From Gemmatimonadaceae bacterium (GTDB lineage: Bacteria > Gemmatimonadota > Gemmatimonadetes > Gemmatimonadales > Gemmatimonadaceae), in the NCBI GenBank assembly GCA_019186945.1, contig JABAQJ010000001.1, forward strand, positions 186,001-250,000: a DNA stretch of 64,000 nt, read 5' to 3'. Within the stretch, counting starts at the first letter, position 1. Each line of letters begins with the position of its first letter. Positions 1 through 64,000 of the stretch are shown here, piece after piece. A model generated the notes under the pieces. That model saw only the letters and a list, made by a program, of their open reading frames with translations, ran no database searches and was not told the origin of the DNA. Position numbers and translations under genes: made by a program.

Positions 1-2050
1 GGAGGGGGATGTGCGCTCCCTTGTCGTAGATGGTGATCATCTGTCCGTTGACACCCGCTTCGAGTGCGATCGCGCGCCCGCCAGCCCGGATGTGTTCCCG
101 AACGAGTTGGTGCTGCGGGTTCATGGTCACGTAGCAGAGGTTCTTCGCATCCGTGTAGGCGGCCATGCGCAGGCAGAGGGGGTCATCGGCGTTGAGCACG
201 ACGGTGTCGCGGGAGATTTCAGCGATGATGCGCTTGACTTCGGCGAGCTGTTCGAGCGTGTCGATGCCGCGCATGCCGAGGTGGTCCGATTGCACGTTGA
301 GAACGGCACCGACGTCGACGTGGCGCACCGCCATACCGGCGCGCAGGAGTCCGCCGCGCGCGACTTCGAGCACTGCGACGTCGATCGTCGGGTCTGCAAG
401 CACCATCCGGGCAGAGACGGGGCCGGTCATGTCGCCCGCGACCGTGCGCTGGCCATCGATGTAGACGCCATCGGTCGACGTCATCCCCACGGTTCGTCCG
501 GCGAGCTTGTGGATGTGCGCGAGCATTCGCGCGGTGGTGGTCTTTCCGTTCGTCCCCGTGATCGCCGCGATCGGTATGAGGCTGGGTGAGCCTGGCGGGA
601 AGAGCATGTCGATGACGCGGGCGGCGACGTCCCGGGGCTTTCCCTCGCTTGGGGTGGTGTGCATGCGGAAACCGGGAGCGGCGTTGATCTCGCAAATGGC
701 TCCGCCGCCATCCTTGTACGAACGGGCGATATCCGAGGTAAGGAAATCGACGCCACCGACATCCAAGCCGATTGCCTTGATGGCGCGAACGGCCATCTCG
801 ACGTTATCCGGGTGAACGATGTCGGTGACATCGGTTGCGGTGCCGCCCGTGGACAGATTCGCTGTCAGACGCAAATGCACGACGTCGCCCGGCTCCGGGA
901 CGGTCGTCCGGGTCAGGCCGCGTTTCCGCATCAGCTGTTCGGCCTGGTCATCGAGTTCGATCCGGGTGAGTACCTTCTCGTGGCCGATACCGCGGCGTGG
1001 ATCGGCGTTGACGATCGCCACGAGTTCCTCAATGGAGTGCACTCCGTCGCCTACAACGTGCCCCGGTTCGCGCTTGCTGGCAGCGACCAATTCACCATTG
1101 ATGACGAGCATTCGGTGATCGAATCCCGAAATGAAGCTCTCGACCAGGACGGAACGGGAGTGCTCGCGGGCTACGGCGAACGCACGGCGGACTTCATTCT
1201 GCGTCTGGAGGTGAATGGACACACCGCGCCCGTGATTGGCATTGTACGGCTTGACCACGACTGGATAGCCGATACGCTCCGCAGCCGCAACAGCACCGTC
1301 TTCCGACTGCGTCAGACGCTGTTGCGGTACCGGGAGACCGAGCGTCGCGAGAATCTTGTTGGTTTCCTCCTTGTCCGATGCGAGTTCGACCGCTATGTGC
1401 GGTGTCAGGCTGGTGACCGTGGCCTGTATGCGGCGCTGGTAACGGCCGTAACCGAGCTGGATGAGCGAGAACTGGTTCATCCGCATCCACGGGATGCCAC
1501 GCCGGGCTGCTTCGTGGACGATCGATGCGGTACTGGGCCCCAGCGCCCGGCGTTGCGCATAACGAATGAACTCCTCCCGGGCGCTTTCCCACACGAAGTC
1601 CGCGGGATAGTCGTCACTGCGTAGATCGGGAGGGAGGAGCGATTGAATGAGCGCCAGTGCCAGGGCTGCCGCTTCCAGTCCCACTTCGGCCTGCTCGTAC
1701 TCGAACACAACGTCGTAGATGCCGGGACGGCCGTCGACTGAGCGCGTCTTGCCGAAGGTAACGGATTCGCCGGCTGTGTTCTGCAGCTCGATCGCGCAGT
1801 GCTCGAGGACGTGACCAAGCCAGGTGCCGTCATCCTCGCGAAGTCGACGAAGGAAGCCGCCGGGAACGCCGTATGAGCAGCCGTGCTCGTGCAGACCGGG
1901 AAGGCGTTCGAGGAGCGCGCCAACGAACGATTCGCCCAGGCGACTGGTGGGCCAGTCTTCGAGGGATTCGAGATCGACCTCGAGACGGATCACGGGAAAG
2001 TGCGCGTACAGCGAGGGGCCGACGAAAACGCGGCGATCGAGGATGCGCAT
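1..2050 (-). CDS. cphA: cyanophycin synthetase, N-terminal 683 residues (runs off left edge)
   Basis: ATP-dependent ligase that builds cyanophycin, a poly-aspartate backbone with arginine side chains, in the cytoplasm. Read on the minus strand, the protein opens MRILDRRVFVGPSLYAHFPV, the usual CphA start. An ATP-grasp domain follows, with the KPYNANHGRGV nucleotide-binding stretch and, near residue 450, GGVDFLTSDIA and EINAAPGFRMH. A Mur-ligase-like domain then begins, with the P-loop ITGTNGKTTT at about residues 495-504. Full-length CphA is usually near 870-900 residues, so roughly the last 200 lie outside the window. The ATG at 2048-2050 comes 25 bases after the cphB stop codon, with no clear Shine-Dalgarno sequence. 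The pairing with cphB supports the identity. The family is clear; only the C-terminus is unseen. Confidence 0.93.
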   Translation of the reverse strand, partial: MRILDRRVFVGPSLYAHFPVIRLEVDLESLEDWPTSRLGESFVGALLERLPGLHEHGCSYGVPGGFLRRLREDDGTWLGHVLEHCAIELQNTAGESVTFGKTRSVDGRPGIYDVVFEYEQAEVGLEAAALALALIQSLLPPDLRSDDYPADFVWESAREEFIRYAQRRALGPSTASIVHEAARRGIPWMRMNQFSLIQLGYGRYQRRIQATVTSLTPHIAVELASDKEETNKILATLGLPVPQQRLTQSEDGAVAAAERIGYPVVVKPYNANHGRGVSIHLQTQNEVRRAFAVAREHSRSVLVESFISGFDHRMLVINGELVAASKREPGHVVGDGVHSIEELVAIVNADPRRGIGHEKVLTRIELDDQAEQLMRKRGLTRTTVPEPGDVVHLRLTANLSTGGTATDVTDIVHPDNVEMAVRAIKAIGLDVGGVDFLTSDIARSYKDGGGAICEINAAPGFRMHTTPSEGKPRDVAARVIDMLFPPGSPSLIPIAAITGTNGKTTTARMLAHIHKLAGRTVGMTSTDGVYIDGQRTVAGDMTGPVSARMVLADPTIDVAVLEVARGGLLRAGMAVRHVDVGAVLNVQSDHLGMRGIDTLEQLAEVKRIIAEISRDTVVLNADDPLCLRMAAYTDAKNLCYVTMNPQHQLVREHIRAGGRAIALEAGVNGQMITIYDKGAHIPL

Positions 2051-2075
2051 CGAAGACTGGGACGGCGGTTGGCGC

Positions 2076-2909
2076 CTAGCGGCGTTCGGCGACTTCCTGG
2101 GGCACTCCCGCTTCCCGCGTGTGCAGGTTGTAGGTCGCACCCTGCGTGAGAATGTGCAACCGGACTCCGATGAGCGTAACCGGCTCGTTGGGCGGCGTGT
2201 GGTCTGCCGAAGAGTATTCCACTTGCGACGGATCGACGAGGGTGATTGCGCCCGTGCCGTGGATTTCCGCGACGTCGTCTCCGTCGATGAACGCTGCCGT
2301 GTCCTCGTCGAGCCCGATGCCCACTGCAAACGGGTTGAGGGACAGCGCCATGAGGAGACGTCCGAGCCGGTCTCGCTGGCGGAAATGCTGGTCGACGAGG
2401 ATCCGGTTAGTGAGACCGAGGCCCGGGGCGAGGGTGACCATTCCCTGGCGGGGTGTTGGCCCTTCGTCGCCGAAGGCGATCATGTGTTCGGAGAGAAACG
2501 CCGCGCCTGCCGACGTGCCGGCCACGTGTTGACCGGCTGCGTTCCGCCGGCGCAGGATCCGGGCTACGGGAGTCCCGCCTAACGTGGTGGACAGGCGGAG
2601 TTGGGTTCCGCCTGTGAGAAAGACGCCGTCGGCGGCCTCGATGGCCGCGAGAATGTCCGGCTTCTCGCAATCGGCGCGCGACTCGATCGGCAGGGTGACT
2701 GTCGAGCGGACGCCAAGGGCACGGAAGGACTGCTCGTAGTGGGCTCCGGTATCGGGATCCGAAGAGGCAGTCGGGATGATGGCGATTCGTGCCTGAGAAC
2801 CGCCGCAGAGCTGAGTGAAACGGGAAAGAATCCGGTGGTCGCCGATCCGTCCTCCGATCGGGACGATGTAGCCGCGCTTTCCGCTCTCAGGAACCCGTGA
2901 TGGACTCAT
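2076..2909 (-). CDS. cphB: cyanophycinase (peptidase S51)
   Basis: Serine exopeptidase that cuts cyanophycin into beta-Asp-Arg dipeptides. The 277-residue length is typical. The nucleophile elbow GTSAGA sits at about residues 130-135. Other S51 landmarks are GGRIGD near the N-terminus, FLTGGTQLRL near residue 97 and the DEDTA stretch near 202. There is no signal peptide, so it is probably the intracellular form. It is the upstream gene of a two-gene operon with cphA, so synthesis and breakdown are transcribed together. It diverges from the polysaccharide locus on the plus strand. The ATG at 2907-2909 has no recognisable ribosome binding site. Confidence 0.92.
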   Translation of the reverse strand: MSPSRVPESGKRGYIVPIGGRIGDHRILSRFTQLCGGSQARIAIIPTASSDPDTGAHYEQSFRALGVRSTVTLPIESRADCEKPDILAAIEAADGVFLTGGTQLRLSTTLGGTPVARILRRRNAAGQHVAGTSAGAAFLSEHMIAFGDEGPTPRQGMVTLAPGLGLTNRILVDQHFRQRDRLGRLLMALSLNPFAVGIGLDEDTAAFIDGDDVAEIHGTGAITLVDPSQVEYSSADHTPPNEPVTLIGVRLHILTQGATYNLHTREAGVPQEVAERR

Positions 2910-3177
2910 GCGGCGGAGAAGCTAACAGGGGTGCGGCCCCAGTGAACAGGCGTGTCCCGGCGCGATCTGCGGGGCTGAAGGCGCTTTGTTGCGGCGACAG
3001 GGGCCGGCATGTCCTATTCCAGCGAACACGGCACTGCGGCAGTTCGCGCGCGCGACTCCTGATGCGCAGGGGCTGCGGGCGGTAGTATCCTTGGCTTTCC
3101 CGCTTGCGAGCGGGTTCGTCAGGAAGGCGCCGGCGCTGAGCACTTCGTGGAGGCAGAGCTTGGGCGATTCGACGACA

Positions 3178-4425
3178 ATGGGAGGGTACCGACGTACGCC
3201 GCCAGCGATCCGCCGGCTGGAGGATCGACTGATACCGCGCGGTGGCGCCGCCAGGCTGCCCGTCGGGTGCGCGCGTGTGTGCGTCATTGCCGGCACACGC
3301 CCCGAGGTGATCAAGATGGCGCCCGTCATCTCGGCGCTGCGCGCGCGACCGGAGCACTTCGAAACGATTGTCGTCACCACGGCGCAGCACCGGGAAATGC
3401 TGGCTCAGGCCCTCGATGCGTTCGGCCTAACGCCGCAAGTTGATCTGTCGCTGATGTCCACTCGGCAATCGCTGGCCGATTTCACGTCCAGAGCTCTCCT
3501 TGCGCTGTCGAGTTGTTTCGGGGAGTTGCGCCCGGACATCGTGCTAGTTCAGGGCGACACGACGACCGTGCTGGCGGCGTCGCTGGCGGCCTATTACCTC
3601 GGGATCGCTGTGGGGCACGTCGAGGCCGGGCTGAGATCCGGCAACCTGCGCAATCCGTTTCCCGAGGAACTGAACCGCCGCATGGCCGGGGCCGTGGCAG
3701 AGCTGCATTTCGCACCAACCGCGCGGGCGCGCGACAACCTGATCCACGAGGGAGTTCCGGGCGATCGGGTCTTCATAACCGGCAATACGATCGTCGATGC
3801 GCTGATGCAGATGCCGCGCCGGGAGCGATTCGAGAGCGACGTACTTGACGGGGTGCCGTGGCACGAGCAGGTCGTGCTGGTGACCGTGCACCGGCGCGAG
3901 AACATCGGCGAGCCGCTGCACGAGATCTGTGCGGCCATCCGTGAGATCGTCCTGCTGCATCCGCGCGTGCACGTGGTCTTTCCGGTGCATCTCAATCCGC
4001 GTGTTCGCGATATCGTGATGCCGGAGCTGGCTTCGTCGGAGCGGGTGCTGCTGACGGACCCGCTGAGCTACGGTGACTTGCTGGAGGCCGTTCGCCGGTC
4101 TGTTTTCGTGATGACCGACTCCGGCGGCATCCAGGAGGAGTGTCCGTCACTTCGCAAGCCGGTGCTGGTGCTGCGCCAGAACACCGAGCGCCCTGAGGTT
4201 GTGACGTCCGGGTTCGGGCGTGTTGTGGGCACGGATTCCCCGGCGATCGTTGCGACCGCGGACCGGCTGCTGCGGTATCCCGACGAGTTGCGAGCGATGA
4301 CAACGGGGGAAAATCCATTCGGTCGAGGAGATGCCGGCGAGCGGATCGCCATGGTCCTGCAGGCGCATATGACCAGTCGAGCAGCGGCGTCCGGGCAGCG
4401 ATCGGGCGGGACGGCGAGCGCATGA
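3178..4425 (+). CDS. wecB: UDP-N-acetylglucosamine 2-epimerase (non-hydrolysing)
   Basis: Interconverts UDP-GlcNAc and UDP-ManNAc, supplying ManNAc or ManNAcA for surface polysaccharide. Family landmarks in order are GTRPEVIKMAPV, QHREML, VQGDTTT, GHVEAGLRSG, FPEELNRR, VTVHRREN and DSGGIQEE. The frame is open back to a TTG at 2986, but that extra stretch looks like no family sequence. I chose the ATG at 3178, and even this leaves about 33 residues before the Rossmann core; a GTG at 3277 is also possible. It is the first gene of a tightly coupled five-gene block, and its TGA overlaps the next ATG in an ATGA. This suggests the polysaccharide made here contains ManNAc or a derivative. Confidence 0.88.
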   Translation: MGGYRRTPPAIRRLEDRLIPRGGAARLPVGCARVCVIAGTRPEVIKMAPVISALRARPEHFETIVVTTAQHREMLAQALDAFGLTPQVDLSLMSTRQSLADFTSRALLALSSCFGELRPDIVLVQGDTTTVLAASLAAYYLGIAVGHVEAGLRSGNLRNPFPEELNRRMAGAVAELHFAPTARARDNLIHEGVPGDRVFITGNTIVDALMQMPRRERFESDVLDGVPWHEQVVLVTVHRRENIGEPLHEICAAIREIVLLHPRVHVVFPVHLNPRVRDIVMPELASSERVLLTDPLSYGDLLEAVRRSVFVMTDSGGIQEECPSLRKPVLVLRQNTERPEVVTSGFGRVVGTDSPAIVATADRLLRYPDELRAMTTGENPFGRGDAGERIAMVLQAHMTSRAAASGQRSGGTASA

Positions 4426-5213
4426 TGAAGTTCGCTGCTTTCTGTGCGGCGCTGGTCGTGGCTCTTGGCCCCGGGGCTGTCGCGTGCGACGCGCAAGCGA
4501 GCCCCAGGGGCAGACTCGAGCTGGTGGCGCATACGCAGCGCGTGACGAAGTCGCTGGGTGACTGGCGCGGAGTCGCCATGCGCCTGATGCAGCACCCGTC
4601 AGCGCGGGACACGTGGTTCGGTGAAGCGCTCTGGCAACGGGCGTTCAACGACGAAGGCGTGTATGCGAGCATTGGCGAACGACACGCGTTCGGGTCGCGC
4701 TGGACGTCGTTCGTGTCGGCTGGCGGAGGCACGGGGGACTTCCTGTTCCCGGACGCGCGAGCAGACGTGCAATTGGGATTCGCGTGGGGTCAGGGCAAGC
4801 GTCTGATTTCCTCCGTGGGAGGCACGGCGATCGACGGCAAGCGGGGATATTCCGATGTGGCTGGGCGCCTGTCGCTTACGGCTTACCTAATGCCGGGTGC
4901 CGTGCTGGAGGTGGGGCAACGCTTCACGAGGAGCGCTCCGGGTGGCGTCCGAAGCGCGCGCACGGATGGTGCGCTGACACTGGGAGTCGAAGGACGCGGG
5001 TACCTGGTGGTCCGAGGTTCCTCCGGAGGGGAGGGATACCAGCTCGTTGGGCCATCGACGGTGATTCGCAAGTTCGACAGCCGGGAGGGCGGGATCGGCT
5101 GGCGGCAGTGGTTCGGCTCGCGCGGCGGGTTCCTCTTGCAGGTGGAGCAGTACACAAACGATCTCTACACCCGTTCGGGAGTCAGCGTTGGCGGATTCGT
5201 CGACTGGAAGTAG
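4422..5213 (+). CDS. outer-membrane beta-barrel protein, YaiO-like
   Basis: 263 residues with a signal peptide (hydrophobic residues 4-20, likely cleavage after ACDAQA). The rest alternates polar and hydrophobic residues with many Gly and aromatic residues, as in a small barrel. GVYASIGERHAFGSRW, the closing VSVGGFVDWK and the genomic position resemble YaiO-type outer-membrane proteins that sit beside polysaccharide synthases. Inferred role: an outer-membrane channel or scaffold for export of the polymer made by the glycosyltransferase two genes downstream. The ATG at 4422 overlaps the wecB stop by four bases. Membership of the YaiO family is by overall look only; the barrel assignment is firmer. 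Confidence 0.6.
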   Translation: MMKFAAFCAALVVALGPGAVACDAQASPRGRLELVAHTQRVTKSLGDWRGVAMRLMQHPSARDTWFGEALWQRAFNDEGVYASIGERHAFGSRWTSFVSAGGGTGDFLFPDARADVQLGFAWGQGKRLISSVGGTAIDGKRGYSDVAGRLSLTAYLMPGAVLEVGQRFTRSAPGGVRSARTDGALTLGVEGRGYLVVRGSSGGEGYQLVGPSTVIRKFDSREGGIGWRQWFGSRGGFLLQVEQYTNDLYTRSGVSVGGFVDWK

Positions 5214-6063
5214 GACGCCGGCGTACGTCGCCGCGTTAGGCGAACGGAATCGCCTGCTGGCCGAATTGCGCCGCCGTGGTGCACGGGGCGGCGTGATCGC
5301 GCTACACCGTTCGATGGTCTCCGGACGACTTACTGCGTCGCTGGCACTCAGTACGATCGTCGTGCCACTGCTGCTGACCGGTTTCGTGCTGCTGGCCCTG
5401 CGTCCACTGGGCGATGCGTGGCTCGCGATGCTCGGCACTTTCCAGCGGCTTCTGGAGCTCCCGGGCGACGTGGTTTCGCATTCCGTCCCGCTGGGCCGTG
5501 TCTTCTCGTTTTCCATTCCCAGCCTGAGCACGACCGCGTCGCTGCCGACCGCGCAGGAATACACGATCGTGGGAGTGACCTGTGCTTTGGCGCTCGCGGT
5601 GTCCGCGTTCCTGCCGAGGCGGTTTCTTCCGATCGCGTACTACCTGCGATTCGGTACGCTGGTTCAGCTGACGGCGTTCCTCTACTTCGCCATTCGGCCC
5701 GATGGCTTCCCGTACGAGTTGCCGCCCTACATTCGGTCCCTGTTCGAGATCGGATCGGCGGTGCTGGTTCTGGTACCGATCGTGTACGCTTTCACGCTGT
5801 TTCCGTTCGACATCGCGATGTGGCGGAAGGTGATCCTCACGATCGCCACGGTGGCGCATCTGGCGGTACTGATTCCGCTGCAGGCGACGATCCACGCCTT
5901 CACGATCTATCACCTGTCCGTTCTGGTGATGCCCGCCATGTTCTTCCTGTGGGGCATCCTCGTGCATGTGTTCGTCTTCATATCGTTCTACGGCTGGGGC
6001 ATGAGCTGGCCGGACGCCGGCGTCAGCGAGCGACAGGAGCGGCCGGAGGCACCAGTGTCATGA
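5188..6063 (+). CDS. six-helix integral membrane protein of the polysaccharide locus
   Basis: I do not recognise the family. Hydrophobic segments lie at about residues 50-72, 124-142, 152-170, 184-206, 214-236 and 240-268, giving roughly six transmembrane helices with an Arg-rich N-terminal tail. A loop between helices 1 and 2 (about 76-120) could lie in the periplasm. The frame opens with a TTG at 5188 inside the previous gene. A GTG at 5293 and an ATG at 5314 are alternative starts that would remove the overlap. The stop codon forms ATGA with the glycosyltransferase start. Tight coupling suggests a partner subunit of the synthase or exporter, comparable in position to accessory membrane subunits of other polymer synthases. 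Confidence 0.65.
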   Translation: MADSSTGSRTPAYVAALGERNRLLAELRRRGARGGVIALHRSMVSGRLTASLALSTIVVPLLLTGFVLLALRPLGDAWLAMLGTFQRLLELPGDVVSHSVPLGRVFSFSIPSLSTTASLPTAQEYTIVGVTCALALAVSAFLPRRFLPIAYYLRFGTLVQLTAFLYFAIRPDGFPYELPPYIRSLFEIGSAVLVLVPIVYAFTLFPFDIAMWRKVILTIATVAHLAVLIPLQATIHAFTIYHLSVLVMPAMFFLWGILVHVFVFISFYGWGMSWPDAGVSERQERPEAPVS

Positions 6064-7451
6064 CCGTCCAGGTGCTCGTAGTCCTGCTGCTGGTCGTGGT
6101 CGGCGTGCTGGCAGTGTATACCGTCCGGCACTATCTCTTCACGTTCAATCGGCTGTTTGGCCGCCAGCGGCAACCGTACGTGGACATTGCGGTGGCGAAC
6201 TGGCCATCGGTCACGGTGTTCGTGCCCTGCCACAACGAAGAGCAGGTCGTGGCTGGATCTCTGGAGGCGCTGCTGGCCGCCGACTACCCGCACGATCGCC
6301 TGACGATCACGCCGATCGACGATCGCTCGACGGACACCACTGGCGACATCCTCCGGTCGTACGCTGCGCGTCATCCGTCGCTGGTGCGTCCGGTATTCAG
6401 GACGCAGGGACAGCCGGGGAAGGCAGCGGCGCTTGCGGAGGTCAGCCCGCGCGACAAGAACGAGATCCACCTCTTCTTTGATGCCGACTACGTCCCCGGT
6501 CCGAAGTTACTCAAACAGCTGGTGGCTCCGTTCTTCGATCCTGAGGTAGGCGCGGTTATGGGCCGTGTTGTGCCGCACAACGTCAACCGCGGGCTGTTGA
6601 CGCGCCTCCTCGACCTGGAGCGTGCCGGGGGATATCAGGTCGATCAGCAGGCCCGTATGAACCTCGGCCTGATCCCGCAGTATGGCGGCACGGTAGGTGG
6701 AGTGCGGCGCGAAGCGCTGGTGAGCGTGGGGGGATGGCGAACGGACACACTGGCGGAAGACACGGACGTGACGTTCCGATTGCTGTTGCAGGGCTGGGAC
6801 GTGGTTTACCAGAACAGGTCGGAGTGCTACGAGGAAGTCCCGGAAGCGTGGGAGACACGGATCCGCCAGATCCGGCGCTGGGCCCACGGACACAACCAGT
6901 CATTGCGGCGGTATCTCTGGCCGGTCATTCGTCGTTCGTCGCCGCTGGGATTGCTGCAGGCGGTCGATGGAGTACTGCTCCTTGGCGTGTTTGCCGTTGC
7001 ACCGTTGCTTCTGGCGGGATGGATCCTCGCGATGACGATCTACTACCTCGGCTACCCACCGTCGTGGACCGTACTGGCATTGCTGGCGGTCTCCGGGTTC
7101 AGCACGCTCGGGAACTTCGCAGCGTTCTTCGAGATCGCTGCCGCCACGCGCCTGGACGGGTCGCGGAGGCGGATCCGACTCCTGCCATTCATGTTTTTCG
7201 GCTTTCTGGTAAGCCTGATGGCGGTTTCGCAGGAGACGCTGAAGCAGCTGGTGACCTTCCGGCGCCGACGTCGCGTCGTCTGGCACAAGACGGAGCGATA
7301 CCGGGAGTCGAACGGACTCACCAACGGTCTCGCAAACGGCGAGCGTGCTGTCAACGGATACGCAGTAGCACGCGACGCGAAAGCGATCGCGGGTGGCGGC
7401 TCCGATCCGGACACTTCGGGGAGCCACGAGGAACGCGGGGGTCTCTCGTGA
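6060..7451 (+). CDS. processive family-2 glycosyltransferase (cellulose/hyaluronan synthase type)
   Basis: Inner-membrane synthase expected to polymerise a sugar from a UDP donor and extrude it. The 463-residue protein has an N-terminal helix (about 2-20). The GT-A domain carries the UDP-binding acidic pair in PIDDRSTD (87-88), the metal-binding DAD (141-143), the AED catalytic-base motif (232-234) and the product-binding QIRRW (270-274). These are the D, DxD, TED-like and QxxRW signatures of processive synthases. Two or three hydrophobic segments (about 305-330, 345-365 and 385-405) follow. The C-terminal tail from about 410 is basic and then low-complexity (Asn-Gly repeats). The substrate may be UDP-ManNAc or UDP-GlcNAc, given the epimerase three genes upstream, but this is inference. 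Confidence 0.88.
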   Translation: MTVQVLVVLLLVVVGVLAVYTVRHYLFTFNRLFGRQRQPYVDIAVANWPSVTVFVPCHNEEQVVAGSLEALLAADYPHDRLTITPIDDRSTDTTGDILRSYAARHPSLVRPVFRTQGQPGKAAALAEVSPRDKNEIHLFFDADYVPGPKLLKQLVAPFFDPEVGAVMGRVVPHNVNRGLLTRLLDLERAGGYQVDQQARMNLGLIPQYGGTVGGVRREALVSVGGWRTDTLAEDTDVTFRLLLQGWDVVYQNRSECYEEVPEAWETRIRQIRRWAHGHNQSLRRYLWPVIRRSSPLGLLQAVDGVLLLGVFAVAPLLLAGWILAMTIYYLGYPPSWTVLALLAVSGFSTLGNFAAFFEIAAATRLDGSRRRIRLLPFMFFGFLVSLMAVSQETLKQLVTFRRRRRVVWHKTERYRESNGLTNGLANGERAVNGYAVARDAKAIAGGGSDPDTSGSHEERGGLS

Positions 7452-8518
7452 TGTCGGCCCTGTTCCTTCTGGCGCTCCTTGTCGGCACTATCGGCTGGAT
7501 TGCGCTCCCGCTCCTGCCAGCGGTGCGAGAGCTTCTGCGGCCGACGGATGCCGGTCCACTCACACAGGTCGGACAGGATTCAGGAGACCTGGCGATCTTC
7601 GCAGAGGGATTCCGGCGATATCTGTCAAGCGAAATGTCGCTACCAGCCGATTCCGGGCAGGCGACCTACGGCCAGCTGCGCGATGGGACACCGCACCTGG
7701 AACTCGCGGGTGACGCGATGGCGTTGCGCCAGGCGACTGCAGCTGACGGGACGGTCGGATGCGTGGTCACGAGCGCCAGGGCAATCGAGCTTCCAGGCGG
7801 TGAGACATTCCTTTATGAGGTCTGCGTGCGAGATCGCTTCACCGGTGGTGCGGACGCCGCATACCGCGCGCTGCTGACGGAGCGCGATGCGCAATTGGGG
7901 CCACGATCCCGCGTGCTGCGCTGGCTGCATGTCGAGGGCGACGTTGTCGTCGGCGAGGGGAGCGATCTCATGGGTCGGGCATCGTCGTCAGGGACGATGC
8001 GATTGGGCGAGGGCGTGCGATTCACGCGACTCCGCGCGGCACGCATTCTTGCCGGATCTGGTGAGCCGGACGAACCGCAGGTGCCGCCACCGGTCATTCA
8101 GAATACGGTGAAGCTTCCGCGTACTGCGCGACAGTTGCGCGCTTTCGTTCGTGTAGACGGAGACCTCGTGATTGCGGCAGGTGCGACGTTTCCCGGCACC
8201 CTGGTGGTGCGAGGTCACGTACGGATCGGGGATGGAGCGCGTATCGGCGGATCGATCAAGGCACACGGCGATTGCGTACTCGGCGCAAGCGCAGTCGTGA
8301 ATGGTTCAGTAGTCGCGCGCGGCGATGTGCATCTGGGAGCGTCGTCGCGCGTCGGCGCGCCTGTAATCGCTGAAGGTCGGGCCACGGTCGGAGAAGGCGC
8401 GGCGATCGGAAACGCAATGGGACCGGCCAGCCTGGTAGCCGATGCTGCCGTGCTGCACAGGGGCGCGCAGATCTTCGGGTGTGTAAGCGCGCGGCTCGGC
8501 GGTGAAACGGTCACCTAG
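7451..8518 (+). CDS. membrane-anchored bactofilin-like beta-helix protein
   Basis: 355 residues with one N-terminal transmembrane helix (about 3-24), a mixed middle domain, and a C-terminal region from about residue 230 made of short repeats. Examples are GTLVVRGHVRIGDGARIGG and GSVVARGDVHLGASSRVG, which give the left- or right-handed beta-helix look of bactofilins (polymer-forming cytoskeletal proteins). An earlier repeat pair near residue 160 (HVEGDVVVGEGSDLMGRA) suggests a first helix block. Bactofilins polymerise and position envelope enzymes. As the last gene of the polysaccharide operon it could localise the synthase. ATG at 7451 overlaps the previous stop; a GTG at 7448 is equally possible. 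The membrane anchor is unusual for classical bactofilins. Confidence 0.65.
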   Translation: MSALFLLALLVGTIGWIALPLLPAVRELLRPTDAGPLTQVGQDSGDLAIFAEGFRRYLSSEMSLPADSGQATYGQLRDGTPHLELAGDAMALRQATAADGTVGCVVTSARAIELPGGETFLYEVCVRDRFTGGADAAYRALLTERDAQLGPRSRVLRWLHVEGDVVVGEGSDLMGRASSSGTMRLGEGVRFTRLRAARILAGSGEPDEPQVPPPVIQNTVKLPRTARQLRAFVRVDGDLVIAAGATFPGTLVVRGHVRIGDGARIGGSIKAHGDCVLGASAVVNGSVVARGDVHLGASSRVGAPVIAEGRATVGEGAAIGNAMGPASLVADAAVLHRGAQIFGCVSARLGGETVT

Positions 8519-8832
8519 TTTCGATCGGGCTGGAACACTGGCACGAGTGGGCGAAACGGGGCGGGAGTACCTGCCTCATGTGGCGACTTGGCCACATTCC
8601 TGAAATACAGTCCCCCGGGCGCCGGTTATCGACGTGCGCCGGGCAGCTGATCGCGACGGCTCAACGCATTGCGCTGTAGGGTGATAGCGCGCCCTTAGGG
8701 CGGCCTCACCGTTCGCCGTATCACTATCTGCGAGGGCATGACGCTTGCCTTCCCTGCCCGAAGCGTGACGCGGGTCACGCTTGTTTCGTCCGCGGGAGTT
8801 CCCGCGCTTCCTCGTGGCACAGGTTGGCAGAC
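8519..8832 (+). promoter_or_regulatory. 314-bp non-coding leader with stacked palindromes before the PEP-CTERM gene
   Basis: No credible gene. The structured part is: CGCCCT-T-AGGGCG (8690-8702); ACGCTT (8741-8746); AAGCGTGAC (8761-8769) with its perfect inverse GTCACGCTT (8774-8782); and CGCGGGA-GT-TCCCGCG (8791-8806). The core CGTGA-N6-TCACG at 8764-8779 matches the dyad recognised by CRP/FNR-family regulators. The 8761-8769 segment can pair either with 8741-8746 (six pairs) or with 8774-8782 (nine pairs). The region could therefore act as an operator, as an attenuator, or as the terminator of the upstream operon. Which of these applies is not decidable from sequence alone. Confidence 0.5.
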
Positions 8833-9687
8833 ATGTACAAACGCCTCACGCAGTGGTCCATCCTTGCTTTGACGGCGCTCGCGCCGTTAGGCGTTCAGGC
8901 GCAGCGAATCATTACTCCTGGTAGCGGTATCTGGTCCGGGAGCACGCGTGGATCGAACGGGACGGTGGCGATCACCGGCATGAATCCCCGCAGCGGGAAC
9001 GGCTCGCTCGAGTTGACGACGAGCGGCAACCCGAACGACTGGGCGTTTTTCAACCTGTTTTCCGGAGATCCGGCGACGACACAGGGATGGGGAAAGCTCT
9101 CCGAGATCTCGCACCTTCAGTTCGACTGGTGGCGATCGAGCGATTCGAATGGCGGAGACCCGGTGTGGGAGGCGCAGTCGCCGGTATTGCGGCTCTACGT
9201 TCGAAGCGGCGATCCAGCGAATCCGGTCTTTTCCGAGATCGTATGGGAGCGGTGGTACAACCTGACGTCGCCCACCCCTCGGGATCAGTGGATCACGGAG
9301 GACGTGACCAACCAGATGTTCTGGCGATATGTGAGCGGCGCCGGGTACACGATCGACGACTGCTCGAATCCGCCGGACATCACGCCTGGCATTCCACTAA
9401 AGACAGAGACACCGCAGGACTGGGGGAATGGCCAGAATTGCTATTTGCCGATGGATGCGGTTGTGTACGGTATCGGTGTCGGAGTGGGGAGCAGTTGGCC
9501 GCTTCCGTATCATGCGTTCATCGACAACGTGCAGCTTTCGTTTAACGGTCGCGAAGTCGTGAACGACAATTTCGAGTTCGATCCGTTGGTCGCGCCGGAG
9601 CCGGCTACGCTTGCGCTCCTGGCAACGGGACTGGCGGGACTGGGTGGTGGAGCGGCAGCGCGTCGCCGTCGTCGCTCGAAGATCTGA
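8833..9687 (+). CDS. PEP-CTERM exoprotein
   Basis: Secreted protein with an N-terminal signal peptide (cleavage likely after GVQAQ) and a classical PEP-CTERM sorting tail: PEPATLALLATGLAGLGGG followed by an Arg cluster. Such proteins are cleaved by an exosortase (EpsH/XrtA type), which is not in this window, and are exported in association with exopolysaccharide. The body of about 230 residues is rich in Trp, Asn, Gly and Ser and looks like an all-beta, jelly-roll-type domain; I do not recognise its family. ATG at 8833 starts just before the signal peptide; a TTG at 8824 would add three residues. Its place directly after a polysaccharide synthase operon fits the known linkage of PEP-CTERM proteins with extracellular polymer. 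Confidence 0.88.
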   Translation: MYKRLTQWSILALTALAPLGVQAQRIITPGSGIWSGSTRGSNGTVAITGMNPRSGNGSLELTTSGNPNDWAFFNLFSGDPATTQGWGKLSEISHLQFDWWRSSDSNGGDPVWEAQSPVLRLYVRSGDPANPVFSEIVWERWYNLTSPTPRDQWITEDVTNQMFWRYVSGAGYTIDDCSNPPDITPGIPLKTETPQDWGNGQNCYLPMDAVVYGIGVGVGSSWPLPYHAFIDNVQLSFNGREVVNDNFEFDPLVAPEPATLALLATGLAGLGGGAAARRRRRSKI

Positions 9688-9770
9688 ACGACACCTGCTC
9701 ACGGGAGGGGCAGTGGCGGGGCTGGGCGTTGCGCTTGGCCCCGCGTGTGTTTCCACAGTGACCGTTAGGC

Positions 9771-9814
9771 AAAAAAAGACGCGGCGCCAGGATCCCCGGA
9801 GACCGTGGCGCCGC
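9771..9814 (-). terminator. intrinsic terminator of the serine hydrolase gene
   Basis: Read on the minus strand, a nine-base-pair GC stem (GCGGCGCCA with TGGCGCCGC, 9781-9789 and 9806-9814, 16-base loop) is followed after three bases by seven uridines (A7 at 9771-9777 on the plus strand). This is a textbook rho-independent terminator about 60 bases downstream of the serine hydrolase stop codon. It lies in the gap where the PEP-CTERM gene and the minus-strand gene converge. Confidence 0.85.
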
Positions 9815-9876
9815 AGCGATGTACAATCCGCCTGCCGTAATTGTACGAACATCCGCGCGATTGCGCGAGGCCGGCG

Positions 9877-10998
9877 TCAACGATCGCCTGGAGTAAAGAT
9901 GGACGTCGCGATCGTCTCGACGATGTCCCACGGCGCCGAGTCCGTGCGATTCGTAAGCACGACGATCGACAGCCCGTCGTCGGGAAACAGCTGGATCGAG
10001 TTCGTGAAACCGCGAGTCTCGCCATGATGGCGTAAGCGGCGGTGTCCCCGGAATACATCGACGAACCATCCAAAGGCATACTCGCTCGCAGTTCCATCGG
10101 CCAGCACGAAGGGTGTCGTCTGTCGTGCAAAGGTCGCGCTATCGAGCACGGTGTGATGCCGCAGGGCGCGTATCCAGCGCGCCATGTCCGATGTCGACGA
10201 GTAGACGCCGCCATCGCCGAGAGTCGCAGAAGTGTTGCTCTGATCGGTGCGCGTGACCGAATCGTCGATCACGGTGTGGCCAAACGCCCGCCGCTCGACG
10301 GTTGAGACGCCATCTTCGAAGGCGATCGTCGCTGTCAGCGATGCGGGACGGAACACGCGCTCCAGAAGGAAGTCTGCGAGACGCATTGCAGAGGCATGTT
10401 CGACGATCTGGCCAAGGAGCACGTATCCGGAGTTGCTGTAGCGATACCGGCTCCCCGGAGCGAAGTAAGTGCTCTCAGTGCGTGTCGTAAGCAGCTTCAA
10501 CACATCGGCATCCCGGACCTGGTACGTCTGCGTGTCTGGGACGAAGTCCTCGTAGTCCCAGACCCCCGAAGTGTGGGAGAGCAGATGCCGGACGCGGATA
10601 GCTCGGCCGTAGGCAGGGAACGCCGGCAGGATGTCGGTGAGCGGCGTCTCCAGAGTGAGCTTCCCGTCGCCGACGAGGAGGAGGATCGCGGTAGCCACGA
10701 ACTGCTTCGAGAGCGAGGCGAGTCGGAAGTTTGACTCCGGCGTCGCCGGTATGCCGGCGGCTACGTCCGCCAGCCCATACGCCTTCTGGATTGCGATGCT
10801 GTCTCCCTGCATGACGAGGATACTGGCACCGGGTTTCCCTGGCTCCGCGAACGGCGCGAACAGCGAATCGATTGTCACCGGCAGAGTATCCCGTGGAATC
10901 GTGGGCTGCTCACACGAGGCGCCAGCAAAGAGACAGGCGACGACGGCGACGACAGGCCGGCAGCACGCGTGGATTGAAGAGCGGTGGGCGATGGGCAT
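9877..10998 (-). CDS. beta-lactamase-family (class C-like) serine hydrolase
   Basis: 373 residues. Secreted or lipid-anchored: basic N-terminus, hydrophobic core, then FAGASCEQP as a possible lipobox. The penicilloyl-hydrolase fold is marked by the nucleophile motif SLSK (about residues 94-97), YSN (about 185) and HHGETRGF as the HxG motif near residue 335. Members are esterases, D-amino peptidases or beta-lactamase-like enzymes, and sequence alone does not settle the substrate. It is a stand-alone gene with its own intrinsic terminator at 9771-9814. Only 14 bases separate it from the large membrane-protein gene upstream, so the two may be co-transcribed. Confidence 0.87.
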   Translation of the reverse strand: MPIAHRSSIHACCRPVVAVVACLFAGASCEQPTIPRDTLPVTIDSLFAPFAEPGKPGASILVMQGDSIAIQKAYGLADVAAGIPATPESNFRLASLSKQFVATAILLLVGDGKLTLETPLTDILPAFPAYGRAIRVRHLLSHTSGVWDYEDFVPDTQTYQVRDADVLKLLTTRTESTYFAPGSRYRYSNSGYVLLGQIVEHASAMRLADFLLERVFRPASLTATIAFEDGVSTVERRAFGHTVIDDSVTRTDQSNTSATLGDGGVYSSTSDMARWIRALRHHTVLDSATFARQTTPFVLADGTASEYAFGWFVDVFRGHRRLRHHGETRGFTNSIQLFPDDGLSIVVLTNRTDSAPWDIVETIATSIFTPGDR

Positions 10999-11012
10999 GC
11001 GTGCCGCGTTTT

Positions 11013-14000
11013 CTAGAAGGTGGGGATGGCCCGGAGTGTGGGCTCGATCCAGGAAAACAGGAATGAGCGGACTTCGGGGAATGTCGTACTGAGGTACGCG
11101 AGCAGCGGCACGATGGCGAACAGCCCGAGGTTCAGGGCGAAAGTCGTATCCCAGGAGACCTTGCCCGGTTCTGTGCCAGCGACCACGCTGAGCAAGTCGT
11201 TGCGGTTCATCTGCGTCACGACGGTAAGGATCGTCCCTGTGGCAGTAAGAAGTATGGCCACGACCGCGAACTTGAGCACGCCTTCGGGTTGCAGGGGATA
11301 CGAAGACGAGATGACCACAATAGAAATCAGGGCGGCCAGGAGCAGCAGCGCCAACCAGCGAAAGTTGCGGAGGGTCGAGTGGACGAAGATCAGGGCTTCC
11401 GTTGCGAGGTATTCCTCGAGGAACGACTGTGCACGGTTGCCGGTTGACGATGGTGGAGCACCGGGGGTACGCGGGTCAGGCCAGAGTTTGCGGAGCGCGA
11501 CGAAGACGTTGTTGACGGCCGATGTGCGCTGCATCTGCGAGAGTCGCGTCGCTGTCGGCGCGGATGCCTTGACGTCGAGCTCCGATACGGTGGGAAGGAG
11601 CGGTTCGAGCTCGATCAGGGTCGTCAGCTGCGTCGGCGGCACGGCCGTCGGTCCGCTGGCGACGCGCAGTTCCATGATCGCGGCCTGGGCGCGGCGCAGC
11701 ATCTCGCTGGCGACAGCGGCGATCTTCGGCGCGCTGGGAACACCGATCAGTCCGATTCTCGAGAGCGCGCGGGCGCGTTTCGGAAGGCGTCGCACGGCGT
11801 CCAGTGTCGGCGTTTCAGCGAGCGTGTCGAGCGCCAGCTCGACGGCTTTCCAGGCGAGAAAGAGCCGCGCGATACCCCACGATGTCGTCGTCACGAGAGA
11901 GAACAAGCCCAGCCAGAGCACCCAGTCGGCCGGCGTAGCGCCAAGGACGGGAGGAAGCACCAGAGAGTCCGGCACGGTCGCCCTTCGCGCAACGATCAGG
12001 GTGCCGAAGGCGAGGAGCGCTGCAGCGAGGATGAGGACGCGGCGGTCCGGAATGAGCCAGAGCAGCGCCTTACGAGCCTCGTTGACGGCGAGGATGGCAT
12101 CTTCGTCGTCACCGCGCAGTTCGAGCTGGCGCGAGCCCGCAATCTGCAGCAGTGCCACTTCGTAGGGCGATCGGCTCGTCCACGCCGTACGGACCTGAAA
12201 CAGCTGCCAACCGCTCCACAGCGCGAACCCGGTGCCGAGGAGCATCACCGCCGGCAGCAGCGACACACCGCTCCACGGATGAAGCGTCCGATAACTGAAG
12301 AACGCAAAAGCCTGCGGGTTGTCTCTCAGCTCCAGGATGGCGACGCACAACAGGAGCGAGAAGTACACGTAGCCGATCGCCACCAGGCCAATCAGGAGAT
12401 GTCCGACGTGGTTGTTTCGCGGTTCCTTGTCGGCTGACGACGCGCTCTGCGGCGCCGGGTCATCCGCCTTCACGGATTCCCGGTGCGAGCGTGGAACGAG
12501 GAGGAGACGAAAGTGACCCCAGTTCCCGGCTGAGAGTCGCCAGCATCCGAATCCCGCGATGAGGATTCCGAGGCCGAGCACGAGGACGACGAGGAGCTGA
12601 GCCCCAGTGGCGAGGGCGAGAAGCAGGATGGGCGGCACGAACGCGCATTGAACGGCGCAGGCAAAGACGCCGCTGAAGAGCCGTTGGTCGTCCGTGAGAG
12701 ATTCCGGCGACGGCGTCGCGCTCGCATAGGTGGCGCTGTTCCGGTCGAGCACTTCCTCCGGGTTCGTGTGGAGCAGGCGATCGCGCAGGCGCTCGAATCG
12801 ATCCGGCCGGAGACTCGCCCAGGACAGGGCCGTGACCAGGACGAGGCTGAGCCAGGCTACTACTTGCCAGATGCCTGCGTCGCGGACGGGAGGGGCGGCA
12901 ATCCGCGACGTGTCGGCAGCCGCAACGTTCCGCTGCGGATGCGAGCCGTCACGTGGCGACGGTCCCGCCAGGCGAAGCGGGTATGGTGCGTCGCGTCCGA
13001 TGATAGTGAGCCAAAGCGGCGGCCTTCCTGCGGCGGCCTCCGTCTCGCGGAACGGCATGCGGTACTCGAGCTGCGAGCGCGACGTCGACAGCAGGGATAC
13101 GAGCGCGTTGTAGCCGCCCAGGCTGGCGTCATTCGGGAACGCGAGCAGTTCCAACGGGCGATCGTGCGCGCGGTCGTACGCCGCGTCTGCTCGCGGAGAC
13201 CACCACTGGTTATCGAGAAGCAGCGGGTAGGTCGAGACGATGTACATTCCGTCCAGATACTGCGAGAACTCCGGGCGGATGAAGAGCAGGTGGCTTTCGA
13301 GCGTGAACAGCTGCATGCTGCGGAGTCGCCGTTTGATCTCCCTCGCCAGCGTCAGCTTGTCGCGGATGTCCGTCGCCTGGATGATGACCGCCCGGGTACC
13401 CCGATCCTCGAGCACGCGAAAGATCTGGCTCATGACCAGGTCGAGCGTCGGGACTGTGAGATCCGACGTCACGGGAGGCGATTCACGCCGGGATCGTTCG
13501 TCCAGCGAAAGGCGTGTGCGTGGCGACGTCGACAGACCGGGAAGGTCGGGCGTCTGGTCGTTCGGCGAGCGTGTCCGCTCGAACTCGCTGCGAAGGCTTG
13601 CGATGTTGAGAGGGAACGGGATGCGCAGGATCCCGCTTGCGGTTGCTGCAGTTGCAGCCGCCGGTGGGGATCCTGCGCCAGCCCTCGGCGAATCGGCAGG
13701 CGACCGGCGAGCGGCGATCGAAGACCGGGCATTGCGATAGTTGCTCATGACTGTACCGCCGGAGTCGATGCGGCCTGGCGAGACTTGCGGGGCGCCATAC
13801 TGCGTGGACGATTCCGACAGGAGTGCGACGTCCCGCTCCTCAATCCCCAGGTCGTGCAGGACGTCGCGAAGGGCAATCAGCATGGCGTCGTCCGTGTGCA
13901 CCGTGGAGGAGTAGCGGATTCGATGTGTCACGACGGAGTCGACCTCGGATGAGGAGGTACGAACGCGGACAGCGACTCGCGAGGAATCCGTGAGCACCGC

Positions 14001-14798
14001 GTGGTTGGAACTGGCGGTAGCCGACCCGCTGATCACCCGTGCGGTGCGAGCAGGGGAGCCGTTCGTCAGCACCTCGTCCAGTGCGAGTCGCAGCGACAGC
14101 GCTGACCCGCTGAACACGGGTCCGGCCACGAGCAGTTCCGCCAATCGCAGCGGATCGGCGACAAACACCGAATCGCCGACGATCGTATTTCGCTCCGACA
14201 CGGCTGCCCGGAAGGCATTCTTCTGGATGCCGGTGGTCGGAGTCTCGAACGCGAGGTAGAGCAACCAGAGCCGATGGGGAGATTGATTGGGGTTCGACTG
14301 CCTGAACAGGATTACGCCAGGGAAGTACTCGTCGGCCGCGACACGCTCGTAGGCGCCGCTCGGAACCTTGACGGCGATGCTGTCGTCGCGAGCGGGAATC
14401 CAGTGTCGATCGGGCACGTAGCCGGCGGCGGCGAAGGCGCGGCGAAAGGATTCGAGATACGCGTCATAGAACCAGTCCTGGTGCGAGTCGTACGGATCGG
14501 GGATTGTCGCTATTACCGCGTTGACCTCGTATGCGCGCGACTTCCACCCGGCCTGCTGATTCCAGGACGTGCCGAAGAAGTCGGCGAGGAGGCGCTGTCC
14601 GCGATCGAATGCCTGAATTGCCTCCGTGGGGGTGTTTACCCTCGCCAGCTCCTGCGCCACCGGTCTGGGCGCAGCCGGCACCGAACCCGTTGGCGCCGAG
14701 GAGGCCGTGGGCGACACGCGAAAGGCGATGGCCAGCAACGCGACCAGCGCACCCATGCCCGTCAGCCCAAACGCGAGTGGCCTCCGATCATCCGCCAT
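11013..14798 (-). CDS. 1261-residue orphan membrane protein with large extracytoplasmic region
   Basis: I do not recognise the full architecture. An N-terminal helix (about 10-28) is followed by some 600 residues probably outside the inner membrane. From about residue 650 there are roughly nine or ten hydrophobic segments with soluble loops between. The outer part includes a stretch near residues 470-560 (AVIIQATDIRDKL, LFTLESHLLFIRPEF, YIVSTYPLLLDNQWW) that resembles the substrate-binding fold of receptor-type periplasmic proteins. Just before it lies a Ser/Pro/Ala-rich linker. There is no catalytic signature, kinase or GGDEF domain. It could be a sensor or part of a transport or envelope complex. 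The serine hydrolase gene follows closely downstream. Confidence 0.7.
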   Translation of the reverse strand: MADDRRPLAFGLTGMGALVALLAIAFRVSPTASSAPTGSVPAAPRPVAQELARVNTPTEAIQAFDRGQRLLADFFGTSWNQQAGWKSRAYEVNAVIATIPDPYDSHQDWFYDAYLESFRRAFAAAGYVPDRHWIPARDDSIAVKVPSGAYERVAADEYFPGVILFRQSNPNQSPHRLWLLYLAFETPTTGIQKNAFRAAVSERNTIVGDSVFVADPLRLAELLVAGPVFSGSALSLRLALDEVLTNGSPARTARVISGSATASSNHAVLTDSSRVAVRVRTSSSEVDSVVTHRIRYSSTVHTDDAMLIALRDVLHDLGIEERDVALLSESSTQYGAPQVSPGRIDSGGTVMSNYRNARSSIAARRSPADSPRAGAGSPPAAATAATASGILRIPFPLNIASLRSEFERTRSPNDQTPDLPGLSTSPRTRLSLDERSRRESPPVTSDLTVPTLDLVMSQIFRVLEDRGTRAVIIQATDIRDKLTLAREIKRRLRSMQLFTLESHLLFIRPEFSQYLDGMYIVSTYPLLLDNQWWSPRADAAYDRAHDRPLELLAFPNDASLGGYNALVSLLSTSRSQLEYRMPFRETEAAAGRPPLWLTIIGRDAPYPLRLAGPSPRDGSHPQRNVAAADTSRIAAPPVRDAGIWQVVAWLSLVLVTALSWASLRPDRFERLRDRLLHTNPEEVLDRNSATYASATPSPESLTDDQRLFSGVFACAVQCAFVPPILLLALATGAQLLVVLVLGLGILIAGFGCWRLSAGNWGHFRLLLVPRSHRESVKADDPAPQSASSADKEPRNNHVGHLLIGLVAIGYVYFSLLLCVAILELRDNPQAFAFFSYRTLHPWSGVSLLPAVMLLGTGFALWSGWQLFQVRTAWTSRSPYEVALLQIAGSRQLELRGDDEDAILAVNEARKALLWLIPDRRVLILAAALLAFGTLIVARRATVPDSLVLPPVLGATPADWVLWLGLFSLVTTTSWGIARLFLAWKAVELALDTLAETPTLDAVRRLPKRARALSRIGLIGVPSAPKIAAVASEMLRRAQAAIMELRVASGPTAVPPTQLTTLIELEPLLPTVSELDVKASAPTATRLSQMQRTSAVNNVFVALRKLWPDPRTPGAPPSSTGNRAQSFLEEYLATEALIFVHSTLRNFRWLALLLLAALISIVVISSSYPLQPEGVLKFAVVAILLTATGTILTVVTQMNRNDLLSVVAGTEPGKVSWDTTFALNLGLFAIVPLLAYLSTTFPEVRSFLFSWIEPTLRAIPTF

Positions 14799-14921
14799 GC
14801 GACATCCTCAGGGGCAGGTATGACGGACCCCAGCGCGAACGGCGCCGGGGCGAAACCGTCAAGCACGGCTGCAATTCTGGCGCGCGTGCGGGCGGATGTA
14901 CACTCGCGCAACTCCGAGCCG

Positions 14922-16205
14922 CTACATCCTGGTGCGCGGACCGTCGAGTTCGTCGATGGTTCTCGTCGATGCGGGACGTTCCTTCTGCAGGCGTGCGGCC
15001 ACCAGCTCCGCCTGCTTCATGACACGCAGGACGTTTTCTCCAGCAACCTTGCGGAGGTCGGAGTCGGACCAGCCGCGTCGCGAGAGTTCGGCGAGGAGCA
15101 CGGGGAAGGTAGAGACGTCCTGGAGTCCAAGCGGCAGGTCGTTGCCGGTACCGTCGAAGTCGGATCCGAGGCCGACGTGATCGACGCCGGCGACCGTACG
15201 GATGTGTTCGATATGGTCGGCGACATCCCTGACCGAGGCCTTGGGCTCCGGATGCTGGTTCGTCCACTCGCTCCATGCCCGCGCTCCTGCGGCGCTGTCG
15301 TCGCGAAAGCGCCGCCTGATGTCATCGGCGGCCCGATCCGCCTGGCTTCGATAAGTAGCAACAGCCTGCGATACGAAGCTGGGGACAAATGCCACCATGA
15401 CGACGCCGCCATTTTTTGGCAGGCGGGCGAGGATCGAGTCCGGCACGTTGCGCGGCACATCGGTCAATGCCCTGGCAGAGGAGTGCGAGAAGATGACCGG
15501 TGCTTCCGCAGCGTCCAGTGCGTCGCTCATGGTTGCCGGGGAAACGTGCGACAGATCGACCAGCATCCCCAAACGGCTCATCTCGCGGACGACTTCCTTG
15601 CCGAAGCGCGTGAGGCCGCCGTGTCTTGCCGAATCGAGTGCCGCATCAGCCCAGTCGAGCGTGACGTTGTGGGTGAGCGTCATGTAGCGGGCACCAAGGG
15701 CATAGTAGGCGCGAAGTGCCCCCAGCGAGTTCTCAATAGCATGTCCGCCCTCCATGCCAAGGAGCGAGCCGATCTTGCCCGCGGCCTTGGCGCGCCGTAC
15801 GTCGGCGGCCGTAAGAGCCGGCTGGAATACGTCAGGGTACTTCGCGAAGATGCGCTTGGCGATGTCGATTTGTTCGAGCTGCAAACGGGCAAACCCGGAG
15901 TCTCTGACCTCTCCCGGCACGTACACGGACCAGAATTGGCCACCAACCATGCCTTTCCTCAGGCGCGCGACGTCCGTATTCCCTTCGGCATGCTTTCGCA
16001 GGTCATAGGCGTCGACGTCCCGAGGTGCGGCCTTGAAGTCGTTGCGGATGTACCACGGGAGGTCGTTGTGTCCGTCGATGAGGGGTGTCGTGCGTAGAAT
16101 GCGAAGAACCCTGGCCATGTCCGCATCCTGCGCCGGCAGTGCGACGGCGGCGAGGAGGATGGACACCGCCAGGGCGAACCGATGGAGACTTCGAGAGAGT
16201 GGCAT
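14922..16205 (-). CDS. membrane dipeptidase (peptidase M19, renal dipeptidase family)
   Basis: Zinc enzyme that hydrolyses dipeptides, including some with D-residues. I set the start at ATG 16205, which gives a signal peptide (MPLSRSLHRFALAV onwards, cleaved near ALPAQ) and 427 residues. The open frame continues upstream to 16322 but has no leader-like sequence there. Motifs: the metal-binding DGHNDLPW, the bridging Glu in LLGMEGGHAIE, the His ligands in TLTHN and DLSHVS, and the active-site GSDFDG. Expected to act in the periplasm or outside the cell. It fits with the other secreted peptidases of this window as part of peptide scavenging. Confidence 0.93.
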   Translation of the reverse strand: MPLSRSLHRFALAVSILLAAVALPAQDADMARVLRILRTTPLIDGHNDLPWYIRNDFKAAPRDVDAYDLRKHAEGNTDVARLRKGMVGGQFWSVYVPGEVRDSGFARLQLEQIDIAKRIFAKYPDVFQPALTAADVRRAKAAGKIGSLLGMEGGHAIENSLGALRAYYALGARYMTLTHNVTLDWADAALDSARHGGLTRFGKEVVREMSRLGMLVDLSHVSPATMSDALDAAEAPVIFSHSSARALTDVPRNVPDSILARLPKNGGVVMVAFVPSFVSQAVATYRSQADRAADDIRRRFRDDSAAGARAWSEWTNQHPEPKASVRDVADHIEHIRTVAGVDHVGLGSDFDGTGNDLPLGLQDVSTFPVLLAELSRRGWSDSDLRKVAGENVLRVMKQAELVAARLQKERPASTRTIDELDGPRTRM

Positions 16206-16242
16206 AGGCGTCGGTGTCGACCGGAGAGTTGCGCGCAGGAAC

Positions 16243-16734
16243 CTAACGTGAGGTAACAAGCCGGATCGCGACGGGGAAGGCGCTGACCGAATAGTTCGTC
16301 GCTTCCAGGCTTGCTGAAACAAAGTACCGGCCGGGCGCGAGTTTCGCCGCCGGGTCTGGCGGATACAGGCTCTGGCCGCCGGTCCACAGGTACGTCCTCA
16401 CGATGCTGTCCCGGGCCGGGAGCGTCATCAGCGACGCGAGCCTGGTGCAACTGTGCGTCCCGGCGGCCGGCAGCACGACCACGCCTCGCGTGTCCCTGAT
16501 GAACAGCCGTTCCTGGCACTGAGTGGCGAAAGAAAGACGCACGGCGAAGTCGAGCGTGTTCTTTACGATGACCTTGAGCGTGTCGACCTCGCCGGCCACA
16601 AGGACCGAGTCGCTAACCCTGATGCGGAGCTCGATCGGAGGAGCTGCGATCACGGGTACGACCGGGCTCTGCTGACAAGCGACAGCAGACGTCAGCGTGA
16701 CGAGCGTTGCCGCAGTAGTGAAGCGCGTTCGCAT
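16243..16734 (-). CDS. lipoprotein with BsuPI-like (intracellular proteinase inhibitor) domain
   Basis: 163 residues from ATG 16734. A signal peptide ends in SAVAC, a plausible lipobox, so it is probably a lipoprotein. The remaining roughly 140 residues form an Ig-like all-beta domain: VKNTLDFAVRLSF, then a buried aromatic strand, then a closing LAPGRYFVSASLEA. That pattern (N-[D]-hydrophobic-F, later PG-Y-x-V) is characteristic of the BsuPI family. Inhibitor activity should not be assumed, since many members only share the fold. A frame-compatible ATG twelve codons upstream (16770) lacks a leader. It lies between the dipeptidase and the reductase, all on the minus strand. Confidence 0.6.
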   Translation of the reverse strand: MRTRFTTAATLVTLTSAVACQQSPVVPVIAAPPIELRIRVSDSVLVAGEVDTLKVIVKNTLDFAVRLSFATQCQERLFIRDTRGVVVLPAAGTHSCTRLASLMTLPARDSIVRTYLWTGGQSLYPPDPAAKLAPGRYFVSASLEATNYSVSAFPVAIRLVTSR

Positions 16735-16831
16735 GGCTCCATAGTACGTGGCCCGTGGGAGGCACAACACCCTGGTCGCGGCAGTCGATTGAACGTCGCC
16801 GTGCGCCTGTGCCGGAGGGGTTCGCGCCGAA

Positions 16832-17878
16832 TCATTCAGACGCTGCGTTCAGGTTGTATCGCATGATTGCGGCGTGTTTCCCGCCCTTTAGACGCTCGAG
16901 ATCGTAGACATCCCCTGACGGTCCGTCTGCCATGGCGAAGACACGCTCCAACAGGGCCCGGTCATTATCCGTGAGCGCGATCGAAAGGGTTCGCAGCGTT
17001 TCATCCAGGTGCGATGTGTCACGAGCGCCGACGATCGCCGCCGCCACCCCGGGCCGGTCCAGTACCCAGCGTATGGCGATCGCACCGCTCGTCACGCCAT
17101 GAGCGGTCGCAACGTCGTGCATGACATCGAGCAACTGCTGATATCGCTCCCATCCGCCGAACTCGTCGAGGATGAGCTTGTATTTCGTGAGCGATCGATT
17201 TTCCATCGGATCGTGGGGCTCTGGCCCAAGACGCCATGTATCCGACAGGAAACCTCCGGCGAGGCTCCCGTAGGCCAGCATCCGGATTCCCGCGCTCGCG
17301 CACAGCCTCGTCATGACGCCTGCCGGCCGGCGGTCGAGCAGCGAGTACTGCAACTGATGCGTCACGACCGGGACGCCAGCGGCAACGATGCGCTCGAGCT
17401 GGGGTGCGTTGAAGTTGGTAACACCGATATCCTGAACTATCCCGAGGACACGCAGTTCGGTGAGGTACTCGGCGGCGCGCACGACGCCCGGAATCTCGTA
17501 GTCCCACCAGTGCAGCTGCACGAGGTGGAGCGTGTCGAGCCCCAGTCGGCGGCGGGAGCGGTCCACGATTCGGCGTACTTCGGTGGCGTTCAGCGTGGGG
17601 AGTCCGTCGAGATCCGGGACGCACTTGGTATGTACGCGAATGGCGTCTGCCCGCGACGGATACACGTACCGCCACTCGCGGAGGAAAGCGCCGATCAGCG
17701 TTTCGACGCCCGTGTAGATGTCGGCACAATCGAAGGCGGTGATGCCGTGTTCGGCGAACGCGAACATGTCCCGGACAGCGGCGCGACGGTCCACGGGACC
17801 ATGACCGCCTGCCAGTTGCCAACCTCCCTTGACGATGCGCGGGAGGCAGGCACCACTGGCGAGCCGCTCGCACTCCAT
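16832..17878 (-). CDS. aldo/keto reductase
   Basis: NADPH-dependent oxidoreductase of the TIM-barrel AKR superfamily, 348 residues from ATG 17878. The catalytic tetrad is readable: Asp and Tyr in FDCADIYTG, Lys in RVHTKCVPD and His in LVQLHWWDY. The NADP-binding end is IVGARDTSHLDETL. The natural substrate cannot be told. The start lies two bases after the stop of the TIGR04076 gene, so the two are translationally coupled. The reading frame extends back to 18094 through that gene, but the extension is only overlap. Confidence 0.88.
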   Translation of the reverse strand: MECERLASGACLPRIVKGGWQLAGGHGPVDRRAAVRDMFAFAEHGITAFDCADIYTGVETLIGAFLREWRYVYPSRADAIRVHTKCVPDLDGLPTLNATEVRRIVDRSRRRLGLDTLHLVQLHWWDYEIPGVVRAAEYLTELRVLGIVQDIGVTNFNAPQLERIVAAGVPVVTHQLQYSLLDRRPAGVMTRLCASAGIRMLAYGSLAGGFLSDTWRLGPEPHDPMENRSLTKYKLILDEFGGWERYQQLLDVMHDVATAHGVTSGAIAIRWVLDRPGVAAAIVGARDTSHLDETLRTLSIALTDNDRALLERVFAMADGPSGDVYDLERLKGGKHAAIMRYNLNAASE

Positions 17879-17880
17879 AC

Positions 17881-18213
17881 CTAACGCGGGACAGCCGTCA
17901 CGTCGTCGTGGCGGAACGTCCGGGTGCCGGTGCGCGTGATGCGAAAACGTGCGCCGCAATTGGGGTCCGGGCACGCCACGTCGGCATCCGACGTCATCCA
18001 GTCGTTGGCGTCCGTTGCCCGCTGTTTCGCAGGAAGGATCGGCAGCAGAGCGGCCAGCGGATACAATGGAAATGTCTGCCCGGGCGGAAAGCACAGCTCT
18101 TCGCCCGACAGACTAAACCAGTCGCCCGCCTTGTGGCTGCACACCATCGGCCGCTCGGAGGCGATGACGTCGACACGCAGATCGTAGAGGGTGAACGTAT
18201 CTTCGGCTGACAT
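17881..18213 (-). CDS. TIGR04076-family small cysteine-rich protein
   Basis: 110 residues, soluble. The pattern is that of the TIGR04076 family: an N-terminal beta strand, then VCSHKAGDWF (Cys-His-Lys), a second Cys in GEELCFPPGQ, a hydrophobic LYPLAALLPIL segment and a C-terminal CPDPNCGARFRI. The conserved Cys residues suggest metal or cofactor binding, but no activity is established that I know of. Its direct coupling to an aldo/keto reductase, two bases downstream, suggests the two products act together, for example as an electron or substrate partner. That functional link is inference. Confidence 0.7.
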   Translation of the reverse strand: MSAEDTFTLYDLRVDVIASERPMVCSHKAGDWFSLSGEELCFPPGQTFPLYPLAALLPILPAKQRATDANDWMTSDADVACPDPNCGARFRITRTGTRTFRHDDVTAVPR

Positions 18214-18477
18214 GGCAGGCGTTTTCCCTGGTAGTGGGCCAGCAGTATCATAACGCCAGAGGCGCCGACTCTCGACGTCGAATCCGGTTGCCGCGACGGA
18301 GCATGACGGGACGAACCGAGACGCATTCGACCCGCTTCTTCAGGAGCCGCACTGCGAACCGGGAGGCCCTGACTACCTGTCACCCGAAGCCGGCGACGGG
18401 GGCGATCGCGATCGTGCTGACGAGGAGCGTCGCGGGAGTTCGGTGGCGCCTCTGCAGGCAATGGCGCTGGCTTCGCG

Positions 18478-18936
18478 TCAGGTCGGTGCCTTCTGTACGG
18501 TGCCTAACGCGTCCCGGTATCTGGGATCCAGCGTTCGTGGATCGACTCGCCCGCGCAACGACTCCAGTGCGGCGATCGCCTCGGTCGGGAGTGACCGATC
18601 CCGCATCCACGCCTCGAGCAGGAGTTCGAGTCCGCGCCGTTCCACCGATACCGCTTCCGCGTCGCGCAACATCAACCGGCACACGTCCGCATCTTCGCGC
18701 AACAGCAGTGCCCACGCAGTCACTCGGCGTGAATCGCAAACCAGTTCCGACGCAGTGCGGCTGTCCATCAACGGGACGAGGCGACCAGAGGTTCCGAGTA
18801 GTTCCGCGAGCGCGATGTCCACTTCGCGCCGCGCGCCAGTCAGATCGCCCGCTTCCTTTCTTTTCACGACTCGGGCGATTGCCGCCGAGACCGATTCAAT
18901 GAGACGTAGAATGTAGTCTTTCTGGACCAGCGCCAT
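18478..18936 (-). CDS. DUF6483-like helical protein
   Basis: 152 residues, predicted almost entirely alpha-helical and without membrane segments. The opening QKDYILRLIESVSAAIARV and the following KEAGDLTGARREVDIALAELLG match the pattern of the small DUF6483 family (DYI-R-IE, then TPR-like helices). Function unknown. It stands alone between two gaps: 108 bases to hrpB upstream and about 260 bases to the TIGR04076 gene downstream, where I see neither gene nor clear signal. The C-terminal third (ALESLRGRVDPRTLDPRYRDALG) looks like a further helix pair. Confidence 0.6.
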   Translation of the reverse strand: MALVQKDYILRLIESVSAAIARVVKRKEAGDLTGARREVDIALAELLGTSGRLVPLMDSRTASELVCDSRRVTAWALLLREDADVCRLMLRDAEAVSVERRGLELLLEAWMRDRSLPTEAIAALESLRGRVDPRTLDPRYRDALGTVQKAPT

Positions 18937-19044
18937 GATGTACTCCTGCCGACACCGTTCTCGACCCCATCAGCATACTCCTTGGTCACAATGGGCGTTG
19001 GCTGGTTGGGGACGGACCGTCCCAATCTGGAGACGAGGCGGGCG

Positions 19045-21543
19045 CTACCGTGGGCGTCTGGCCCGGCGGGTTGGTGCCGCGAGGAGCGGATCGTCGGGCC
19101 ATTCGTGCTTCGGATAGCGACCACGCAAGTCCTTGCGAACATCGAAGTACGACGATTGCCAGAAGCCGCGGAGGTCTCGCGTCACCTGCACCGGACGATG
19201 CGCGGGCGAAAGTAAATGGAGTGTGAGCGGCACCCGCCCTCCCAACACGCTTGGCGTCTCCGTACAGCCGAACATTTCCTGCAGCCGAACGGAAAGCGTC
19301 GGAGCCTGGGGGTTCGCGTAGTCGATCGGGATGCGCGATCCTGTGGGAACCGTGACATGCGTTGGGGCGAGGCGATCGACATCGGAGCGCAGAGTGCGAT
19401 CGAGCAGGGATAGCAAGGCGGCACCGAGGTCGAGGTGCGCGACGTTCGCCACGCGACGGACGCTGTTGAGTGCGTGACCAAGCCAGTCATCGAGCGCGAT
19501 GATGAGTGCAGCGTCGCTGACGTCGGGGAACCGGGAGTCGTGTGCGTGGAGGAACAGCAGGCGCTGGCGAAGTGCGACAGCTGTGTCCGACCACGGCAGC
19601 GTACCGATACCCTCCCGCTCGATCGCCAGCTGCATCGCGTGCCGCATCGACACCGTGTCGGGGTCGGCGATGGCATGTCGCGACAACAAGATCGCACCCA
19701 GTCGTGCCTCGCGATCGGCGCGCATGGCGCGAGCGGTGCCATCCCATTCGACCACGTCCTGCGTTACCACGTGCGACGCGAAGGTCGCGAGCACATCTTC
19801 ACGAGAGATCGGCGCCGCCAGGTATGCGAGAGCTTCGGGGCGCCGTCCGTCCGTCTCGGCGATCGCGAGCACCTCTTCGCCGACGAGCGGGTCATCGTCG
19901 CGCAGCCTGACTCCTCCTCCGCCCCGCATGACGTATCGTGGTGCCCGTCCCGGGCGCCGCAGGGCGATTCGATCCGGGTAGGCCAATGCGAGCAGCATGC
20001 CCGCGCACTCCGGCGAGTCGTCGCCTGCCTCGATATCGAGGATACGCCGCCAGCGTGCCGCCGCGGCTCGTATCCGGTGCAGCGTGTGCGCATCCACGCG
20101 ACCGCCCTCTGTGCGGGCGGCGCCACGCAACGCGTCAAGTCGCAGGCGGATATCCGCTGGTGGTGGCGCGCCGTCGCCGCGCAGCACGTCGCGATCGTCG
20201 AGCAGCGCGGCCAGGTCAGCACCTAACGCGCCGAGCCCGCGGTCACTGGCGACGCAAAGCATGTGTGCGAGGCGAGGATGGGCGCCAATACGGGACATTC
20301 GCGTGCCGTGCATGCTGATGCCCCCCGACGAATCGACGGCATCCAGTTCCCGGAGGAGTTCGCGTCCCTGCGACAGCGACGCTTTGGGCGGCGGGTCCAG
20401 CCAGCGCAGAATGCCGGGATCGGCAATACCGGCCACGGCAAGATCGAGCGCCAACGGCGCAAGATCCGCATCGAGAATCTCCGGACTGGCGAACGGCATC
20501 AGGAGCTCGGTTTCGTGTGCGTGCCACAAACGGTAGCAGACGCCAGGGGCCGTGCGTCCGGCCCGACCGCGCCGTTGATCGGCGGCGGCGCGGGACACGC
20601 GAATCGTCTCGAGTCTGGTCATCCCGCTGGCTGGCGAGAAACGTGGTACGCGTGAGAGTCCGGCGTCGATGACGATGCGAACGGCTTCGATCGTCAGGCT
20701 CGTCTCCGCCACTGCTGTTGCCAGGACGACCTTCCGAGTGCCAAGTGGAGCTGGAGCGATGGCGCGATCCTGCTCGTCGGCCGACAGCTGCCCGTAGAGC
20801 GGAACCACGACGGTCCCGTTCGGGAGCGCCCGCTGGCCGAGCCAATCGGCCACGTCGCCGATCTCTCGCTGTCCCGGCAGGAATACGAGGATGTCACCGT
20901 CCCCGTCGGACAACGCAACGGAGACGGCAGTTCCCACAGCTGCAGCCAGCGATATCCCCGGCTTGGTGGGCCGATAGATAGTTTCGACAGGAAACGCTTG
21001 GCCGGCGCTCGTCACAACCGGCGCTGCATCCATCAGGTCGGCCACGCGTGTTGCGTCGAGCGTGGCAGACATCACCAGGACACGCAGCTCGGGGCGGACG
21101 AGTTGCTGGGTGTGCAACGTAAGGGCGAGTGCCAGGTCCGCGTGCAGTGAGCGTTCGTGAAACTCGTCGACGATAACCAGGCCGGTTCCCTCCAGCGTGG
21201 GATCGTTCAGGATCAGCCGAGTGAGGATGCCCTCGGTCACGACCTCGACGCGGGTCTGCGCGCCGACGCGGGCATCCGCGCGCACTCGGTAGCCCACGCT
21301 ATCGCCTACCCGCTCGCCAAGCAACGATGCCATCCGATGCGCGGCCGCACGGGCCGCGATCCGACGCGGCTCGAGCATGACGATTCGCTGGCCGCCTAAC
21401 CAGGATTCGTCACGGAGGGCGAGCGGGACTATCGTCGTCTTGCCAGCGCCCGGTGGGGCCTGCAGCACCGCCGATGATCGTCTGGCGAGGGCGCGCCGCA
21501 AGTCCGCGAGGGAGGATTCTATTGGGAGATGGGCGCCGGACAC
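19045..21543 (-). CDS. hrpB: ATP-dependent helicase HrpB
   Basis: DEAH/RHA-family superfamily-2 helicase of 832 residues, the usual HrpB length. Walker A GAGKT is at 32-36, the DEFH box at 126-129 and the SAT motif at 159-161. The helicase C-terminal domain with QRRGRAGRTAPG, the helicase-associated region and the HrpB-specific C-terminal domain all follow, and the protein is complete. The cellular role of HrpB is poorly defined; an RNA or mRNA-processing role is usually assumed. The start is GTG at 21541-21543. It diverges from the glycosylase gene with 101 bases between them. Confidence 0.94.
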   Translation of the reverse strand: MSGAHLPIESSLADLRRALARRSSAVLQAPPGAGKTTIVPLALRDESWLGGQRIVMLEPRRIAARAAAHRMASLLGERVGDSVGYRVRADARVGAQTRVEVVTEGILTRLILNDPTLEGTGLVIVDEFHERSLHADLALALTLHTQQLVRPELRVLVMSATLDATRVADLMDAAPVVTSAGQAFPVETIYRPTKPGISLAAAVGTAVSVALSDGDGDILVFLPGQREIGDVADWLGQRALPNGTVVVPLYGQLSADEQDRAIAPAPLGTRKVVLATAVAETSLTIEAVRIVIDAGLSRVPRFSPASGMTRLETIRVSRAAADQRRGRAGRTAPGVCYRLWHAHETELLMPFASPEILDADLAPLALDLAVAGIADPGILRWLDPPPKASLSQGRELLRELDAVDSSGGISMHGTRMSRIGAHPRLAHMLCVASDRGLGALGADLAALLDDRDVLRGDGAPPPADIRLRLDALRGAARTEGGRVDAHTLHRIRAAAARWRRILDIEAGDDSPECAGMLLALAYPDRIALRRPGRAPRYVMRGGGGVRLRDDDPLVGEEVLAIAETDGRRPEALAYLAAPISREDVLATFASHVVTQDVVEWDGTARAMRADREARLGAILLSRHAIADPDTVSMRHAMQLAIEREGIGTLPWSDTAVALRQRLLFLHAHDSRFPDVSDAALIIALDDWLGHALNSVRRVANVAHLDLGAALLSLLDRTLRSDVDRLAPTHVTVPTGSRIPIDYANPQAPTLSVRLQEMFGCTETPSVLGGRVPLTLHLLSPAHRPVQVTRDLRGFWQSSYFDVRKDLRGRYPKHEWPDDPLLAAPTRRARRPR

Positions 21544-21644
21544 GAGCCGGAACTTAGTCGCACAGGAGCCGTTCGCGCCTGTTATGATGGGTCGGGCCCG
21601 AACTCATCGCTCGATCGCTTCAGAACGCCGATCGCCCATCGCGT

Positions 21645-22529
21645 ATGCCTGAACTGCCGGACGTCGAACTGTACGTCGAAGCGCTCCGCGCGCGCGTGCT
21701 GGGGAAGGCGCCGACCGCTATCCGGATCGTCAGTCCGTTTGTGTTACGCAGCGTTGACCCTCCTGTGACCGAATTCATCGGCAGACCGATCGTGGAGATC
21801 CGCCGATTGGGGAAACGCATCGTATTCCAGTTCGAGGGCGACGTGTACGTGGTCGTGCACCTGATGATCGCCGGACGATTGCGCTGGCGGGGGCCTGGCG
21901 GGAAGGTTCCGGGGAAGATCGGGCTGGTGTACATCGAGTTCGTGGATGGCGTCCTGATTCTGACCGAAGCGGGCACCAGGCGTCGTGCATCGTTGCATCT
22001 GGTACGTGGCGCGTCTTTGGTGGCAGCGATGGATCGGGGCGGGTTGGAAGTCATGGGATCGACGCTGTCGGCGTTTGCCGAGCGTCTGCGTCGGGAGAAT
22101 CGCACCGTAAAGCGCTCGCTGACGGATCCCAGGCTGTTCAGCGGGATCGGCAAGGCGTATTCCGACGAGATTCTGCATCGCGCCCGAATCTCGCCGATGC
22201 TTCTTACGTCGCGAATGACACACGATCAGATCGTCGGCTTGCATCGCGCTACGCAGGACGTGCTGGGGGAGTGGATCGGGCGATTGCGTGCGGAGTCGAA
22301 AGGCGAGTTCCCGGAGAAAGTGACGGCCTTTCGCGAGGGGATGGCGGTACATGGGCGCTTCGGTCTGCCGTGCCCCGTCTGTGATGCGCCGGTACAACGG
22401 ATTCGATATGCGGACAACGAGACCAACTACTGCGCCCGCTGCCAGAACGCGGATCGCATTCTCGCGGATCGGGCGCTCTCACGGCTGCTGAAGGAGGATT
22501 TTCCACGAACACTGGACGATGAGGAATGA
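21645..22529 (+). CDS. Fpg/Nei-family DNA glycosylase (base excision repair)
   Basis: Bifunctional DNA glycosylase/AP lyase that removes oxidised bases. It begins MPELPDVELYVEAL: after removal of Met, the N-terminal Pro is the Schiff-base nucleophile and Glu the catalytic acid. The beta-hairpin Lys is in RRLGKRIVFQF. The H2TH region includes FSGIGKAYSDEIL. A C-terminal zinc finger is present as CPVC and CARC. Length 294, complete. The residue pattern does not let me separate MutM (8-oxoG) from Nei (oxidised pyrimidine) specificity. A TATGAT at 21583-21588 could be the -10 element of its promoter, but I see no matching -35. Confidence 0.9.
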   Translation: MPELPDVELYVEALRARVLGKAPTAIRIVSPFVLRSVDPPVTEFIGRPIVEIRRLGKRIVFQFEGDVYVVVHLMIAGRLRWRGPGGKVPGKIGLVYIEFVDGVLILTEAGTRRRASLHLVRGASLVAAMDRGGLEVMGSTLSAFAERLRRENRTVKRSLTDPRLFSGIGKAYSDEILHRARISPMLLTSRMTHDQIVGLHRATQDVLGEWIGRLRAESKGEFPEKVTAFREGMAVHGRFGLPCPVCDAPVQRIRYADNETNYCARCQNADRILADRALSRLLKEDFPRTLDDEE

Positions 22530-22688
22530 CGAGGGTGAGCTGTCGCGGCTTTGCAGTGCCTGGCGCGGGGCGGCTGCATCCGAAGAGATCCCTGGACATC
22601 GAGTCCATGGAAGTGCCGGCGACAGACTGCGCTCTTGTCGTACCGGACAGGTCTCCATAGAGTCAACAGGAACCGGTTCTCCTGCCAT

Positions 22689-22693
22689 GGAGG
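22689..22693 (+). promoter_or_regulatory. Shine-Dalgarno GGAGG deciding the start of the beta-propeller gene
   Basis: GGAGG ends five bases before the ATG at 22699 and overlaps an earlier in-frame ATG (22687). Shine-Dalgarno sequences are uncommon in this window, so its presence, together with a clean signal peptide directly after 22699, fixes that ATG as the start. Confidence 0.7.
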
Positions 22694-22698
22694 CGCTC

Positions 22699-23745
22699 AT
22701 GCGCACGTCTTGCCGTCTGCCGCTCCTGCTCTCCGCTTTCGCACTTGCGCCGACACCGGCGGAGGCCCAGACGGCGCTTGCCGTGCCGCTACACGAGTAC
22801 ACCGTGCCGTGGGGACGCGAAGGTCGCCCGCGCGATCCCGCCGTTGCGCCGGACGGTTCGATCTTCTTCGTCGGACAGGCCGGCAAGGCGCCAACGGGGA
22901 ACTACATCGCGCGGCTCGATACGAAGACGGGTTCGTTCAGGAAGTTCGATCTGGATCCAGGTACCAACCCGCACAACTGCATCGTGGATGCGCGCGGGTA
23001 TGTCTGGTATTCGGGGAACCGTAATGGCACGATCGGACGCCTGGATCCTCGCACGGGAGAACTCGTTCGCTATCCGATTCCGGACACCACCGTGAAGGAT
23101 CCCCACACGATGACGTTCGACAAGGACGGGAACATCTGGTTCACCGCGCAGCAGTCGAACGCGATCGGATTCTTCAACGTCTCGACCGGGAAGTTTCGAC
23201 TCGTGAAACCGCCTGTACCGGAAGGCAAGCGAAGCACGAATCCATATGGAATCGTTCTCGACTCGCGCGGTCGACCGTGGTTCAACCTGTTCAACACCAA
23301 CACGCTGGGGACGCTGGATCCCGAGACATTTGAGCTGACAACGTACGTCCTTGCGAACGAGCGGACACGCGACCGGCGGATCGCCATCACCTCGGATGAC
23401 AAGGTCTGGTACGCGGATTACACGCGCGGCTTCCTGGGGCGGCTGGATCCCAGGACGAGCAAGGTGGACGAATGGCCGCTCCCTGGTGGCGCGAACTCGA
23501 TGCCCTACGGGATGGCCGCCGACGACCAGGATCGAATCTGGATAGCGGAGACGGGTACGCAGCCCAATCGTCTGGTCGGCTTCGACACCAGGAGCGGCAC
23601 GTTCTTCAGCAATACCGCGATTCCCGGCGAGCTGAATACTGTGCGGCACATGGTCTTCGACAAGCGATCGAAGTTGCTGTGGTACGGCTCCGACGCGGGC
23701 AAGATCGGACAGGCTGCCGTCTCTGCCGCGAAAGTGGCGATGTAA
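22699..23745 (+). CDS. secreted beta-propeller protein, streptogramin-lyase (Vgb)-like
   Basis: 348 residues with a signal peptide (MRTSCRLPLLLSAFALAP, cleaved after AEAQ). The mature part is a run of about six to seven blades of the type ITGRLDPRTGE / D-x-x-G-x-I-W-F: NRNGTIGRLDPRTGEL, DGNIWFTAQQSNAIGF, SRGRPWFNLFNTNTLG and QDRIWIAETGTQPNRL. This is the virginiamycin B lyase/SMP-30-like propeller fold. True Vgb enzymes linearise streptogramin B in the cytoplasm; with a signal peptide this is more likely a secreted binding or lactonase-type protein. No assignment of substrate is possible. It precedes the vWA-PspA operon by 120 bases. Confidence 0.75.
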   Translation: MRTSCRLPLLLSAFALAPTPAEAQTALAVPLHEYTVPWGREGRPRDPAVAPDGSIFFVGQAGKAPTGNYIARLDTKTGSFRKFDLDPGTNPHNCIVDARGYVWYSGNRNGTIGRLDPRTGELVRYPIPDTTVKDPHTMTFDKDGNIWFTAQQSNAIGFFNVSTGKFRLVKPPVPEGKRSTNPYGIVLDSRGRPWFNLFNTNTLGTLDPETFELTTYVLANERTRDRRIAITSDDKVWYADYTRGFLGRLDPRTSKVDEWPLPGGANSMPYGMAADDQDRIWIAETGTQPNRLVGFDTRSGTFFSNTAIPGELNTVRHMVFDKRSKLLWYGSDAGKIGQAAVSAAKVAM

Positions 23746-23865
23746 TCATCAGGCACAACGCAGTAGACCAGGCGCGTCGGGAGTCCTGGACTTTCCTCCG
23801 CGCGGTATCGTCTGGGGCGACAGGGCGCCCATCACCCGCGGTCCACCAGTCTTGCCTGATTCATC

Positions 23866-24705
23866 ATGGCACGCAGGGCAGTTCGATTTCTCGCTATTCT
23901 GATCGCGCTCGGCGTCGTGTTCTATTCGCGTTCGCGGGGCACGTCGTCACGCGTTGACGAGGACGATACGCCGGCGGCCGACACGTCGGCGGACGGTCGG
24001 TTCAGGCCGACCGTACAGGAGGGCTTGGGCGCCTCCGTGGCGATACTGCTCGATCAGTCCGGATCGATGGAAGACGCACCGGATTCGGGCGGCGACACGC
24101 CGAAGTACCGGATCGCACGGGAGGCAATCGCCCAGGTGCTTGCCCAAACGGACTCGTTCGTCACGCTTCATCCGGACTTTCAGGTGAACGTCGGACTGTA
24201 TGTGTTCGACGGCGATGTGCGGATGGAGCTGCCGATCGCGCGGTATCGTGGTAGTGCGCTGACGGCCGCTCTGGCGAATCTTCCGGAGCCTTCCGGGAAC
24301 ACGGCGATTGGCGATGCGATGCAGCGGGCCACGCGCGATCTGTACGCTGCCGGCACGATCCGCAAGTATCTCCTTGTCGTAACCGATGGAGCGAACACCA
24401 GTGGCAGGGAGCCGGACGTGGTAGCGAGGGAGATCGCCCGTCGCAGCGAAGGGGCAGTGAAGTTGTACATGGTGGCGTTCGACATCGACGCCGCCAGGTT
24501 CGGGTTCGTGAACGAGGTGCGGGGAGCGGTCCTTCACGCAAATGACGGCCCGGGACTGCGCGCCAGCCTGGATACGTTGTATCGTGGTCGGATTCTGGCC
24601 GAGGCAGTAGATGCTGGCGAGACGATTCCTGCGCGCACCGATTCAGCGGGCACGCGTGGCTCGCGACCTGTACCTTCTTCCGTTTCCCCTATTCCTCCGC
24701 GGTGA
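23866..24705 (+). CDS. membrane-anchored von Willebrand factor A (vWA) protein
   Basis: 279 residues: one N-terminal helix (about 7-20) flanked on both sides by Arg residues, a short linker, then a vWA domain. The metal-ion-dependent adhesion site is complete: DQSGS at 63-67, Thr146 in GNTAIGDAM and Asp174 in VTDGANTSG. The last 30 residues are Pro/Ser-rich. vWA domains bind partner proteins through the metal, often together with AAA+ ATPases. First gene of a seven-gene block; only six bases separate it from pspA. Which side of the membrane the vWA domain faces is ambiguous, because charges flank the helix on both sides. Confidence 0.88.
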   Translation: MARRAVRFLAILIALGVVFYSRSRGTSSRVDEDDTPAADTSADGRFRPTVQEGLGASVAILLDQSGSMEDAPDSGGDTPKYRIAREAIAQVLAQTDSFVTLHPDFQVNVGLYVFDGDVRMELPIARYRGSALTAALANLPEPSGNTAIGDAMQRATRDLYAAGTIRKYLLVVTDGANTSGREPDVVAREIARRSEGAVKLYMVAFDIDAARFGFVNEVRGAVLHANDGPGLRASLDTLYRGRILAEAVDAGETIPARTDSAGTRGSRPVPSSVSPIPPR

Positions 24706-24711
24706 CCACAT

Positions 24712-25458
24712 ATGATCATGGGCAAGTTCGGAACGGCGGTTCGGGCCTTCTTCAACAAGCTGGCGAACCTGCTTTGGGAGAGCGATCCGCATGCCATCCT
24801 TCAGCTGGAGGTGGATCAGGCGACGCAACAGATCCAGGTTGCGCGCCAGGGGTTGGAGCAGTATCGCGGGCTGGTAGAGCGTGTGAGCATGCAGGTAGCC
24901 GCCGGCAAGCAGAACGCTCAGCGGCTCGAGAGCCAGATCAAGGCGCATCTGCAGGCCGGCAACCGCGACGTCGCCGGTCAGTTGGCCATCCAGCTGCAGC
25001 AGGTCAAGTCCGATCTGGCGCAGAACGAACAGCAATTGGCGATGCATACGGATGCGTACAGCAACAACCTGCTGAAGCTGCAACAGGGGCAGAAGGACAT
25101 CGCGGCCTTGCGTCAGAAGGCCCAGAAGCTGAAAGCGGATCTGGAGATGGCGAAGGCGGAAGCGGAGATCGCACGAGTGGCCGAAGCGATTTCGGAGTCC
25201 GCGATTCCGAACTTCTCGACCCGGATTGGCCAGGCGACGGAGTTGATGCAGGACCAGATTGCCAAGCATCGTGGCGAGGCGCGCGTCGCGGCGGACATGT
25301 CGAGCCGTGGTGTGGAGGAGATTCGGGCGCAGCAGGCTGCCGAGGCTGCGTTGGGTGAGGATCTCCTCAAGCAGTTCGAGGTGGAGCTTGGCCTGGTAAA
25401 CGCCGAGTCGGCGCCACAAGCGAAGGCGCAGAAGACCCTCGGTCCACAGACGCAGTAA
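24712..25458 (+). CDS. pspA: PspA/IM30 (Vipp1) family membrane-stress protein
   Basis: 248 residues, almost all helical and coiled-coil. The amphipathic N-terminal helix (GKFGTAVRAFFNKLANLLW) is followed by SDPHAILQLEVDQATQQIQ, the normal PspA start. Long Gln/Ala/Lys-rich hairpin helices run to about residue 220. PspA/Vipp1 proteins are bacterial members of the ESCRT-III superfamily: they bind stressed inner membrane and assemble into rings or rods. Two starts are possible, 24712 and 24718 (MIMGKFG). No PspF, PspB or PspC gene is nearby, so the regulation of the proteobacterial psp operon does not apply. Its partners here are a vWA protein, an ABC system and an AAA+ ATPase. Confidence 0.92.
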   Translation: MIMGKFGTAVRAFFNKLANLLWESDPHAILQLEVDQATQQIQVARQGLEQYRGLVERVSMQVAAGKQNAQRLESQIKAHLQAGNRDVAGQLAIQLQQVKSDLAQNEQQLAMHTDAYSNNLLKLQQGQKDIAALRQKAQKLKADLEMAKAEAEIARVAEAISESAIPNFSTRIGQATELMQDQIAKHRGEARVAADMSSRGVEEIRAQQAAEAALGEDLLKQFEVELGLVNAESAPQAKAQKTLGPQTQ

Positions 25459-25503
25459 CCATCCCGGCGTTCGATCGTATTTCTGTCTTCAGCCCAGACT
25501 TCA

Positions 25504-27243
25504 ATGACCAACGGTAGCGGTGGCGGGCCGAAGCCCGCGTTTTACCTCGTGATGTTTACGCTCGTCGTGGCCGTGATCGGTTACGGCGTGTATCGGTTCA
25601 AGGATCGTATCTCGTTGGGCGACAGCGGAGCGATCAGCGCGACCGACCTGGCGCAGGGCGGCCCGGAAGCACCGGACGACGCGTCGCTGACGACGTTCAA
25701 GGAGTACGACAAGCTCAAGTACCAGGAAGCCGGGAAGATGCCGGAAGTCAAAGGCGTCTCCAGCTACGCGCCGTTCGCGGACAACACCGTCATCTTCTCG
25801 CTCAACGTCTGGGCGGGCTGGGCGCCGATCATTCTCGCGAATAACGGGTTCGAGCCGGGGAAGGTGTGGACGGCGGCAAATGGCAAGACTTTCAAGGTCA
25901 AGCTGACGCTGATCGACGACCCGGTGTCGATGCGGGATGCCTATGCTGCGGGCAAGGTTCACGTCGGCTGGGCGACGGTCGACATGCTGCCGCTGTTCCT
26001 CGAGCAGCTCAAACGCGATTCGCGCACCATGCCGCGCGTCTATCAGCAGATCGACTACTCGTTCGGCGGCGACGGCATCGTGTGCCGGAGTGCGATCAAG
26101 TCGGTGTCGGACCTGAAGGGGAAGACGATCGTGCTGGCGCAGAACTCGCCCTCGCACTACTTCGCACTGAACACGCTGATCTCTGGTGGGCTCCAGCCGG
26201 GCGACGTGGATTGGAAGTTCACGGCCGATGCGTTCCAGGCGGCCGCGGCGTTCAACGCCGACAAGCGGATCGCGTGCGCGGTATCCTGGTCGCCCGACAT
26301 CTACAACCTGGCGAACGCGAGCGGAAACAGGATGCTCGTCAACACGCAGACGGCGAACAAGCTCATCGCGGATACCTGGTTCCTGCGAGCGGACGTAGCC
26401 AAGGATCATCCGTACCTGGCAGAGGCGTTGATGCGCGGGATCTTCGACGCGATGGAGCAGTTGCGGACGCAAGACGGGAAAGCGGCCGCGGCGAAGCTGA
26501 TGGCGAAGGGATACTCGCTACCGGAAGCGGACGCGCTTGCGATGCTGGGCGATGCGCATAACACGAACGTGGCGGAGAACCGGGAGTTCTTCCTCAATGC
26601 CAATAATCCTGCAAACTTTCAGCGCACGTTCGAGACGGCGTATTTCCTCTACCGGAAAATCGGCGCGTTGTCCGGGGACGCCGTGGCATTCGACGACATC
26701 TTCGACGGTGGGCCGCTGTCGAAGCTGGTCAAGGATCCCAGGTTCGCCAACCAGAAGAACGAGTACCAGATCCAGTTCGTGCCGACGACGGCGATGTCGG
26801 TCCAGGCAGAGAGCAACGAGATTCTGACAAAGGCAGTCGTCATCCAGTTCTTCCCGAACTCGGACTCGCTCTTCAAGATGATCACGAAGACTGCTGACGG
26901 GAAAACCGTGGAAGAGTTGTACGATCCGAACGTGAACAACGTGATCGAGGAAGTGGGTCGATTGGCCGGGCAATACGGTGCGGCGCGCATCGTGGTCGAA
27001 GGGCATACCGACGCGTCGATGCGCTCGTCAGGCATGGTGAGTGCCGCCGATGTGCAGGAGCTGTCGTTGCGTCGCGCGAACGCGGTCAAGCAGGCGATCG
27101 TCAGGAAGTTCAGTTCACTAAACCCGAACCAGTTCTCCACAGCGGGAGTCGGCTGGGACCGGCCCGCGGATCCGAGCGACCCCAACAACAACGCCAAGAA
27201 TCGACGGGTCGAGATCAAGGTCTACCCGCTGGAACAGAAGTAA
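25504..27243 (+). CDS. solute-binding protein fused to an OmpA peptidoglycan-binding domain
   Basis: 579 residues in three parts. First, an N-terminal uncleaved-looking helix (about 11-30) that should anchor it in the inner membrane. Second, a NitT/TauT/ThiY-like periplasmic-binding domain (about 80-400), with NVWAGWAPIILANNGFE, KVHVGWATVDMLPLF and LKGKTIVLAQNSPSHYF. Third, a C-terminal OmpA-like domain (about 440-579) with VVEGHTDAS at 498-506, LSLRRANAVKQAI and NRRVEIKV, the residues that bind diaminopimelate in peptidoglycan. The protein could therefore bridge inner membrane and cell wall while presenting a ligand to the permease encoded two bases downstream. The ligand is unknown. Confidence 0.9.
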   Translation: MTNGSGGGPKPAFYLVMFTLVVAVIGYGVYRFKDRISLGDSGAISATDLAQGGPEAPDDASLTTFKEYDKLKYQEAGKMPEVKGVSSYAPFADNTVIFSLNVWAGWAPIILANNGFEPGKVWTAANGKTFKVKLTLIDDPVSMRDAYAAGKVHVGWATVDMLPLFLEQLKRDSRTMPRVYQQIDYSFGGDGIVCRSAIKSVSDLKGKTIVLAQNSPSHYFALNTLISGGLQPGDVDWKFTADAFQAAAAFNADKRIACAVSWSPDIYNLANASGNRMLVNTQTANKLIADTWFLRADVAKDHPYLAEALMRGIFDAMEQLRTQDGKAAAAKLMAKGYSLPEADALAMLGDAHNTNVAENREFFLNANNPANFQRTFETAYFLYRKIGALSGDAVAFDDIFDGGPLSKLVKDPRFANQKNEYQIQFVPTTAMSVQAESNEILTKAVVIQFFPNSDSLFKMITKTADGKTVEELYDPNVNNVIEEVGRLAGQYGAARIVVEGHTDASMRSSGMVSAADVQELSLRRANAVKQAIVRKFSSLNPNQFSTAGVGWDRPADPSDPNNNAKNRRVEIKVYPLEQK

Positions 27244-27245
27244 GG

Positions 27246-28058
27246 ATGACAGCCCGTCATCTCTTCGCGTTGCGCGTGGTCCCTTCACTGCCGGTGCGCC
27301 AGGCAGCGGGCAGTGCGGCGATTGCGGCCGTATTGCTCGTCTGGTGGTTCCTGACGAGCGGTGTGACACCGGAGGCGCGCACGATCTCGCCGTCCGTCTT
27401 CCCCAGTCCAATGGAAGTGATCCGTGGGTTCCCGTCGCTCGTAACGGATCGGAATCTCATTGGCGGGATCGCTGCGTCGCTCAACCGTGTCTTCCTGGGT
27501 TTCGGGCTCGCGCTCCTGGTGGGGATCCCGCTTGGTATCGTCGCCGGATCGTTTCGTCTCATTGGTGCCGCGGCGCAGCCCATCTCGCTCTTCGGGCGCA
27601 CGATCCCGGTGGCGGCACTCCTTCCACTGACGCTGCAGATGTTCGGGATAGGCGAACTGCAGAAGGTGATGTTCATCTTCCTCGCGACAGCTCCGTTCGT
27701 TTTTCACGACACAGCGCGCGCGATAGCGAGCGTGCACGATCGGTATGTGGACACCGCCCAGACTCTCGGTGCGAGTTCTGCGGACGTCATGGCCAAGGTG
27801 CTGATTGCGCTCGCGCTTCCCGACATCTACGCAACGATTCGCACCATGTTCGGCATCGCCTTCGGGTACATCATGCTGGCGGAGGTGGTCGATGCGAAGG
27901 CGGGGCTGGGGTTCATAATGCTGCAGAGTCAGCGGCGCGGCATGCCCGAACACCTGGTCGCGACGCTCTTCGTCATCTCCGCACTGGCCTACGGACTCGA
28001 CGCGCTGTTCCGGTTCTTCCAGCGCGGCCTCTTCCCGTATCGCGAAGATCATGACTAG
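27246..28058 (+). CDS. ABC transporter permease, NitT/TauT type
   Basis: 270 residues with about six transmembrane helices and the binding-protein-dependent permease domain. The cytoplasmic EAA loop is DTAQTLGASSADVMAKVLIALALPDI (about 175-200; the first and last parts are the conserved ones). It should form a dimer with the ATPase encoded next, with which it overlaps by eight bases. The substrate is unknown; the family includes nitrate, taurine, sulphonate and thiamine-precursor importers. Start ATG at 27246 is two bases after the stop of the binding-protein gene, so the three subunits are made together. Confidence 0.9.
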   Translation: MTARHLFALRVVPSLPVRQAAGSAAIAAVLLVWWFLTSGVTPEARTISPSVFPSPMEVIRGFPSLVTDRNLIGGIAASLNRVFLGFGLALLVGIPLGIVAGSFRLIGAAAQPISLFGRTIPVAALLPLTLQMFGIGELQKVMFIFLATAPFVFHDTARAIASVHDRYVDTAQTLGASSADVMAKVLIALALPDIYATIRTMFGIAFGYIMLAEVVDAKAGLGFIMLQSQRRGMPEHLVATLFVISALAYGLDALFRFFQRGLFPYREDHD

Positions 28059-28890
28059 CGACGCGACGCCGCCACCTGCCTCCGCCACGCCGCCGCCGGT
28101 CGTGAAGTTCGACCGTGTCAGCAAGACGTACGATGGTGGCTATACCGCCATTCGTGACGTGACCTTCGAGGTGGACGATGTCCCGGGTCACATGGAGATC
28201 GTTGGCATTCTCGGGCCCTCGGGGTGCGGAAAGTCCACCGTGTTGCGGTTGATCGCGGGACTGACGCCGCAGCATCCGGCAACCAGCGGGACCGTAGAGG
28301 TGATGGGCAAGCCGGTAGCGATGCCCGGAGCGGATCGCGGTTTCGTGTTTCAGGACTACACGTCCTTCGACAACCGGACAGTGCAGGACAACATCGCATT
28401 TGGGCTGGAGTGTCGGGGCATGGGGAGCGCCGAGCGAACGGCGCTCGCCCGCGAGTGGATCGCCAAGGTAGGGCTCGACGTCGATCGGGACGCGGAGAAG
28501 TATCCACACGAATTGTCCGGCGGCATGCGACAGCGCGTGGCACTGGCGCGGACACTGATCCTCAAGCCGCGCGTGATCCTGATGGACGAGCCGTTCGGTG
28601 CGCTCGACCCCGGGACTCGTTATGCAATGCAGGATCTTCTGGTCTCGCTCGCGCGAGAGGTGCAGGCCACGGTCTTCCTCGTTACGCACTCGATCGAAGA
28701 AGCGGTCTACGTGGGGGATCGCCTGTTCATCTTCTCGAACGCTCCAGGAACGATCCTCCGCCAGATGTCGACGCCGCCGCCAGATCGTCCCGCACGGGTC
28801 ATGCAACGCGAGGCGTCGTTCCTCGACATCGTCTTCGAGGTGCGCGACATCGTCGATGGCATCGAGGAGTCCGCCGGGGCCGCCACATGA
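28051..28890 (+). CDS. ABC transporter ATP-binding protein, NitT/TauT type
   Basis: 279 residues. Walker A GPSGCGKST at 55-63, Q-loop Gln101, signature LSGGMRQ at 155-161, Walker B ending in MDEP with D-loop ALD near 185, and switch His213 in VTHSIEEA. All catalytic elements are intact, so it should power the permease encoded by the overlapping upstream gene. The N-terminal 17 residues are Pro/Ala-rich. Fifteen bases separate it from the coiled-coil membrane-protein gene, so the ABC module is embedded in the PspA block rather than being an adjacent independent operon. Confidence 0.93.
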   Translation: MTSDATPPPASATPPPVVKFDRVSKTYDGGYTAIRDVTFEVDDVPGHMEIVGILGPSGCGKSTVLRLIAGLTPQHPATSGTVEVMGKPVAMPGADRGFVFQDYTSFDNRTVQDNIAFGLECRGMGSAERTALAREWIAKVGLDVDRDAEKYPHELSGGMRQRVALARTLILKPRVILMDEPFGALDPGTRYAMQDLLVSLAREVQATVFLVTHSIEEAVYVGDRLFIFSNAPGTILRQMSTPPPDRPARVMQREASFLDIVFEVRDIVDGIEESAGAAT

Positions 28891-28905
28891 CGATAACAGT
28901 CTCCC

Positions 28906-29775
28906 ATGGCTGATCCTTCCGCTTCGGGCGGCGGCTTCCTCAGGTACGTCAGGCGTGCCTTCGCGCAGCGGTGGAACCTCGGCCTGTTCGGCGTGGCCAC
29001 GGCTTTCGCGCTACTCTCGCCGGCTCCGGACGCGCTCGTCCCGATCGTTCTTGGTCTGGAAGGAGCCTACTTGTTGGGCCTGGTGAGCCGGCCGCGCTTT
29101 CGCCAGTACGTGGATGCACAGGAAGCGGCCGCATCGCGCGCGGTGCGCGAAGGGACGGCGGTGGACCTGTATTCCCAGCTCCAGGCACGCCTGAGCATGG
29201 GCGACCGGCAGCGCTTCCAGCGCGTCGTCGATCGCTGCGAAGACATGCGGCGCCTCGCGAAGACGGCGCACGCGACGGCCACGCCCGACGACAACCTGCG
29301 CGAGTCGGCGCTCAATCGGCTCCTCTTCTTCTATCTGCGGCTTCTGGTCGCACGACGCTCGCTCGAACAGTTCCTTCAGCAGAGCAACCGGGCCGAGCTG
29401 CAATCGCAGCGCACCGGTTTCGCCTCGAGACTCGCGGGTGCGGAAACGGCCGGTGATCAACGCATGGTTGCCTCGCTCCAGGATACGCTCAAGGATCTCG
29501 ACACGCGTATCGCCAACGTCGACAAGGGAGAAAAGGACGCGCAGTTCATGGACCTGGAGCTGACCCGTATCGAAGGAAAGGTCAACGCGCTGGCGGAGAC
29601 GGCAATCACACGGCAGGATCCGGGGGAACTGAGTGCCCAGGTAAGCGCGTTCACGGACACCCTGAGCCTGTCGCAGGACGTCGCCTCGCAGATGATCTCC
29701 CTGCAGGATCTGGAGCTGGCAGCGGCGGATGCGCCGCCAATCCTGGGGCGCGCCCGTGCCCGTCAGGTGAACTGA
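28906..29775 (+). CDS. coiled-coil membrane protein of the PspA-AAA+ block
   Basis: I do not recognise a family. 289 residues: a hydrophobic hairpin at about 24-60 (LGLFGVATAFALLSP, then LVPIVLGLEGAYLLGLV), probably two closely spaced helices, followed by about 220 residues of soluble, largely helical, heptad-like sequence. Long coiled-coil stretches lie near 75-130, 150-200 and 205-265. The soluble part should face the cytoplasm, where it could dock PspA or the AAA+ protein encoded one base downstream. The arrangement is reminiscent of membrane adaptors in other AAA+ systems, but no specific homology is claimed. Confidence 0.75.
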   Translation: MADPSASGGGFLRYVRRAFAQRWNLGLFGVATAFALLSPAPDALVPIVLGLEGAYLLGLVSRPRFRQYVDAQEAAASRAVREGTAVDLYSQLQARLSMGDRQRFQRVVDRCEDMRRLAKTAHATATPDDNLRESALNRLLFFYLRLLVARRSLEQFLQQSNRAELQSQRTGFASRLAGAETAGDQRMVASLQDTLKDLDTRIANVDKGEKDAQFMDLELTRIEGKVNALAETAITRQDPGELSAQVSAFTDTLSLSQDVASQMISLQDLELAAADAPPILGRARARQVN

Positions 29776-29776
29776 G

Positions 29777-31567
29777 ATGACGGACGAAGCGCGAGACGGT
29801 GTGGTCGATACTCCGACGGCGGCAGGGGCGACGATTCCCGGATGGTATCCGGCATGGGCAAAGGAGCTCGCCGGTGCCTACTTCGCCGGCAGTGCGTCGC
29901 TGTTCGTGCTGCACGGCAATACGTTCGACGAAGTGCCTCTGGATGCGGGCGAGTTGCCTTCGTATGGCCCGATCTCGACGTTCATTGCCGAGCAGCTGTT
30001 CGGGAGCTGGGATCTGGTGCTGCACTACGATGCCGGCCGGGGCATTCGACCGTTCGGGGGACGCGACGCGATGCGGCTGCGTCAGATGGCGCCACGCACG
30101 GCGGAGATCTTCGGTGGCGACCTGGAGAAGTCACGTGTCGTGGAGCCCCAAGCCGTGTTCGCGGCGCTCGATCGCCACCTCATCCAGCAGCTCAACACGC
30201 TCCCCGAGTCCCGGCGACGCGTGGCACTTCTGGTGGATCACGCCTCCTTCGTCTTTCCCAATGCGGAGCCGGGTACGCTATCGCTGAGCGCGAGTTCGGC
30301 CGCGGTCACCGCCCTCAACTGGGCGGCCGCCGCCAGCGTCAGGCGGATCGACTTCGCCTGCGTCCTGATCGAAGAACGGCGGGCCAACCTGCAACAGCGC
30401 ATCACGCAAAACCCGCACGTCGTCACGATCGAGATCCCCCTGCCTGACGCGGATCAGCGGCGACGCTATATCCGCACGCTGGTTGGCGCGCGGAGCGCAG
30501 TGTTCGCCGACGGTCTCGCCGCCACTGACTACGCCGAGGAGACAGCAGGTCTTGCGCTCAACGATCTGGCTCCGCCGTTGCGTGCGGCGCTCGAAGGGCA
30601 GGCGCGGCTGAATCGCGTGGCGTTCTCGCGACTCAAGAAGACGCTGATCGAGCGACAGTGTCACGGGTTGCTCGAGTTCGTCGAACCACAATTCACACTC
30701 GACGACGTCGTGGGACTCGATGCCGCCAAGCGCACCCTGCGCGAGGATGCGAAGCTCATCGAGCGGGGACACCGAAAGTTCGCGCCGATGGGTTACCTGA
30801 TCTGCGGACCAGTGGGCACGGGGAAGACGTTCCTGGTAATGGCTGCCGCCGGCGAGATGGGCATGCCATGCGTCACGCTGAAGAACTTTCGCTCGAAGTA
30901 CGTGGGCGAGACAGAGGCGAACCTGGAGCATGTGCTGTCCGTGTTGCGCGCCATGGGTCCGGTGATGGTCATCGTGGACGAAGCGGATGCGATGCTGGGC
31001 GATCGTGAATCCGGTGGCGACGCGGGAGTGTCCAGCCGGGTTTTCGGGATGATTGCGCACCAGATGGGGAACACGGATTACCGCGGGCAGATCGTCTGGG
31101 TGCTGATGACGGCCCGGCCGGACCTGTTGCCTATCGACCTGAAGCGACAGGGCCGAGCCGAAGTACACATCCCCCTGTTTTATCCGGAGAGCGACGATGA
31201 ACTGCGCCAGATGCTGCGGGCGATGTCGCGGAAGGCTGGTGTGTCGTTGGCGGAGGATGCCGCAGGTCCGTCGCTGGCAATCCCGCACGTGGGACAGCTG
31301 TCCGGTGCGGACATCGAGGGCGTGGTGACGCGCGCCGCCCGCCAGGCGGGGATTGCAGGGGAGGCCACGATTTCGAAGGAGCGCCTGGAACGGGCGCTGG
31401 CCGATTTCATCCCATCAGCCCAATCGCTGGAAAAGCGACTGCAGATCGCCGCGGCGATCCTGGAGTGCACGGATACGGCGTTCCTTCCGGCGTCTTATCG
31501 GACGGCGGATCGAGCGGCGCTCCAAGCGGAGATGTCGACGATCAAGATGCACTTGCGCTCGTCGTGA
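29777..31567 (+). CDS. two-domain AAA+ ATPase (degenerate first domain, active second domain)
   Basis: 596 residues. The N-terminal half (about 35-290) has the outline of an ATPase domain whose P-loop is lost: FVLHGNTFDEV stands where Walker A should be and VALLVDHASF resembles Walker B. The second half is a classic-clade AAA+ domain: Walker A GPVGTGKT at 344-351, an aromatic pore-loop-like SKYVGETE at 373-380, Walker B VIVDEADA (398-405), sensor-1 region MTARPD, and an Arg-finger candidate at Arg460 in KRQGRAE. The inactive-plus-active layout resembles Ycf46-type proteins. It ends the seven-gene block, and its ATG is one base after the previous stop. Likely job: remodelling a partner such as PspA; this is inference. 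Confidence 0.88.
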   Translation: MTDEARDGVVDTPTAAGATIPGWYPAWAKELAGAYFAGSASLFVLHGNTFDEVPLDAGELPSYGPISTFIAEQLFGSWDLVLHYDAGRGIRPFGGRDAMRLRQMAPRTAEIFGGDLEKSRVVEPQAVFAALDRHLIQQLNTLPESRRRVALLVDHASFVFPNAEPGTLSLSASSAAVTALNWAAAASVRRIDFACVLIEERRANLQQRITQNPHVVTIEIPLPDADQRRRYIRTLVGARSAVFADGLAATDYAEETAGLALNDLAPPLRAALEGQARLNRVAFSRLKKTLIERQCHGLLEFVEPQFTLDDVVGLDAAKRTLREDAKLIERGHRKFAPMGYLICGPVGTGKTFLVMAAAGEMGMPCVTLKNFRSKYVGETEANLEHVLSVLRAMGPVMVIVDEADAMLGDRESGGDAGVSSRVFGMIAHQMGNTDYRGQIVWVLMTARPDLLPIDLKRQGRAEVHIPLFYPESDDELRQMLRAMSRKAGVSLAEDAAGPSLAIPHVGQLSGADIEGVVTRAARQAGIAGEATISKERLERALADFIPSAQSLEKRLQIAAAILECTDTAFLPASYRTADRAALQAEMSTIKMHLRSS

Positions 31568-31595
31568 CTGCCGCGGCTGCGCGAAGGGCGTGGCA

Positions 31596-33389
31596 CTACC
31601 ATGCGTCGTCGTCGAAGTCCATCACGTTGCCGGCCCCCGACATCAGCGTGACCAGAAGCGTCTCCGTCTGCGGGAGCATTCGTTCGAAGAAATACCGTGC
31701 CGTTCGGATCTTGGCGTCGTAGAACCGCTGGTCCATCTTGCCACCCGTCACTCGTCGCTGGCTCGCGACACGTGCCTGGCGCAGCCACATGTGTCCCACG
31801 GCCACGTAGCCGAAGATCTGGAGGAAGTCGGATGCTGCCGCGCCGACCTCGTCGCCGTTAGCGATGCCCTTGGTCGCCAGATGCATTGCTCCCCGGCTCA
31901 GCCTGTTCACAGCCGCACCAAAGGCGTTTGCCATCGCCGCCAGGTTCGGATCGCGTTCCGCCTCCGCAAGCTCAGCGCGAACGATCGCCAGATAACGACG
32001 AAGCATACGGCCGTTGCCATCCGGGAGTTTTCGTCCGGCGAGATCCAGCGCTTGCACGTAGTTCGTGCCTTCGTAGATCTGTCCGATCCGGGCATCGCGC
32101 ACGAATTGCTCCATCCCGTAGTCGCGGATGTATCCGTGCCCGCCCAGCGTCTGCACGCCGATGTTGGTCGCGACGAAGGCGCCGTCGGTGAAGAACGCCT
32201 TGATTACGGGCGTCATCAGGGCAACGAGATCGGCGGCTTCCTCGCGCACCGACGAATCCGGATGCCTCAGCTCGACGTCGATCTGGAATGCAGTCCACGT
32301 GGCGAGCGCTCGAGCCCCCTCGACGAACGCTCGCATCCAGAGCAGGCCGCGGCGGATGTCGGCGTGATGCAGGATGCGATCGGCGCTCGCCTGCGGATCC
32401 TTGACGCCGGACAGCGAGCGGCCTTGCCTTCGTTCGCGCGCGTAGGCAACCGCGTTCCCGTAGCTGACGCCCGCCAGCCCCAACCCCTGGAGTCCTACCC
32501 CCAGTCGCGCGGCGTTCATGAGCGTAAACATCGCGCGGAGACCCTTGTGCGGTTCACCGACCAGCCAGCCCGTGGCCCGGTCGAAATCGAGCACGCATGT
32601 GGCGGAACCGCGAATCCCCATCTTGTGTTCGATCGACCGGCAGAACACCGCATTTCGCGCACCGGGCGCGCCATTCGCGTCTGGCACGAACTTCGGGACC
32701 AGGAACATGCTGATGCCGTGCGTCCCCGGTGGCGCGTCGGGGAGACGCGCCAGCACCAGGTGCAGGATGTTCTCCGTCAGGTCGTGTTCGCCAGCCGAAA
32801 TGAAAACCTTCTGCCCCGTAAGCAGGCAGGATCCATCCGGATTCGGGACCGCTGCTGTGCGAATCAAGCCCAGGTCGGTTCCCGCATGCGCTTCGGTCAG
32901 GCACATCGTGCCGGCCCACTTGCCACTCACGACGCGTGGCAGGTACAGCTCCTTGAGCGCAGTGCCGGCATGCGCATACAGGCCCTCATAGACGCCTAAC
33001 GCCAGCCCGGGATACATGGCGAATGACAGGTTTGCGGCGTACAGCATCTCGTCGATCGCGAACCGGAGCGTGAACGGCAACCCCTGGCCACCGTAGGCCG
33101 GATCGCAGGCCAGGCTCAGCCAGCCGGCGTCAGCGAGCGCCGCATAGGCCGCCGGAAACCCTTCGGGCGTCTTCACGTCCCCTGCCTCCCAGCGACAGCC
33201 CGCAGCGTCACCCGGCATGTTGAGCGGGGCGATGACGTCCTCGCAGAACCTCCCGCCTTCCTCCAGCGCGGTCAGGAGTACATCGAGGTCGGCGTTGACA
33301 TAACCGGGAAGTGATGCCAGCGATGCAACATCGAAGAGTTCGCGGAACAGGAACCGGTAGTCGACGACTGGCGCGCGAAACGTCGGCAT
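31596..33389 (-). CDS. acyl-CoA dehydrogenase, large DmdC/AidB-like type
   Basis: FAD enzyme that oxidises an acyl-CoA to the 2-enoyl-CoA. At 597 residues it belongs to the long ACAD subgroup that includes 3-methylmercaptopropionyl-CoA dehydrogenase and AidB-like proteins. Motifs: the N-terminal lid region, MCLTEAHAGTDLG (FAD/substrate loop), LTGQKVFISAGEHDL, GGHGYIRDYGMEQFVRDARI, and the catalytic-base Glu in IYEGTNYVQ. A C-terminal four-helix extension is present. The substrate cannot be named from sequence; fatty- or branched-acyl-CoA is plausible. It converges with the AAA+ gene across 28 bases with no terminator hairpin visible. Confidence 0.9.
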   Translation of the reverse strand: MPTFRAPVVDYRFLFRELFDVASLASLPGYVNADLDVLLTALEEGGRFCEDVIAPLNMPGDAAGCRWEAGDVKTPEGFPAAYAALADAGWLSLACDPAYGGQGLPFTLRFAIDEMLYAANLSFAMYPGLALGVYEGLYAHAGTALKELYLPRVVSGKWAGTMCLTEAHAGTDLGLIRTAAVPNPDGSCLLTGQKVFISAGEHDLTENILHLVLARLPDAPPGTHGISMFLVPKFVPDANGAPGARNAVFCRSIEHKMGIRGSATCVLDFDRATGWLVGEPHKGLRAMFTLMNAARLGVGLQGLGLAGVSYGNAVAYARERRQGRSLSGVKDPQASADRILHHADIRRGLLWMRAFVEGARALATWTAFQIDVELRHPDSSVREEAADLVALMTPVIKAFFTDGAFVATNIGVQTLGGHGYIRDYGMEQFVRDARIGQIYEGTNYVQALDLAGRKLPDGNGRMLRRYLAIVRAELAEAERDPNLAAMANAFGAAVNRLSRGAMHLATKGIANGDEVGAAASDFLQIFGYVAVGHMWLRQARVASQRRVTGGKMDQRFYDAKIRTARYFFERMLPQTETLLVTLMSGAGNVMDFDDDAW

Positions 33390-33533
33390 GAAGGAGGCTC
33401 AGTGCAGAGTATTCACCACTCGGGTCCGGCAGGAGCTTCTATGGCACCGCGTGTCAGGGAATAATACGTGGAGGCGCCGCGACGTACGTGTCACGACGTC
33501 GCGAACGCCACACCTCAACGGGATCGAACCGGC

Positions 33534-35228
33534 ATGACACGGACGTGGACCGACCGGGGCACGCAACTGGCTCTGGCATGCGGGACGCTCGCGTGGCTGG
33601 GCGCCACCGCCTGTTCGCCAGCAGCGATGGCCGGTGCGCCGCGCGGATCATCGACTCGCGAGCGCTTTCTTCAGCTCGAACAGAGGTATGCCGACGCACG
33701 CGATCTATACGCGCAAATCCGGATCACCGAGGCGCGAGGCGCCACGCGATCTGCACACGACAGCCCGCTCAGTGATCTCGAGGCAGCCTACGAGGTCGAG
33801 CGCACGTCGCTGATCGGGTCCCTCGCCTCTCTCGACAGTACGCAGCTGGGCGGTGACGATCGGCGCGCCTACCGCACGATGCGCCTGGCGCTCGATGTCG
33901 GCGTCATCGATTCGTCGGCCACGCCAGCCATGGTATCCTGTGCGTACGATCCAGGCGCGCTGTCGGCGGGAGAGGGCGGGTTCGCCCGGCTTGGCGCGCG
34001 TATCTACGAATGTTTCGGGCAGGCCGCACGTAGCATTGTCATTGGCAAGGATACGCTGGACCGCCTGACGATCGTCGGCAGGCTCGAGTCGGAGGAGGAT
34101 CCGGTCGAACGACACCGGTACTTCATGGCACTCCTCCCGCTCTGGCTTTCAATGGACGGCGACAACGGGCCGACGTCGCCTTACCGGACACTAGTGAAGC
34201 TGGCGGAGGCGGACTGGCGGACCAACGGCTCGTACATCGCAAGTCAGGCGCGTAGCCTCGACGTGGACTCCGCGCACGTGGAGCCCATGCTCGTCGAGAT
34301 ACTCGAGGCGTGGCGCGATCGCAACGCGGCTGCCGCCGTCGAACCATGGGACTGGTGGTACGCGAATGGCGCCGCCAGCCGCAAGCTATCGGTGCGCGTT
34401 ACCACGGAAGCATTGCGGGCCCTGAACGACCGGTACTATGCCGACGTCGGCGCCGAGCCCACGTCGCTGGGCATCCACTACGACCTGGCGCCGCGCGACG
34501 GGAAGACGCCGGTAGCGTTCACTGATTTCGGCGCATACCCGCGCAGGGAGCGCGGTCGATGGACCGGGATCGAACCCTGGGTCTTCGCGACGTATCGCGC
34601 AGGCGGACTCGCCAACCTTTCCGAACTGCTGCACGAGACGGGGCACGCCATCCACATTGCCGCGATCCGCACACGGCCCGCCTGGACCGACTGGCCGGAC
34701 AGCGATCCGTTCACCGAGGCGTTAGGCGATTTGCTTGCCCTCGACGTCACCGAACCGGAATGGCAGCAGAAGTATCTGGGCGATTCCGCCACGACCGCGG
34801 AGGCGATGCGTGGCCGCTACGGCGGCATCGTTCTCGACGTCGCCTGGGCGCTGTTTGAGCTGCGGATGCTTGCCGATCCATCCCGCGATCCGAACGCGAC
34901 GTGGGCGGACATCACGAGCACGTATCTCCGTATCGCTCCGCATCCGGGATTGGCGTGGTGGGCGATGCGCGGGCAGCTTGTGGATCAGCCCGGATACATG
35001 CTGACCTACGCATTGGCCGCGATTGCCGCGGCGGATCTCCGGGCGCAGATAGTTGCCGACCACGGCCCGTTCTGGCGTGGCGACCGCCGAACGTACGACC
35101 GGCTTTCCAGTCGGTTCTATCGATGGGGGCTTGAACGCCCGACGCGAGAAGTGCTCCGCGACTTCCTTGGCCGCGCGATCACGACTAATGCAATCCTCCG
35201 TGACATGCAGCGGCTGAGTGAAAGGTAG
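33534..35228 (+). CDS. secreted M3-like zinc metallopeptidase
   Basis: 564 residues from ATG 33534. The N-terminus is a signal peptide with LGATACSP as a weak lipobox, so it is exported and perhaps lipid-anchored. The zinc motif HETGH is near residue 365. A third-ligand Glu follows in DPFTEALGDLL about 28 residues later, the spacing of M3 (thimet/oligopeptidase F) peptidases. The body is largely helical and the sequence outside the active site is divergent. The open frame continues upstream to a GTG at 33468 without a leader. It probably degrades oligopeptides outside the cytoplasm, in keeping with the other exported peptidases here. Confidence 0.8.
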   Translation: MTRTWTDRGTQLALACGTLAWLGATACSPAAMAGAPRGSSTRERFLQLEQRYADARDLYAQIRITEARGATRSAHDSPLSDLEAAYEVERTSLIGSLASLDSTQLGGDDRRAYRTMRLALDVGVIDSSATPAMVSCAYDPGALSAGEGGFARLGARIYECFGQAARSIVIGKDTLDRLTIVGRLESEEDPVERHRYFMALLPLWLSMDGDNGPTSPYRTLVKLAEADWRTNGSYIASQARSLDVDSAHVEPMLVEILEAWRDRNAAAAVEPWDWWYANGAASRKLSVRVTTEALRALNDRYYADVGAEPTSLGIHYDLAPRDGKTPVAFTDFGAYPRRERGRWTGIEPWVFATYRAGGLANLSELLHETGHAIHIAAIRTRPAWTDWPDSDPFTEALGDLLALDVTEPEWQQKYLGDSATTAEAMRGRYGGIVLDVAWALFELRMLADPSRDPNATWADITSTYLRIAPHPGLAWWAMRGQLVDQPGYMLTYALAAIAAADLRAQIVADHGPFWRGDRRTYDRLSSRFYRWGLERPTREVLRDFLGRAITTNAILRDMQRLSER

Positions 35229-35258
35229 GAAACCAGTCCACATCGTTCGCATGCGTAC

Positions 35259-36317
35259 TCAGCCCAGCTGGCGCTGACCGCGTTCGAGGTCGAGCAGGAT
35301 TTGCTTTCGCCACAGCCCTCCCCCGTAGCCGCCAAGTTTTCCGCTCTTGTTCACGACACGGTGGCACGGGATCACGATCGCGATCCGGTTACTGCCGTTT
35401 GCCGTACCCACTGCCCGGACAGCGTGCCTGTCGCCTAACGCCAGCGCCACATCCTCGTACGATCGGGTTTCGCCGTATGGGATACGGAGCAACTGATTCC
35501 AGACGCGAATCTGGAAGTCCGTGCCGGGATAGACCAGGGGGACATCGAACTCTCGCCGAGCGCCGGCGAAGTACTCGCGGAGTTGTTCACGGAGGGCCTC
35601 GAGCTGGGGATGTGGCGCCGGGACGACCGCGCCGCCGACGCACTTGCGCAAGGACGCCACCTGCTCTTCGAGTCGCTGTCGATCGCTGAACTCCAGGAAG
35701 CATATCCCGTCATCCGTTGCACCAGCGAGCAACGGGCCTACCGGGCTGTCGATCCATGTGACCGCCACACGAGCGCCGTCGCGCGCGCTCCCCGGCGATT
35801 GCTCGAGGATTCTCCCGAACGCTTCACGGAAGCCACTGTGGGACTCGTACCCGTGGTCGAGCACCACCCTGTCCAGCTTGTCACCACGCTTTATGCGGTC
35901 GAACGCCACGCCAATGCGACTGCTGCGGGCGAACGCGTGAAAGGTCATCCCGTAGTGCCGCGTGAACCACCGCCGGACCATCACGGGCGAGAGCGACATC
36001 GAACGCAGCGTGCGATCCGTGACGCGCTGCTGCGGGGACTGCTGGACCCGGTCGATCAGGTTGCGCACCCAAAGAGGCGGTCCATCCTTCAGTTCCAGCG
36101 GCCGGCAGCGCTTGCAGGCGCGATATCCCGCGATCAGGGCATCGTGCGCGGATGGGAAGTACTCGATGTTGCGGGCCAGTGCACGCCGCGACGTGCATGA
36201 GGGGCGACAGAACACGCCGGTCGTCCGAACGCCGAGAAAGAAGATGCCGTCGTAGGAGACGTCGCGCCGACTGCGGGCGCGTTCCATTTCGACGACCGGG
36301 GGAAGTGTGGCAGACAT
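35259..36317 (-). CDS. ada: bifunctional Ada: methylphosphotriester sensor and O6-methylguanine-DNA methyltransferase
   Basis: Adaptive-response regulator and repair enzyme, 352 residues, full length. The N-terminal Ada domain has the four zinc Cys residues (37, 41, 68, 71); Cys37 in GVFCRPSC accepts the methyl group from phosphotriesters. An AraC-type helix-turn-helix occupies about 85-185. The C-terminal methyltransferase domain carries IPCHRVV with nucleophile Cys318 and the GGYGGGLWRK loop. After methylation it should activate its own gene and other alkylation-repair genes. No alkB or alkA lies next to it. Upstream lies a decayed gene fragment. Confidence 0.94.
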   Translation of the reverse strand: MSATLPPVVEMERARSRRDVSYDGIFFLGVRTTGVFCRPSCTSRRALARNIEYFPSAHDALIAGYRACKRCRPLELKDGPPLWVRNLIDRVQQSPQQRVTDRTLRSMSLSPVMVRRWFTRHYGMTFHAFARSSRIGVAFDRIKRGDKLDRVVLDHGYESHSGFREAFGRILEQSPGSARDGARVAVTWIDSPVGPLLAGATDDGICFLEFSDRQRLEEQVASLRKCVGGAVVPAPHPQLEALREQLREYFAGARREFDVPLVYPGTDFQIRVWNQLLRIPYGETRSYEDVALALGDRHAVRAVGTANGSNRIAIVIPCHRVVNKSGKLGGYGGGLWRKQILLDLERGQRQLG

Positions 36318-36394
36318 GCGGTTGACGCTAGCTGGATCTCTGTTGCGTCGCCACCGAAAAATGCACGGCTAATCTCCGGGATGCACGCGCGTGT

Positions 36395-36685
36395 TCAGCG
36401 CACGCGAACGGCGCCAGTACCGGCGGCCGGAAAGCGCACGAACACCGCCCGGTCGTTACCGGGATCGATTCTGTCCTGCGTGCCAGCCTTTCCCTGCATC
36501 GCGTCCTGGGTGCGCAGATTGGACGCACTATCCAGCGTCTGCGCGATGGGCACGCGACGTTCGAAGTTTCCGCACAGGTACGCGTTGTCCGAGGCGAGGA
36601 CGACGACGCCCGTTGACGTCTGCACGGCAACCCACTGGGAGGCGAATGAGTGTTTTTCGCAGCCAGGCGAAGCGATCGGTCGCAT
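36395..36685 (-). pseudogene. C-terminal remnant of a metallo-beta-lactamase-fold hydrolase (lactonase-like)
   Basis: An open stretch of about 96 codons reads KHSFASQWVAVQTSTG, VVVLASDNAYLCGNFERRVP, AQTLDSASNLRTQDAM and PGNDRAVFVRFP. This is the C-terminal part of MBL-fold hydrolases of the N-acyl-homoserine-lactonase/AttM type. Those enzymes normally end VPGHD-x-x-VF; here the metal-binding His is Asn. Nothing homologous to the first 150 or more residues (including HxHxDH) precedes it, because the M14 gene ends only eight bases upstream in another frame. I read it as a truncated, inactive copy. The family call is from pattern memory and needs a search. Confidence 0.55.
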
Positions 36686-36692
36686 GGTGAGG

Positions 36693-39332
36693 CTACATGC
36701 TCGGCCCCAGCAGGACGGCGTTCGCGAACAGCGGCAACAGCCCGCGGAACAGATCCCGGAAATTCGGGTCGTGAGCGAAGACGATGACGCGTCCCGCTCC
36801 GGCACGCTCGGTCCAGAGATATGGAGATAGCGCCAGACGTCCAGGTGTCTCTGGCCAGAAGTAGCCGGAGAGTCGCACGCGGTTCTCGGGAGCGAACCGA
36901 ATCACGGCCTCGCCGGCGCGCAGATCCTTCGGCACAGTGAACACGACGTCCGAGTTGACGAACACCGGCAGTTCCGGCGTGGTGATGCCCGCCGTGAGGG
37001 TGGAAAGCGAATCGGCGAATGCGCGTGCGATCGTACCAGCTACGCGGGCGGGGAGGGGCGCACCGCCGGCGCTGTCCGCGCGCACGGAGTCGCGGCGCAC
37101 GCGCAGGCGAGACAGGCCAACACGTTCGTTTGCGAGCCAGGTCGAGGCGCCGTCCAACGTGATCAACACGCCGCCGGCGCGAACCCAGTCCGCCAGCCGC
37201 CGGACACCAGCCTCGCCTAACGCTCGGTCGAACTGCGCACCCTGCACGGAAGGCACCACCAGCACGTTGAACCGGCTGAGTGCCCCGTTTGCCACGAATC
37301 CGGCATCGACGACCGCTGCCGGATAGCCGATACGCTGATCGAGAGCGTACCACGCGAATCCGAACGAACCTCCGGACACCGGGGCGCCACCCAATAGCGC
37401 GACCCGCGGCAGTTGCAGCGGCACTACCGAGTTGCTTCCCAAATCCGTTCCGGAGTCCACGCCCGCGGAAGCGATCGGAAAGATCCGCGCACCAGCCGCC
37501 GCAGCGGCCCGGCCGACCTGGTCATGAACGGAGGGGGTGTTGGACGTTACGCGCACCACGAACGCACCGTGGGGGAACTCCGTACCGGCGCTGGCGAAGC
37601 TGCGCGGAGCGTACCAGACCTTCACCGAATCCTTCAGCAACGATGCGAGAAGCCGTATCGACGCTTCGCTCCCGGGTTCGAAAGCGTAGCCATACGACGC
37701 ACGCGCCGGTGTCGCCGGCGCGGCTGAAACTTCCTGCACCGGCGTCAGCCCTGCGGGAAGTGCGCGCAGGCTCCAGGCACGCAGGCGGAACGCGAGAGGG
37801 AGCGACCATGCCGTCACGTCGTAGAACCGGTTCGGCTGCCCGGTCCGGCGCATTTCCAGCTCCATCCTGATGAACTGCGAGTCCAGTTCCGCATCCGGCT
37901 CGAGCAGCGCCTTCGCCAGGTGACCTTGGGGCTGGGCGTAGTCCACCAGATAGGAACCAGCGGCCACTCGCGTGACAGGCGCGGGCGTCCGGCCCGATGT
38001 AGCAGCTGGCGGCGTCCCATCGCCGTACGGCGTTGCGTCGCGGAGCTCAGCGGTGGACGTCAGGCGCTGAACGGAGATCCCGTTTCGCAGGAGCAGCATG
38101 ACGAGGGAATCGGCACGGCCCTGTGCATCCCTCTCGAAGAGTACGCTCCGCATCGGACCGGTCGCGTGCGACGTGATCGCTGCCCGGCGCGCGTCGGCGT
38201 AGTCGCGGACCAGTTCAGAACGGCGGCGCCCAGATGTCCGAACGGTGGCCCACTCGGCCGTGTAGTGCTCCCACGCCGCCTGGCGGAGGGTACGCACCAG
38301 GCCATCGCTGCGCCTGATTGCGCCGCCCGATGACGATGCCGATTCGAACAACATGCCGATCGATCCGGTCAACATCGGCCAGCCCTCGCCGTAGCCTGGA
38401 TAGAACGAGTCGTATCCCTCGCGACGGAAATACGACCAGCCGTGCGTATCGAACTCCGTGCCGTGCGCCGCGGCAAAGATGTCGAACCACTTGAACAGGT
38501 GCCTGGGGTTGTTCTTGTTATCGGGCTCGCGCGGCGGCGCGAAGTAGAACGAGGCGCTGGATCCCTGCTCGTGCAGGTCCAGCGCCACATGCGGCCACCA
38601 TTGGAGGAAGGCCCTTACACGGCCACGCGATTCGGGATGCGACTGGATGAACCAGTCGCGATTGAGGTCGAAGTAGTAGTGACTGGTGCGAGGCCCTGGC
38701 CACGAGCCGGCATTGTTCACGGCGCCGGGTTCGATCGACAATCCCTGGGCGCTCCACGTTCGTTCGAGATCGTGCGTGTGACGTTCACGTCCGTCCGGGT
38801 TCTCGTTTGGATCGATCAGCACCACGGTGCTGTCGAGCGCGGCGCGCGTTTCGGCGTCCGTGCCCGCCGCCAGCTGATACAGTAACGCCAACCCGGCCTC
38901 GACCCCGGATCCCTCACCCCCGTGTACCGAGTGCGCGGCCCACACGATTGCCGGCAGCCGCCTGACGGCTGTCTCCATGTCGGCGGCGGATGCGCCTCGC
39001 GGGTCTCCGACACGCTGTGCGTCTATCCGAATCTCCTCGAGGCGTGCCATGTTCTGCTCGCTGGACACCGTGATCAGAAGCATCTCGCGCCCCTCGAAGG
39101 TTCGGGCAACCGTATCGACACGTACTCGTCGCGAAGCGGCCGCGATCCGCTCCACATAACGCAGGATCAGGCGGTGCGGCGTGAACCGATCGCCAAGATC
39201 GTAGCCCAGGATCGCTCGCGGCGTGGGAACGCTCGGGTCGTAGGTATTGGACGCTGTGCTGTACGAGTGTTGGGCAGCGATCAGCGAGGGTGCCAGGAGT
39301 CCAGCGGCGAGTAGACGTGTCGGAAACGACAT
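36693..39332 (-). CDS. secreted M14-family zinc carboxypeptidase
   Basis: 879 residues with a signal peptide (cleavage near SLIAAQ). The N-terminal catalytic domain has a first zinc motif in AAHSVHGGEGSG (His-x-x-Glu), a downstream zinc His in ALDLHEQGS, substrate-binding residues in NENPDGRER and YYFDLNRDW, and a catalytic Glu region at MLFESASSSGG. The C-terminal 350 or so residues look like a beta-rich region followed by a Rossmann/glutamine-amidotransferase-like domain (RFNVLVVPSVQGAQF, VRAGGVLITLDG). That two-part layout is common in large exported M14 proteins of Bacteroidetes-like and Gemmatimonad-like genomes. It probably digests peptides outside the cell. Confidence 0.88.
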   Translation of the reverse strand: MSFPTRLLAAGLLAPSLIAAQHSYSTASNTYDPSVPTPRAILGYDLGDRFTPHRLILRYVERIAAASRRVRVDTVARTFEGREMLLITVSSEQNMARLEEIRIDAQRVGDPRGASAADMETAVRRLPAIVWAAHSVHGGEGSGVEAGLALLYQLAAGTDAETRAALDSTVVLIDPNENPDGRERHTHDLERTWSAQGLSIEPGAVNNAGSWPGPRTSHYYFDLNRDWFIQSHPESRGRVRAFLQWWPHVALDLHEQGSSASFYFAPPREPDNKNNPRHLFKWFDIFAAAHGTEFDTHGWSYFRREGYDSFYPGYGEGWPMLTGSIGMLFESASSSGGAIRRSDGLVRTLRQAAWEHYTAEWATVRTSGRRRSELVRDYADARRAAITSHATGPMRSVLFERDAQGRADSLVMLLLRNGISVQRLTSTAELRDATPYGDGTPPAATSGRTPAPVTRVAAGSYLVDYAQPQGHLAKALLEPDAELDSQFIRMELEMRRTGQPNRFYDVTAWSLPLAFRLRAWSLRALPAGLTPVQEVSAAPATPARASYGYAFEPGSEASIRLLASLLKDSVKVWYAPRSFASAGTEFPHGAFVVRVTSNTPSVHDQVGRAAAAAGARIFPIASAGVDSGTDLGSNSVVPLQLPRVALLGGAPVSGGSFGFAWYALDQRIGYPAAVVDAGFVANGALSRFNVLVVPSVQGAQFDRALGEAGVRRLADWVRAGGVLITLDGASTWLANERVGLSRLRVRRDSVRADSAGGAPLPARVAGTIARAFADSLSTLTAGITTPELPVFVNSDVVFTVPKDLRAGEAVIRFAPENRVRLSGYFWPETPGRLALSPYLWTERAGAGRVIVFAHDPNFRDLFRGLLPLFANAVLLGPSM

Positions 39333-39473
39333 GCGAGACGGACGCTCCGTGATCCGGGGGAAGTCGCACGAATGTAGTCCGGCGACTCAGGACTGACCAT
39401 GCGCGCTTCTCTTACTGGTTAGCATGCCTCGACCGGACTAGCTTCGCGTAACACCTCATCACGGATCCAGGGC

Positions 39474-39923
39474 ATGTATCCCCTCGCGCTCGGCTTGCAC
39501 AATCTTCTTCGGTGGGTGGTCATCGTCGCCGGTATGTACGCCACGTTCCGGTTCTGGCGCGCGTGGCTGCAGCGCGGTAGCTGGACACCGACCGAGGGTC
39601 GATGGGCTCAGGTGTTCGTGATCGCGCTCGACGCCCAGTTCGTGGTCGGGCTCGTGCTGTACGTCTTTCTCAGCCCGCTGACGAGGCAGGCGTTCGCGAA
39701 CATGGGTGCCGCGATGAGGGACGCGCCCGTTCGGTACTTCGTCGTGGAGCACGTAGTCATGATGCTGGCCGCGATCGTGCTGGCGCATGTAGGCAATGTC
39801 CGCGTGAAGCGCGCCGCCACGGATGCCGCGAAGCTGCAGAACGCGGCGCTATGGTTTGGCGTGGCGACAGCCGCGGTCCTCGGTTTCGTGCCATGGAGCC
39901 GTCCCCTGCTCCCAGCGTTCTAG
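39474..39923 (+). CDS. four-helix membrane protein of unknown function
   Basis: 149 residues with four hydrophobic segments at about 7-26, 46-68, 86-105 and 122-142. There are conserved-looking His residues in helix 1 (LGLHNLLRW) and helix 3 (VVEHVVMMLAAIVLAHVGN), and Asp in helix 2 (ALDAQFVVGLVLY). The histidine placement invites comparison with small haem-binding or quinone-linked membrane proteins, but I recognise no family and claim no haem. It is followed after 96 bases by the UbiB-type kinase gene on the same strand, whose family works on membrane quinones. That link is only suggestive. Confidence 0.7.
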   Translation: MYPLALGLHNLLRWVVIVAGMYATFRFWRAWLQRGSWTPTEGRWAQVFVIALDAQFVVGLVLYVFLSPLTRQAFANMGAAMRDAPVRYFVVEHVVMMLAAIVLAHVGNVRVKRAATDAAKLQNAALWFGVATAAVLGFVPWSRPLLPAF

Positions 39924-40019
39924 CCGCACCGGAGGAATCGCAAGCTCGAGGGATCGGGCGAAGGGCTCTTCACGCTGGTGACGGTGACTGACCGGGCTTG
40001 AAAGCCAGTAGTATTCGGT

Positions 40020-41579
40020 ATGCGCGCTTTCGTGATTCTATGGCGGCTCGGGCCCATCGTGGCGTCGTTCATGCGCGACTACCGGCGATGGATTCTTATC
40101 GGTGGGCCGGTAGCGCGGAGCGCGGAATTTCATGAACGGCGCGCTGCCAGACTCGTCACGCGGATCGCCGGACTCGGCCCGTCGTTCATCAAGATGGCAC
40201 AGCTCTTCGCCACCCGTGCCGATCTGCTGCCGGAGCAGTACGTCGCGGCCCTCTCCACACTGACGGATCAGGTCCCTCCCGTCTCTCGTGCCGCCGTGCA
40301 CGAACAGATCCAGAAAGCCTACGGTCGCACCGTCGGGACGCTGTTCGAACGGTTCGACGAAGCGCCGATTGCCGCCGCATCGCTTGGCCAAGTGCATTTC
40401 GCGCGCTGGAACGGTCAAGACGTCGCCGTCAAAGTGCTGCGCCCCGGCGTCGAAGCCCTGGTCCGGAAGGACATGGCGGTTGCCGGACCTGTCCTCCGGT
40501 GGCTGTACCGTCGCTTTCCCAACGCCCACCTGCGCAATGCGATCAACGTCGTTGAGGAGTTTTCGCAACGTGTGTGGGAAGAAATGGATTTCGAGCACGA
40601 GGCGGCGAACGCGGTGGAAGTGCGAGCGAACTTCCGTGGCAATCCGCGGATCGCGATCCCGCGCATCGTTCCAGAGCTTGTCAGGCGCCGCGTGCTGGTG
40701 ATGGAGTACATGGAGGGGATTCGCGTGGACCGGATCGCGCCGATCGCAGGCGACGCGCCGGGCAATCCCCGCGGCGTGGTGTCCTCCGTCATGGAGTTGT
40801 ACCTGCAGATGATGATGGTCGACGGCCTGTTCCACGCCGATCCGCATCCTGGGAATATCCTCGTCGCTGCAGACGGCCGGATAGTGCTGCTCGACTTCGG
40901 GATGGTGGTCCGCGTACCGCGCGAGTTGCGCCGCAACCTGGTGCGAACGGTATTCGCCGCGATCAGGAAGGACGTGCCGGCGACGGTGGCCGGGTTCCGT
41001 TCGCTGGGCGTAATCGCGCCGGAGACGACGGACGGCGAGATCATGGGTTTGGCTGAGCGTCTGTTCGAGATCGCCTACACGGATCGCACCATGCGCGAGC
41101 GCATCGAGCTGCTCGCCAACGAAGTCGTGGCCACGATGTACGACTGGCCGGTGCAGCTGCCGAGCGAGATGGTGTACTTCGCGCGGACGGCGGCGCTGAT
41201 CGAAGGCCTGGGCGTGAAGTACGATCCGTACTTCAACCCGATCGGGTTCGCGTCGCCGATCGCCATCCGGATGCGATCGCGGATCATGCAGTCGCTGGCG
41301 GAGCCTGGGGAGGCACACCCTGTCGATTGGCCCACGATGGTGGGTGCGGCGGCCGGGCACGTGGCGGGCATGATCGTGCATGCCGGCCGCCAGTTCCTGT
41401 CCGCGCTGGCGGCGGAACTGAACGAACCGGGCGGCTTCTCGATGTCGCGGCTCGTCGGAACGATCGCCGGTACGAGCGGAACCGACCGGGGACGGGCGGT
41501 CGAGATGGCCACGAGCCGACGTCCTGGCGCGGGAGAGGACGAGCGGAGAGCTGTCCCCATGCTATTGGCCGGAGACTGA
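40020..41579 (+). CDS. AarF/UbiB/ABC1 atypical kinase-family protein
   Basis: 519 residues. ABC1 signatures: GPSFIKMAQLFATR (the KxGQ motif reads KMAQ here), AAASLGQVH (the Ala-rich loop in place of a Gly-rich loop), VAVKVLRPG with the ATP-site Lys, FHADPHPGN as catalytic loop and LLDFGM as the DFG equivalent. UbiB-type proteins support isoprenoid-quinone biosynthesis or lipid handling as ATPases rather than classical protein kinases. There is no obvious C-terminal double helix. The Gly-to-Ala change in KxGQ is a notable departure in a motif that is usually strict. Confidence 0.88.
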   Translation: MRAFVILWRLGPIVASFMRDYRRWILIGGPVARSAEFHERRAARLVTRIAGLGPSFIKMAQLFATRADLLPEQYVAALSTLTDQVPPVSRAAVHEQIQKAYGRTVGTLFERFDEAPIAAASLGQVHFARWNGQDVAVKVLRPGVEALVRKDMAVAGPVLRWLYRRFPNAHLRNAINVVEEFSQRVWEEMDFEHEAANAVEVRANFRGNPRIAIPRIVPELVRRRVLVMEYMEGIRVDRIAPIAGDAPGNPRGVVSSVMELYLQMMMVDGLFHADPHPGNILVAADGRIVLLDFGMVVRVPRELRRNLVRTVFAAIRKDVPATVAGFRSLGVIAPETTDGEIMGLAERLFEIAYTDRTMRERIELLANEVVATMYDWPVQLPSEMVYFARTAALIEGLGVKYDPYFNPIGFASPIAIRMRSRIMQSLAEPGEAHPVDWPTMVGAAAGHVAGMIVHAGRQFLSALAAELNEPGGFSMSRLVGTIAGTSGTDRGRAVEMATSRRPGAGEDERRAVPMLLAGD

Positions 41580-41594
41580 CGTCGGTAGAAGCGA

Positions 41595-42287
41595 TCACTG
41601 TTCCTCGCGCGGCGCAGCGTACCGCATTCGTTCGAGGATGATCGTCGCGCGCCGCGATGCGATCGTGCCCCGCGGAGACCAGCGACGCGGTGCCGGAAGC
41701 ACGGCCGCCAGGCGTGCGGCTTCCTCACGCGTCAGCCTCGACGCAGGTTTGTGGAAGTAAGTTCGCGATGCTGCCTCGGCGCCGAAAATCCCGTCTCCCC
41801 ACTCCGCCATGTTCAGATAGAGGTCGAGTATCCGCTCCTTGGAAAGACAAACCTCCAGGACGACGGTGAGCCATGCCTCCAGTCCCTTGCGAACGTACGA
41901 ACGACCCTCCCACAGGAAGAGGTTCTTCGCTACCTGTTGCGTTATCGTGGACGCACCGCGCAGTCGCTTGCCTCGCTTGCTATTCTCGATCGCTTTCCCG
42001 ATTTCCTCGAAATCGAAGCCCTCGTGCAGAAAGAATCGATCGTCCTCGGCCGCAAGCACGGCCCGCTCCAAATGGGGCGACAGCCCCGAGTGCGACACCA
42101 CATCGCGCTTGGGGTACACAGGTCGCTTGCCGTCAGCGAGTCGCTCGACAGCCCGCGACAGCATCACTGCCGTCGTGAACGGCTGCACCAGGTTCAGGGG
42201 AAGCACCAGGACAAACGGACCGACGATAACCACGATCGTCCCGATGATCAGTACGAGTCGCAATCGCTGTCGCCAGGTCATCGGCAC
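41595..42287 (-). CDS. mtgA: monofunctional peptidoglycan glycosyltransferase
   Basis: Family-51 transglycosylase that polymerises lipid II into glycan strands at the inner membrane. 230 residues, the usual MtgA length, with a single N-terminal anchor helix (about 11-31) and no transpeptidase domain. Catalytic Glu81 lies in AAEDDRFFLHEGFD. STITQQVAKNLFL follows near 113, and the second catalytic region is RKGLEAWLTVVLE. It diverges from namZ with 105 bases between, so a glycan-strand builder and a muramic-acid-releasing hydrolase share one promoter region. Confidence 0.93.
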   Translation of the reverse strand: MPMTWRQRLRLVLIIGTIVVIVGPFVLVLPLNLVQPFTTAVMLSRAVERLADGKRPVYPKRDVVSHSGLSPHLERAVLAAEDDRFFLHEGFDFEEIGKAIENSKRGKRLRGASTITQQVAKNLFLWEGRSYVRKGLEAWLTVVLEVCLSKERILDLYLNMAEWGDGIFGAEAASRTYFHKPASRLTREEAARLAAVLPAPRRWSPRGTIASRRATIILERMRYAAPREEQ

Positions 42288-42392
42288 AAGCTCGACGCAT
42301 CGGGCGACAGACTCAAGAGGGCCTTGTTCGACGAATCGCCGCTCTCTGGCTGGAATAGCTGGCAGTTCAGCTCACGGATTTCTACTGTTTCG

Positions 42393-43619
42393 ATGAAACG
42401 CGCACTCACTATTCTGGCAGTCGCCAGCCTGGCCGTTGCCGCACGGGTTTCCGCGCAGTCGACAATCGCGAGGCCGCAGCGACCCTATCGACCCGGCATC
42501 GAGGTGCTTCTCGCCGACTCGATGCACCTGGTTCAAGGCAAGCGCGTTGGTCTGATCACCAATCACTCCGGTGTGCTGCGCGATGGCCGATCCACGATCG
42601 ACGCGTTAGCTCGAGCACCTGGCGTGCGCCTGACGGCGCTGTTCGCACCAGAGCACGGGATTCGCGGCCAGGCCCACGCTGGCGAGAAGATCGCTACCAC
42701 GGTCGACTCGGCGACTGGCGTGACCGTCTACTCGCTGTACGGCGAGACACGTGTCCCCACCGAGGAGATGCTCGAGGATGTCGATGTCCTTTTGTACGAC
42801 ATACAGGATCTTGGTGCGCGCACGTACACGTTTCCATGGACGATGGCGCTTTCGGCGAATGCGGCGAAGCGACCGTTCATCGTACTGGATCGCCCGAACC
42901 CGATCCGCGCCGATCGGGTGGAAGGCGGTGTACTCGAGCCGGCATTCCGCTCATTCGTGGGGCAGTATCCCGTGGCGATGCGCTATGGCATGACGCCCGG
43001 CGAGTTGTTGTTGTATCTGGCAGGAACCGGTCAGGTGAGCGCCGATGTGAAGGTCGTGCCAATGGACGGCTACCGTCGCGACATGTGGTGGAGCGACACC
43101 GGTTGGCCATGGGCGAATCCGTCGCCGAATATTCGCTCGCCCGATGCCGCCCTTCTTTACACGGGCACCGTGCTCTTCGAGGGCACCAACGTTTCGGAAG
43201 GGCGTGGCACACCTATGCCGTTCCAGCTCATCGGGGCTTCCTGGCTTGGCGACGCCGGTCAGATCGCGCGCGAGCTGAACGCGAAACGCCTTGCCGGTGT
43301 CGTGTTCGACTCGACACTGATCACGATGGAGAAAGGATTCAAGTTCCCCGAACAACGGATCCCGATGATCGTCGTGACGGTGTCCGATCGGGATATCGTT
43401 CGACCGCATGTGGTCGGATTGCACCTGCTTCGGGCGATTTACGCGCGGCATCCAAGGGACTTCGGGTGGCGTAATACTGCCATCGATCGTCTCGCGGGCT
43501 CCGATCGTCTGCGCGCCGCAGTGGAGCGGGAAGGAGGGATCGAGGCGCTCATTCCCGTACTCGACAGGGAATCGGCCGAGTTTGCGAAACGGATCGCACC
43601 GTACCTGCTGTATCGCTGA
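42393..43619 (+). CDS. namZ: exo-beta-N-acetylmuramidase (DUF1343)
   Basis: NamZ-family enzymes remove terminal MurNAc from peptidoglycan fragments for cell-wall recycling. 408 residues from ATG 42393, with a signal peptide (cleaved after RVSAQ). Family landmarks are GLITNHSGV, LFAPEHGIRG, SLYGETRVPT, LLYDIQDLGARTYTF, VLDRPNPI and VLFEGTNVSEGRGT. The signal peptide predicts periplasmic or outside action. It is divergent from mtgA. The open frame continues upstream through the mtgA region but has no leader there. Confidence 0.9.
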   Translation: MKRALTILAVASLAVAARVSAQSTIARPQRPYRPGIEVLLADSMHLVQGKRVGLITNHSGVLRDGRSTIDALARAPGVRLTALFAPEHGIRGQAHAGEKIATTVDSATGVTVYSLYGETRVPTEEMLEDVDVLLYDIQDLGARTYTFPWTMALSANAAKRPFIVLDRPNPIRADRVEGGVLEPAFRSFVGQYPVAMRYGMTPGELLLYLAGTGQVSADVKVVPMDGYRRDMWWSDTGWPWANPSPNIRSPDAALLYTGTVLFEGTNVSEGRGTPMPFQLIGASWLGDAGQIARELNAKRLAGVVFDSTLITMEKGFKFPEQRIPMIVVTVSDRDIVRPHVVGLHLLRAIYARHPRDFGWRNTAIDRLAGSDRLRAAVEREGGIEALIPVLDRESAEFAKRIAPYLLYR

Positions 43620-43681
43620 GTAAACGCGCCTCGTGCGGGGCGTGACGGTGCCCGCCGAAACCCCATGTTCCGGAGCGCCGT

Positions 43682-43687
43682 AGGAGG
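43682..43687 (+). promoter_or_regulatory. Shine-Dalgarno AGGAGG before the first MacB-type permease
   Basis: A perfect AGGAGG followed by four bases and the ATG at 43692. It favours that start over an in-frame ATG nine codons upstream (43665), which would place the motif inside the coding region. Confidence 0.65.
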
Positions 43688-43691
43688 GGCC

Positions 43692-44933
43692 ATGCCGCTC
43701 CTCGAGGCCGTCCGACTGGCCGTCTCACAGATCCGCGTACAGAAGCTCAAGAGCTTCTTCACGCTGCTTGGCGTGTCGATCGGCGTGATGTTTCTGATCG
43801 CCGTAGTGTCGATCGTGCAGGGGATGGGACGGTACATGGAGGATGATCTCGTCGGCAAGATCATCACGAAGGGCACGTTCGAGGTCAGGCGTCGCCCGAA
43901 CATCAACATGGGCGATGTCGATGAGTCAGTATGGCGCGAGTACGCCACGCGTCCCAGGGTGACCGAGGACGACATCGAGCCAGTCACTTCCGCGCTCGCG
44001 CCCGGAGCCCGTTGGGCGATAATCAGCTCGGACGCCGTGACCGTGGAGTCGCGTTATGCGCGCCCTCGCAAGCCGTATCTGAACGCAGTCAGCGAGCAAT
44101 GGATGGGGATCAAGAATCTGGGCGTGGTCGAAGGTCGGATGATCTCGCCGCAGGAATACGACATGGGCTCGCACGTCGTGATCATCGGACAAGACGTGAA
44201 GTCGCATTTCTTTCCCGGGATCAACCCGATCGGACGCGAGCTGAAGATCGCGGACCTGCCGTACACGGTGGTGGGCGTGGCGGAGAAACAGGGGAGCGCC
44301 TTCGGGATCTCGATGGACAGCTTTCTGATCGTGCCGTACAGGTCTCCCGCGCATCGTCTGGTAAATCGTTTCAAGGTGATCGATGCGGTCGTTGTGCAGT
44401 CGTCGACCGAAGTCGCGATGCGCGCCGACATGGAGAGTGTGCGCCAGGCGATGCGGCAGCAGCGTAAGCTGCGACCGAGCCAGAAGGACAACTTCGTGCT
44501 CGAGACGTCGGACTCGGCACTCGAGTTCTGGCGGAAGATCCAGGGCCTGCTCGTGTGGGCAGGGATCGCTCTGCCGGCGATCGGGCTGGTTGTCGGTGCG
44601 ATCGTGATCATGAACATCATGCTGGTCGCCGTGGCCGAGCGGACGCGGGAGATCGGTGTACGCAAGGCGTTAGGCGCGCGTCGGCGGGATATTCTGTCGC
44701 AGTTCATCGTGGAGTCGATCGTGCTGGCGATCGTCGGATCGATCCTGGGGATTCTCGCCGGGACTGGCCTGGCCAAGCTGATCTCCGCTGTCTCGCCGCT
44801 GCCGGCAGAGGTCGCACTGTGGTCGGTGATCGTTGCAGTCGCCGTCGGAGCTGGCGTGGGCGTTGTCGCCGGCGTGTATCCCGCAAGCCGGGCGTCGCGG
44901 CTGGACCCCGTCGTCGCGCTGCGACAGGAGTAG
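43692..44933 (+). CDS. MacB-type ABC transporter permease (first of pair)
   Basis: 413 residues from ATG 43692. Layout of the FtsX/MacB family: a helix at about 20-42 after a basic amphipathic N-terminus (QIRVQKLKSFFTLLGVSIGV), a periplasmic MacB core domain of some 240 residues, and three C-terminal helices. The hallmark ERTREIGVRKALGARRRDI sits between helices 2 and 3, and the closing ASRASRLDPVVALR is present. These are mechanotransmission permeases used for lipoprotein, peptide or drug efflux with a separate ATPase. No ATPase or membrane-fusion gene is adjacent. Confidence 0.88.
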   Translation: MPLLEAVRLAVSQIRVQKLKSFFTLLGVSIGVMFLIAVVSIVQGMGRYMEDDLVGKIITKGTFEVRRRPNINMGDVDESVWREYATRPRVTEDDIEPVTSALAPGARWAIISSDAVTVESRYARPRKPYLNAVSEQWMGIKNLGVVEGRMISPQEYDMGSHVVIIGQDVKSHFFPGINPIGRELKIADLPYTVVGVAEKQGSAFGISMDSFLIVPYRSPAHRLVNRFKVIDAVVVQSSTEVAMRADMESVRQAMRQQRKLRPSQKDNFVLETSDSALEFWRKIQGLLVWAGIALPAIGLVVGAIVIMNIMLVAVAERTREIGVRKALGARRRDILSQFIVESIVLAIVGSILGILAGTGLAKLISAVSPLPAEVALWSVIVAVAVGAGVGVVAGVYPASRASRLDPVVALRQE

Positions 44934-44936
44934 GGA

Positions 44937-46184
44937 ATGCGGTTCTACTCCGGCCTTTCCTCGCTGCTCGAAGGGATCCTGATCGCCATCGATGCACTGC
45001 GCGCCAACAAGGTGCGTGCGGCGCTGACGATCCTCGGCATCGCGATCGGCGTGTTTGTTGTCGTGGTGATGTCCTCCGCGATCCACGGCATCAACGCCGG
45101 GGTGGCTCAGGAGTTCGAACAGGCCGGTCCGACCACGTTCTTCGTCAATCGTTTCCCGATCTCGCTCGAGGCATGCAGCGACGCGGACGACACGAGCTGC
45201 AAGTGGCGCAACAACCCACCGTTGAGGCTGGCGGAAGCAGCGGCGATCGGTCGCCTGCCATCGGTGAAGGGGATCACCATCGCGACAGGGGCAAGCGCGT
45301 CGGTCAAGTACTTCGATCGGTCGCTGACGCTCCAGGTTGCCTCGCTGACGGCCAACTGGCCGGAGGTGAACGGCGGGGACATCGTGCAGGGACGAAACTT
45401 CACCGCCGCCGAGGAAACAAGCGCGGCGCGCGTCGTAGTGATAAACGAAGTGCTGGCCGAACGACTTTTCGGTGAGTCCGATCCGCTGGGGAAGGTGATC
45501 ACGCTCAACCGGAACCCTTTCGAAGTCATCGGCCTCTACAAGGAGGCCGGTGGCTTCCTTGGCACGCCGCGGCCGCGTGCTGCCGTGCCGATCACGACCG
45601 GGCGGCGTTACCTCAACGCATGGCTCGACGGGCTCGAGTTCACCGTGCGTCCACGCGCTGGCTATGATCGGGATGAAGCGATCGACGAGGTGACGGCAGT
45701 GATCCGCGGCGCGCGTGGCATGCATCCGGCGCAGGACAACAACTTCGCGATCATCACCCAGGACAAGCTGTTCGAAACGTGGGGAAAAATGACCAGCGTA
45801 TTCTTCCTGGTGATGTTCGCGCTTTCCGCCGTCGGGCTGATCGTCGGTGGTGTTGGCGTGGTTGCAATAATGATGATCAGTGTGACGGAACGAACGCGAG
45901 AGATCGGTGTCCGCAAGGCGTTAGGGGCCACGCGTCGGGTGATCCTCTGGCAGTTCCTGGTGGAGGCAGCGACTCTCACAGCTGTCGGAGCCGTCTGCGG
46001 ACTCCTCGCCGGATGGTTCGTGGCCCTGCTGGTGCGCAGCGCGACGCCGATCCAGGCGTCGATCCCACCGCTGGCGATCGTCGCTGCCCTGGCGGCTTCG
46101 TGCCTGACGGGAATCCTGTTCGGTATCGTCCCAGCCAGTCGCGCAGCTCGGCTCGACCCGATCGTGGCGCTTCGCTACGAATAG
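44937..46184 (+). CDS. MacB-type ABC transporter permease (second of pair)
   Basis: 415 residues with the same four-helix plus periplasmic-core layout as the gene three bases upstream. The start is NKVRAALTILGIAIGVFVVVV, and the C-terminal part has ERTREIGVRKALGATRRVI and ASRAARLDPIVALR. The periplasmic domain differs clearly between the two, with a Cys pair here near residues 79-88 (ACSDADDTSC, probably a disulphide). The two probably form a heterodimer, needing an ATPase encoded elsewhere. It converges on the EAL-HDOD gene with only seven bases between stop codons. Confidence 0.88.
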   Translation: MRFYSGLSSLLEGILIAIDALRANKVRAALTILGIAIGVFVVVVMSSAIHGINAGVAQEFEQAGPTTFFVNRFPISLEACSDADDTSCKWRNNPPLRLAEAAAIGRLPSVKGITIATGASASVKYFDRSLTLQVASLTANWPEVNGGDIVQGRNFTAAEETSAARVVVINEVLAERLFGESDPLGKVITLNRNPFEVIGLYKEAGGFLGTPRPRAAVPITTGRRYLNAWLDGLEFTVRPRAGYDRDEAIDEVTAVIRGARGMHPAQDNNFAIITQDKLFETWGKMTSVFFLVMFALSAVGLIVGGVGVVAIMMISVTERTREIGVRKALGATRRVILWQFLVEAATLTAVGAVCGLLAGWFVALLVRSATPIQASIPPLAIVAALAASCLTGILFGIVPASRAARLDPIVALRYE

Positions 46185-46191
46185 CTGTGCG

Positions 46192-47469
46192 CTAACCGGC
46201 CTTCGGCAGCCGGGTCTTCGGGGTCGGTATCTGTTCTTCCGCCCATCGCAGGGATTCCGCGTACAACTCCGCCAGCTGGTCAGCCGGTATGCCAGCCGCA
46301 ATCGACTGCTCCGCCGCCAGCTCCCACATCCCCAGTTCGTACGACTCGATCACCTGCAACAAGTCGGAGTAGATCCCCTCACGGTCGAGGAGCGCCGAAC
46401 GAACCTCCTCGGCCAGGTTCACACGATCGAGCACGTCGCGCAGGGGCATGCGAAAAACCGCGTCGAGGAGCGAGAACAGGCCGACGAGGAACGCGGCCCC
46501 CGAGTCCTTGCGAGGCCCGAACCGGGCCAACGCCTCGGCCAGATGGGCGCGCTGCACCGCTTGGCGAATCAGTTCGTCGTCCACACCGGACTTGCCGGTC
46601 CGCGCCGTGTACGATGCCAGGGCCAGCCAGCGGACAAGATTGTTTCGTCCGACCAGACGCAGCGCGTGCAGGATGGACGAAATACCCTGGCCGCCGATTG
46701 CAGCCGAGTTCACGATGCGGAGTAACTGGAAGGTGATGCCCGGATCGCCGCTGACCACGCGCTCCAGCTCCCGTTCGGACGTGTTCGCGTCCCGGGATAG
46801 GGCAAGGAGGCGGATCGCTGTCGCAGTCGAGGTCGGTATCTCCGCCTGCGGCAACGATTCCGGTCTGCTGAAGTGGGAGCCTTGGAAAGCTTCGAAGCCC
46901 ATCGTTACACAGTCGCTGTGCGCACTGGAGTCCAGCACATGGTCTGCGATCGCCGACTTCCCCTGACGCTTTAGTGCCGCCACGAGCTGCCTGAGCACTG
47001 CAGGATCGTAGCTGCGGAGGTCCAGACGCACCCATTTCGCTTGGGCCAGCAGCGGCAACACCGGACTCCCCGCTCCGGTCGGCAGCCTGAAGTCATCCAG
47101 CCCCAGAACGACGCCGGTTGCTGTCAGCTCCGATAGCGACTTCAGCACTTCCTCGTCCGGCTGGAGGTCGGGAGGAAGGAGCACCACCACGGTACGCGGA
47201 TCCGGGGCCTTGCAGACGCCAGCCAGCAACTGCTCGCGGGTCACGCGCACGAAAGCAGGAAGCCCGGAGCGGAAGATGTCATACGATCCGCTCAGGTAGC
47301 TGCGGGCGAAGGGATCGCTGCCGTCTTCCGGGTCGCGAAACCGAAGCTCATAACCGATCGCTGCTTCCTTTCGATCGAAAATCGGTTGGCGTACGAGGCC
47401 GAAACTGGACATGGGCGCGGTTGGAAACTCCGGACTCGGATGAGTATCGACCGGCGTGGCCCGCGACAT
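46192..47469 (-). CDS. EAL-like/HDOD signalling protein (YuxH type)
   Basis: 425 residues from ATG 47469; an ATG at 47412 is another possible start. The N-terminal half is a degenerate EAL domain: VRQPIFDRKEAAIGYELRFR, GLDDFRLP and GFEAFQGSHFSRPE are recognisable. Several metal-binding acidic residues of active c-di-GMP phosphodiesterases are missing, so it is probably a non-catalytic scaffold. The C-terminal half is an HDOD domain (VSGDPGITFQLLRIVNSAAIG, ILHALRLVGRNNLVRWLAL). Such proteins act in c-di-GMP-related or motility signalling. It diverges from a PAS-domain gene. Confidence 0.85.
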   Translation of the reverse strand: MSRATPVDTHPSPEFPTAPMSSFGLVRQPIFDRKEAAIGYELRFRDPEDGSDPFARSYLSGSYDIFRSGLPAFVRVTREQLLAGVCKAPDPRTVVVLLPPDLQPDEEVLKSLSELTATGVVLGLDDFRLPTGAGSPVLPLLAQAKWVRLDLRSYDPAVLRQLVAALKRQGKSAIADHVLDSSAHSDCVTMGFEAFQGSHFSRPESLPQAEIPTSTATAIRLLALSRDANTSERELERVVSGDPGITFQLLRIVNSAAIGGQGISSILHALRLVGRNNLVRWLALASYTARTGKSGVDDELIRQAVQRAHLAEALARFGPRKDSGAAFLVGLFSLLDAVFRMPLRDVLDRVNLAEEVRSALLDREGIYSDLLQVIESYELGMWELAAEQSIAAGIPADQLAELYAESLRWAEEQIPTPKTRLPKAG

Positions 47470-47570
47470 GAGGGAGCAGCCACGTTTCCGTTTTCCGCTC
47501 CGGGCGTCTTGATCTGAGAAGAGGGGCCCGTGGCCCCACAACGGTTCACTCGCTCGATCCGGCACATCCC

Positions 47571-48386
47571 GTGTTACCAGGTCCATTCTTGATGCTGGGA
47601 GTCGCTGGGGCAGCACTTCTGACGACGTCCGCGATCATCTGGGAATGCCGAAGGCGCGCCAATCGGGCAGGCGCGTCGGCGGCAGCGACTCCGAGGCGCT
47701 CAGGCGCTGCCAGAGACGAAGCACTGCGGGCTCGCTCGTTGGCGCTGGACGCCATCAGCGAGGCAGTCCTCATCGTTCACGAAGACGGCCGGATTCTGGA
47801 CTGCAACAGTGCCGCGCTCACGCTGTTCGGTCGGCACCGACAGAATATCGAGCGCGAGTTCGCTCCCTCGCTCCGGACCCTTGGCGCCGACAGCGCACCG
47901 GCGTACCAGTCAGCGAGAGACCGTGGCGTGTGGTCGGGCGAATCCACCGCCCGTCTGCCCGATGGGAGTAGCAGGCTCTGCCTCACGCGAATCGTGCCGA
48001 TCCACGATCGTTCGGGAGGGTTAGCCGTGTACTGCGAGTCATATCGCGACGTGGTGAGCGAAAGGCTGGTGAGTCAGGATCTGCGTGACCGTCTCTTCGG
48101 CGTTCAGGTGTTCGGCGACCTGCGATCGGAGACGCCGGCACCGCATGCGTCTCTCGCACGACTCGGCGCGGTGTTTCGAGACTTGGAGAGTCTGCTCCAT
48201 CGTTACGAGCAGGTGGTCGAAGCCTTGTCCGACCAGGACTTGGCCGAACCACTGGCGGGGCTCGTCAGCGAACTTCGTGATGGGCACGACAGCGACGACG
48301 CCAGGAGTCTGCAGGCGGAGATACCTGCGCTGCTCGCCAGCCTGCGCGCAAGGATGACGAGACGAGAGACCGCGCATAGGAGCTAG
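47571..48386 (+). CDS. membrane-anchored PAS-domain protein without output domain
   Basis: 271 residues from a GTG at 47571; an ATG at 47592 gives a slightly shorter form. An N-terminal helix (about 5-25) is followed by a linker and a PAS fold (about 58-165: LDAISEAVLIVHEDGRILDCNSAALTL, in two parts, ending IPIHDRSGGLAVYCESYRDV). A C-terminal helical region of about 100 residues has no histidine-kinase, GGDEF or methyl-accepting signature. It may sense a ligand or redox state and signal through protein contact. Head-to-head arrangement with the EAL-HDOD gene suggests they work in one circuit. A GGGGCC-CGT-GGCCCC hairpin (47523-47537) lies between them. Confidence 0.75.
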   Translation: MLPGPFLMLGVAGAALLTTSAIIWECRRRANRAGASAAATPRRSGAARDEALRARSLALDAISEAVLIVHEDGRILDCNSAALTLFGRHRQNIEREFAPSLRTLGADSAPAYQSARDRGVWSGESTARLPDGSSRLCLTRIVPIHDRSGGLAVYCESYRDVVSERLVSQDLRDRLFGVQVFGDLRSETPAPHASLARLGAVFRDLESLLHRYEQVVEALSDQDLAEPLAGLVSELRDGHDSDDARSLQAEIPALLASLRARMTRRETAHRS

Positions 48387-48536
48387 GCGAGCTGGGCTGT
48401 ACGCTCCGCACGCGCGTGACGCCGCAGTCGTACAGTTGTGCAGTGTCGCCGCGACCTGACGGATGCTGAGATTACGGGCACGTGATAGGTTGCGCCGCGG
48501 ATCGCGACCGTCCACCAACCTCAAGCCAGAGATCTC

Positions 48537-50237
48537 GTGCTAATACCGCTTCCTGAGTCGCCCGAGGCGCTCGCCAACGCATCGTGGCCGGACATCGCGG
48601 GGTTCTACGAGACCCTGGCGACGATCGAAGTCGCTCCGGAGCAGGTGGCGGCGTGGGTTGCTACGTGGTCCCGTCTCGAGGAACTCGTCGAGGAGGCCGG
48701 AACGCTGGCCATTATCGCCTACACCTGCGACACTGCGAACGAAGCGAAGGAAAGCGCCAACCTTCGCTGGACCGCAGAGATCTTCCCCAAGGCTCAGGAG
48801 CAACAGGTGCGCCTGGCACGGCGGCTGCTCGACTTCGGCTACACGCAGCCCGGGCTCGAGCCCACGCTCAGAAACTTCCGGACCGACATTGAGATTTTCC
48901 GCGAGGAGAACGTGGCGATCTTCTCGCAGCTCGAGGAACTGACGACGGCGTACCAGAAGATCGCGGGTGGGCTCACCGTCGACTGGGAGGGGAAGCAGGT
49001 CACCGTGCCGCAGCTGCAACCGTTTCTGAAGGATCCGGATCGGGGGGTGCGCGAGCGCGCGTTCCGCGCGGGTTCGACCGCGTACCTCGACCGGAAGGAC
49101 GAGTTGTCGACGCTGTTCGACAAGATGTACGCGTTGCGTCAGCGTGTGGCGCGGAATGCGGGGTTTCCCGACTTCCAGGGATACGCCTTCAAGGCCAAGC
49201 ATCGTGTCGACTACTCGCCGGAGGACGTTGCCGCGTTCCACGACTCTGTGGAGGCGGCCGTCACGCCGGCGCTGGAACGGATGATGTCGTACCGCCGGCA
49301 GCGGCTGGGCGTGGATGTGCTGCGGCCATGGGATACGCAGATCGAGCTGGATGCGACGGGGCCAGTGAAGCCCTTCAGTGATCTCCCCGGTCTTGTCGAA
49401 CCGGCGAAGCGGATATTCGATGCGCTCGATCCCGAACTTGGCGCGCAGTTTCGGCGGATGGCGGACGAGGGGCTTCTGGACCTGGAGAGCAGGCCGGGAA
49501 AGGCGCCCGGGGGCTACTGTACGAAACTGGCCTTCCGTGGCGTGCCATTCATCTTCATGAATGCAGTTGGGGTGCCCGACGACGTGAACACCCTGGTGCA
49601 CGAGGCCGGCCATTCGTTCCACGATTTTGCGTCGCACCGCCAGCCGCTAGTCTGGCAGCGGAGTGTCGGCCACGAGGCGGCGGAACTGGCATCCATGAGC
49701 ATGGAGCTTCTGGTGACGCCGCATCTGGCACGGCCGGTCGGTTACTACTCGGCGGCGGAGGCACGCGTGGCGCGGATCGAGCAGTTGGAGGACATCCTCG
49801 CCAGCCTTGCGCACATCGCCAGCGTGGACGCGTTTCAGCGATGGATCTATACGAGCGGGGAGGGACACGATGGTGCGGCGCGCGATGCGGCGTGGCTTCG
49901 AATCCGTGGTCGTTTCGAGCGCGGCATTGACTGGACGGGGATCGAGGCCGAACGGATCATCAGGTGGTATCGACAGCTGCACATCTTTGAATACCCGTTC
50001 TATTACATCGAGTACGGAATTGCGCAGCTGGGCGCCCTTCAAGTCTGGCGCGCGAGCCGGCAGGATCCACGGAACGCCATCGATCGATACCGCCGCGCGT
50101 TGGCGTTAGGCGGGACAACTTCCCTTCCCGAGATCTACCGAACGGCCGGCGTCCGCCTGATCTTCGATGAGGCAGGCATGCGGGAGTTGGTCGATCTGGT
50201 GGAAGCCGGCGTGTGGGAGCTCCGGGCGACGGCCTGA
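48537..50237 (+). CDS. oligoendopeptidase F-type M3 metallopeptidase
   Basis: Cytoplasmic zinc endopeptidase for short peptides, 566 residues, no signal peptide. Zinc site HEAGHSFHDF near residue 362, with the third-ligand Glu in HEAAELASMSMELL. N-terminal helical region and the family pattern LFDKMYALRQRVARNAGFPDFQGYAF agree with PepF. The C-terminal FEYPFYYIEYGIAQLGALQVW is the conserved tyrosine-rich wall of the active site. The start is GTG at 48537, following a 150-base gap. It would finish digestion of peptides released by the exported peptidases in the same region. Confidence 0.92.
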   Translation: MLIPLPESPEALANASWPDIAGFYETLATIEVAPEQVAAWVATWSRLEELVEEAGTLAIIAYTCDTANEAKESANLRWTAEIFPKAQEQQVRLARRLLDFGYTQPGLEPTLRNFRTDIEIFREENVAIFSQLEELTTAYQKIAGGLTVDWEGKQVTVPQLQPFLKDPDRGVRERAFRAGSTAYLDRKDELSTLFDKMYALRQRVARNAGFPDFQGYAFKAKHRVDYSPEDVAAFHDSVEAAVTPALERMMSYRRQRLGVDVLRPWDTQIELDATGPVKPFSDLPGLVEPAKRIFDALDPELGAQFRRMADEGLLDLESRPGKAPGGYCTKLAFRGVPFIFMNAVGVPDDVNTLVHEAGHSFHDFASHRQPLVWQRSVGHEAAELASMSMELLVTPHLARPVGYYSAAEARVARIEQLEDILASLAHIASVDAFQRWIYTSGEGHDGAARDAAWLRIRGRFERGIDWTGIEAERIIRWYRQLHIFEYPFYYIEYGIAQLGALQVWRASRQDPRNAIDRYRRALALGGTTSLPEIYRTAGVRLIFDEAGMRELVDLVEAGVWELRATA

Positions 50238-50321
50238 GAGCCCATCAGGATCCGGTCCAGACCCCGCAGCTTTCCAGCGACGACCGAGGAGGACTGTCAC
50301 GGGCTTTCGTCGTGCGACCGG

Positions 50322-50825
50322 TTACGCCGGTCTGGCGGAGTCGAGCTGGGCCGGCGGCACGGCCCCCACGCTCTTAGCGTCACCGACTACCCCGCGTCTG
50401 TGGTAGTCGATCTGACCGAGGTGATAGGTCAGATGAGTGGCGAGGTGGATCAGGAAGTCAGCCGTACTGAAACGATGATGCGCGACCGGGGATGGGAAGT
50501 CCGCAGCCAGCTGCTCGTCGGTCAGACGCGGCAAGGCTTCGCTGACGTCGCGCTTGGCGGCATCGATCGCGCGCAGAAGGTCGGCGCGGGATGCGCCGCG
50601 AGTTGCGAACTCCGCGTCACGGTCACGGACGTACCCCGTGTGCCCCAGCTCGGCGCCAATGTAGTGCCGCAGGTTTCCGGACAGATGCAACACGAGAGTT
50701 CCAGCCGAGTTGGGGATCGACGGGATCGTCTTCCAGAGCGAAGCGTCGTCCGGATACGCTTCTACTTCGCGTCGCAGGGCACGCAGGTCCCGCAGCAGGA
50801 TCGTGGTGAGATACCGGGTGAACAT
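50322..50825 (-). CDS. DinB-like four-helix metal-binding protein
   Basis: 167 residues from ATG 50825. The DinB/YfiT-like bundle is marked by His residues in TLVLHLSGNLRHYIGAEL and HLATHLTYHLGQIDYHRR, the usual three-His metal site on helices. The family includes mycothiol- or bacillithiol-dependent S-transferases and proteins of unknown role, so function is open. The reading frame continues upstream across the start of the neighbouring plus-strand gene, but a leader-free DinB start at MFTRYLTTILLRDL is the sensible one. Convergent with the PepF gene. Confidence 0.82.
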   Translation of the reverse strand: MFTRYLTTILLRDLRALRREVEAYPDDASLWKTIPSIPNSAGTLVLHLSGNLRHYIGAELGHTGYVRDRDAEFATRGASRADLLRAIDAAKRDVSEALPRLTDEQLAADFPSPVAHHRFSTADFLIHLATHLTYHLGQIDYHRRGVVGDAKSVGAVPPAQLDSARPA

Positions 50826-50916
50826 GAGCGGTCCTAACGAGTTCGAGAACGACGTCAGTGCGTTTCGCGAGCCCCGGTGGCTTGCGCCGGACGATGGCGA
50901 TCGGCAAAGGTACAGC

Positions 50917-51411
50917 ATGTCCATGCGGTACGTGAAACGATGGTCTCGACGGGTTTCCCTCGGATGCGCGCTGAGTGCGCTGGTGCAAGGGCAAGCGGTT
51001 TGGGCGCAGCAGACGAAGGAGCCTGATGGCCTGAAGGTGACGGCACAGGTGGCAGCCGGGACCGTCATGGCTCCTGTGGCGTTCGTTGTGGGCGGCCTGA
51101 CGACCAAGTGGGTGGCTCGACACCTCGGGGCCACCGAGGCGCGAGAGCGGAGTCTGGCGTACGTCGGCGCCTGGATCCTGGCCGGCGCCGCAACGGCGGC
51201 GGCACCGGCGCTCCTGGAGAAGGGCGGCTATTTCATGGCGTCGGCAGCGGGTGCCGCCATCGGTGGGAGCGTGGCCGCAGTGATGGTAGCGGGTGGTCGC
51301 GCTCTGTTCCGGAACGACGATCGTTGTGGCGTTTTTTGCACCGCTTGGGGGCTGGCGACGTTCGCGGTGCCGGCGACCGGGGCGGCCGTCGTCTACAACC
51401 GATCACGCTAG
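50917..51411 (+). CDS. small exported glycine/alanine-rich membrane protein
   Basis: 164 residues starting MSMRYVKRW (ATG 50917, or 50923). An N-terminal signal-like segment (cleavage near AVWAQQ) is followed by two or three Ala/Gly/Val-rich hydrophobic stretches at about 44-62, 81-101 and 103-125. These look like membrane-inserted hairpins with GxxxG-type packing. A lone CGVFC pair near residue 140 could form a disulphide. I do not recognise the family. Eight bases separate it from the DUF6982-like gene, so they are probably co-transcribed. Confidence 0.6.
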   Translation: MSMRYVKRWSRRVSLGCALSALVQGQAVWAQQTKEPDGLKVTAQVAAGTVMAPVAFVVGGLTTKWVARHLGATEARERSLAYVGAWILAGAATAAAPALLEKGGYFMASAAGAAIGGSVAAVMVAGGRALFRNDDRCGVFCTAWGLATFAVPATGAAVVYNRSR

Positions 51412-51419
51412 ACGCCGCG

Positions 51420-52358
51420 ATGCGTGGCGCGACCCGGGTTGCCATGAGCGCCACCGTGCTGTTCCTGGCGGTCACGGCCACAGCCCAGCGTCCCGGAGCA
51501 TCGTGGCCGTGCTTGCGCTTGGCCTTCGACGCATGGTCTCCTCCGCTCGACTGGGCATCAGCCGGTCACGCGGCCGATTCCAGCGCCAGCGGCAAGGCCG
51601 CACGTCGCCTCCGCGACTCGATCTTTCTCCAGCAGCCCGGTTCCGCCGCCGACGGCATGGTATGGGACGAGAAGTCAGCGGGGCGCCGCCTCTTCGTATT
51701 TCCGGCTTGGTGGCCAGCCGGTATCAGCATCGAGTTCGACAGCGCGACCCTGACCCGCGACACGCTCCAGGGCGTGGCCGAGGCGATAGTGGCGGATGGC
51801 GATGCGCGACGGTCCACCGCGCGGGTTCGGGCGTTACGCGTCGACTGTGGCGGCAGTCGTCAGGGAGAGTCCGGCCGAAGCGCCGGCGCCAATAGCCAGT
51901 CGATCACAGCGTCCCGCTCCTGGGACGGTCACCGCAGCCGCATGGTCAATCACGTAGTTGCCCGCTATGCCAACGGGCACGTCCTCAAGGGGACGAGCCT
52001 CGACGTCGATCCGAAGCGAACGACCTTTCACGTCCGCACGCCAGACGGCAAGATGGTTGACGTTGCAATGGCCGATCTCAAGGCTCTCTTCTTCGTCCGG
52101 TCTCTCTCCGGCGACTCCGTACGTAAGGACAGCCACGATATTGCGCCGTCAGACGCGCGGCTGCGTGGCGCCCGCTTGGTCGAAGTCAAGTTCAAGGACG
52201 GCGAGAAGATTACCGCCTTGGCGCTCCGCTATCCTCCCAATCAGGCGTTCTTCTTCCTCACACCAGTGGACGTGGGTGGCAACAACATCCGCATTCTGGT
52301 CAACGGAGGGTTCGTCGAGTCGATCGCCGTGGTAAAGGTGCCCGCCGTCCCTGTTTGA
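51420..52358 (+). CDS. exported protein with C-terminal DUF6982-like domain
   Basis: 312 residues from ATG 51420 with a signal peptide (cleaved near TATAQ). The mature N-terminal half of about 150 residues has the Gemmatimonad-style exported pattern WWPAGISIEFDSA. The second half, from about residue 175, reads VVARYANGHVLKGTSLDVDP, LKALFFVRSLSGD and GARLVEVKFKDGE. That is the shape of the DUF6982 domain, which elsewhere occurs alone or at the end of signalling proteins. A role in binding or sensing is possible, but nothing is established. The domain call is from memory of the pattern. Confidence 0.6.
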   Translation: MRGATRVAMSATVLFLAVTATAQRPGASWPCLRLAFDAWSPPLDWASAGHAADSSASGKAARRLRDSIFLQQPGSAADGMVWDEKSAGRRLFVFPAWWPAGISIEFDSATLTRDTLQGVAEAIVADGDARRSTARVRALRVDCGGSRQGESGRSAGANSQSITASRSWDGHRSRMVNHVVARYANGHVLKGTSLDVDPKRTTFHVRTPDGKMVDVAMADLKALFFVRSLSGDSVRKDSHDIAPSDARLRGARLVEVKFKDGEKITALALRYPPNQAFFFLTPVDVGGNNIRILVNGGFVESIAVVKVPAVPV

Positions 52359-52674
52359 CTGCGGCGAGTTCCTGGTGCGCGAAGAGCGTCGGAAGGCAGA
52401 GTCGCGCGCCCGTCGTTCGTCGGCGGGTTGTTCGGAGCACAGCAAAGTGAAGAGGACGTGATCGGCGACCCCGGCGAGCGGCAGCAGTAGGGCGGTGCGG
52501 CGAACGCCGGGCGATGGGTGCGAGGGCCCGGACAAAGCCAAGAGAGACAGAGATCCGACTTCTGTACGGGCTTCACGCCGGGCATTAGCGTCTATCCAGT
52601 GAGGCGCTGGCCGGTGCTGACGACTACTCCTGTGAGACAGGCGCCGACCGACCTCGATACCCAGGAGTGATCGA
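52359..52674 (+). other. 316-bp intergenic stretch upstream of the YpfJ-type peptidase
   Basis: No gene that I can support. Open frames here have no family look and run antisense to the neighbouring exported-protein gene. The only useful signal is an AGGAG Shine-Dalgarno at 52663-52667, seven bases before the ATG at 52675. I see no strong palindrome or terminator for the upstream gene. Confidence 0.5.
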
Positions 52675-53556
52675 ATGCGCTGGACGCCGGGAAAACGAAG
52701 CAACGATCTCGAAGATCGCCGGGGAATGGGTACTGCCGGAGGGGGAGGTGGCGGCATGCGGGGAGTCGGCTTCGGGCGGATGGGGCTAGGTGGGATGGTC
52801 GTCCTGCTCATCCTGAGCCTCGTCTTCAAGCAGGACTTCTTCAGCTTGGCCGGTTCTGCCGTTGGCAGCGGTCCGCAGGCCGCAGGACAGGCCAATGCTC
52901 CGCTGCAGACGACGCCCCAGGAAGAGCGGGAAGTGGACTTCGTGTCGTTCGTACTCGATGACGTGCAATCGACATGGGCGCGGATCTTTCAGGCGCAGGG
53001 CCAGAGTTGGCGTAACGCGCGACTCGTCCTGTTCCGCGATGCAACGGAGACGGCCTGCGGGTTCGGCGAGTCGGCGAGCGGACCGTTCTATTGTCCCGGC
53101 GACCAGAAGGTGTACATAGACCTTGGTTTCTACGAGGAGCTGCAACGGCGCTTCGGTGCCCCCGGCGATTTCGCACAGGCCTACGTGCTGGCTCACGAGA
53201 TCGGCCACCATGTCCAGAATCTGCTCGGTACGGATGCCCAAGTCCGCCGGATGCAACAGTCGAATCGCGGTGCCGCCAACGCGCTATCCGTTCGATTGGA
53301 GTTGCAGGCCGACTGCTACGCAGGCGTTTGGGCTAACTCGACCGCCAGCCGCAATATTCTGGAGAGCGGCGATGTCGAAGAAGGACTGGGTGCGGCTGCT
53401 GCTGTGGGCGACGATCGCCTGCAGAAAATGTCGACGGGGCGCGTGAATCCCGATGCCTTTACGCATGGATCGTCGCGCGAACGCGTCGACTGGTTCCGTC
53501 GCGGCTACCAGAGCGGGAATCCCGCCGACTGTAACACGTTCCAGGGCGTCGGCTGA
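52675..53556 (+). CDS. ypfJ: YpfJ-type neutral zinc metallopeptidase
   Basis: 293 residues. The Arg-rich, glycine-rich N-terminus (two short glycine runs) leads to a single membrane helix at about 36-52 (MGLGGMVVLLILSLVF). A zincin domain follows with the zinc motif HEIGHH near residue 174, downstream ELQADCYAGVWA providing the third ligand region, and Cys residues in ETACGF, FYCPGD and PADCNTF that may pair. This matches the YpfJ/PF04228 family of predicted neutral zinc metallopeptidases. The catalytic domain probably faces the periplasm. A good AGGAG ribosome binding site supports the ATG. Confidence 0.92.
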   Translation: MRWTPGKRSNDLEDRRGMGTAGGGGGGMRGVGFGRMGLGGMVVLLILSLVFKQDFFSLAGSAVGSGPQAAGQANAPLQTTPQEEREVDFVSFVLDDVQSTWARIFQAQGQSWRNARLVLFRDATETACGFGESASGPFYCPGDQKVYIDLGFYEELQRRFGAPGDFAQAYVLAHEIGHHVQNLLGTDAQVRRMQQSNRGAANALSVRLELQADCYAGVWANSTASRNILESGDVEEGLGAAAAVGDDRLQKMSTGRVNPDAFTHGSSRERVDWFRRGYQSGNPADCNTFQGVG

Positions 53557-53596
53557 CGTCCGTTTACGGCGAGGGCTCCAGCCCACAACCCGAGCC

Positions 53597-54412
53597 ATGC
53601 GTGTCACGCTCCTGCTGAATCGCGACCTGCATGCGTGTGTCGCACTCAACCTGCTTCTGCCGGCGCTGATGCGCCACGAGACGTCCATCTGGCTCTCGGA
53701 GACTGTTGCGCGACCCCACCTGATTCCACACGCTCTGACGACGCTGGCAGCAGCTGAGCGCACCATCCCGACCACCGTCGTCTGGCCGCTCGCTGACCGC
53801 GTCGCCGACAGCGGAGACTGTCTGGGTTCGTTCGAGCGGTGCGCCGCACGGCTGGGTACCGTCGCCAGAACGCTCGACGAGCCGAATTCAACCGAGGGTT
53901 TGGCCACGCTCCGCGACGCGCGTCCCGATGTGATAGTGAGCATCCGCTACAGTCGGATACTCGGTGCGGCTGCTATCGCCATTCCCCGATTCGGAGTGTT
54001 GAATCTGCATTCTGGTCAACTTCCCAAGTATCGGGGCGTCGTTGCCACGTTTCGGGCGCTCCTGCTGGGCGATCCCGAAATCGGATGCACACTCCACCGG
54101 ATCGTGGATGCCGAAATCGATACTGGTCCGATCGTCGGTATTGCCACGCGGAGGGTAGAGGGTCAGGCTGTGCTGTTCGACGCCATCCAGAGCGTGTATC
54201 CCTCGGGGTGTGCGATGATAGCTGACGCGCTCGATCGACTGGAATGCGGGAAGCCGCTCGCGATTACGGTCGCGGGCGCGGGCGGCGCGTACTACACGTG
54301 GCCGACAGATGCTGACGTTGCCGAGTTCCTCTCGCGCGGTCACCAGGTGGTCGAGTTGAGCAGTTACGCCCGACTGCTCGCGCGCTTCGTCCCGTCGTCC
54401 AAACAGACGTGA
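53597..54412 (+). CDS. stand-alone formyltransferase-fold protein
   Basis: 271 residues from ATG 53597. The 10-formyl-THF transferase core is clear in FGVLNLHSGQLPKYRGVV, giving the catalytic Asn and His, and in DAEIDTGPIVG, giving the catalytic Asp. The Asn-His-Asp triad is therefore intact. The N-terminus (MRVTLLLNRDLHACVALNLL) is unlike methionyl-tRNA or GAR transformylases, and there is no C-terminal tRNA-binding domain. It could be a sugar-amine formyltransferase or an amino-acid-modifying enzyme. No nucleotide-sugar gene is adjacent, so the acceptor remains open. Confidence 0.82.
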   Translation: MRVTLLLNRDLHACVALNLLLPALMRHETSIWLSETVARPHLIPHALTTLAAAERTIPTTVVWPLADRVADSGDCLGSFERCAARLGTVARTLDEPNSTEGLATLRDARPDVIVSIRYSRILGAAAIAIPRFGVLNLHSGQLPKYRGVVATFRALLLGDPEIGCTLHRIVDAEIDTGPIVGIATRRVEGQAVLFDAIQSVYPSGCAMIADALDRLECGKPLAITVAGAGGAYYTWPTDADVAEFLSRGHQVVELSSYARLLARFVPSSKQT

Positions 54413-54428
54413 CGAAGGGGTTATCGAG

Positions 54429-54902
54429 ATGCGTACTACGATCGCGATGGGTCTTGTCGCCGTGGTGGTCCTGGGATGCGGTTCATCCCGAACCCCCGTG
54501 GCGAGCGGCCCCTTCAGGTGCCCGTCGCCCGCTCCCGGCAGCGTCTCATACGGTTGTGCGCTGGTAACCGGTATCGTGGTGGGGCCGTCCGGTCAGCCAC
54601 TGGATGGCATTTCGGGCGCCGTCCGGGCCACGGACGCCTGCGGATGCCGTCACGTCGCGATCCCCGTGGACAGCGTCGGCAGATTCTCGATCACGATTCA
54701 GCGGACGCTTCAGCCGCCAACCACGAATCCGGACACGGCGACGATCGCGATCTATGCTGGCGCCACCGCGGCCAGGTATCCACGTTCGGTCACCGGCGAT
54801 CCGTATTTCGACACCGCCAGTGTGCTGCTTCGGTTCGCCAGTGTCGGTTCGATCGCCGAGCAGTACGCCGTGCAGCTGAGGATCCTCTTTCCATCGCTGT
54901 AG
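54429..54902 (+). CDS. small lipoprotein with beta-sandwich domain
   Basis: 157 residues. The signal peptide ends VVVLGCGSS, a good lipobox, so it is probably an acylated lipoprotein. The rest is beta-rich: GIVVGPSGQPLDGISGAVRA, then a Cys pair (DACGCRH), then VDSVGRFSITIQ. This resembles a carboxypeptidase-regulatory-like or transthyretin-like fold. Such domains mediate binding in exported proteins. Seventeen bases follow the formyltransferase gene, so co-transcription is likely; the functional connection is unclear. Confidence 0.65.
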   Translation: MRTTIAMGLVAVVVLGCGSSRTPVASGPFRCPSPAPGSVSYGCALVTGIVVGPSGQPLDGISGAVRATDACGCRHVAIPVDSVGRFSITIQRTLQPPTTNPDTATIAIYAGATAARYPRSVTGDPYFDTASVLLRFASVGSIAEQYAVQLRILFPSL

Positions 54903-54973
54903 CCCATTCCGCGGGCGCCGCCGGCACGACGCGTCCGGCGTTTTCAGCTCACTCACTTGCCGGAGCAGGCCGC

Positions 54974-55309
54974 ATGAAAGCATCGCACGTAACCATGTCG
55001 ATGACGATCGACGGGCATCGGATCGAGGAGACGTTAGGCGTCGTCCGCGGTATCGTGGTTCGGTCGCGATCCGTCATCGGGAGCATTGGCGCCAGGCTCC
55101 AGACGCTCGTCGGGGGCAACATCACGCTGCTGACCTCCCTCTGCGAGCGCGCGCGTGCAGAGGCGTTTGCGCAGATGATCGAGCATGCGGAACTGCTTGG
55201 CGCCGACGGCATCATCTGTGTGCGCTACGACGCCACCGAAATCCTTCCCGGGGTAACCGAAGTCCTTTGCTACGGCACGGCCGTCAAGACCGCGTCGCAC
55301 GGTGCGTGA
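54974..55309 (+). CDS. YbjQ/UPF0145-family protein
   Basis: 111 residues from ATG 54974, preceded by GGAGCAGG. The family look is clear: GVVRGIVVRSRSVIGSIGA, then LCERARAEAFAQMIEHAELLGADGIICVRYD, then VTEVLCYGTAV. YbjQ-like proteins form dodecamer-like rings with a hydrophobic N-terminal contribution; the biological role is unknown, though heavy-metal or envelope links have been proposed. Its last eight bases overlap the start of the PepSY membrane-protein gene, so the two are translationally coupled. Confidence 0.85.
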   Translation: MKASHVTMSMTIDGHRIEETLGVVRGIVVRSRSVIGSIGARLQTLVGGNITLLTSLCERARAEAFAQMIEHAELLGADGIICVRYDATEILPGVTEVLCYGTAVKTASHGA

Positions 55310-56834
55310 CGTCGTGAGCCGGAGGCGCAGCGCTGTCGTGATGAACCTGTGGGTCGGGATCGCGATCCGCATCATGACCGTAATCTGGTTCGTGAGCGGG
55401 ATGGCGATGATGTACCACACCGGTCCGGCGTTCACTGCCCAAGAGCGGCTGCAGGCGCTGAAGCCGGTCACGCTCGGCCCATTGGATACGCTGATCGACT
55501 TCGCGACGGCTCGGCGCGCACTTCCACGAGGTACGGCGGTGACTCGTGCCAGGGTGATGAACATGGACGGGCGCGTCGTCTATGCACTGTACGCCGAAGA
55601 TGGTGAGCACCTGCTGGGGCTTGGGCTGGTGGATGCCAGCGACGGAAGACTCCTCTCGCCGATATCTGCCGAGCAAGCCGCTCGTACGGCGCGCGCGAGT
55701 CAGAGCTTTTCGGGCGACGCTGCGGTCGAGTTGCTGGTGCGTGGCGACCGGTACTTCATGGGGGCGGAGGCGAGGGGAGACTTCCCGGTATATCGGGTCG
55801 CGTTCGCGGATGCCGGCAAGACCTCCGTGTACGTGAGCGCCCGGACCGGCGAGACCGTGGCTCGGGTCGATGGTCGAGCGCGCGCGACAACGTGGATCGG
55901 GGTGGTGCCTCATCGCCTGTACTTCCAGGCGTTGTGCTACGATCGCTTCGAGATGTGGTTGTGGCTCGGCATGCTCGTTCCCGGTGCAGCGATGGCGATC
56001 GCTATCGCCGATGTGGTCATGGGGCTGATACGGGTCGTCTCCGCACATCGGGACGGCGGCCAACCGACCGGATACAATGACGAACCGAGGTGGCTCCATC
56101 TGTTCGGTGTCGTGGGCGGTGTCCTGGTGTTCATGTGGACGTTGAGCGGGATGCTGAAGGCGACTGGTGCGTCGGCGACTCCTTCTCCAACGGTTCTTGC
56201 GCGCGCACGTGGGGACACGACTGTCTGGGCGCACCCGACGTTGCAGGTGACGAATGCCGTGCGGCGCGTCCTTGCCACGGCACCTGGCGACTCGGTGCTG
56301 GCGGTCGACCTGTTGCGGGCCGACGATCGGAGCGGGTACCTGGTGCTCCTGCAGTCCGGGTCGCGCGTCTGGGTGGATGCGATCACGGGAGCGATGCGAC
56401 GCGGGATCGATCGACGCGAGGCGGAGCGTGTGGCACGGCATCTGCTTCAGACTGCCGCGTCAGTCGTAGCTGCCGAGTACAAGGCGGAAGCGGATGCGTT
56501 CCATCGTACGACCGGCGATCGGGAGCCGCGGCTGCCGGCGTGGCGTGTTGCGTTCGCGGACGATGCGCGGACATCCGTTTACCTCGATCCCGCGACCGCG
56601 TTACCGACGGCCGTCGTCGACGACGGAGTTCGCCGATGGGGATGGTGGCGAGACCGGTTGCACTCGCTCGATTTCCCTGTATTGGCGAAGAAGCGGCCGC
56701 TCCGGGAAGCTGTGATACTGCCGTTGATGCTGATCGGAACCGCTTGGAGCCTGGTCGGGGTCTGGCTATCCGGTCGGCATCTGTGGCGGTGGCGAGCGCC
56801 TGCGCAGAGGGAGCGGACTGGGGAGTCACGTTAG
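55302..56834 (+). CDS. PepSY-associated membrane protein
   Basis: 510 residues, with membrane segments at about 13-37, 212-245, 265-290 and 470-495, and two extracytoplasmic PepSY-like regions. The architecture is that of PepSY_TM proteins, which include siderophore/ferric-reductase-like proteins. Candidate haem-ligand His residues are MYHTG near helix 1, VPHRLYFQ before helix 2 and LHLFG before helix 3. Sequence repeats between the two periplasmic halves (VYRVAFADAGKTSVYVSARTGE and AWRVAFADDARTSVYLDPAT) show an internal duplication. GTG start at 55302 overlaps ybjQ; ATG 55341 is an alternative. Iron reduction is an inference only. Confidence 0.8.
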   Translation: MRDVVSRRRSAVVMNLWVGIAIRIMTVIWFVSGMAMMYHTGPAFTAQERLQALKPVTLGPLDTLIDFATARRALPRGTAVTRARVMNMDGRVVYALYAEDGEHLLGLGLVDASDGRLLSPISAEQAARTARASQSFSGDAAVELLVRGDRYFMGAEARGDFPVYRVAFADAGKTSVYVSARTGETVARVDGRARATTWIGVVPHRLYFQALCYDRFEMWLWLGMLVPGAAMAIAIADVVMGLIRVVSAHRDGGQPTGYNDEPRWLHLFGVVGGVLVFMWTLSGMLKATGASATPSPTVLARARGDTTVWAHPTLQVTNAVRRVLATAPGDSVLAVDLLRADDRSGYLVLLQSGSRVWVDAITGAMRRGIDRREAERVARHLLQTAASVVAAEYKAEADAFHRTTGDREPRLPAWRVAFADDARTSVYLDPATALPTAVVDDGVRRWGWWRDRLHSLDFPVLAKKRPLREAVILPLMLIGTAWSLVGVWLSGRHLWRWRAPAQRERTGESR

Positions 56835-57043
56835 GCACCGGGGTGTGCTGTCGCGTCACTGCCGGATGAGTGTTCGCGTGCCGTCGATGAGCTAGCCGTC
56901 GATGACGGTGCGGGCTATCTTCACATGCCGCGCGACAATTCGAGCGCCGACGTGCCCACGCCTCGATTCGCTTCATGCTGCCGTACACCTCACAACGCCA
57001 GGTTCACCGCTCACGCAGCCGGCACGGTGGAGTGCGCGTCGGT

Positions 57044-57757
57044 ATGAAGCGGTTCCTCGTGGCGGCTCGGCAGTGGGATGTGGACACCGTTCTTGCGGGT
57101 TTGAGTGCGCATCCGGAGTTCGCGACGGCCACGGACCGACAGGGGCGGACGGCGTTGCATATCGCGGCAACCAGCGATGTTCGTCGTGCCCGGCGTCCCG
57201 CATCCGCGTCGATCGCCGTCGCGCGTGCCCTGCTCGATCATGGCGCGAACATCGACGCGGTCCAGCCGATCTGGGACAATGGCGAACTGTTCCCCGCGCA
57301 TCCGCTGTGGCATGCCGTGGCGCGTGGAGGGAATCGTGCACTTGCCCGTTTTCTTCTCAGGCGCGGCGCAAATCCGGACTTCTGCTTCTGGGCGGTAGTG
57401 TGGAGCGATGACCTGGCCACTGCGCGGCTGCTGGGCGAACGACACGCCGACGTAAACCTGCGTTTCCGTGGCGAGACACCCCTGTTGTATGCAACGCGAT
57501 TGCGCCGGACACGAATGATGCGCTGGCTGCTGCAGCACGGAGCAGACGTGAACCTGGCAGACAACAACGGTCGTTCACCACTCTTCCACGCGCTCCTTCG
57601 GCGCCACCCGCTCGCCGAGTTGCGAATACTCCTCGACGCGGGCGCATCCTTGACGATGCGGGCTGCGGATGGGTCGACGCCGCTCTCTGTCGCGGGAAAG
57701 AGACTCGCGGCCTTCCTGCGGTCCGGGTTGGCGCAGGAACACCGGCCGACCTCATGA
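57044..57757 (+). CDS. ankyrin-repeat protein
   Basis: 237 residues from ATG 57044. It begins with a helix-rich cap (MKRFLVAARQWDVDTVLAGL), then shows about six ankyrin repeats: DRQGRTALHIAATS, ARALLDHGANIDAV, ARFLLRRGANPDF, GETPLLYATRLRR, LLQHGADVNLADNNGRSPLFHAL and ILLDAGASLTMRAADGSTPL. Soluble; no catalytic domain or signal peptide. It probably binds a protein partner. Its stop overlaps the following GNAT start in an ATGA, so an acetyltransferase may act with it. A gap of about 210 bases separates it from the PepSY gene. Confidence 0.9.
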   Translation: MKRFLVAARQWDVDTVLAGLSAHPEFATATDRQGRTALHIAATSDVRRARRPASASIAVARALLDHGANIDAVQPIWDNGELFPAHPLWHAVARGGNRALARFLLRRGANPDFCFWAVVWSDDLATARLLGERHADVNLRFRGETPLLYATRLRRTRMMRWLLQHGADVNLADNNGRSPLFHALLRRHPLAELRILLDAGASLTMRAADGSTPLSVAGKRLAAFLRSGLAQEHRPTS

Positions 57758-58290
57758 CCGTCAGGTTGCGAACGGCGCGGCTCGATCTGACGCCGTTCGG
57801 TACATCCGACCTCGACCACTTTCACGCGCTCAGCGTCCAGCCAGGCGTCCGTCGCTATCTATGGGACGACGAGGCCATCTCGCTCGACCGCGCGCGCGAA
57901 ACGCTGGAAGCGAACGAACGTCTCTGGGCGGAGCGTGGATTCGGACTGTTCGCGCTTCGCGTGCGCGAGCACGTGGAACCGATCGGCTACGCCGGTCTCT
58001 GGGAAATGCCTGGTCGTGCCGTCGCTGAACTGCTCTATGCGTTAGGTATGGACTGGTGGCATCGTGGCTACGCCACGGAGGCGTCGCTGGCGATCATGCA
58101 GGACGCCGTATCGCGGCTAGGGCACCCGAAGATCGTTGCCAGCACGGACGCGCCGAACGAAGCGTCGATTCGTGTGCTGCACCGCCTGGGCATGACGCCA
58201 GTGCGGCGCGGCGTGGCCGCCGGGCTCGATATCGTCTTCTTCGAGATCGCCGCGACAGATGTGCTGTCCGATCCAGCGTCCAGCCCTTAG
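57754..58290 (+). CDS. GNAT acetyltransferase, RimJ/RimL type
   Basis: 178 residues. The fold shows LRTARLDLTPFGTSDLDHFHAL, ERGFGLFALRVREHVEPIG, ELLYALGMDWWHRGYATEA (the acetyl-CoA pyrophosphate loop) and STDAPNEASIRVLHRLGM, the RimJ/RimL-like signatures. The substrate may be an N-terminal amino group or a small amine; sequence does not decide. Coupled by ATGA to the ankyrin gene. One of two GNAT genes that flank the channel-like gene, all on the same strand with almost no spacing. Confidence 0.9.
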   Translation: MTVRLRTARLDLTPFGTSDLDHFHALSVQPGVRRYLWDDEAISLDRARETLEANERLWAERGFGLFALRVREHVEPIGYAGLWEMPGRAVAELLYALGMDWWHRGYATEASLAIMQDAVSRLGHPKIVASTDAPNEASIRVLHRLGMTPVRRGVAAGLDIVFFEIAATDVLSDPASSP

Positions 58291-58297
58291 GCGGCCT

Positions 58298-58678
58298 ATG
58301 CGAACCCGTCAGTCTCGCGTCAGCGTGCTGGTCACCAAGCCTCTTGCACCCCGCAGCGTGTATCTGTGGCGCGTCTTGCGGGGATTCGCGATCGCCGGTG
58401 GGGCGGTGGCGGCCGGGCTGCTGATCGGCGCCATCGGGTATCATCTGACCGAGGGGCTTTCCTGGCTCGACGCGATGCTGAACGCCGCGATGCTGCTTGC
58501 CGGCGAGGGGCCAATGGCACCGCCTCACACTACGTCCGGCAAGGTGTTCGCGACCGTCTATGCTCTATTCAGCGGAGTTCTCTTCATCACCGCTGTCTCC
58601 GTTCTTCTGGCTCCGGTGGCGCATCGCTTCCTGCATCGGCTTCATCTGGAGATCGCTGTTGACGAGGACGAGGCATGA
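58298..58678 (+). CDS. two-helix potassium-channel-like protein lacking the selectivity filter
   Basis: 126 residues. Helix 1 at about 27-48, a pore-helix-like stretch (GLSWLDAMLNAAMLL) and helix 2 at about 78-100 (GKVFATVYALFSGVLFITAVSVLL), followed by a His/Arg-rich tail. Spacing and residues match the Ion_trans_2 layout, in which the pore helix is followed by TVGYGD. Here the filter position reads AGEGPMAPP. Conduction of potassium is therefore unlikely; it may be a structural or sensor derivative. The identity as a channel relative is inferred from pattern. The gene is wedged between two GNAT genes and overlaps the second. Confidence 0.65.
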   Translation: MRTRQSRVSVLVTKPLAPRSVYLWRVLRGFAIAGGAVAAGLLIGAIGYHLTEGLSWLDAMLNAAMLLAGEGPMAPPHTTSGKVFATVYALFSGVLFITAVSVLLAPVAHRFLHRLHLEIAVDEDEA

Positions 58679-59208
58679 TTGCCGGTCCCCTCGGGAGCGC
58701 GTTGTCGGTGCGGACGATAGCGGGGGCCGGCGAAGCCGAGACCTGTGCACGGATCATGGCGACGAGCGAACCCTGGATTACGCTCGGTCGCGGCTACGAC
58801 GCCTCGCTTGCGGCGGTCAGTGACCCGGATCGGGAGGTATTGGTTGCCGTCCATGGAGGCCGCGTCATCGGCTTCGCTGTCCTGGCGATGCGCGGAGGAT
58901 TCGCCGGGTACGTGCAAGCGATCGGCGTGGATGCAGGATACAGGTCGCTGGGCGTGGGGCGGGCGCTCCTGACGCGCATCGAGGAGCGAGTCTTCGCCGT
59001 GACGCCCAACGTCTTCCTCTGTGTGTCCTCGTTCAACCTGCGCGGCCGCGCTTTCTACGAGGCGAACGGATACCGGCACGTGGGCACCATCGAGGACTAC
59101 GTCGTTGCCGGGCACGACGAGTTGATCATGCGGAAGACGATGGGACCGATGGCCACATTCAGGCCGGCCGATCGCGCGCCGACGTCCGATGTTCCGGGTC
59201 AGCCGTAG
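58675..59208 (+). CDS. GNAT family N-acetyltransferase
   Basis: 177 residues. Motif A is clear: AIGVDAGYRSLGVGRALLTRIEERV, with R-x-x-G-x-G/A binding acetyl-CoA. Later, VSSFNLRGRAFYEANGYRHVG is motif B. A Met-rich AVLAMRGGFAGYV strand precedes motif A. The substrate is unknown. The ATG overlaps the channel-like gene by four bases, so all four genes from the ankyrin gene onward appear to form one transcription unit. A stretch of about 330 bases without a gene follows. Confidence 0.9.
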   Translation: MIAGPLGSALSVRTIAGAGEAETCARIMATSEPWITLGRGYDASLAAVSDPDREVLVAVHGGRVIGFAVLAMRGGFAGYVQAIGVDAGYRSLGVGRALLTRIEERVFAVTPNVFLCVSSFNLRGRAFYEANGYRHVGTIEDYVVAGHDELIMRKTMGPMATFRPADRAPTSDVPGQP

Positions 59209-59536
59209 TCGGCCCGGATTTTCCGCCCGTCGGCAGGCATGGAGTCGGGATCGGCGTCAGGCACTCGCTGCCCCGTCGCGCGGCGTGACCGTGGTCTGCA
59301 TGACGAGCGGCATGCCGGCATGCGTTCACCGCCCCCGGGAGACTGCCTAGCGACGGTTGCAGACCTAACGTCTGTCTGCCTTACGACGCCTAGCGAGAGC
59401 GCGACGGGGGGGGGCGCGAACTGACGCCGAATCGCTTATACTGTGACGGTCGCCGGTCTGTCTGCCGCCGGCGCGAAGGCCCTCACCCCGCCGCTTATCG
59501 TCCGTTCCGCGAAGGCGGCACTTCCGGATTCCTCTC
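59209..59536 (+). other. 328-bp intergenic stretch with palindrome, G9 run and -10-like element
   Basis: No gene that I can support. It holds a perfect 14-base palindrome GCATGCCGGCATGC (59310-59323), one CGTTAGG word in reverse (59364-59370), a run of nine G (59406-59414) and TATACT at 59437-59442. The last could be the -10 element for the AP2-like gene about 95 bases downstream, but no -35 at normal spacing is evident. Confidence 0.45.
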
Positions 59537-59818
59537 ATGGCACAGCGGAAAAAGGCAAAGGCTGGCGCCGCGAAGCGCGGCAAGGGTGCGGCGAAGAAGG
59601 CTACGCGTCGCAAGGCGAGCAATCTCCCCGCGGGTATCAGCCGCATCGATCAGCCCTCGACGCGCACTCATGGCTACTTCGTTCGCGTTGGTTACCACCG
59701 GACCAAGGACGGCGCCTGGCGACCCAAGCACCGCGCCTTCTTCGGCGATGCCAGTCACGGCGGAAAGGCCAAGGGCCTGAAAGCCGCCGAAAAGTGGCTG
59801 AAAGAGGTCTCCAGGTAG
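59537..59818 (+). CDS. AP2-like DNA-binding protein with histone-like basic tail
   Basis: 93 residues in two parts. Residues 1-28 are Lys/Arg/Ala-rich, like the tails of bacterial histone-like or KU-like proteins. Residues 30-93 resemble an AP2/ERF domain as found in bacterial proteins: SRIDQPSTRTHGYFVRVGY, an arginine-rich beta sheet, then KHRAFFGDASHGGKAKGLKAAEKWLKEV as the packing helix. It should bind DNA in the cytoplasm, perhaps as a small nucleoid-associated or regulatory protein. AP2 domains in bacteria often occur in mobile elements, but no integrase is nearby. It is a single gene with its own upstream stretch. Confidence 0.65.
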   Translation: MAQRKKAKAGAAKRGKGAAKKATRRKASNLPAGISRIDQPSTRTHGYFVRVGYHRTKDGAWRPKHRAFFGDASHGGKAKGLKAAEKWLKEVSR

Positions 59819-59870
59819 GTTCCGCTGACGGCGCACGCGGCTTCCCGGTGCGCCGTTCGGTCGTCGGAAG

Positions 59871-59897
59871 CCTAACGAAGGCCACCAATGGCCTAAC
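59871..59897 (+). repeat. tandem pair of the CGTTAGGC word (inverse orientation) in an intergenic gap
   Basis: GCCTAACGAAGG (59870-59881) and GCCTAACGCGAAGG (59891-59904) stand 21 bases apart between the AP2-like and lipocalin-like genes. Both carry the over-represented word of this window in reverse complement. They are the only two copies this close together, so they could be a paired protein-binding site. Confidence 0.45.
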
Positions 59898-59934
59898 GCG
59901 AAGGGTTCGCCGCCAGCCGTCGAGGTCAACCACC

Positions 59935-60258
59935 ATGTCCAACCCGCCCGAGCGCCCCCTCGCGGAACGGCTTCTCGGCTGCTGGCGCCTCCTCAGGGCC
60001 GACGGGCGCCTCGATTTCGCGCCCAACGCGCGCATGACCTTCCTTGCCGACGGCTATCTCGACTACGAGTTCGATGCTGGTATGCACCGCCACCACCGCG
60101 TCAGGATGGTCTATCGTGTAGAAGACCGGACTCTGCACACCGAGGTCCCGGAAATCGCGCACCGCCAGAGCGCGAACTTTTCGTTCGGTGCCGGCGATGT
60201 CCTCATCTTCGACTTCGCCGGCCAGCAGGCGATGTTCGTTCGAGAGTACCAGGTTTAG
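59935..60258 (+). CDS. small lipocalin-like beta-barrel protein
   Basis: 107 residues from ATG 59935. Sequence begins with ERLLGCWRLLRADGRLDF and continues with alternating beta strands (ARMTFLADGYLDYEF, HHRVRMVYRVEDRTLHTEV, DVLIFDFAGQQAMFVREYQV). That is the pattern of lipocalin-like domain proteins, whose conserved G-x-W near the N-terminus is present as GCW. It may bind a small hydrophobic molecule. There is no signal peptide, so it is cytoplasmic. An open frame extends far upstream through the AP2-like gene but is out of its frame and has no meaning. Confidence 0.6.
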   Translation: MSNPPERPLAERLLGCWRLLRADGRLDFAPNARMTFLADGYLDYEFDAGMHRHHRVRMVYRVEDRTLHTEVPEIAHRQSANFSFGAGDVLIFDFAGQQAMFVREYQV

Positions 60259-60310
60259 CGCCCATCCTCGTGGCTTGGGACGCAACACACTAGATTAGCG
60301 CCCAGCCACT

Positions 60311-60532
60311 GTGCCCTTCTTCGTCAAGTCTTTCGTCAACACAGATTGCGACGAGTGCCGCAAGCCCTTCGCCATCTCCGGGGGCGGCGTGTGTGAAGCG
60401 TGCCGGCGCATTTTGTGCAACGATCACCTGCATGGCACGATCCTGCGTCGAGCAGCGATTGCCTTTGGCGCGCGGATGCTGTGCGTTCGCTGCCGCACCG
60501 GTGAACGTCCCAGAGCCACTACGCGTGGCTGA
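60311..60532 (+). CDS. small double zinc-finger-like protein
   Basis: 73 residues from a GTG at 60311. Seven Cys and two His residues are arranged as CDEC...CEAC...C-N-D-H-L-H...CVRC, which can hold two zinc ions in a treble-clef or RING/B-box-like fold (CEACRRILCNDHLHG is the central element). The hydrophobic segment AAIAFGARML between the last pairs suggests a small beta sheet. I do not recognise a named family. Six bases separate it from the AlaX-like gene on the same strand. Confidence 0.6.
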   Translation: MPFFVKSFVNTDCDECRKPFAISGGGVCEACRRILCNDHLHGTILRRAAIAFGARMLCVRCRTGERPRATTRG

Positions 60533-60538
60533 AGCGTC

Positions 60539-61702
60539 ATGACGGAGCGGCTCTATTACACGGATGCCTACCAGCGGCAGTTCGACGCGCGGGTCATGAG
60601 ACGGACGGAAGGTGCACGCCGGCTGTACCTCGATCGTACGGCCTTCTATCCCACGTCTGGGGGCCAGCCTCATGACTCCGGAACGATCGATGGCGTGTCC
60701 GTCATCGACGTCGTGGACGAAGGCACGACGATCGCGCACGTCACCGCTGCGCCCGTCATCGCGGACCGGGTGAGCGCATGTGTCGATTGGCCACGACGTC
60801 ACGACCTCATGCAGCAGCACACAGGACAGCACCTCATCTCCGCCGTGTTTGCCGATTCGTTCGGCTACCAGACGATCAGCGTGCACTTCGGCGATAAGAT
60901 GTCCTCGCTAGACCTCGACACGAACACGATCGATCTCCATGAGATCCGCGAGGCAGAGGCGCGCGCCAACGCGCTCATCGCCGAGAATCGGCAAGTCGTG
61001 GTTTCGTTCGAGCACGCGACGGACGCCACTGGTCTGCGAAAGCCGTCAGACCGGGATGGCATTCTTCGCATCGTGTCCATCGATGGTGTGGACCGGAGCG
61101 CTTGCGGCGGCACGCACGTCCGATCTACGGCGGAAATCGGTGTCCTCCTCCTGCGACGGCAGGAGAAGATACGAAAGAACACGCGGATCGAGTTCGTGTG
61201 TGGACAACGCGCTGCCCGACGAGCGCGCGCCGATTACGAAGCCATCGCGGGAATCGCACACGCCCTCAGTGCGTCGGTAGACGAGGTTCCCGGTCTGGTG
61301 AACTCACAGCTGCAACAGCTTAAGGAAGCCGAGACTGCCGGTCGACGCCTCGCCACCGAGATCGCCGATCTGCGCGCCCGCGAGCACTACGCCGCCACCG
61401 AACCGGATGCGAACGGCATGCGCCGGTTCGCGGCACGTCTCGATACCGGATCGCTCGATGAATGGCGATCGTTCGCGATTGCCATGTCCACGCTTCCACG
61501 AGCAGTGTGCGTCATCGGTATCGGTGTAGCGCGCAGCGTAGTGGTGTCCGCTTCGGAAGATTCCGACGTGGATGCGGGGGCGATCATGAAGCGCGTGACC
61601 GCTGCGGAAGGCGGGCGTGGCGGCGGATCGGCACGACTGGCGCAAGGCGTCTTCCCTGACGACGAGTCGTTTGCGCGAGCTCTGCCGCTGCTGGGAGGCT
61701 GA
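60539..61702 (+). CDS. alanyl-tRNA editing protein (AlaX-like) with DHHA1 domain
   Basis: 387 residues. Homologue of the editing and C-terminal parts of AlaRS without the aminoacylation domain. It removes Ser or Gly mis-attached to tRNA-Ala. The zinc/editing site is formed by QQHTGQHLIS (His-x3-His) and RSACGGTHV (Cys-x3-His). The N-terminal FYPTSGGQPHDSG is the usual AlaX opening. A helical linker and a DHHA1-type domain close the protein (GGRGGGSARLAQG near the end). It is followed two bases downstream by the LiaF-like gene. Confidence 0.92.
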   Translation: MTERLYYTDAYQRQFDARVMRRTEGARRLYLDRTAFYPTSGGQPHDSGTIDGVSVIDVVDEGTTIAHVTAAPVIADRVSACVDWPRRHDLMQQHTGQHLISAVFADSFGYQTISVHFGDKMSSLDLDTNTIDLHEIREAEARANALIAENRQVVVSFEHATDATGLRKPSDRDGILRIVSIDGVDRSACGGTHVRSTAEIGVLLLRRQEKIRKNTRIEFVCGQRAARRARADYEAIAGIAHALSASVDEVPGLVNSQLQQLKEAETAGRRLATEIADLRAREHYAATEPDANGMRRFAARLDTGSLDEWRSFAIAMSTLPRAVCVIGIGVARSVVVSASEDSDVDAGAIMKRVTAAEGGRGGGSARLAQGVFPDDESFARALPLLGG

Positions 61703-61704
61703 CA

Positions 61705-62166
61705 ATGAACAACACGCCCGCATCCTCGCCGGTTCGTCATACCATTGTCGCTGCCGATCGCGTTCCCACCCGGGAAGGCATCGTGACCTTCCTCAGCTCT
61801 GCCAAGCGCGAGGGACGGTGGGCGCTGCCAAGGGCGATGCGCGTTGCGAGCATCATGGGCTCGGCAGAACTCGATCTGCGCGAGGCGGAGATTGGCGAAG
61901 GAGTGTCCGAGATCGAAGTGATGGCCGTACTTGGAAGCGTCGAGATTTTCGTTCCCGTGGGCGTTCGCGTGGAATGCGTCGGCGATTCGTTGATGGGGAG
62001 CTTCGAGCTGAGGATGAGCGGCGTACCGGAGTTCCCTCCGGACGCGCCCACGATCCGTGTGAAAGGGTCCGCATATCTCGCAAGCGTCGAAGCTGTCGTC
62101 CGCGGCCTGAGTCGCAAGCAGCGTCGCGCCGAGAAGAGGCTCAGGGGGTCGTCGGGCTCGGAGTAG
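61705..62166 (+). CDS. LiaF-like C-terminal domain protein
   Basis: 153 residues. From about residue 45 it reads RVASIMGSAELDLREAEIGEGVSEIEVMAVLGSVEIFVPVGVRVE, the right-handed beta-helix-like repeat of the LiaF C-terminal (cell-wall-active antibiotic response) domain. There are no membrane helices, unlike full LiaF, and no LiaR/LiaS genes are present. The basic tail (SRKQRRAEKRLRG) could contact membrane or nucleic acid. It probably acts in envelope-stress signalling or as a soluble scaffold. Confidence 0.72.
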   Translation: MNNTPASSPVRHTIVAADRVPTREGIVTFLSSAKREGRWALPRAMRVASIMGSAELDLREAEIGEGVSEIEVMAVLGSVEIFVPVGVRVECVGDSLMGSFELRMSGVPEFPPDAPTIRVKGSAYLASVEAVVRGLSRKQRRAEKRLRGSSGSE

Positions 62167-62324
62167 CAGCGTCGATGTGTCAGCGTGCCGGGCCGCATGA
62201 CCAGCGTTGTCCGGCACCGGCTTCACGGCGCAATGCGGCCAGCCCTCGCGCAACGGAACGGACGATGCTAGTGTAGGGCCGGGCAGCGTCGGGACGTCGC
62301 AACTTCGTACACTGAGGTACCGGT

Positions 62325-62645
62325 ATGCTGACGATCGCGCAGTGGTTGGACGGGATTGGTGCCCGCGCTTTCGGGATATCGGCTGCATTTTTCCTTCTGA
62401 TCAATGGCGCCGCGCTCGCGATCCTTGCGATCAAGCGTGACTATACGCTGGTGAATCGCTGGACGTCCCGTCTGCTGGCTGCGAACCTCGTCCTCATCGG
62501 GACAGGGATTGGCATACCGCTCGCGACAACGTTGGCGCGCAGTGCCCTGATGGCGCTGGCCCCAATGACCCAGGGGATTAGCACGGGAACGCGGGACAGC
62601 GTCCTGGAAGGGCTATCGGAACGCGAGGGTCGAGTCCGACATTGA
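62325..62645 (+). CDS. small two-helix membrane protein
   Basis: 106 residues with hydrophobic segments at about 16-36 (AFGISAAFFLLINGAALAIL) and 48-70 (LLAANLVLIGTGIGIPLATTL). The rest is a short basic loop and a polar C-terminus. I do not recognise a family. Transcription should end at the bidirectional hairpin at 62666-62698. Confidence 0.6.
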   Translation: MLTIAQWLDGIGARAFGISAAFFLLINGAALAILAIKRDYTLVNRWTSRLLAANLVLIGTGIGIPLATTLARSALMALAPMTQGISTGTRDSVLEGLSEREGRVRH

Positions 62646-62665
62646 GCATTGGCTCATGAAAACCG

Positions 62666-62698
62666 AGCGGGGCGATCCACTCACCTGGACGCCCCGCT
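62666..62698. terminator. bidirectional intrinsic terminator between convergent genes
   Basis: A nine-base-pair stem AGCGGGGCG/CGCCCCGCT (62666-62674 and 62690-62698, 15-base loop) sits between the plus-strand two-helix gene and the minus-strand basic protein gene. On the plus strand it is followed by TTC; on the minus strand CGG-TTTT follows. The T-runs are short, so efficiency is uncertain, but symmetry and position fit a shared terminator. Confidence 0.65.
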
Positions 62699-62727
62699 TT
62701 CGCAGTTCCTGAGGATTATTCGACAGA

Positions 62728-63195
62728 CTATCCGCGCTTTCCCTTCCGTGCGCCGGACTTCTTCCCGCCTCCACCCCCGCCTCCACCGCCCCGTTTGACG
62801 TTGCCACTGCCGCCCAAGCCGCCGTTGACCAGCTTCGGCGTCTTCTTGGTTTCGGGATCCGGAGTGTAGTCGACAGAAATCTTCGGTGTTGTCCGACCGA
62901 GGCTGGCACTGGAAGGACTGCCAGTATTAATCGATGGTCGCCCTCGACGTGCGCTGCCCGCTGCTGCCGGAACGCTGACCTGAGGCAGTTTGGCGGTTAC
63001 GCCAACGCTCCCCTTCCTTGCCGGGCTGCTCTTCTTCTTGGAGGCTGCCTTCGTTGGCTGGGACCACGTGCCACCGGAACGACCGGCCTTTGCTGCTTTC
63101 GCTGCACCACGTCCGCGGCGCTGAGCGTCCAGATGCGTCGGTGCAACCGCCACAAGGAGCAGGGTAGCCAATCCGGCCGCAAACAGTTTTCGCAT
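62728..63195 (-). CDS. basic low-complexity exported protein
   Basis: 155 residues from ATG 63195. Signal peptide (MRKLFAAGLATLLLVAVAP, cleaved near HLDAQ) and then a Lys/Arg/Gly/Ser/Ala-rich mature part with no globular look, ending in a run of nine glycines and a basic tail. Isoelectric point must be very high. Such polycationic exported proteins can bind polysaccharide, nucleic acid or the wall, but no family is recognised. The frame extends upstream to 63465 without a leader. Confidence 0.6.
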   Translation of the reverse strand: MRKLFAAGLATLLLVAVAPTHLDAQRRGRGAAKAAKAGRSGGTWSQPTKAASKKKSSPARKGSVGVTAKLPQVSVPAAAGSARRGRPSINTGSPSSASLGRTTPKISVDYTPDPETKKTPKLVNGGLGGSGNVKRGGGGGGGGGKKSGARKGKRG

Positions 63196-63682
63196 GACGG
63201 AATGTTCTCCGGCGAGACGTGTTGTTCTTGCCGAGGTGCAAGGACCGCGCCCGATAGGGCAACGGCGTTGACGGACCAGGAGCACTATATGGATGTTAAC
63301 TGGAGTGAATGCAATCCCTTGTGCGGCATCCAGTTGAAAGTTCCAAGCGTCCGGGTTTGTCTGATAGGCGTGGGTGGTTGAGGCTTCGTGGTCGGAGATT
63401 CCTGACGCGGAGCAGACACTACACATGCGGTTTTTATCCACTGGCGAGCGCAGGGTTTCGAACACCTATCCGGACATGCCGAGCCTTTCGTCCTCCTCGA
63501 CGTTGATCAGCAACTTGGAGGTTCTGGAGCGGTCTGCCAGTGATCGAATGCTGGAATCGGCGCGAGCGGTTACTAGTTCTTTCCGGGAACTCGATGCCGG
63601 CCGTGTGAGGGAAAACCCGTTGCCGGCGTGCCCGACGTCGTGCAAGATGACGGATTGACCAACCACCATTCCCGGAGGGAGT
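63196..63682. other. 487-bp intergenic region between divergent genes
   Basis: No gene that I can support; the open frames here have no family features. On the minus strand, TTGCAT (63309-63314) and TATAGT (63284-63289) are spaced 19 bases apart and could be a weak sigma-70-type promoter for the basic exported protein gene. Its transcript would start about 80 bases before the ATG. On the plus strand GGAGG at 63673-63677 is the ribosome binding site of the M28 gene. Confidence 0.4.
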
Positions 63683-64000
63683 CGTGATTTCAGTTGCGTC
63701 CGTTCGTCGTCCAGCTTCCAGATATTGGCGTGCCGCGTCGTTGATCGCCTTCATTGCTGCGGGACCGATTGCTGCGCAGGAGAAGGTGGATCTGGCGGCT
63801 ATCGATCGGATCAAGGATGAAGGATTCCAGCGGTCACAGGTTATGGAGACCGCGAGCTGGTTGACCGATGTGTACGGCGCTCGCCTGACGGGTTCGCCCG
63901 CGATAAGGAATGCGGGGGACTGGGCGGTCAGGAAGCTGACCGAGTGGGGCCTTGTTGGTGCCAAGCTGGAGCCATGGGGGCCTTTCGGTCGTGGCTGGTC
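63683..64000 (+). CDS. M28-family peptidase, N-terminal 106 residues (runs off right edge)
   Basis: Starts at a GTG five bases after a GGAGG. Signal peptide to about residue 32 ([13 protein letters not shown]). Then [20 protein letters not shown] and [20 protein letters not shown] match the N-terminal region of secreted M28 aminopeptidases of the carboxypeptidase Q type. The zinc ligands lie further on, outside the window. It belongs to the same exported-peptidase theme as the M3, M14 and M19 enzymes. Confidence 0.8.

Follow-up and report, generated by a model that had tools for sequence, protein, structure and literature searches.

A p97-like tandem AAA+ ATPase paired with a divergent PspA paralogue in Gemmatimonadota and Planctomycetota, a candidate remodeller of a bacterial ESCRT-III-superfamily protein

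In eukaryotic (human) cells, Vps4 is the motor that disassembles ESCRT-III polymers, and it is recruited by the MIM tails of the ESCRT-III proteins. The same superfamily includes bacterial PspA, to which the AAA+ protein PspF is tied, an NtrC-type transcription activator with a helix-turn-helix (HTH). A dedicated remodelling ATPase for the bacterial ESCRT-III proteins is a stated open question: according to Liu et al. 2021 (PMC8281802), it is uncertain both whether PspF works in the manner of Vps4 and whether Vipp1 is served by a comparable ATPase. The PspA structure paper of 2024 (PMC11746142) discusses PspF as the AAA+ of the Psp systems and describes a nucleotide-dependent plasticity of Synechocystis PspA that occurs without any AAA+. 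The closest described system is found in the passages on PspA of Ravi et al. 2024 (PMC11237479), which associate bacterial PspA with a protein of two AAA domains, the N-terminal copy being inactive, in a gene set that also comprises a Snf7 homologue with a transmembrane (TM) segment, an ABC ATPase, a permease and a PBPB-OmpA protein (e.g. OGG56892.1). These passages infer an ATP-dependent membrane remodelling comparable to that of Snf7/Vps4, a prediction for which our literature search found no experimental test.

The window analysed here, a stretch of 64,000 nucleotides from a Gemmatimonadaceae genome, carries seven co-directional genes (23866-31567, + strand) separated by gaps of at most 45 bp, which are likely to form a single transcription unit (Table 1); a scan for promoters and terminators gave no more sites than expected by chance. 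Their order is vWA, PspA paralogue, SBP-OmpA, ABC permease, ABC ATPase, 2-TM helical protein and AAA+. The earlier note had placed pspA four genes from the AAA+ gene, with a coiled-coil membrane protein beside the latter, and both statements hold: four genes separate 24712-25458 from 29777-31567, and the membrane protein is encoded at 28906-29775. It had overlooked that the intervening genes belong with these, the set being conserved as a whole in two phyla. Of the elements named in the passages of Ravi et al., PspA, an AAA+ with an inactive N-terminal domain, the ABC ATPase, the permease and SBP-OmpA are present in one operon. The 2-TM helical protein is a putative counterpart of their TM-bearing Snf7 homologue, by position and topology. 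Judged from its gene content and domain architecture, the system of the window is one of the PspA/two-AAA kind already predicted, the two agreeing, by description, in gene set, in the tandem AAA with a dead first domain and in the functional inference. The AAA+/PspA idea of the earlier note is therefore an independent rediscovery of what those passages propose. Their account consists of examples, to which the present set adds Gemmatimonadota and Planctomycetota loci and a co-occurrence test; the quantified co-occurrence, the PspA-AAA core, the split loci and the conserved PspA tail motif are new here.

Table 1. Features of the PspA-AAA operon in the window (residue numbers refer to the AAA+ protein unless the row concerns another protein).
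Feature	Coordinates	Strand	Evidence
TM-anchored von Willebrand A (vWA) domain protein, optional component	23866..24705	+	PF00092 E 1.9e-13
PspA/Vipp1-family protein, AAA-linked subtype, 248 aa	24712..25458	+	PF04012 E 3.7e-14
PspA C-terminal tail motif KTLGP ([KR]-x-[ILM]-G, mostly then P)	25432..25446	+	51/51 of subtype
N-terminal TM, periplasmic SBP domain and OmpA (peptidoglycan-binding)	25504..27243	+	OmpA PF00691 E 5.1e-10
ABC importer permease, TauC/SsuC/NtrB type	27246..28058	+	PF00528 E 2.1e-18; NCBIfam SaoP/TauC
ABC importer ATPase, TauB type	28051..28890	+	PF00005 E 9.5e-29; TauB model E 2.1e-59
Helical membrane protein with a pair of hydrophobic helices (~22-61) ahead of a long helical hairpin	28906..29775	+	model pLDDT 88; family alignment
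AAA+ ATPase, classic clade, 596 aa	29777..31567	+	PF00004 E 7.4e-23; AlphaFold mean pLDDT 92
N-terminal degenerate AAA domain, residues ~22-298	29840..30670	+	hhalign, residue counts, structural alignment
Walker A GPVGTGKT, residues 344-351	30806..30829	+	K350 in 63/63 homologues
Pore loop 1 SKYVGETE, residues 373-380	30893..30916	+	Y/F/W at 375 and G377, each 63/63
Walker B VMVIVDE, residues 396-402	30962..30982	+	D401 and E402 in 63/63 homologues
Arginine fingers R457, R460 (RQGR)	31145..31156	+	62/63 and 63/63 homologues respectively

In the SBP part of 25504..27243, the Phosphonate-bd and NMT1 Pfam matches are sub-threshold and urea/sulfonate SBP models match. The vWA gene belongs to a minority of operons overall, homologues being present in those of L018, L115 and L116. 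In the last two, which are planctomycete loci, it again lies upstream of the operon, which makes it more likely an ancient optional component than a gemmatimonadete addition. A MoxR-vWA pairing was considered and rejected: the vWA protein has a TM anchor and occurs in a minority of operons, and the AAA is not of MoxR type by Pfam.

The claim of a classic-clade AAA+ with intact Walker A, Walker B and aromatic pore loop is borne out. The reading frame is real and complete, with PF00004 at residues 341-466; its Walker B stretch ends in VIVDEAD, its pore-loop aromatic is Y375, and each classic AAA feature (Walker A and B, two SRH arginines, aromatic pore loop 1) is kept in 62 or 63 of the 63 homologues. 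That description was nevertheless incomplete, the C-terminal domain being preceded by a second AAA domain (residues ~22-298), which is degenerate: the sequence FVLHGNTFDEV stands in the place of Walker A, and the Walker B Glu is missing. The N-terminal and C-terminal halves match each other in a profile-profile comparison (hhalign prob 93, E 2.9e-7, 215 columns), and residues 25-581 of an AlphaFold model built on the 63 homologues align to p97 210-767 (VIA Z 22.8, 473 aligned, rmsd 6.4). The AAA+ is a p97-like tandem whose first domain is degenerate and whose second is fully equipped. In genome G194 the gene is split over two overlapping frames (L026:2335-3969), by a frameshift or an assembly error.

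A kinship with Vps4 is not supported by the comparison of architectures and scores. Pfam finds no MIT domain in the window AAA+, residues 22-298 being a degenerate AAA instead, and no Vps4_C among matches up to E 1. The CdvC equivalog model scores 49.2 bits, far below its cut-off of 650, the CDC48 model 82.6 bits; Vps4 is the lowest-scoring usable reference, and the sequence is nearer Cdc48 and FtsH. The tandem AAA unfoldases provide the best PDB sequence matches, and the family forms its own clade in the AAA-domain tree (support 100/99), adjoined by Vps4 at only 83/74 in what is a small tree with few references. The resemblance to Vps4/CdvC and ESCRT-III/CdvB lies in the pairing of a classic AAA bearing an aromatic pore loop with a protein of the ESCRT-III superfamily, and the C-terminal domain is structurally as near Vps4 (Z 22.4, 266 aligned, rmsd 3.0) as p97. 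Unlike Vps4/CdvC, however, the window protein is a tandem AAA with a dead first ring, in which neither MIT nor Vps4_C was found; it may work like Vps4 without possessing the features that define Vps4. The tandem rings and the full-length structural match are shared with Cdc48/p97, Rix7/NVL and Pex1/Pex6, and Pex1/Pex6 also combine a degenerate D1 with an active D2. In contrast to Cdc48/p97, no Cdc48 N domain precedes the first AAA, the first domain has no P-loop and the family is a clade of its own. As in the case of PspF, an AAA+ protein is tied to PspA, but neither a sigma54-activator family nor an HTH is found among the Pfam or NCBIfam matches of the window AAA+. For the Ycf46-like family, considered as possible kin, those matches included no model and the literature search gave nothing useful. 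A role in anti-phage defence (IetA, PADLOC E 2e-14) was rejected, the match spanning the generic AAA only and the operon having no IetS-type protease.

The operon PspA scores 53.3 bits against PF04012 (curated cut-off 33.9) over residues 1-214 and has the N-terminal helix and hairpin of the PspA/Vipp1 family. The profile of its subtype matches solved Vipp1/PspA structures (E 3.5e-11, chain residues 5-186), although a phmmer search of the PDB with the single sequence gave no match. The same genome has its canonical pspA on a different contig (G000:C4:90881-91546, E 2.0e-45), so that the operon gene is a second, divergent paralogue, a point that the earlier reading had missed. In all 51 AAA-linked PspAs, the last 60 residues contain, after a low-complexity linker, the tail motif of Table 1, for which shuffled tails give an expectation of 6.4%. 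The motif is absent from the 12 planctomycete canonical PspAs examined (12/12). Many canonical Gemmatimonadota PspAs carry a similar one, also in genomes that have no AAA+, and it is therefore not a specific marker. By analogy with the MIM tails of ESCRT-III, we consider it a candidate docking tail for the AAA+. Furthermore, a Glu equivalent to E179, the intrinsic-ATPase residue of Vipp1/PspA, was found in 0/51 AAA-linked PspAs against 33/34 canonical ones, in an alignment that is uncertain, the Glu being one column off in some sequences; this is at most suggestive of a subtype without the intrinsic-ATPase residue.

The search for AAA+ homologues covered 200 gemmatimonadete genomes, with matches in 12, and 294 planctomycete genomes, with matches in 53; the neighbourhoods of 71 AAA+ loci were scored with profiles of all seven genes. 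A PspA-type gene lies within 9 kb of the AAA+ gene in 43 loci and within 1.2 kb in 29, never on the opposite strand. In 11 others the AAA+ gene stands apart and a PspA of the same subtype is encoded elsewhere in the genome, in several cases together with SBP-OmpA, permease, ABC and membrane protein; of the remaining loci, seven are truncated at the end of a contig and ten show no PspA of this kind. The gene set is common to the two phyla in spite of a variable order: in the window the PspA gene stands close to the beginning and the AAA+ gene closes the set, whereas many Planctomycetes have PspA immediately before AAA+, with the transporter genes after them. In the planctomycete genomes, PF04012 occurs in 39 of the 43 that have a close homologue of the AAA+ and in 49 of the 241 that have none (39/4 versus 49/192 in the Fisher table from the 294 genomes; p = 5e-19), and in 40 of the 53 with any homologue against the same 49/241 (p = 4e-14), values that overstate the number of independent events because these genomes share ancestry. 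On the AAA+ tree, four changes are needed to account for the PspA-linked state. In two of the four close exceptions (L115 and L116; genomes G207 and G312), the operon does encode a PspA, a divergent one that goes unrecognised by Pfam. In the most distant AAA+ clade, a gene homologous to PspA is nearby in 9/9 loci (profile-profile prob 96, E 9.7e-9), and its products share a conserved LPE tail, situated at the extreme C-terminus in eight and present as IPEA in one. These homologues (L133-L141, e.g. L138:7437-8276) are barely or not at all recognised by Pfam.

A dedicated functional pairing of the AAA+ with PspA is well supported by the 39/43 against 49/241 distribution. The earlier note took the keeping of the AAA+ gene in genomes without pspA as an observation that would speak against its Vps4-like remodeller, and the answer is divided: the pairing holds in the Planctomycetes, but five Gemmatimonadota genomes (L028-L032) carry AAA+ proteins that fall on one long branch, with no PspA nearby and only the canonical PspA in the genome, so that the AAA+ can exist without this subtype. 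In this clade the pore loop reads SKWQGQTE or SMWQGQTE, and in three of the five loci the AAA+ gene has an alpha/beta-hydrolase-like gene and a glycosyltransferase-like gene as neighbours. The preferred reading of this clade is a secondary loss of the partner or a switch to another. Conversely, the planctomycetes G306, G335 and G391 have kept a PspA of this subtype (L155-L157) and show no AAA+ match.

The mechanism we propose, to which we give an even chance, makes the operon PspA paralogue the main client of the AAA+ and its remodelling the task of the p97-like tandem machine. The PspA paralogue would polymerise on the cytoplasmic face of the inner membrane, like its ESCRT-III-superfamily relatives, and the AAA+ would assemble, as expected from its family, into a double ring of hexamers. 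Its first ring, being catalytically dead, would serve as a docking and assembly platform, and the second, with its intact ATPase sites and aromatic pore loop, would take hold of PspA subunits, plausibly at the flexible tail of their C-terminus (K-x-[ILM]-G-P), and thread them. Their ATP-driven extraction would result in the disassembly of the coat or the exchange of its subunits. In most members the PspA coat would be tied to the ABC importer; as the SBP is anchored in the inner membrane and, by OmpA, in the peptidoglycan, the site of action is probably the membrane around an envelope-spanning transporter. The evidence for this remodelling is contextual throughout and comprises the operon, the co-occurrence, the nine loci of the distant clade, the PspA-AAA pair of two genomes described below, the invariant residues, the tail motif and the proposal in the passages of Ravi et al.; against it speak L028-L032, the three genomes with PspA and no AAA+, the poor specificity of the motif and the plasticity of Synechocystis PspA without an AAA+. 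More tentatively, the system could be a separately evolved bacterial equivalent of Vps4, in which a p97-type double ring with a dead first ring would disassemble a dedicated PspA polymer and be recruited by the C-terminal tail motif (K-x-[ILM]-G-P, or LPE in the divergent clade) as Vps4 is by MIM tails.

It is unlikely, though worth weighing, that the AAA+ is instead an assembly or quality-control chaperone of the ABC importer and the membrane protein 28906-29775, PspA being a passive membrane stabiliser of the complex. The transporter genes and the membrane protein do share the operon in the window and in most members, and the gene of the latter immediately precedes that of the AAA+ in Gemmatimonadota and in many Planctomycetes. 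Nevertheless, PspA and AAA+ genes are adjacent in G231 and G334, draft genomes in which the membrane protein and SBP-OmpA are undetected, and the 43 genomes with a close AAA+ comprise 33 with the membrane protein, 32 with SBP-OmpA and at least 41 with PspA, absences being soft in drafts. The pair and these counts point to PspA, more than the transporter, as the constant partner. Loci L091 and L123 are examples of such a minimal pair. Since in some genomes no other part of the system is detected beside this small, genetically linked pair, the question of a PspA-remodelling ATPase becomes testable with two purified proteins.

The membrane protein had also been proposed as the adaptor of the AAA+. 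That it would be required in this role is not supported: no such gene was found in several genomes where AAA+ and PspA are retained, and in many Planctomycetes it is distant from the AAA+ gene. We regard as improbable a related possibility, namely that the AAA+ remodels an ESCRT-like co-polymer of PspA and this protein, the latter being the TM-bearing Snf7 homologue that the passages of Ravi et al. (PMC11237479) place in the gene set. The model of the protein, with its long helical hairpin, aligns to Vipp1 (VIA Z 8.2, 116 aligned, rmsd 6.5) and to an Asgard ESCRT-IIIB (VIA Z 7.0, 109 aligned, rmsd 5.7); BAR domains and designed bundles, however, score equally, the profile-profile match to PspA reaches only prob 14, and the Pfam matches listed for the 30 members include neither a PspA nor a Snf7 family and none that is informative. 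A profile match to pneumococcal surface protein A concerns a different "PspA" and is most likely a coiled-coil chance match. Very improbable, finally, is an AAA+ with unrelated clients, or one serving in signalling or transcription like PspF, with only its regulation in common with PspA: the solo clade and its hydrolase-like and glycosyltransferase-like neighbours would suit it, but no HTH or sigma54-activator family was matched, and the co-occurrence survives the break-up of the operon in the 11 split loci, which is unexpected from shared regulation alone.

Two further observations concern the neighbourhood of the PspA-AAA pair, which we retain as the core of the proposed PspA-remodelling system. 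In Planctomycetes, a conserved protein of ~100 aa is encoded directly 3' of the AAA+ gene (L021:3165-3467, L022:11858-12163, L020:1912-2202 and L091:8666-8956); its L021 copy has no Pfam match. In the planctomycete locus L123 (12712-19901), the pair is followed by two ORFs and then by apparent membrane (YqiJ/NfeD-like) and flotillin-like proteins and a very large ORF, a cluster that resembles, judged by eye, another of the PspA partner clusters in the passages of Ravi et al.
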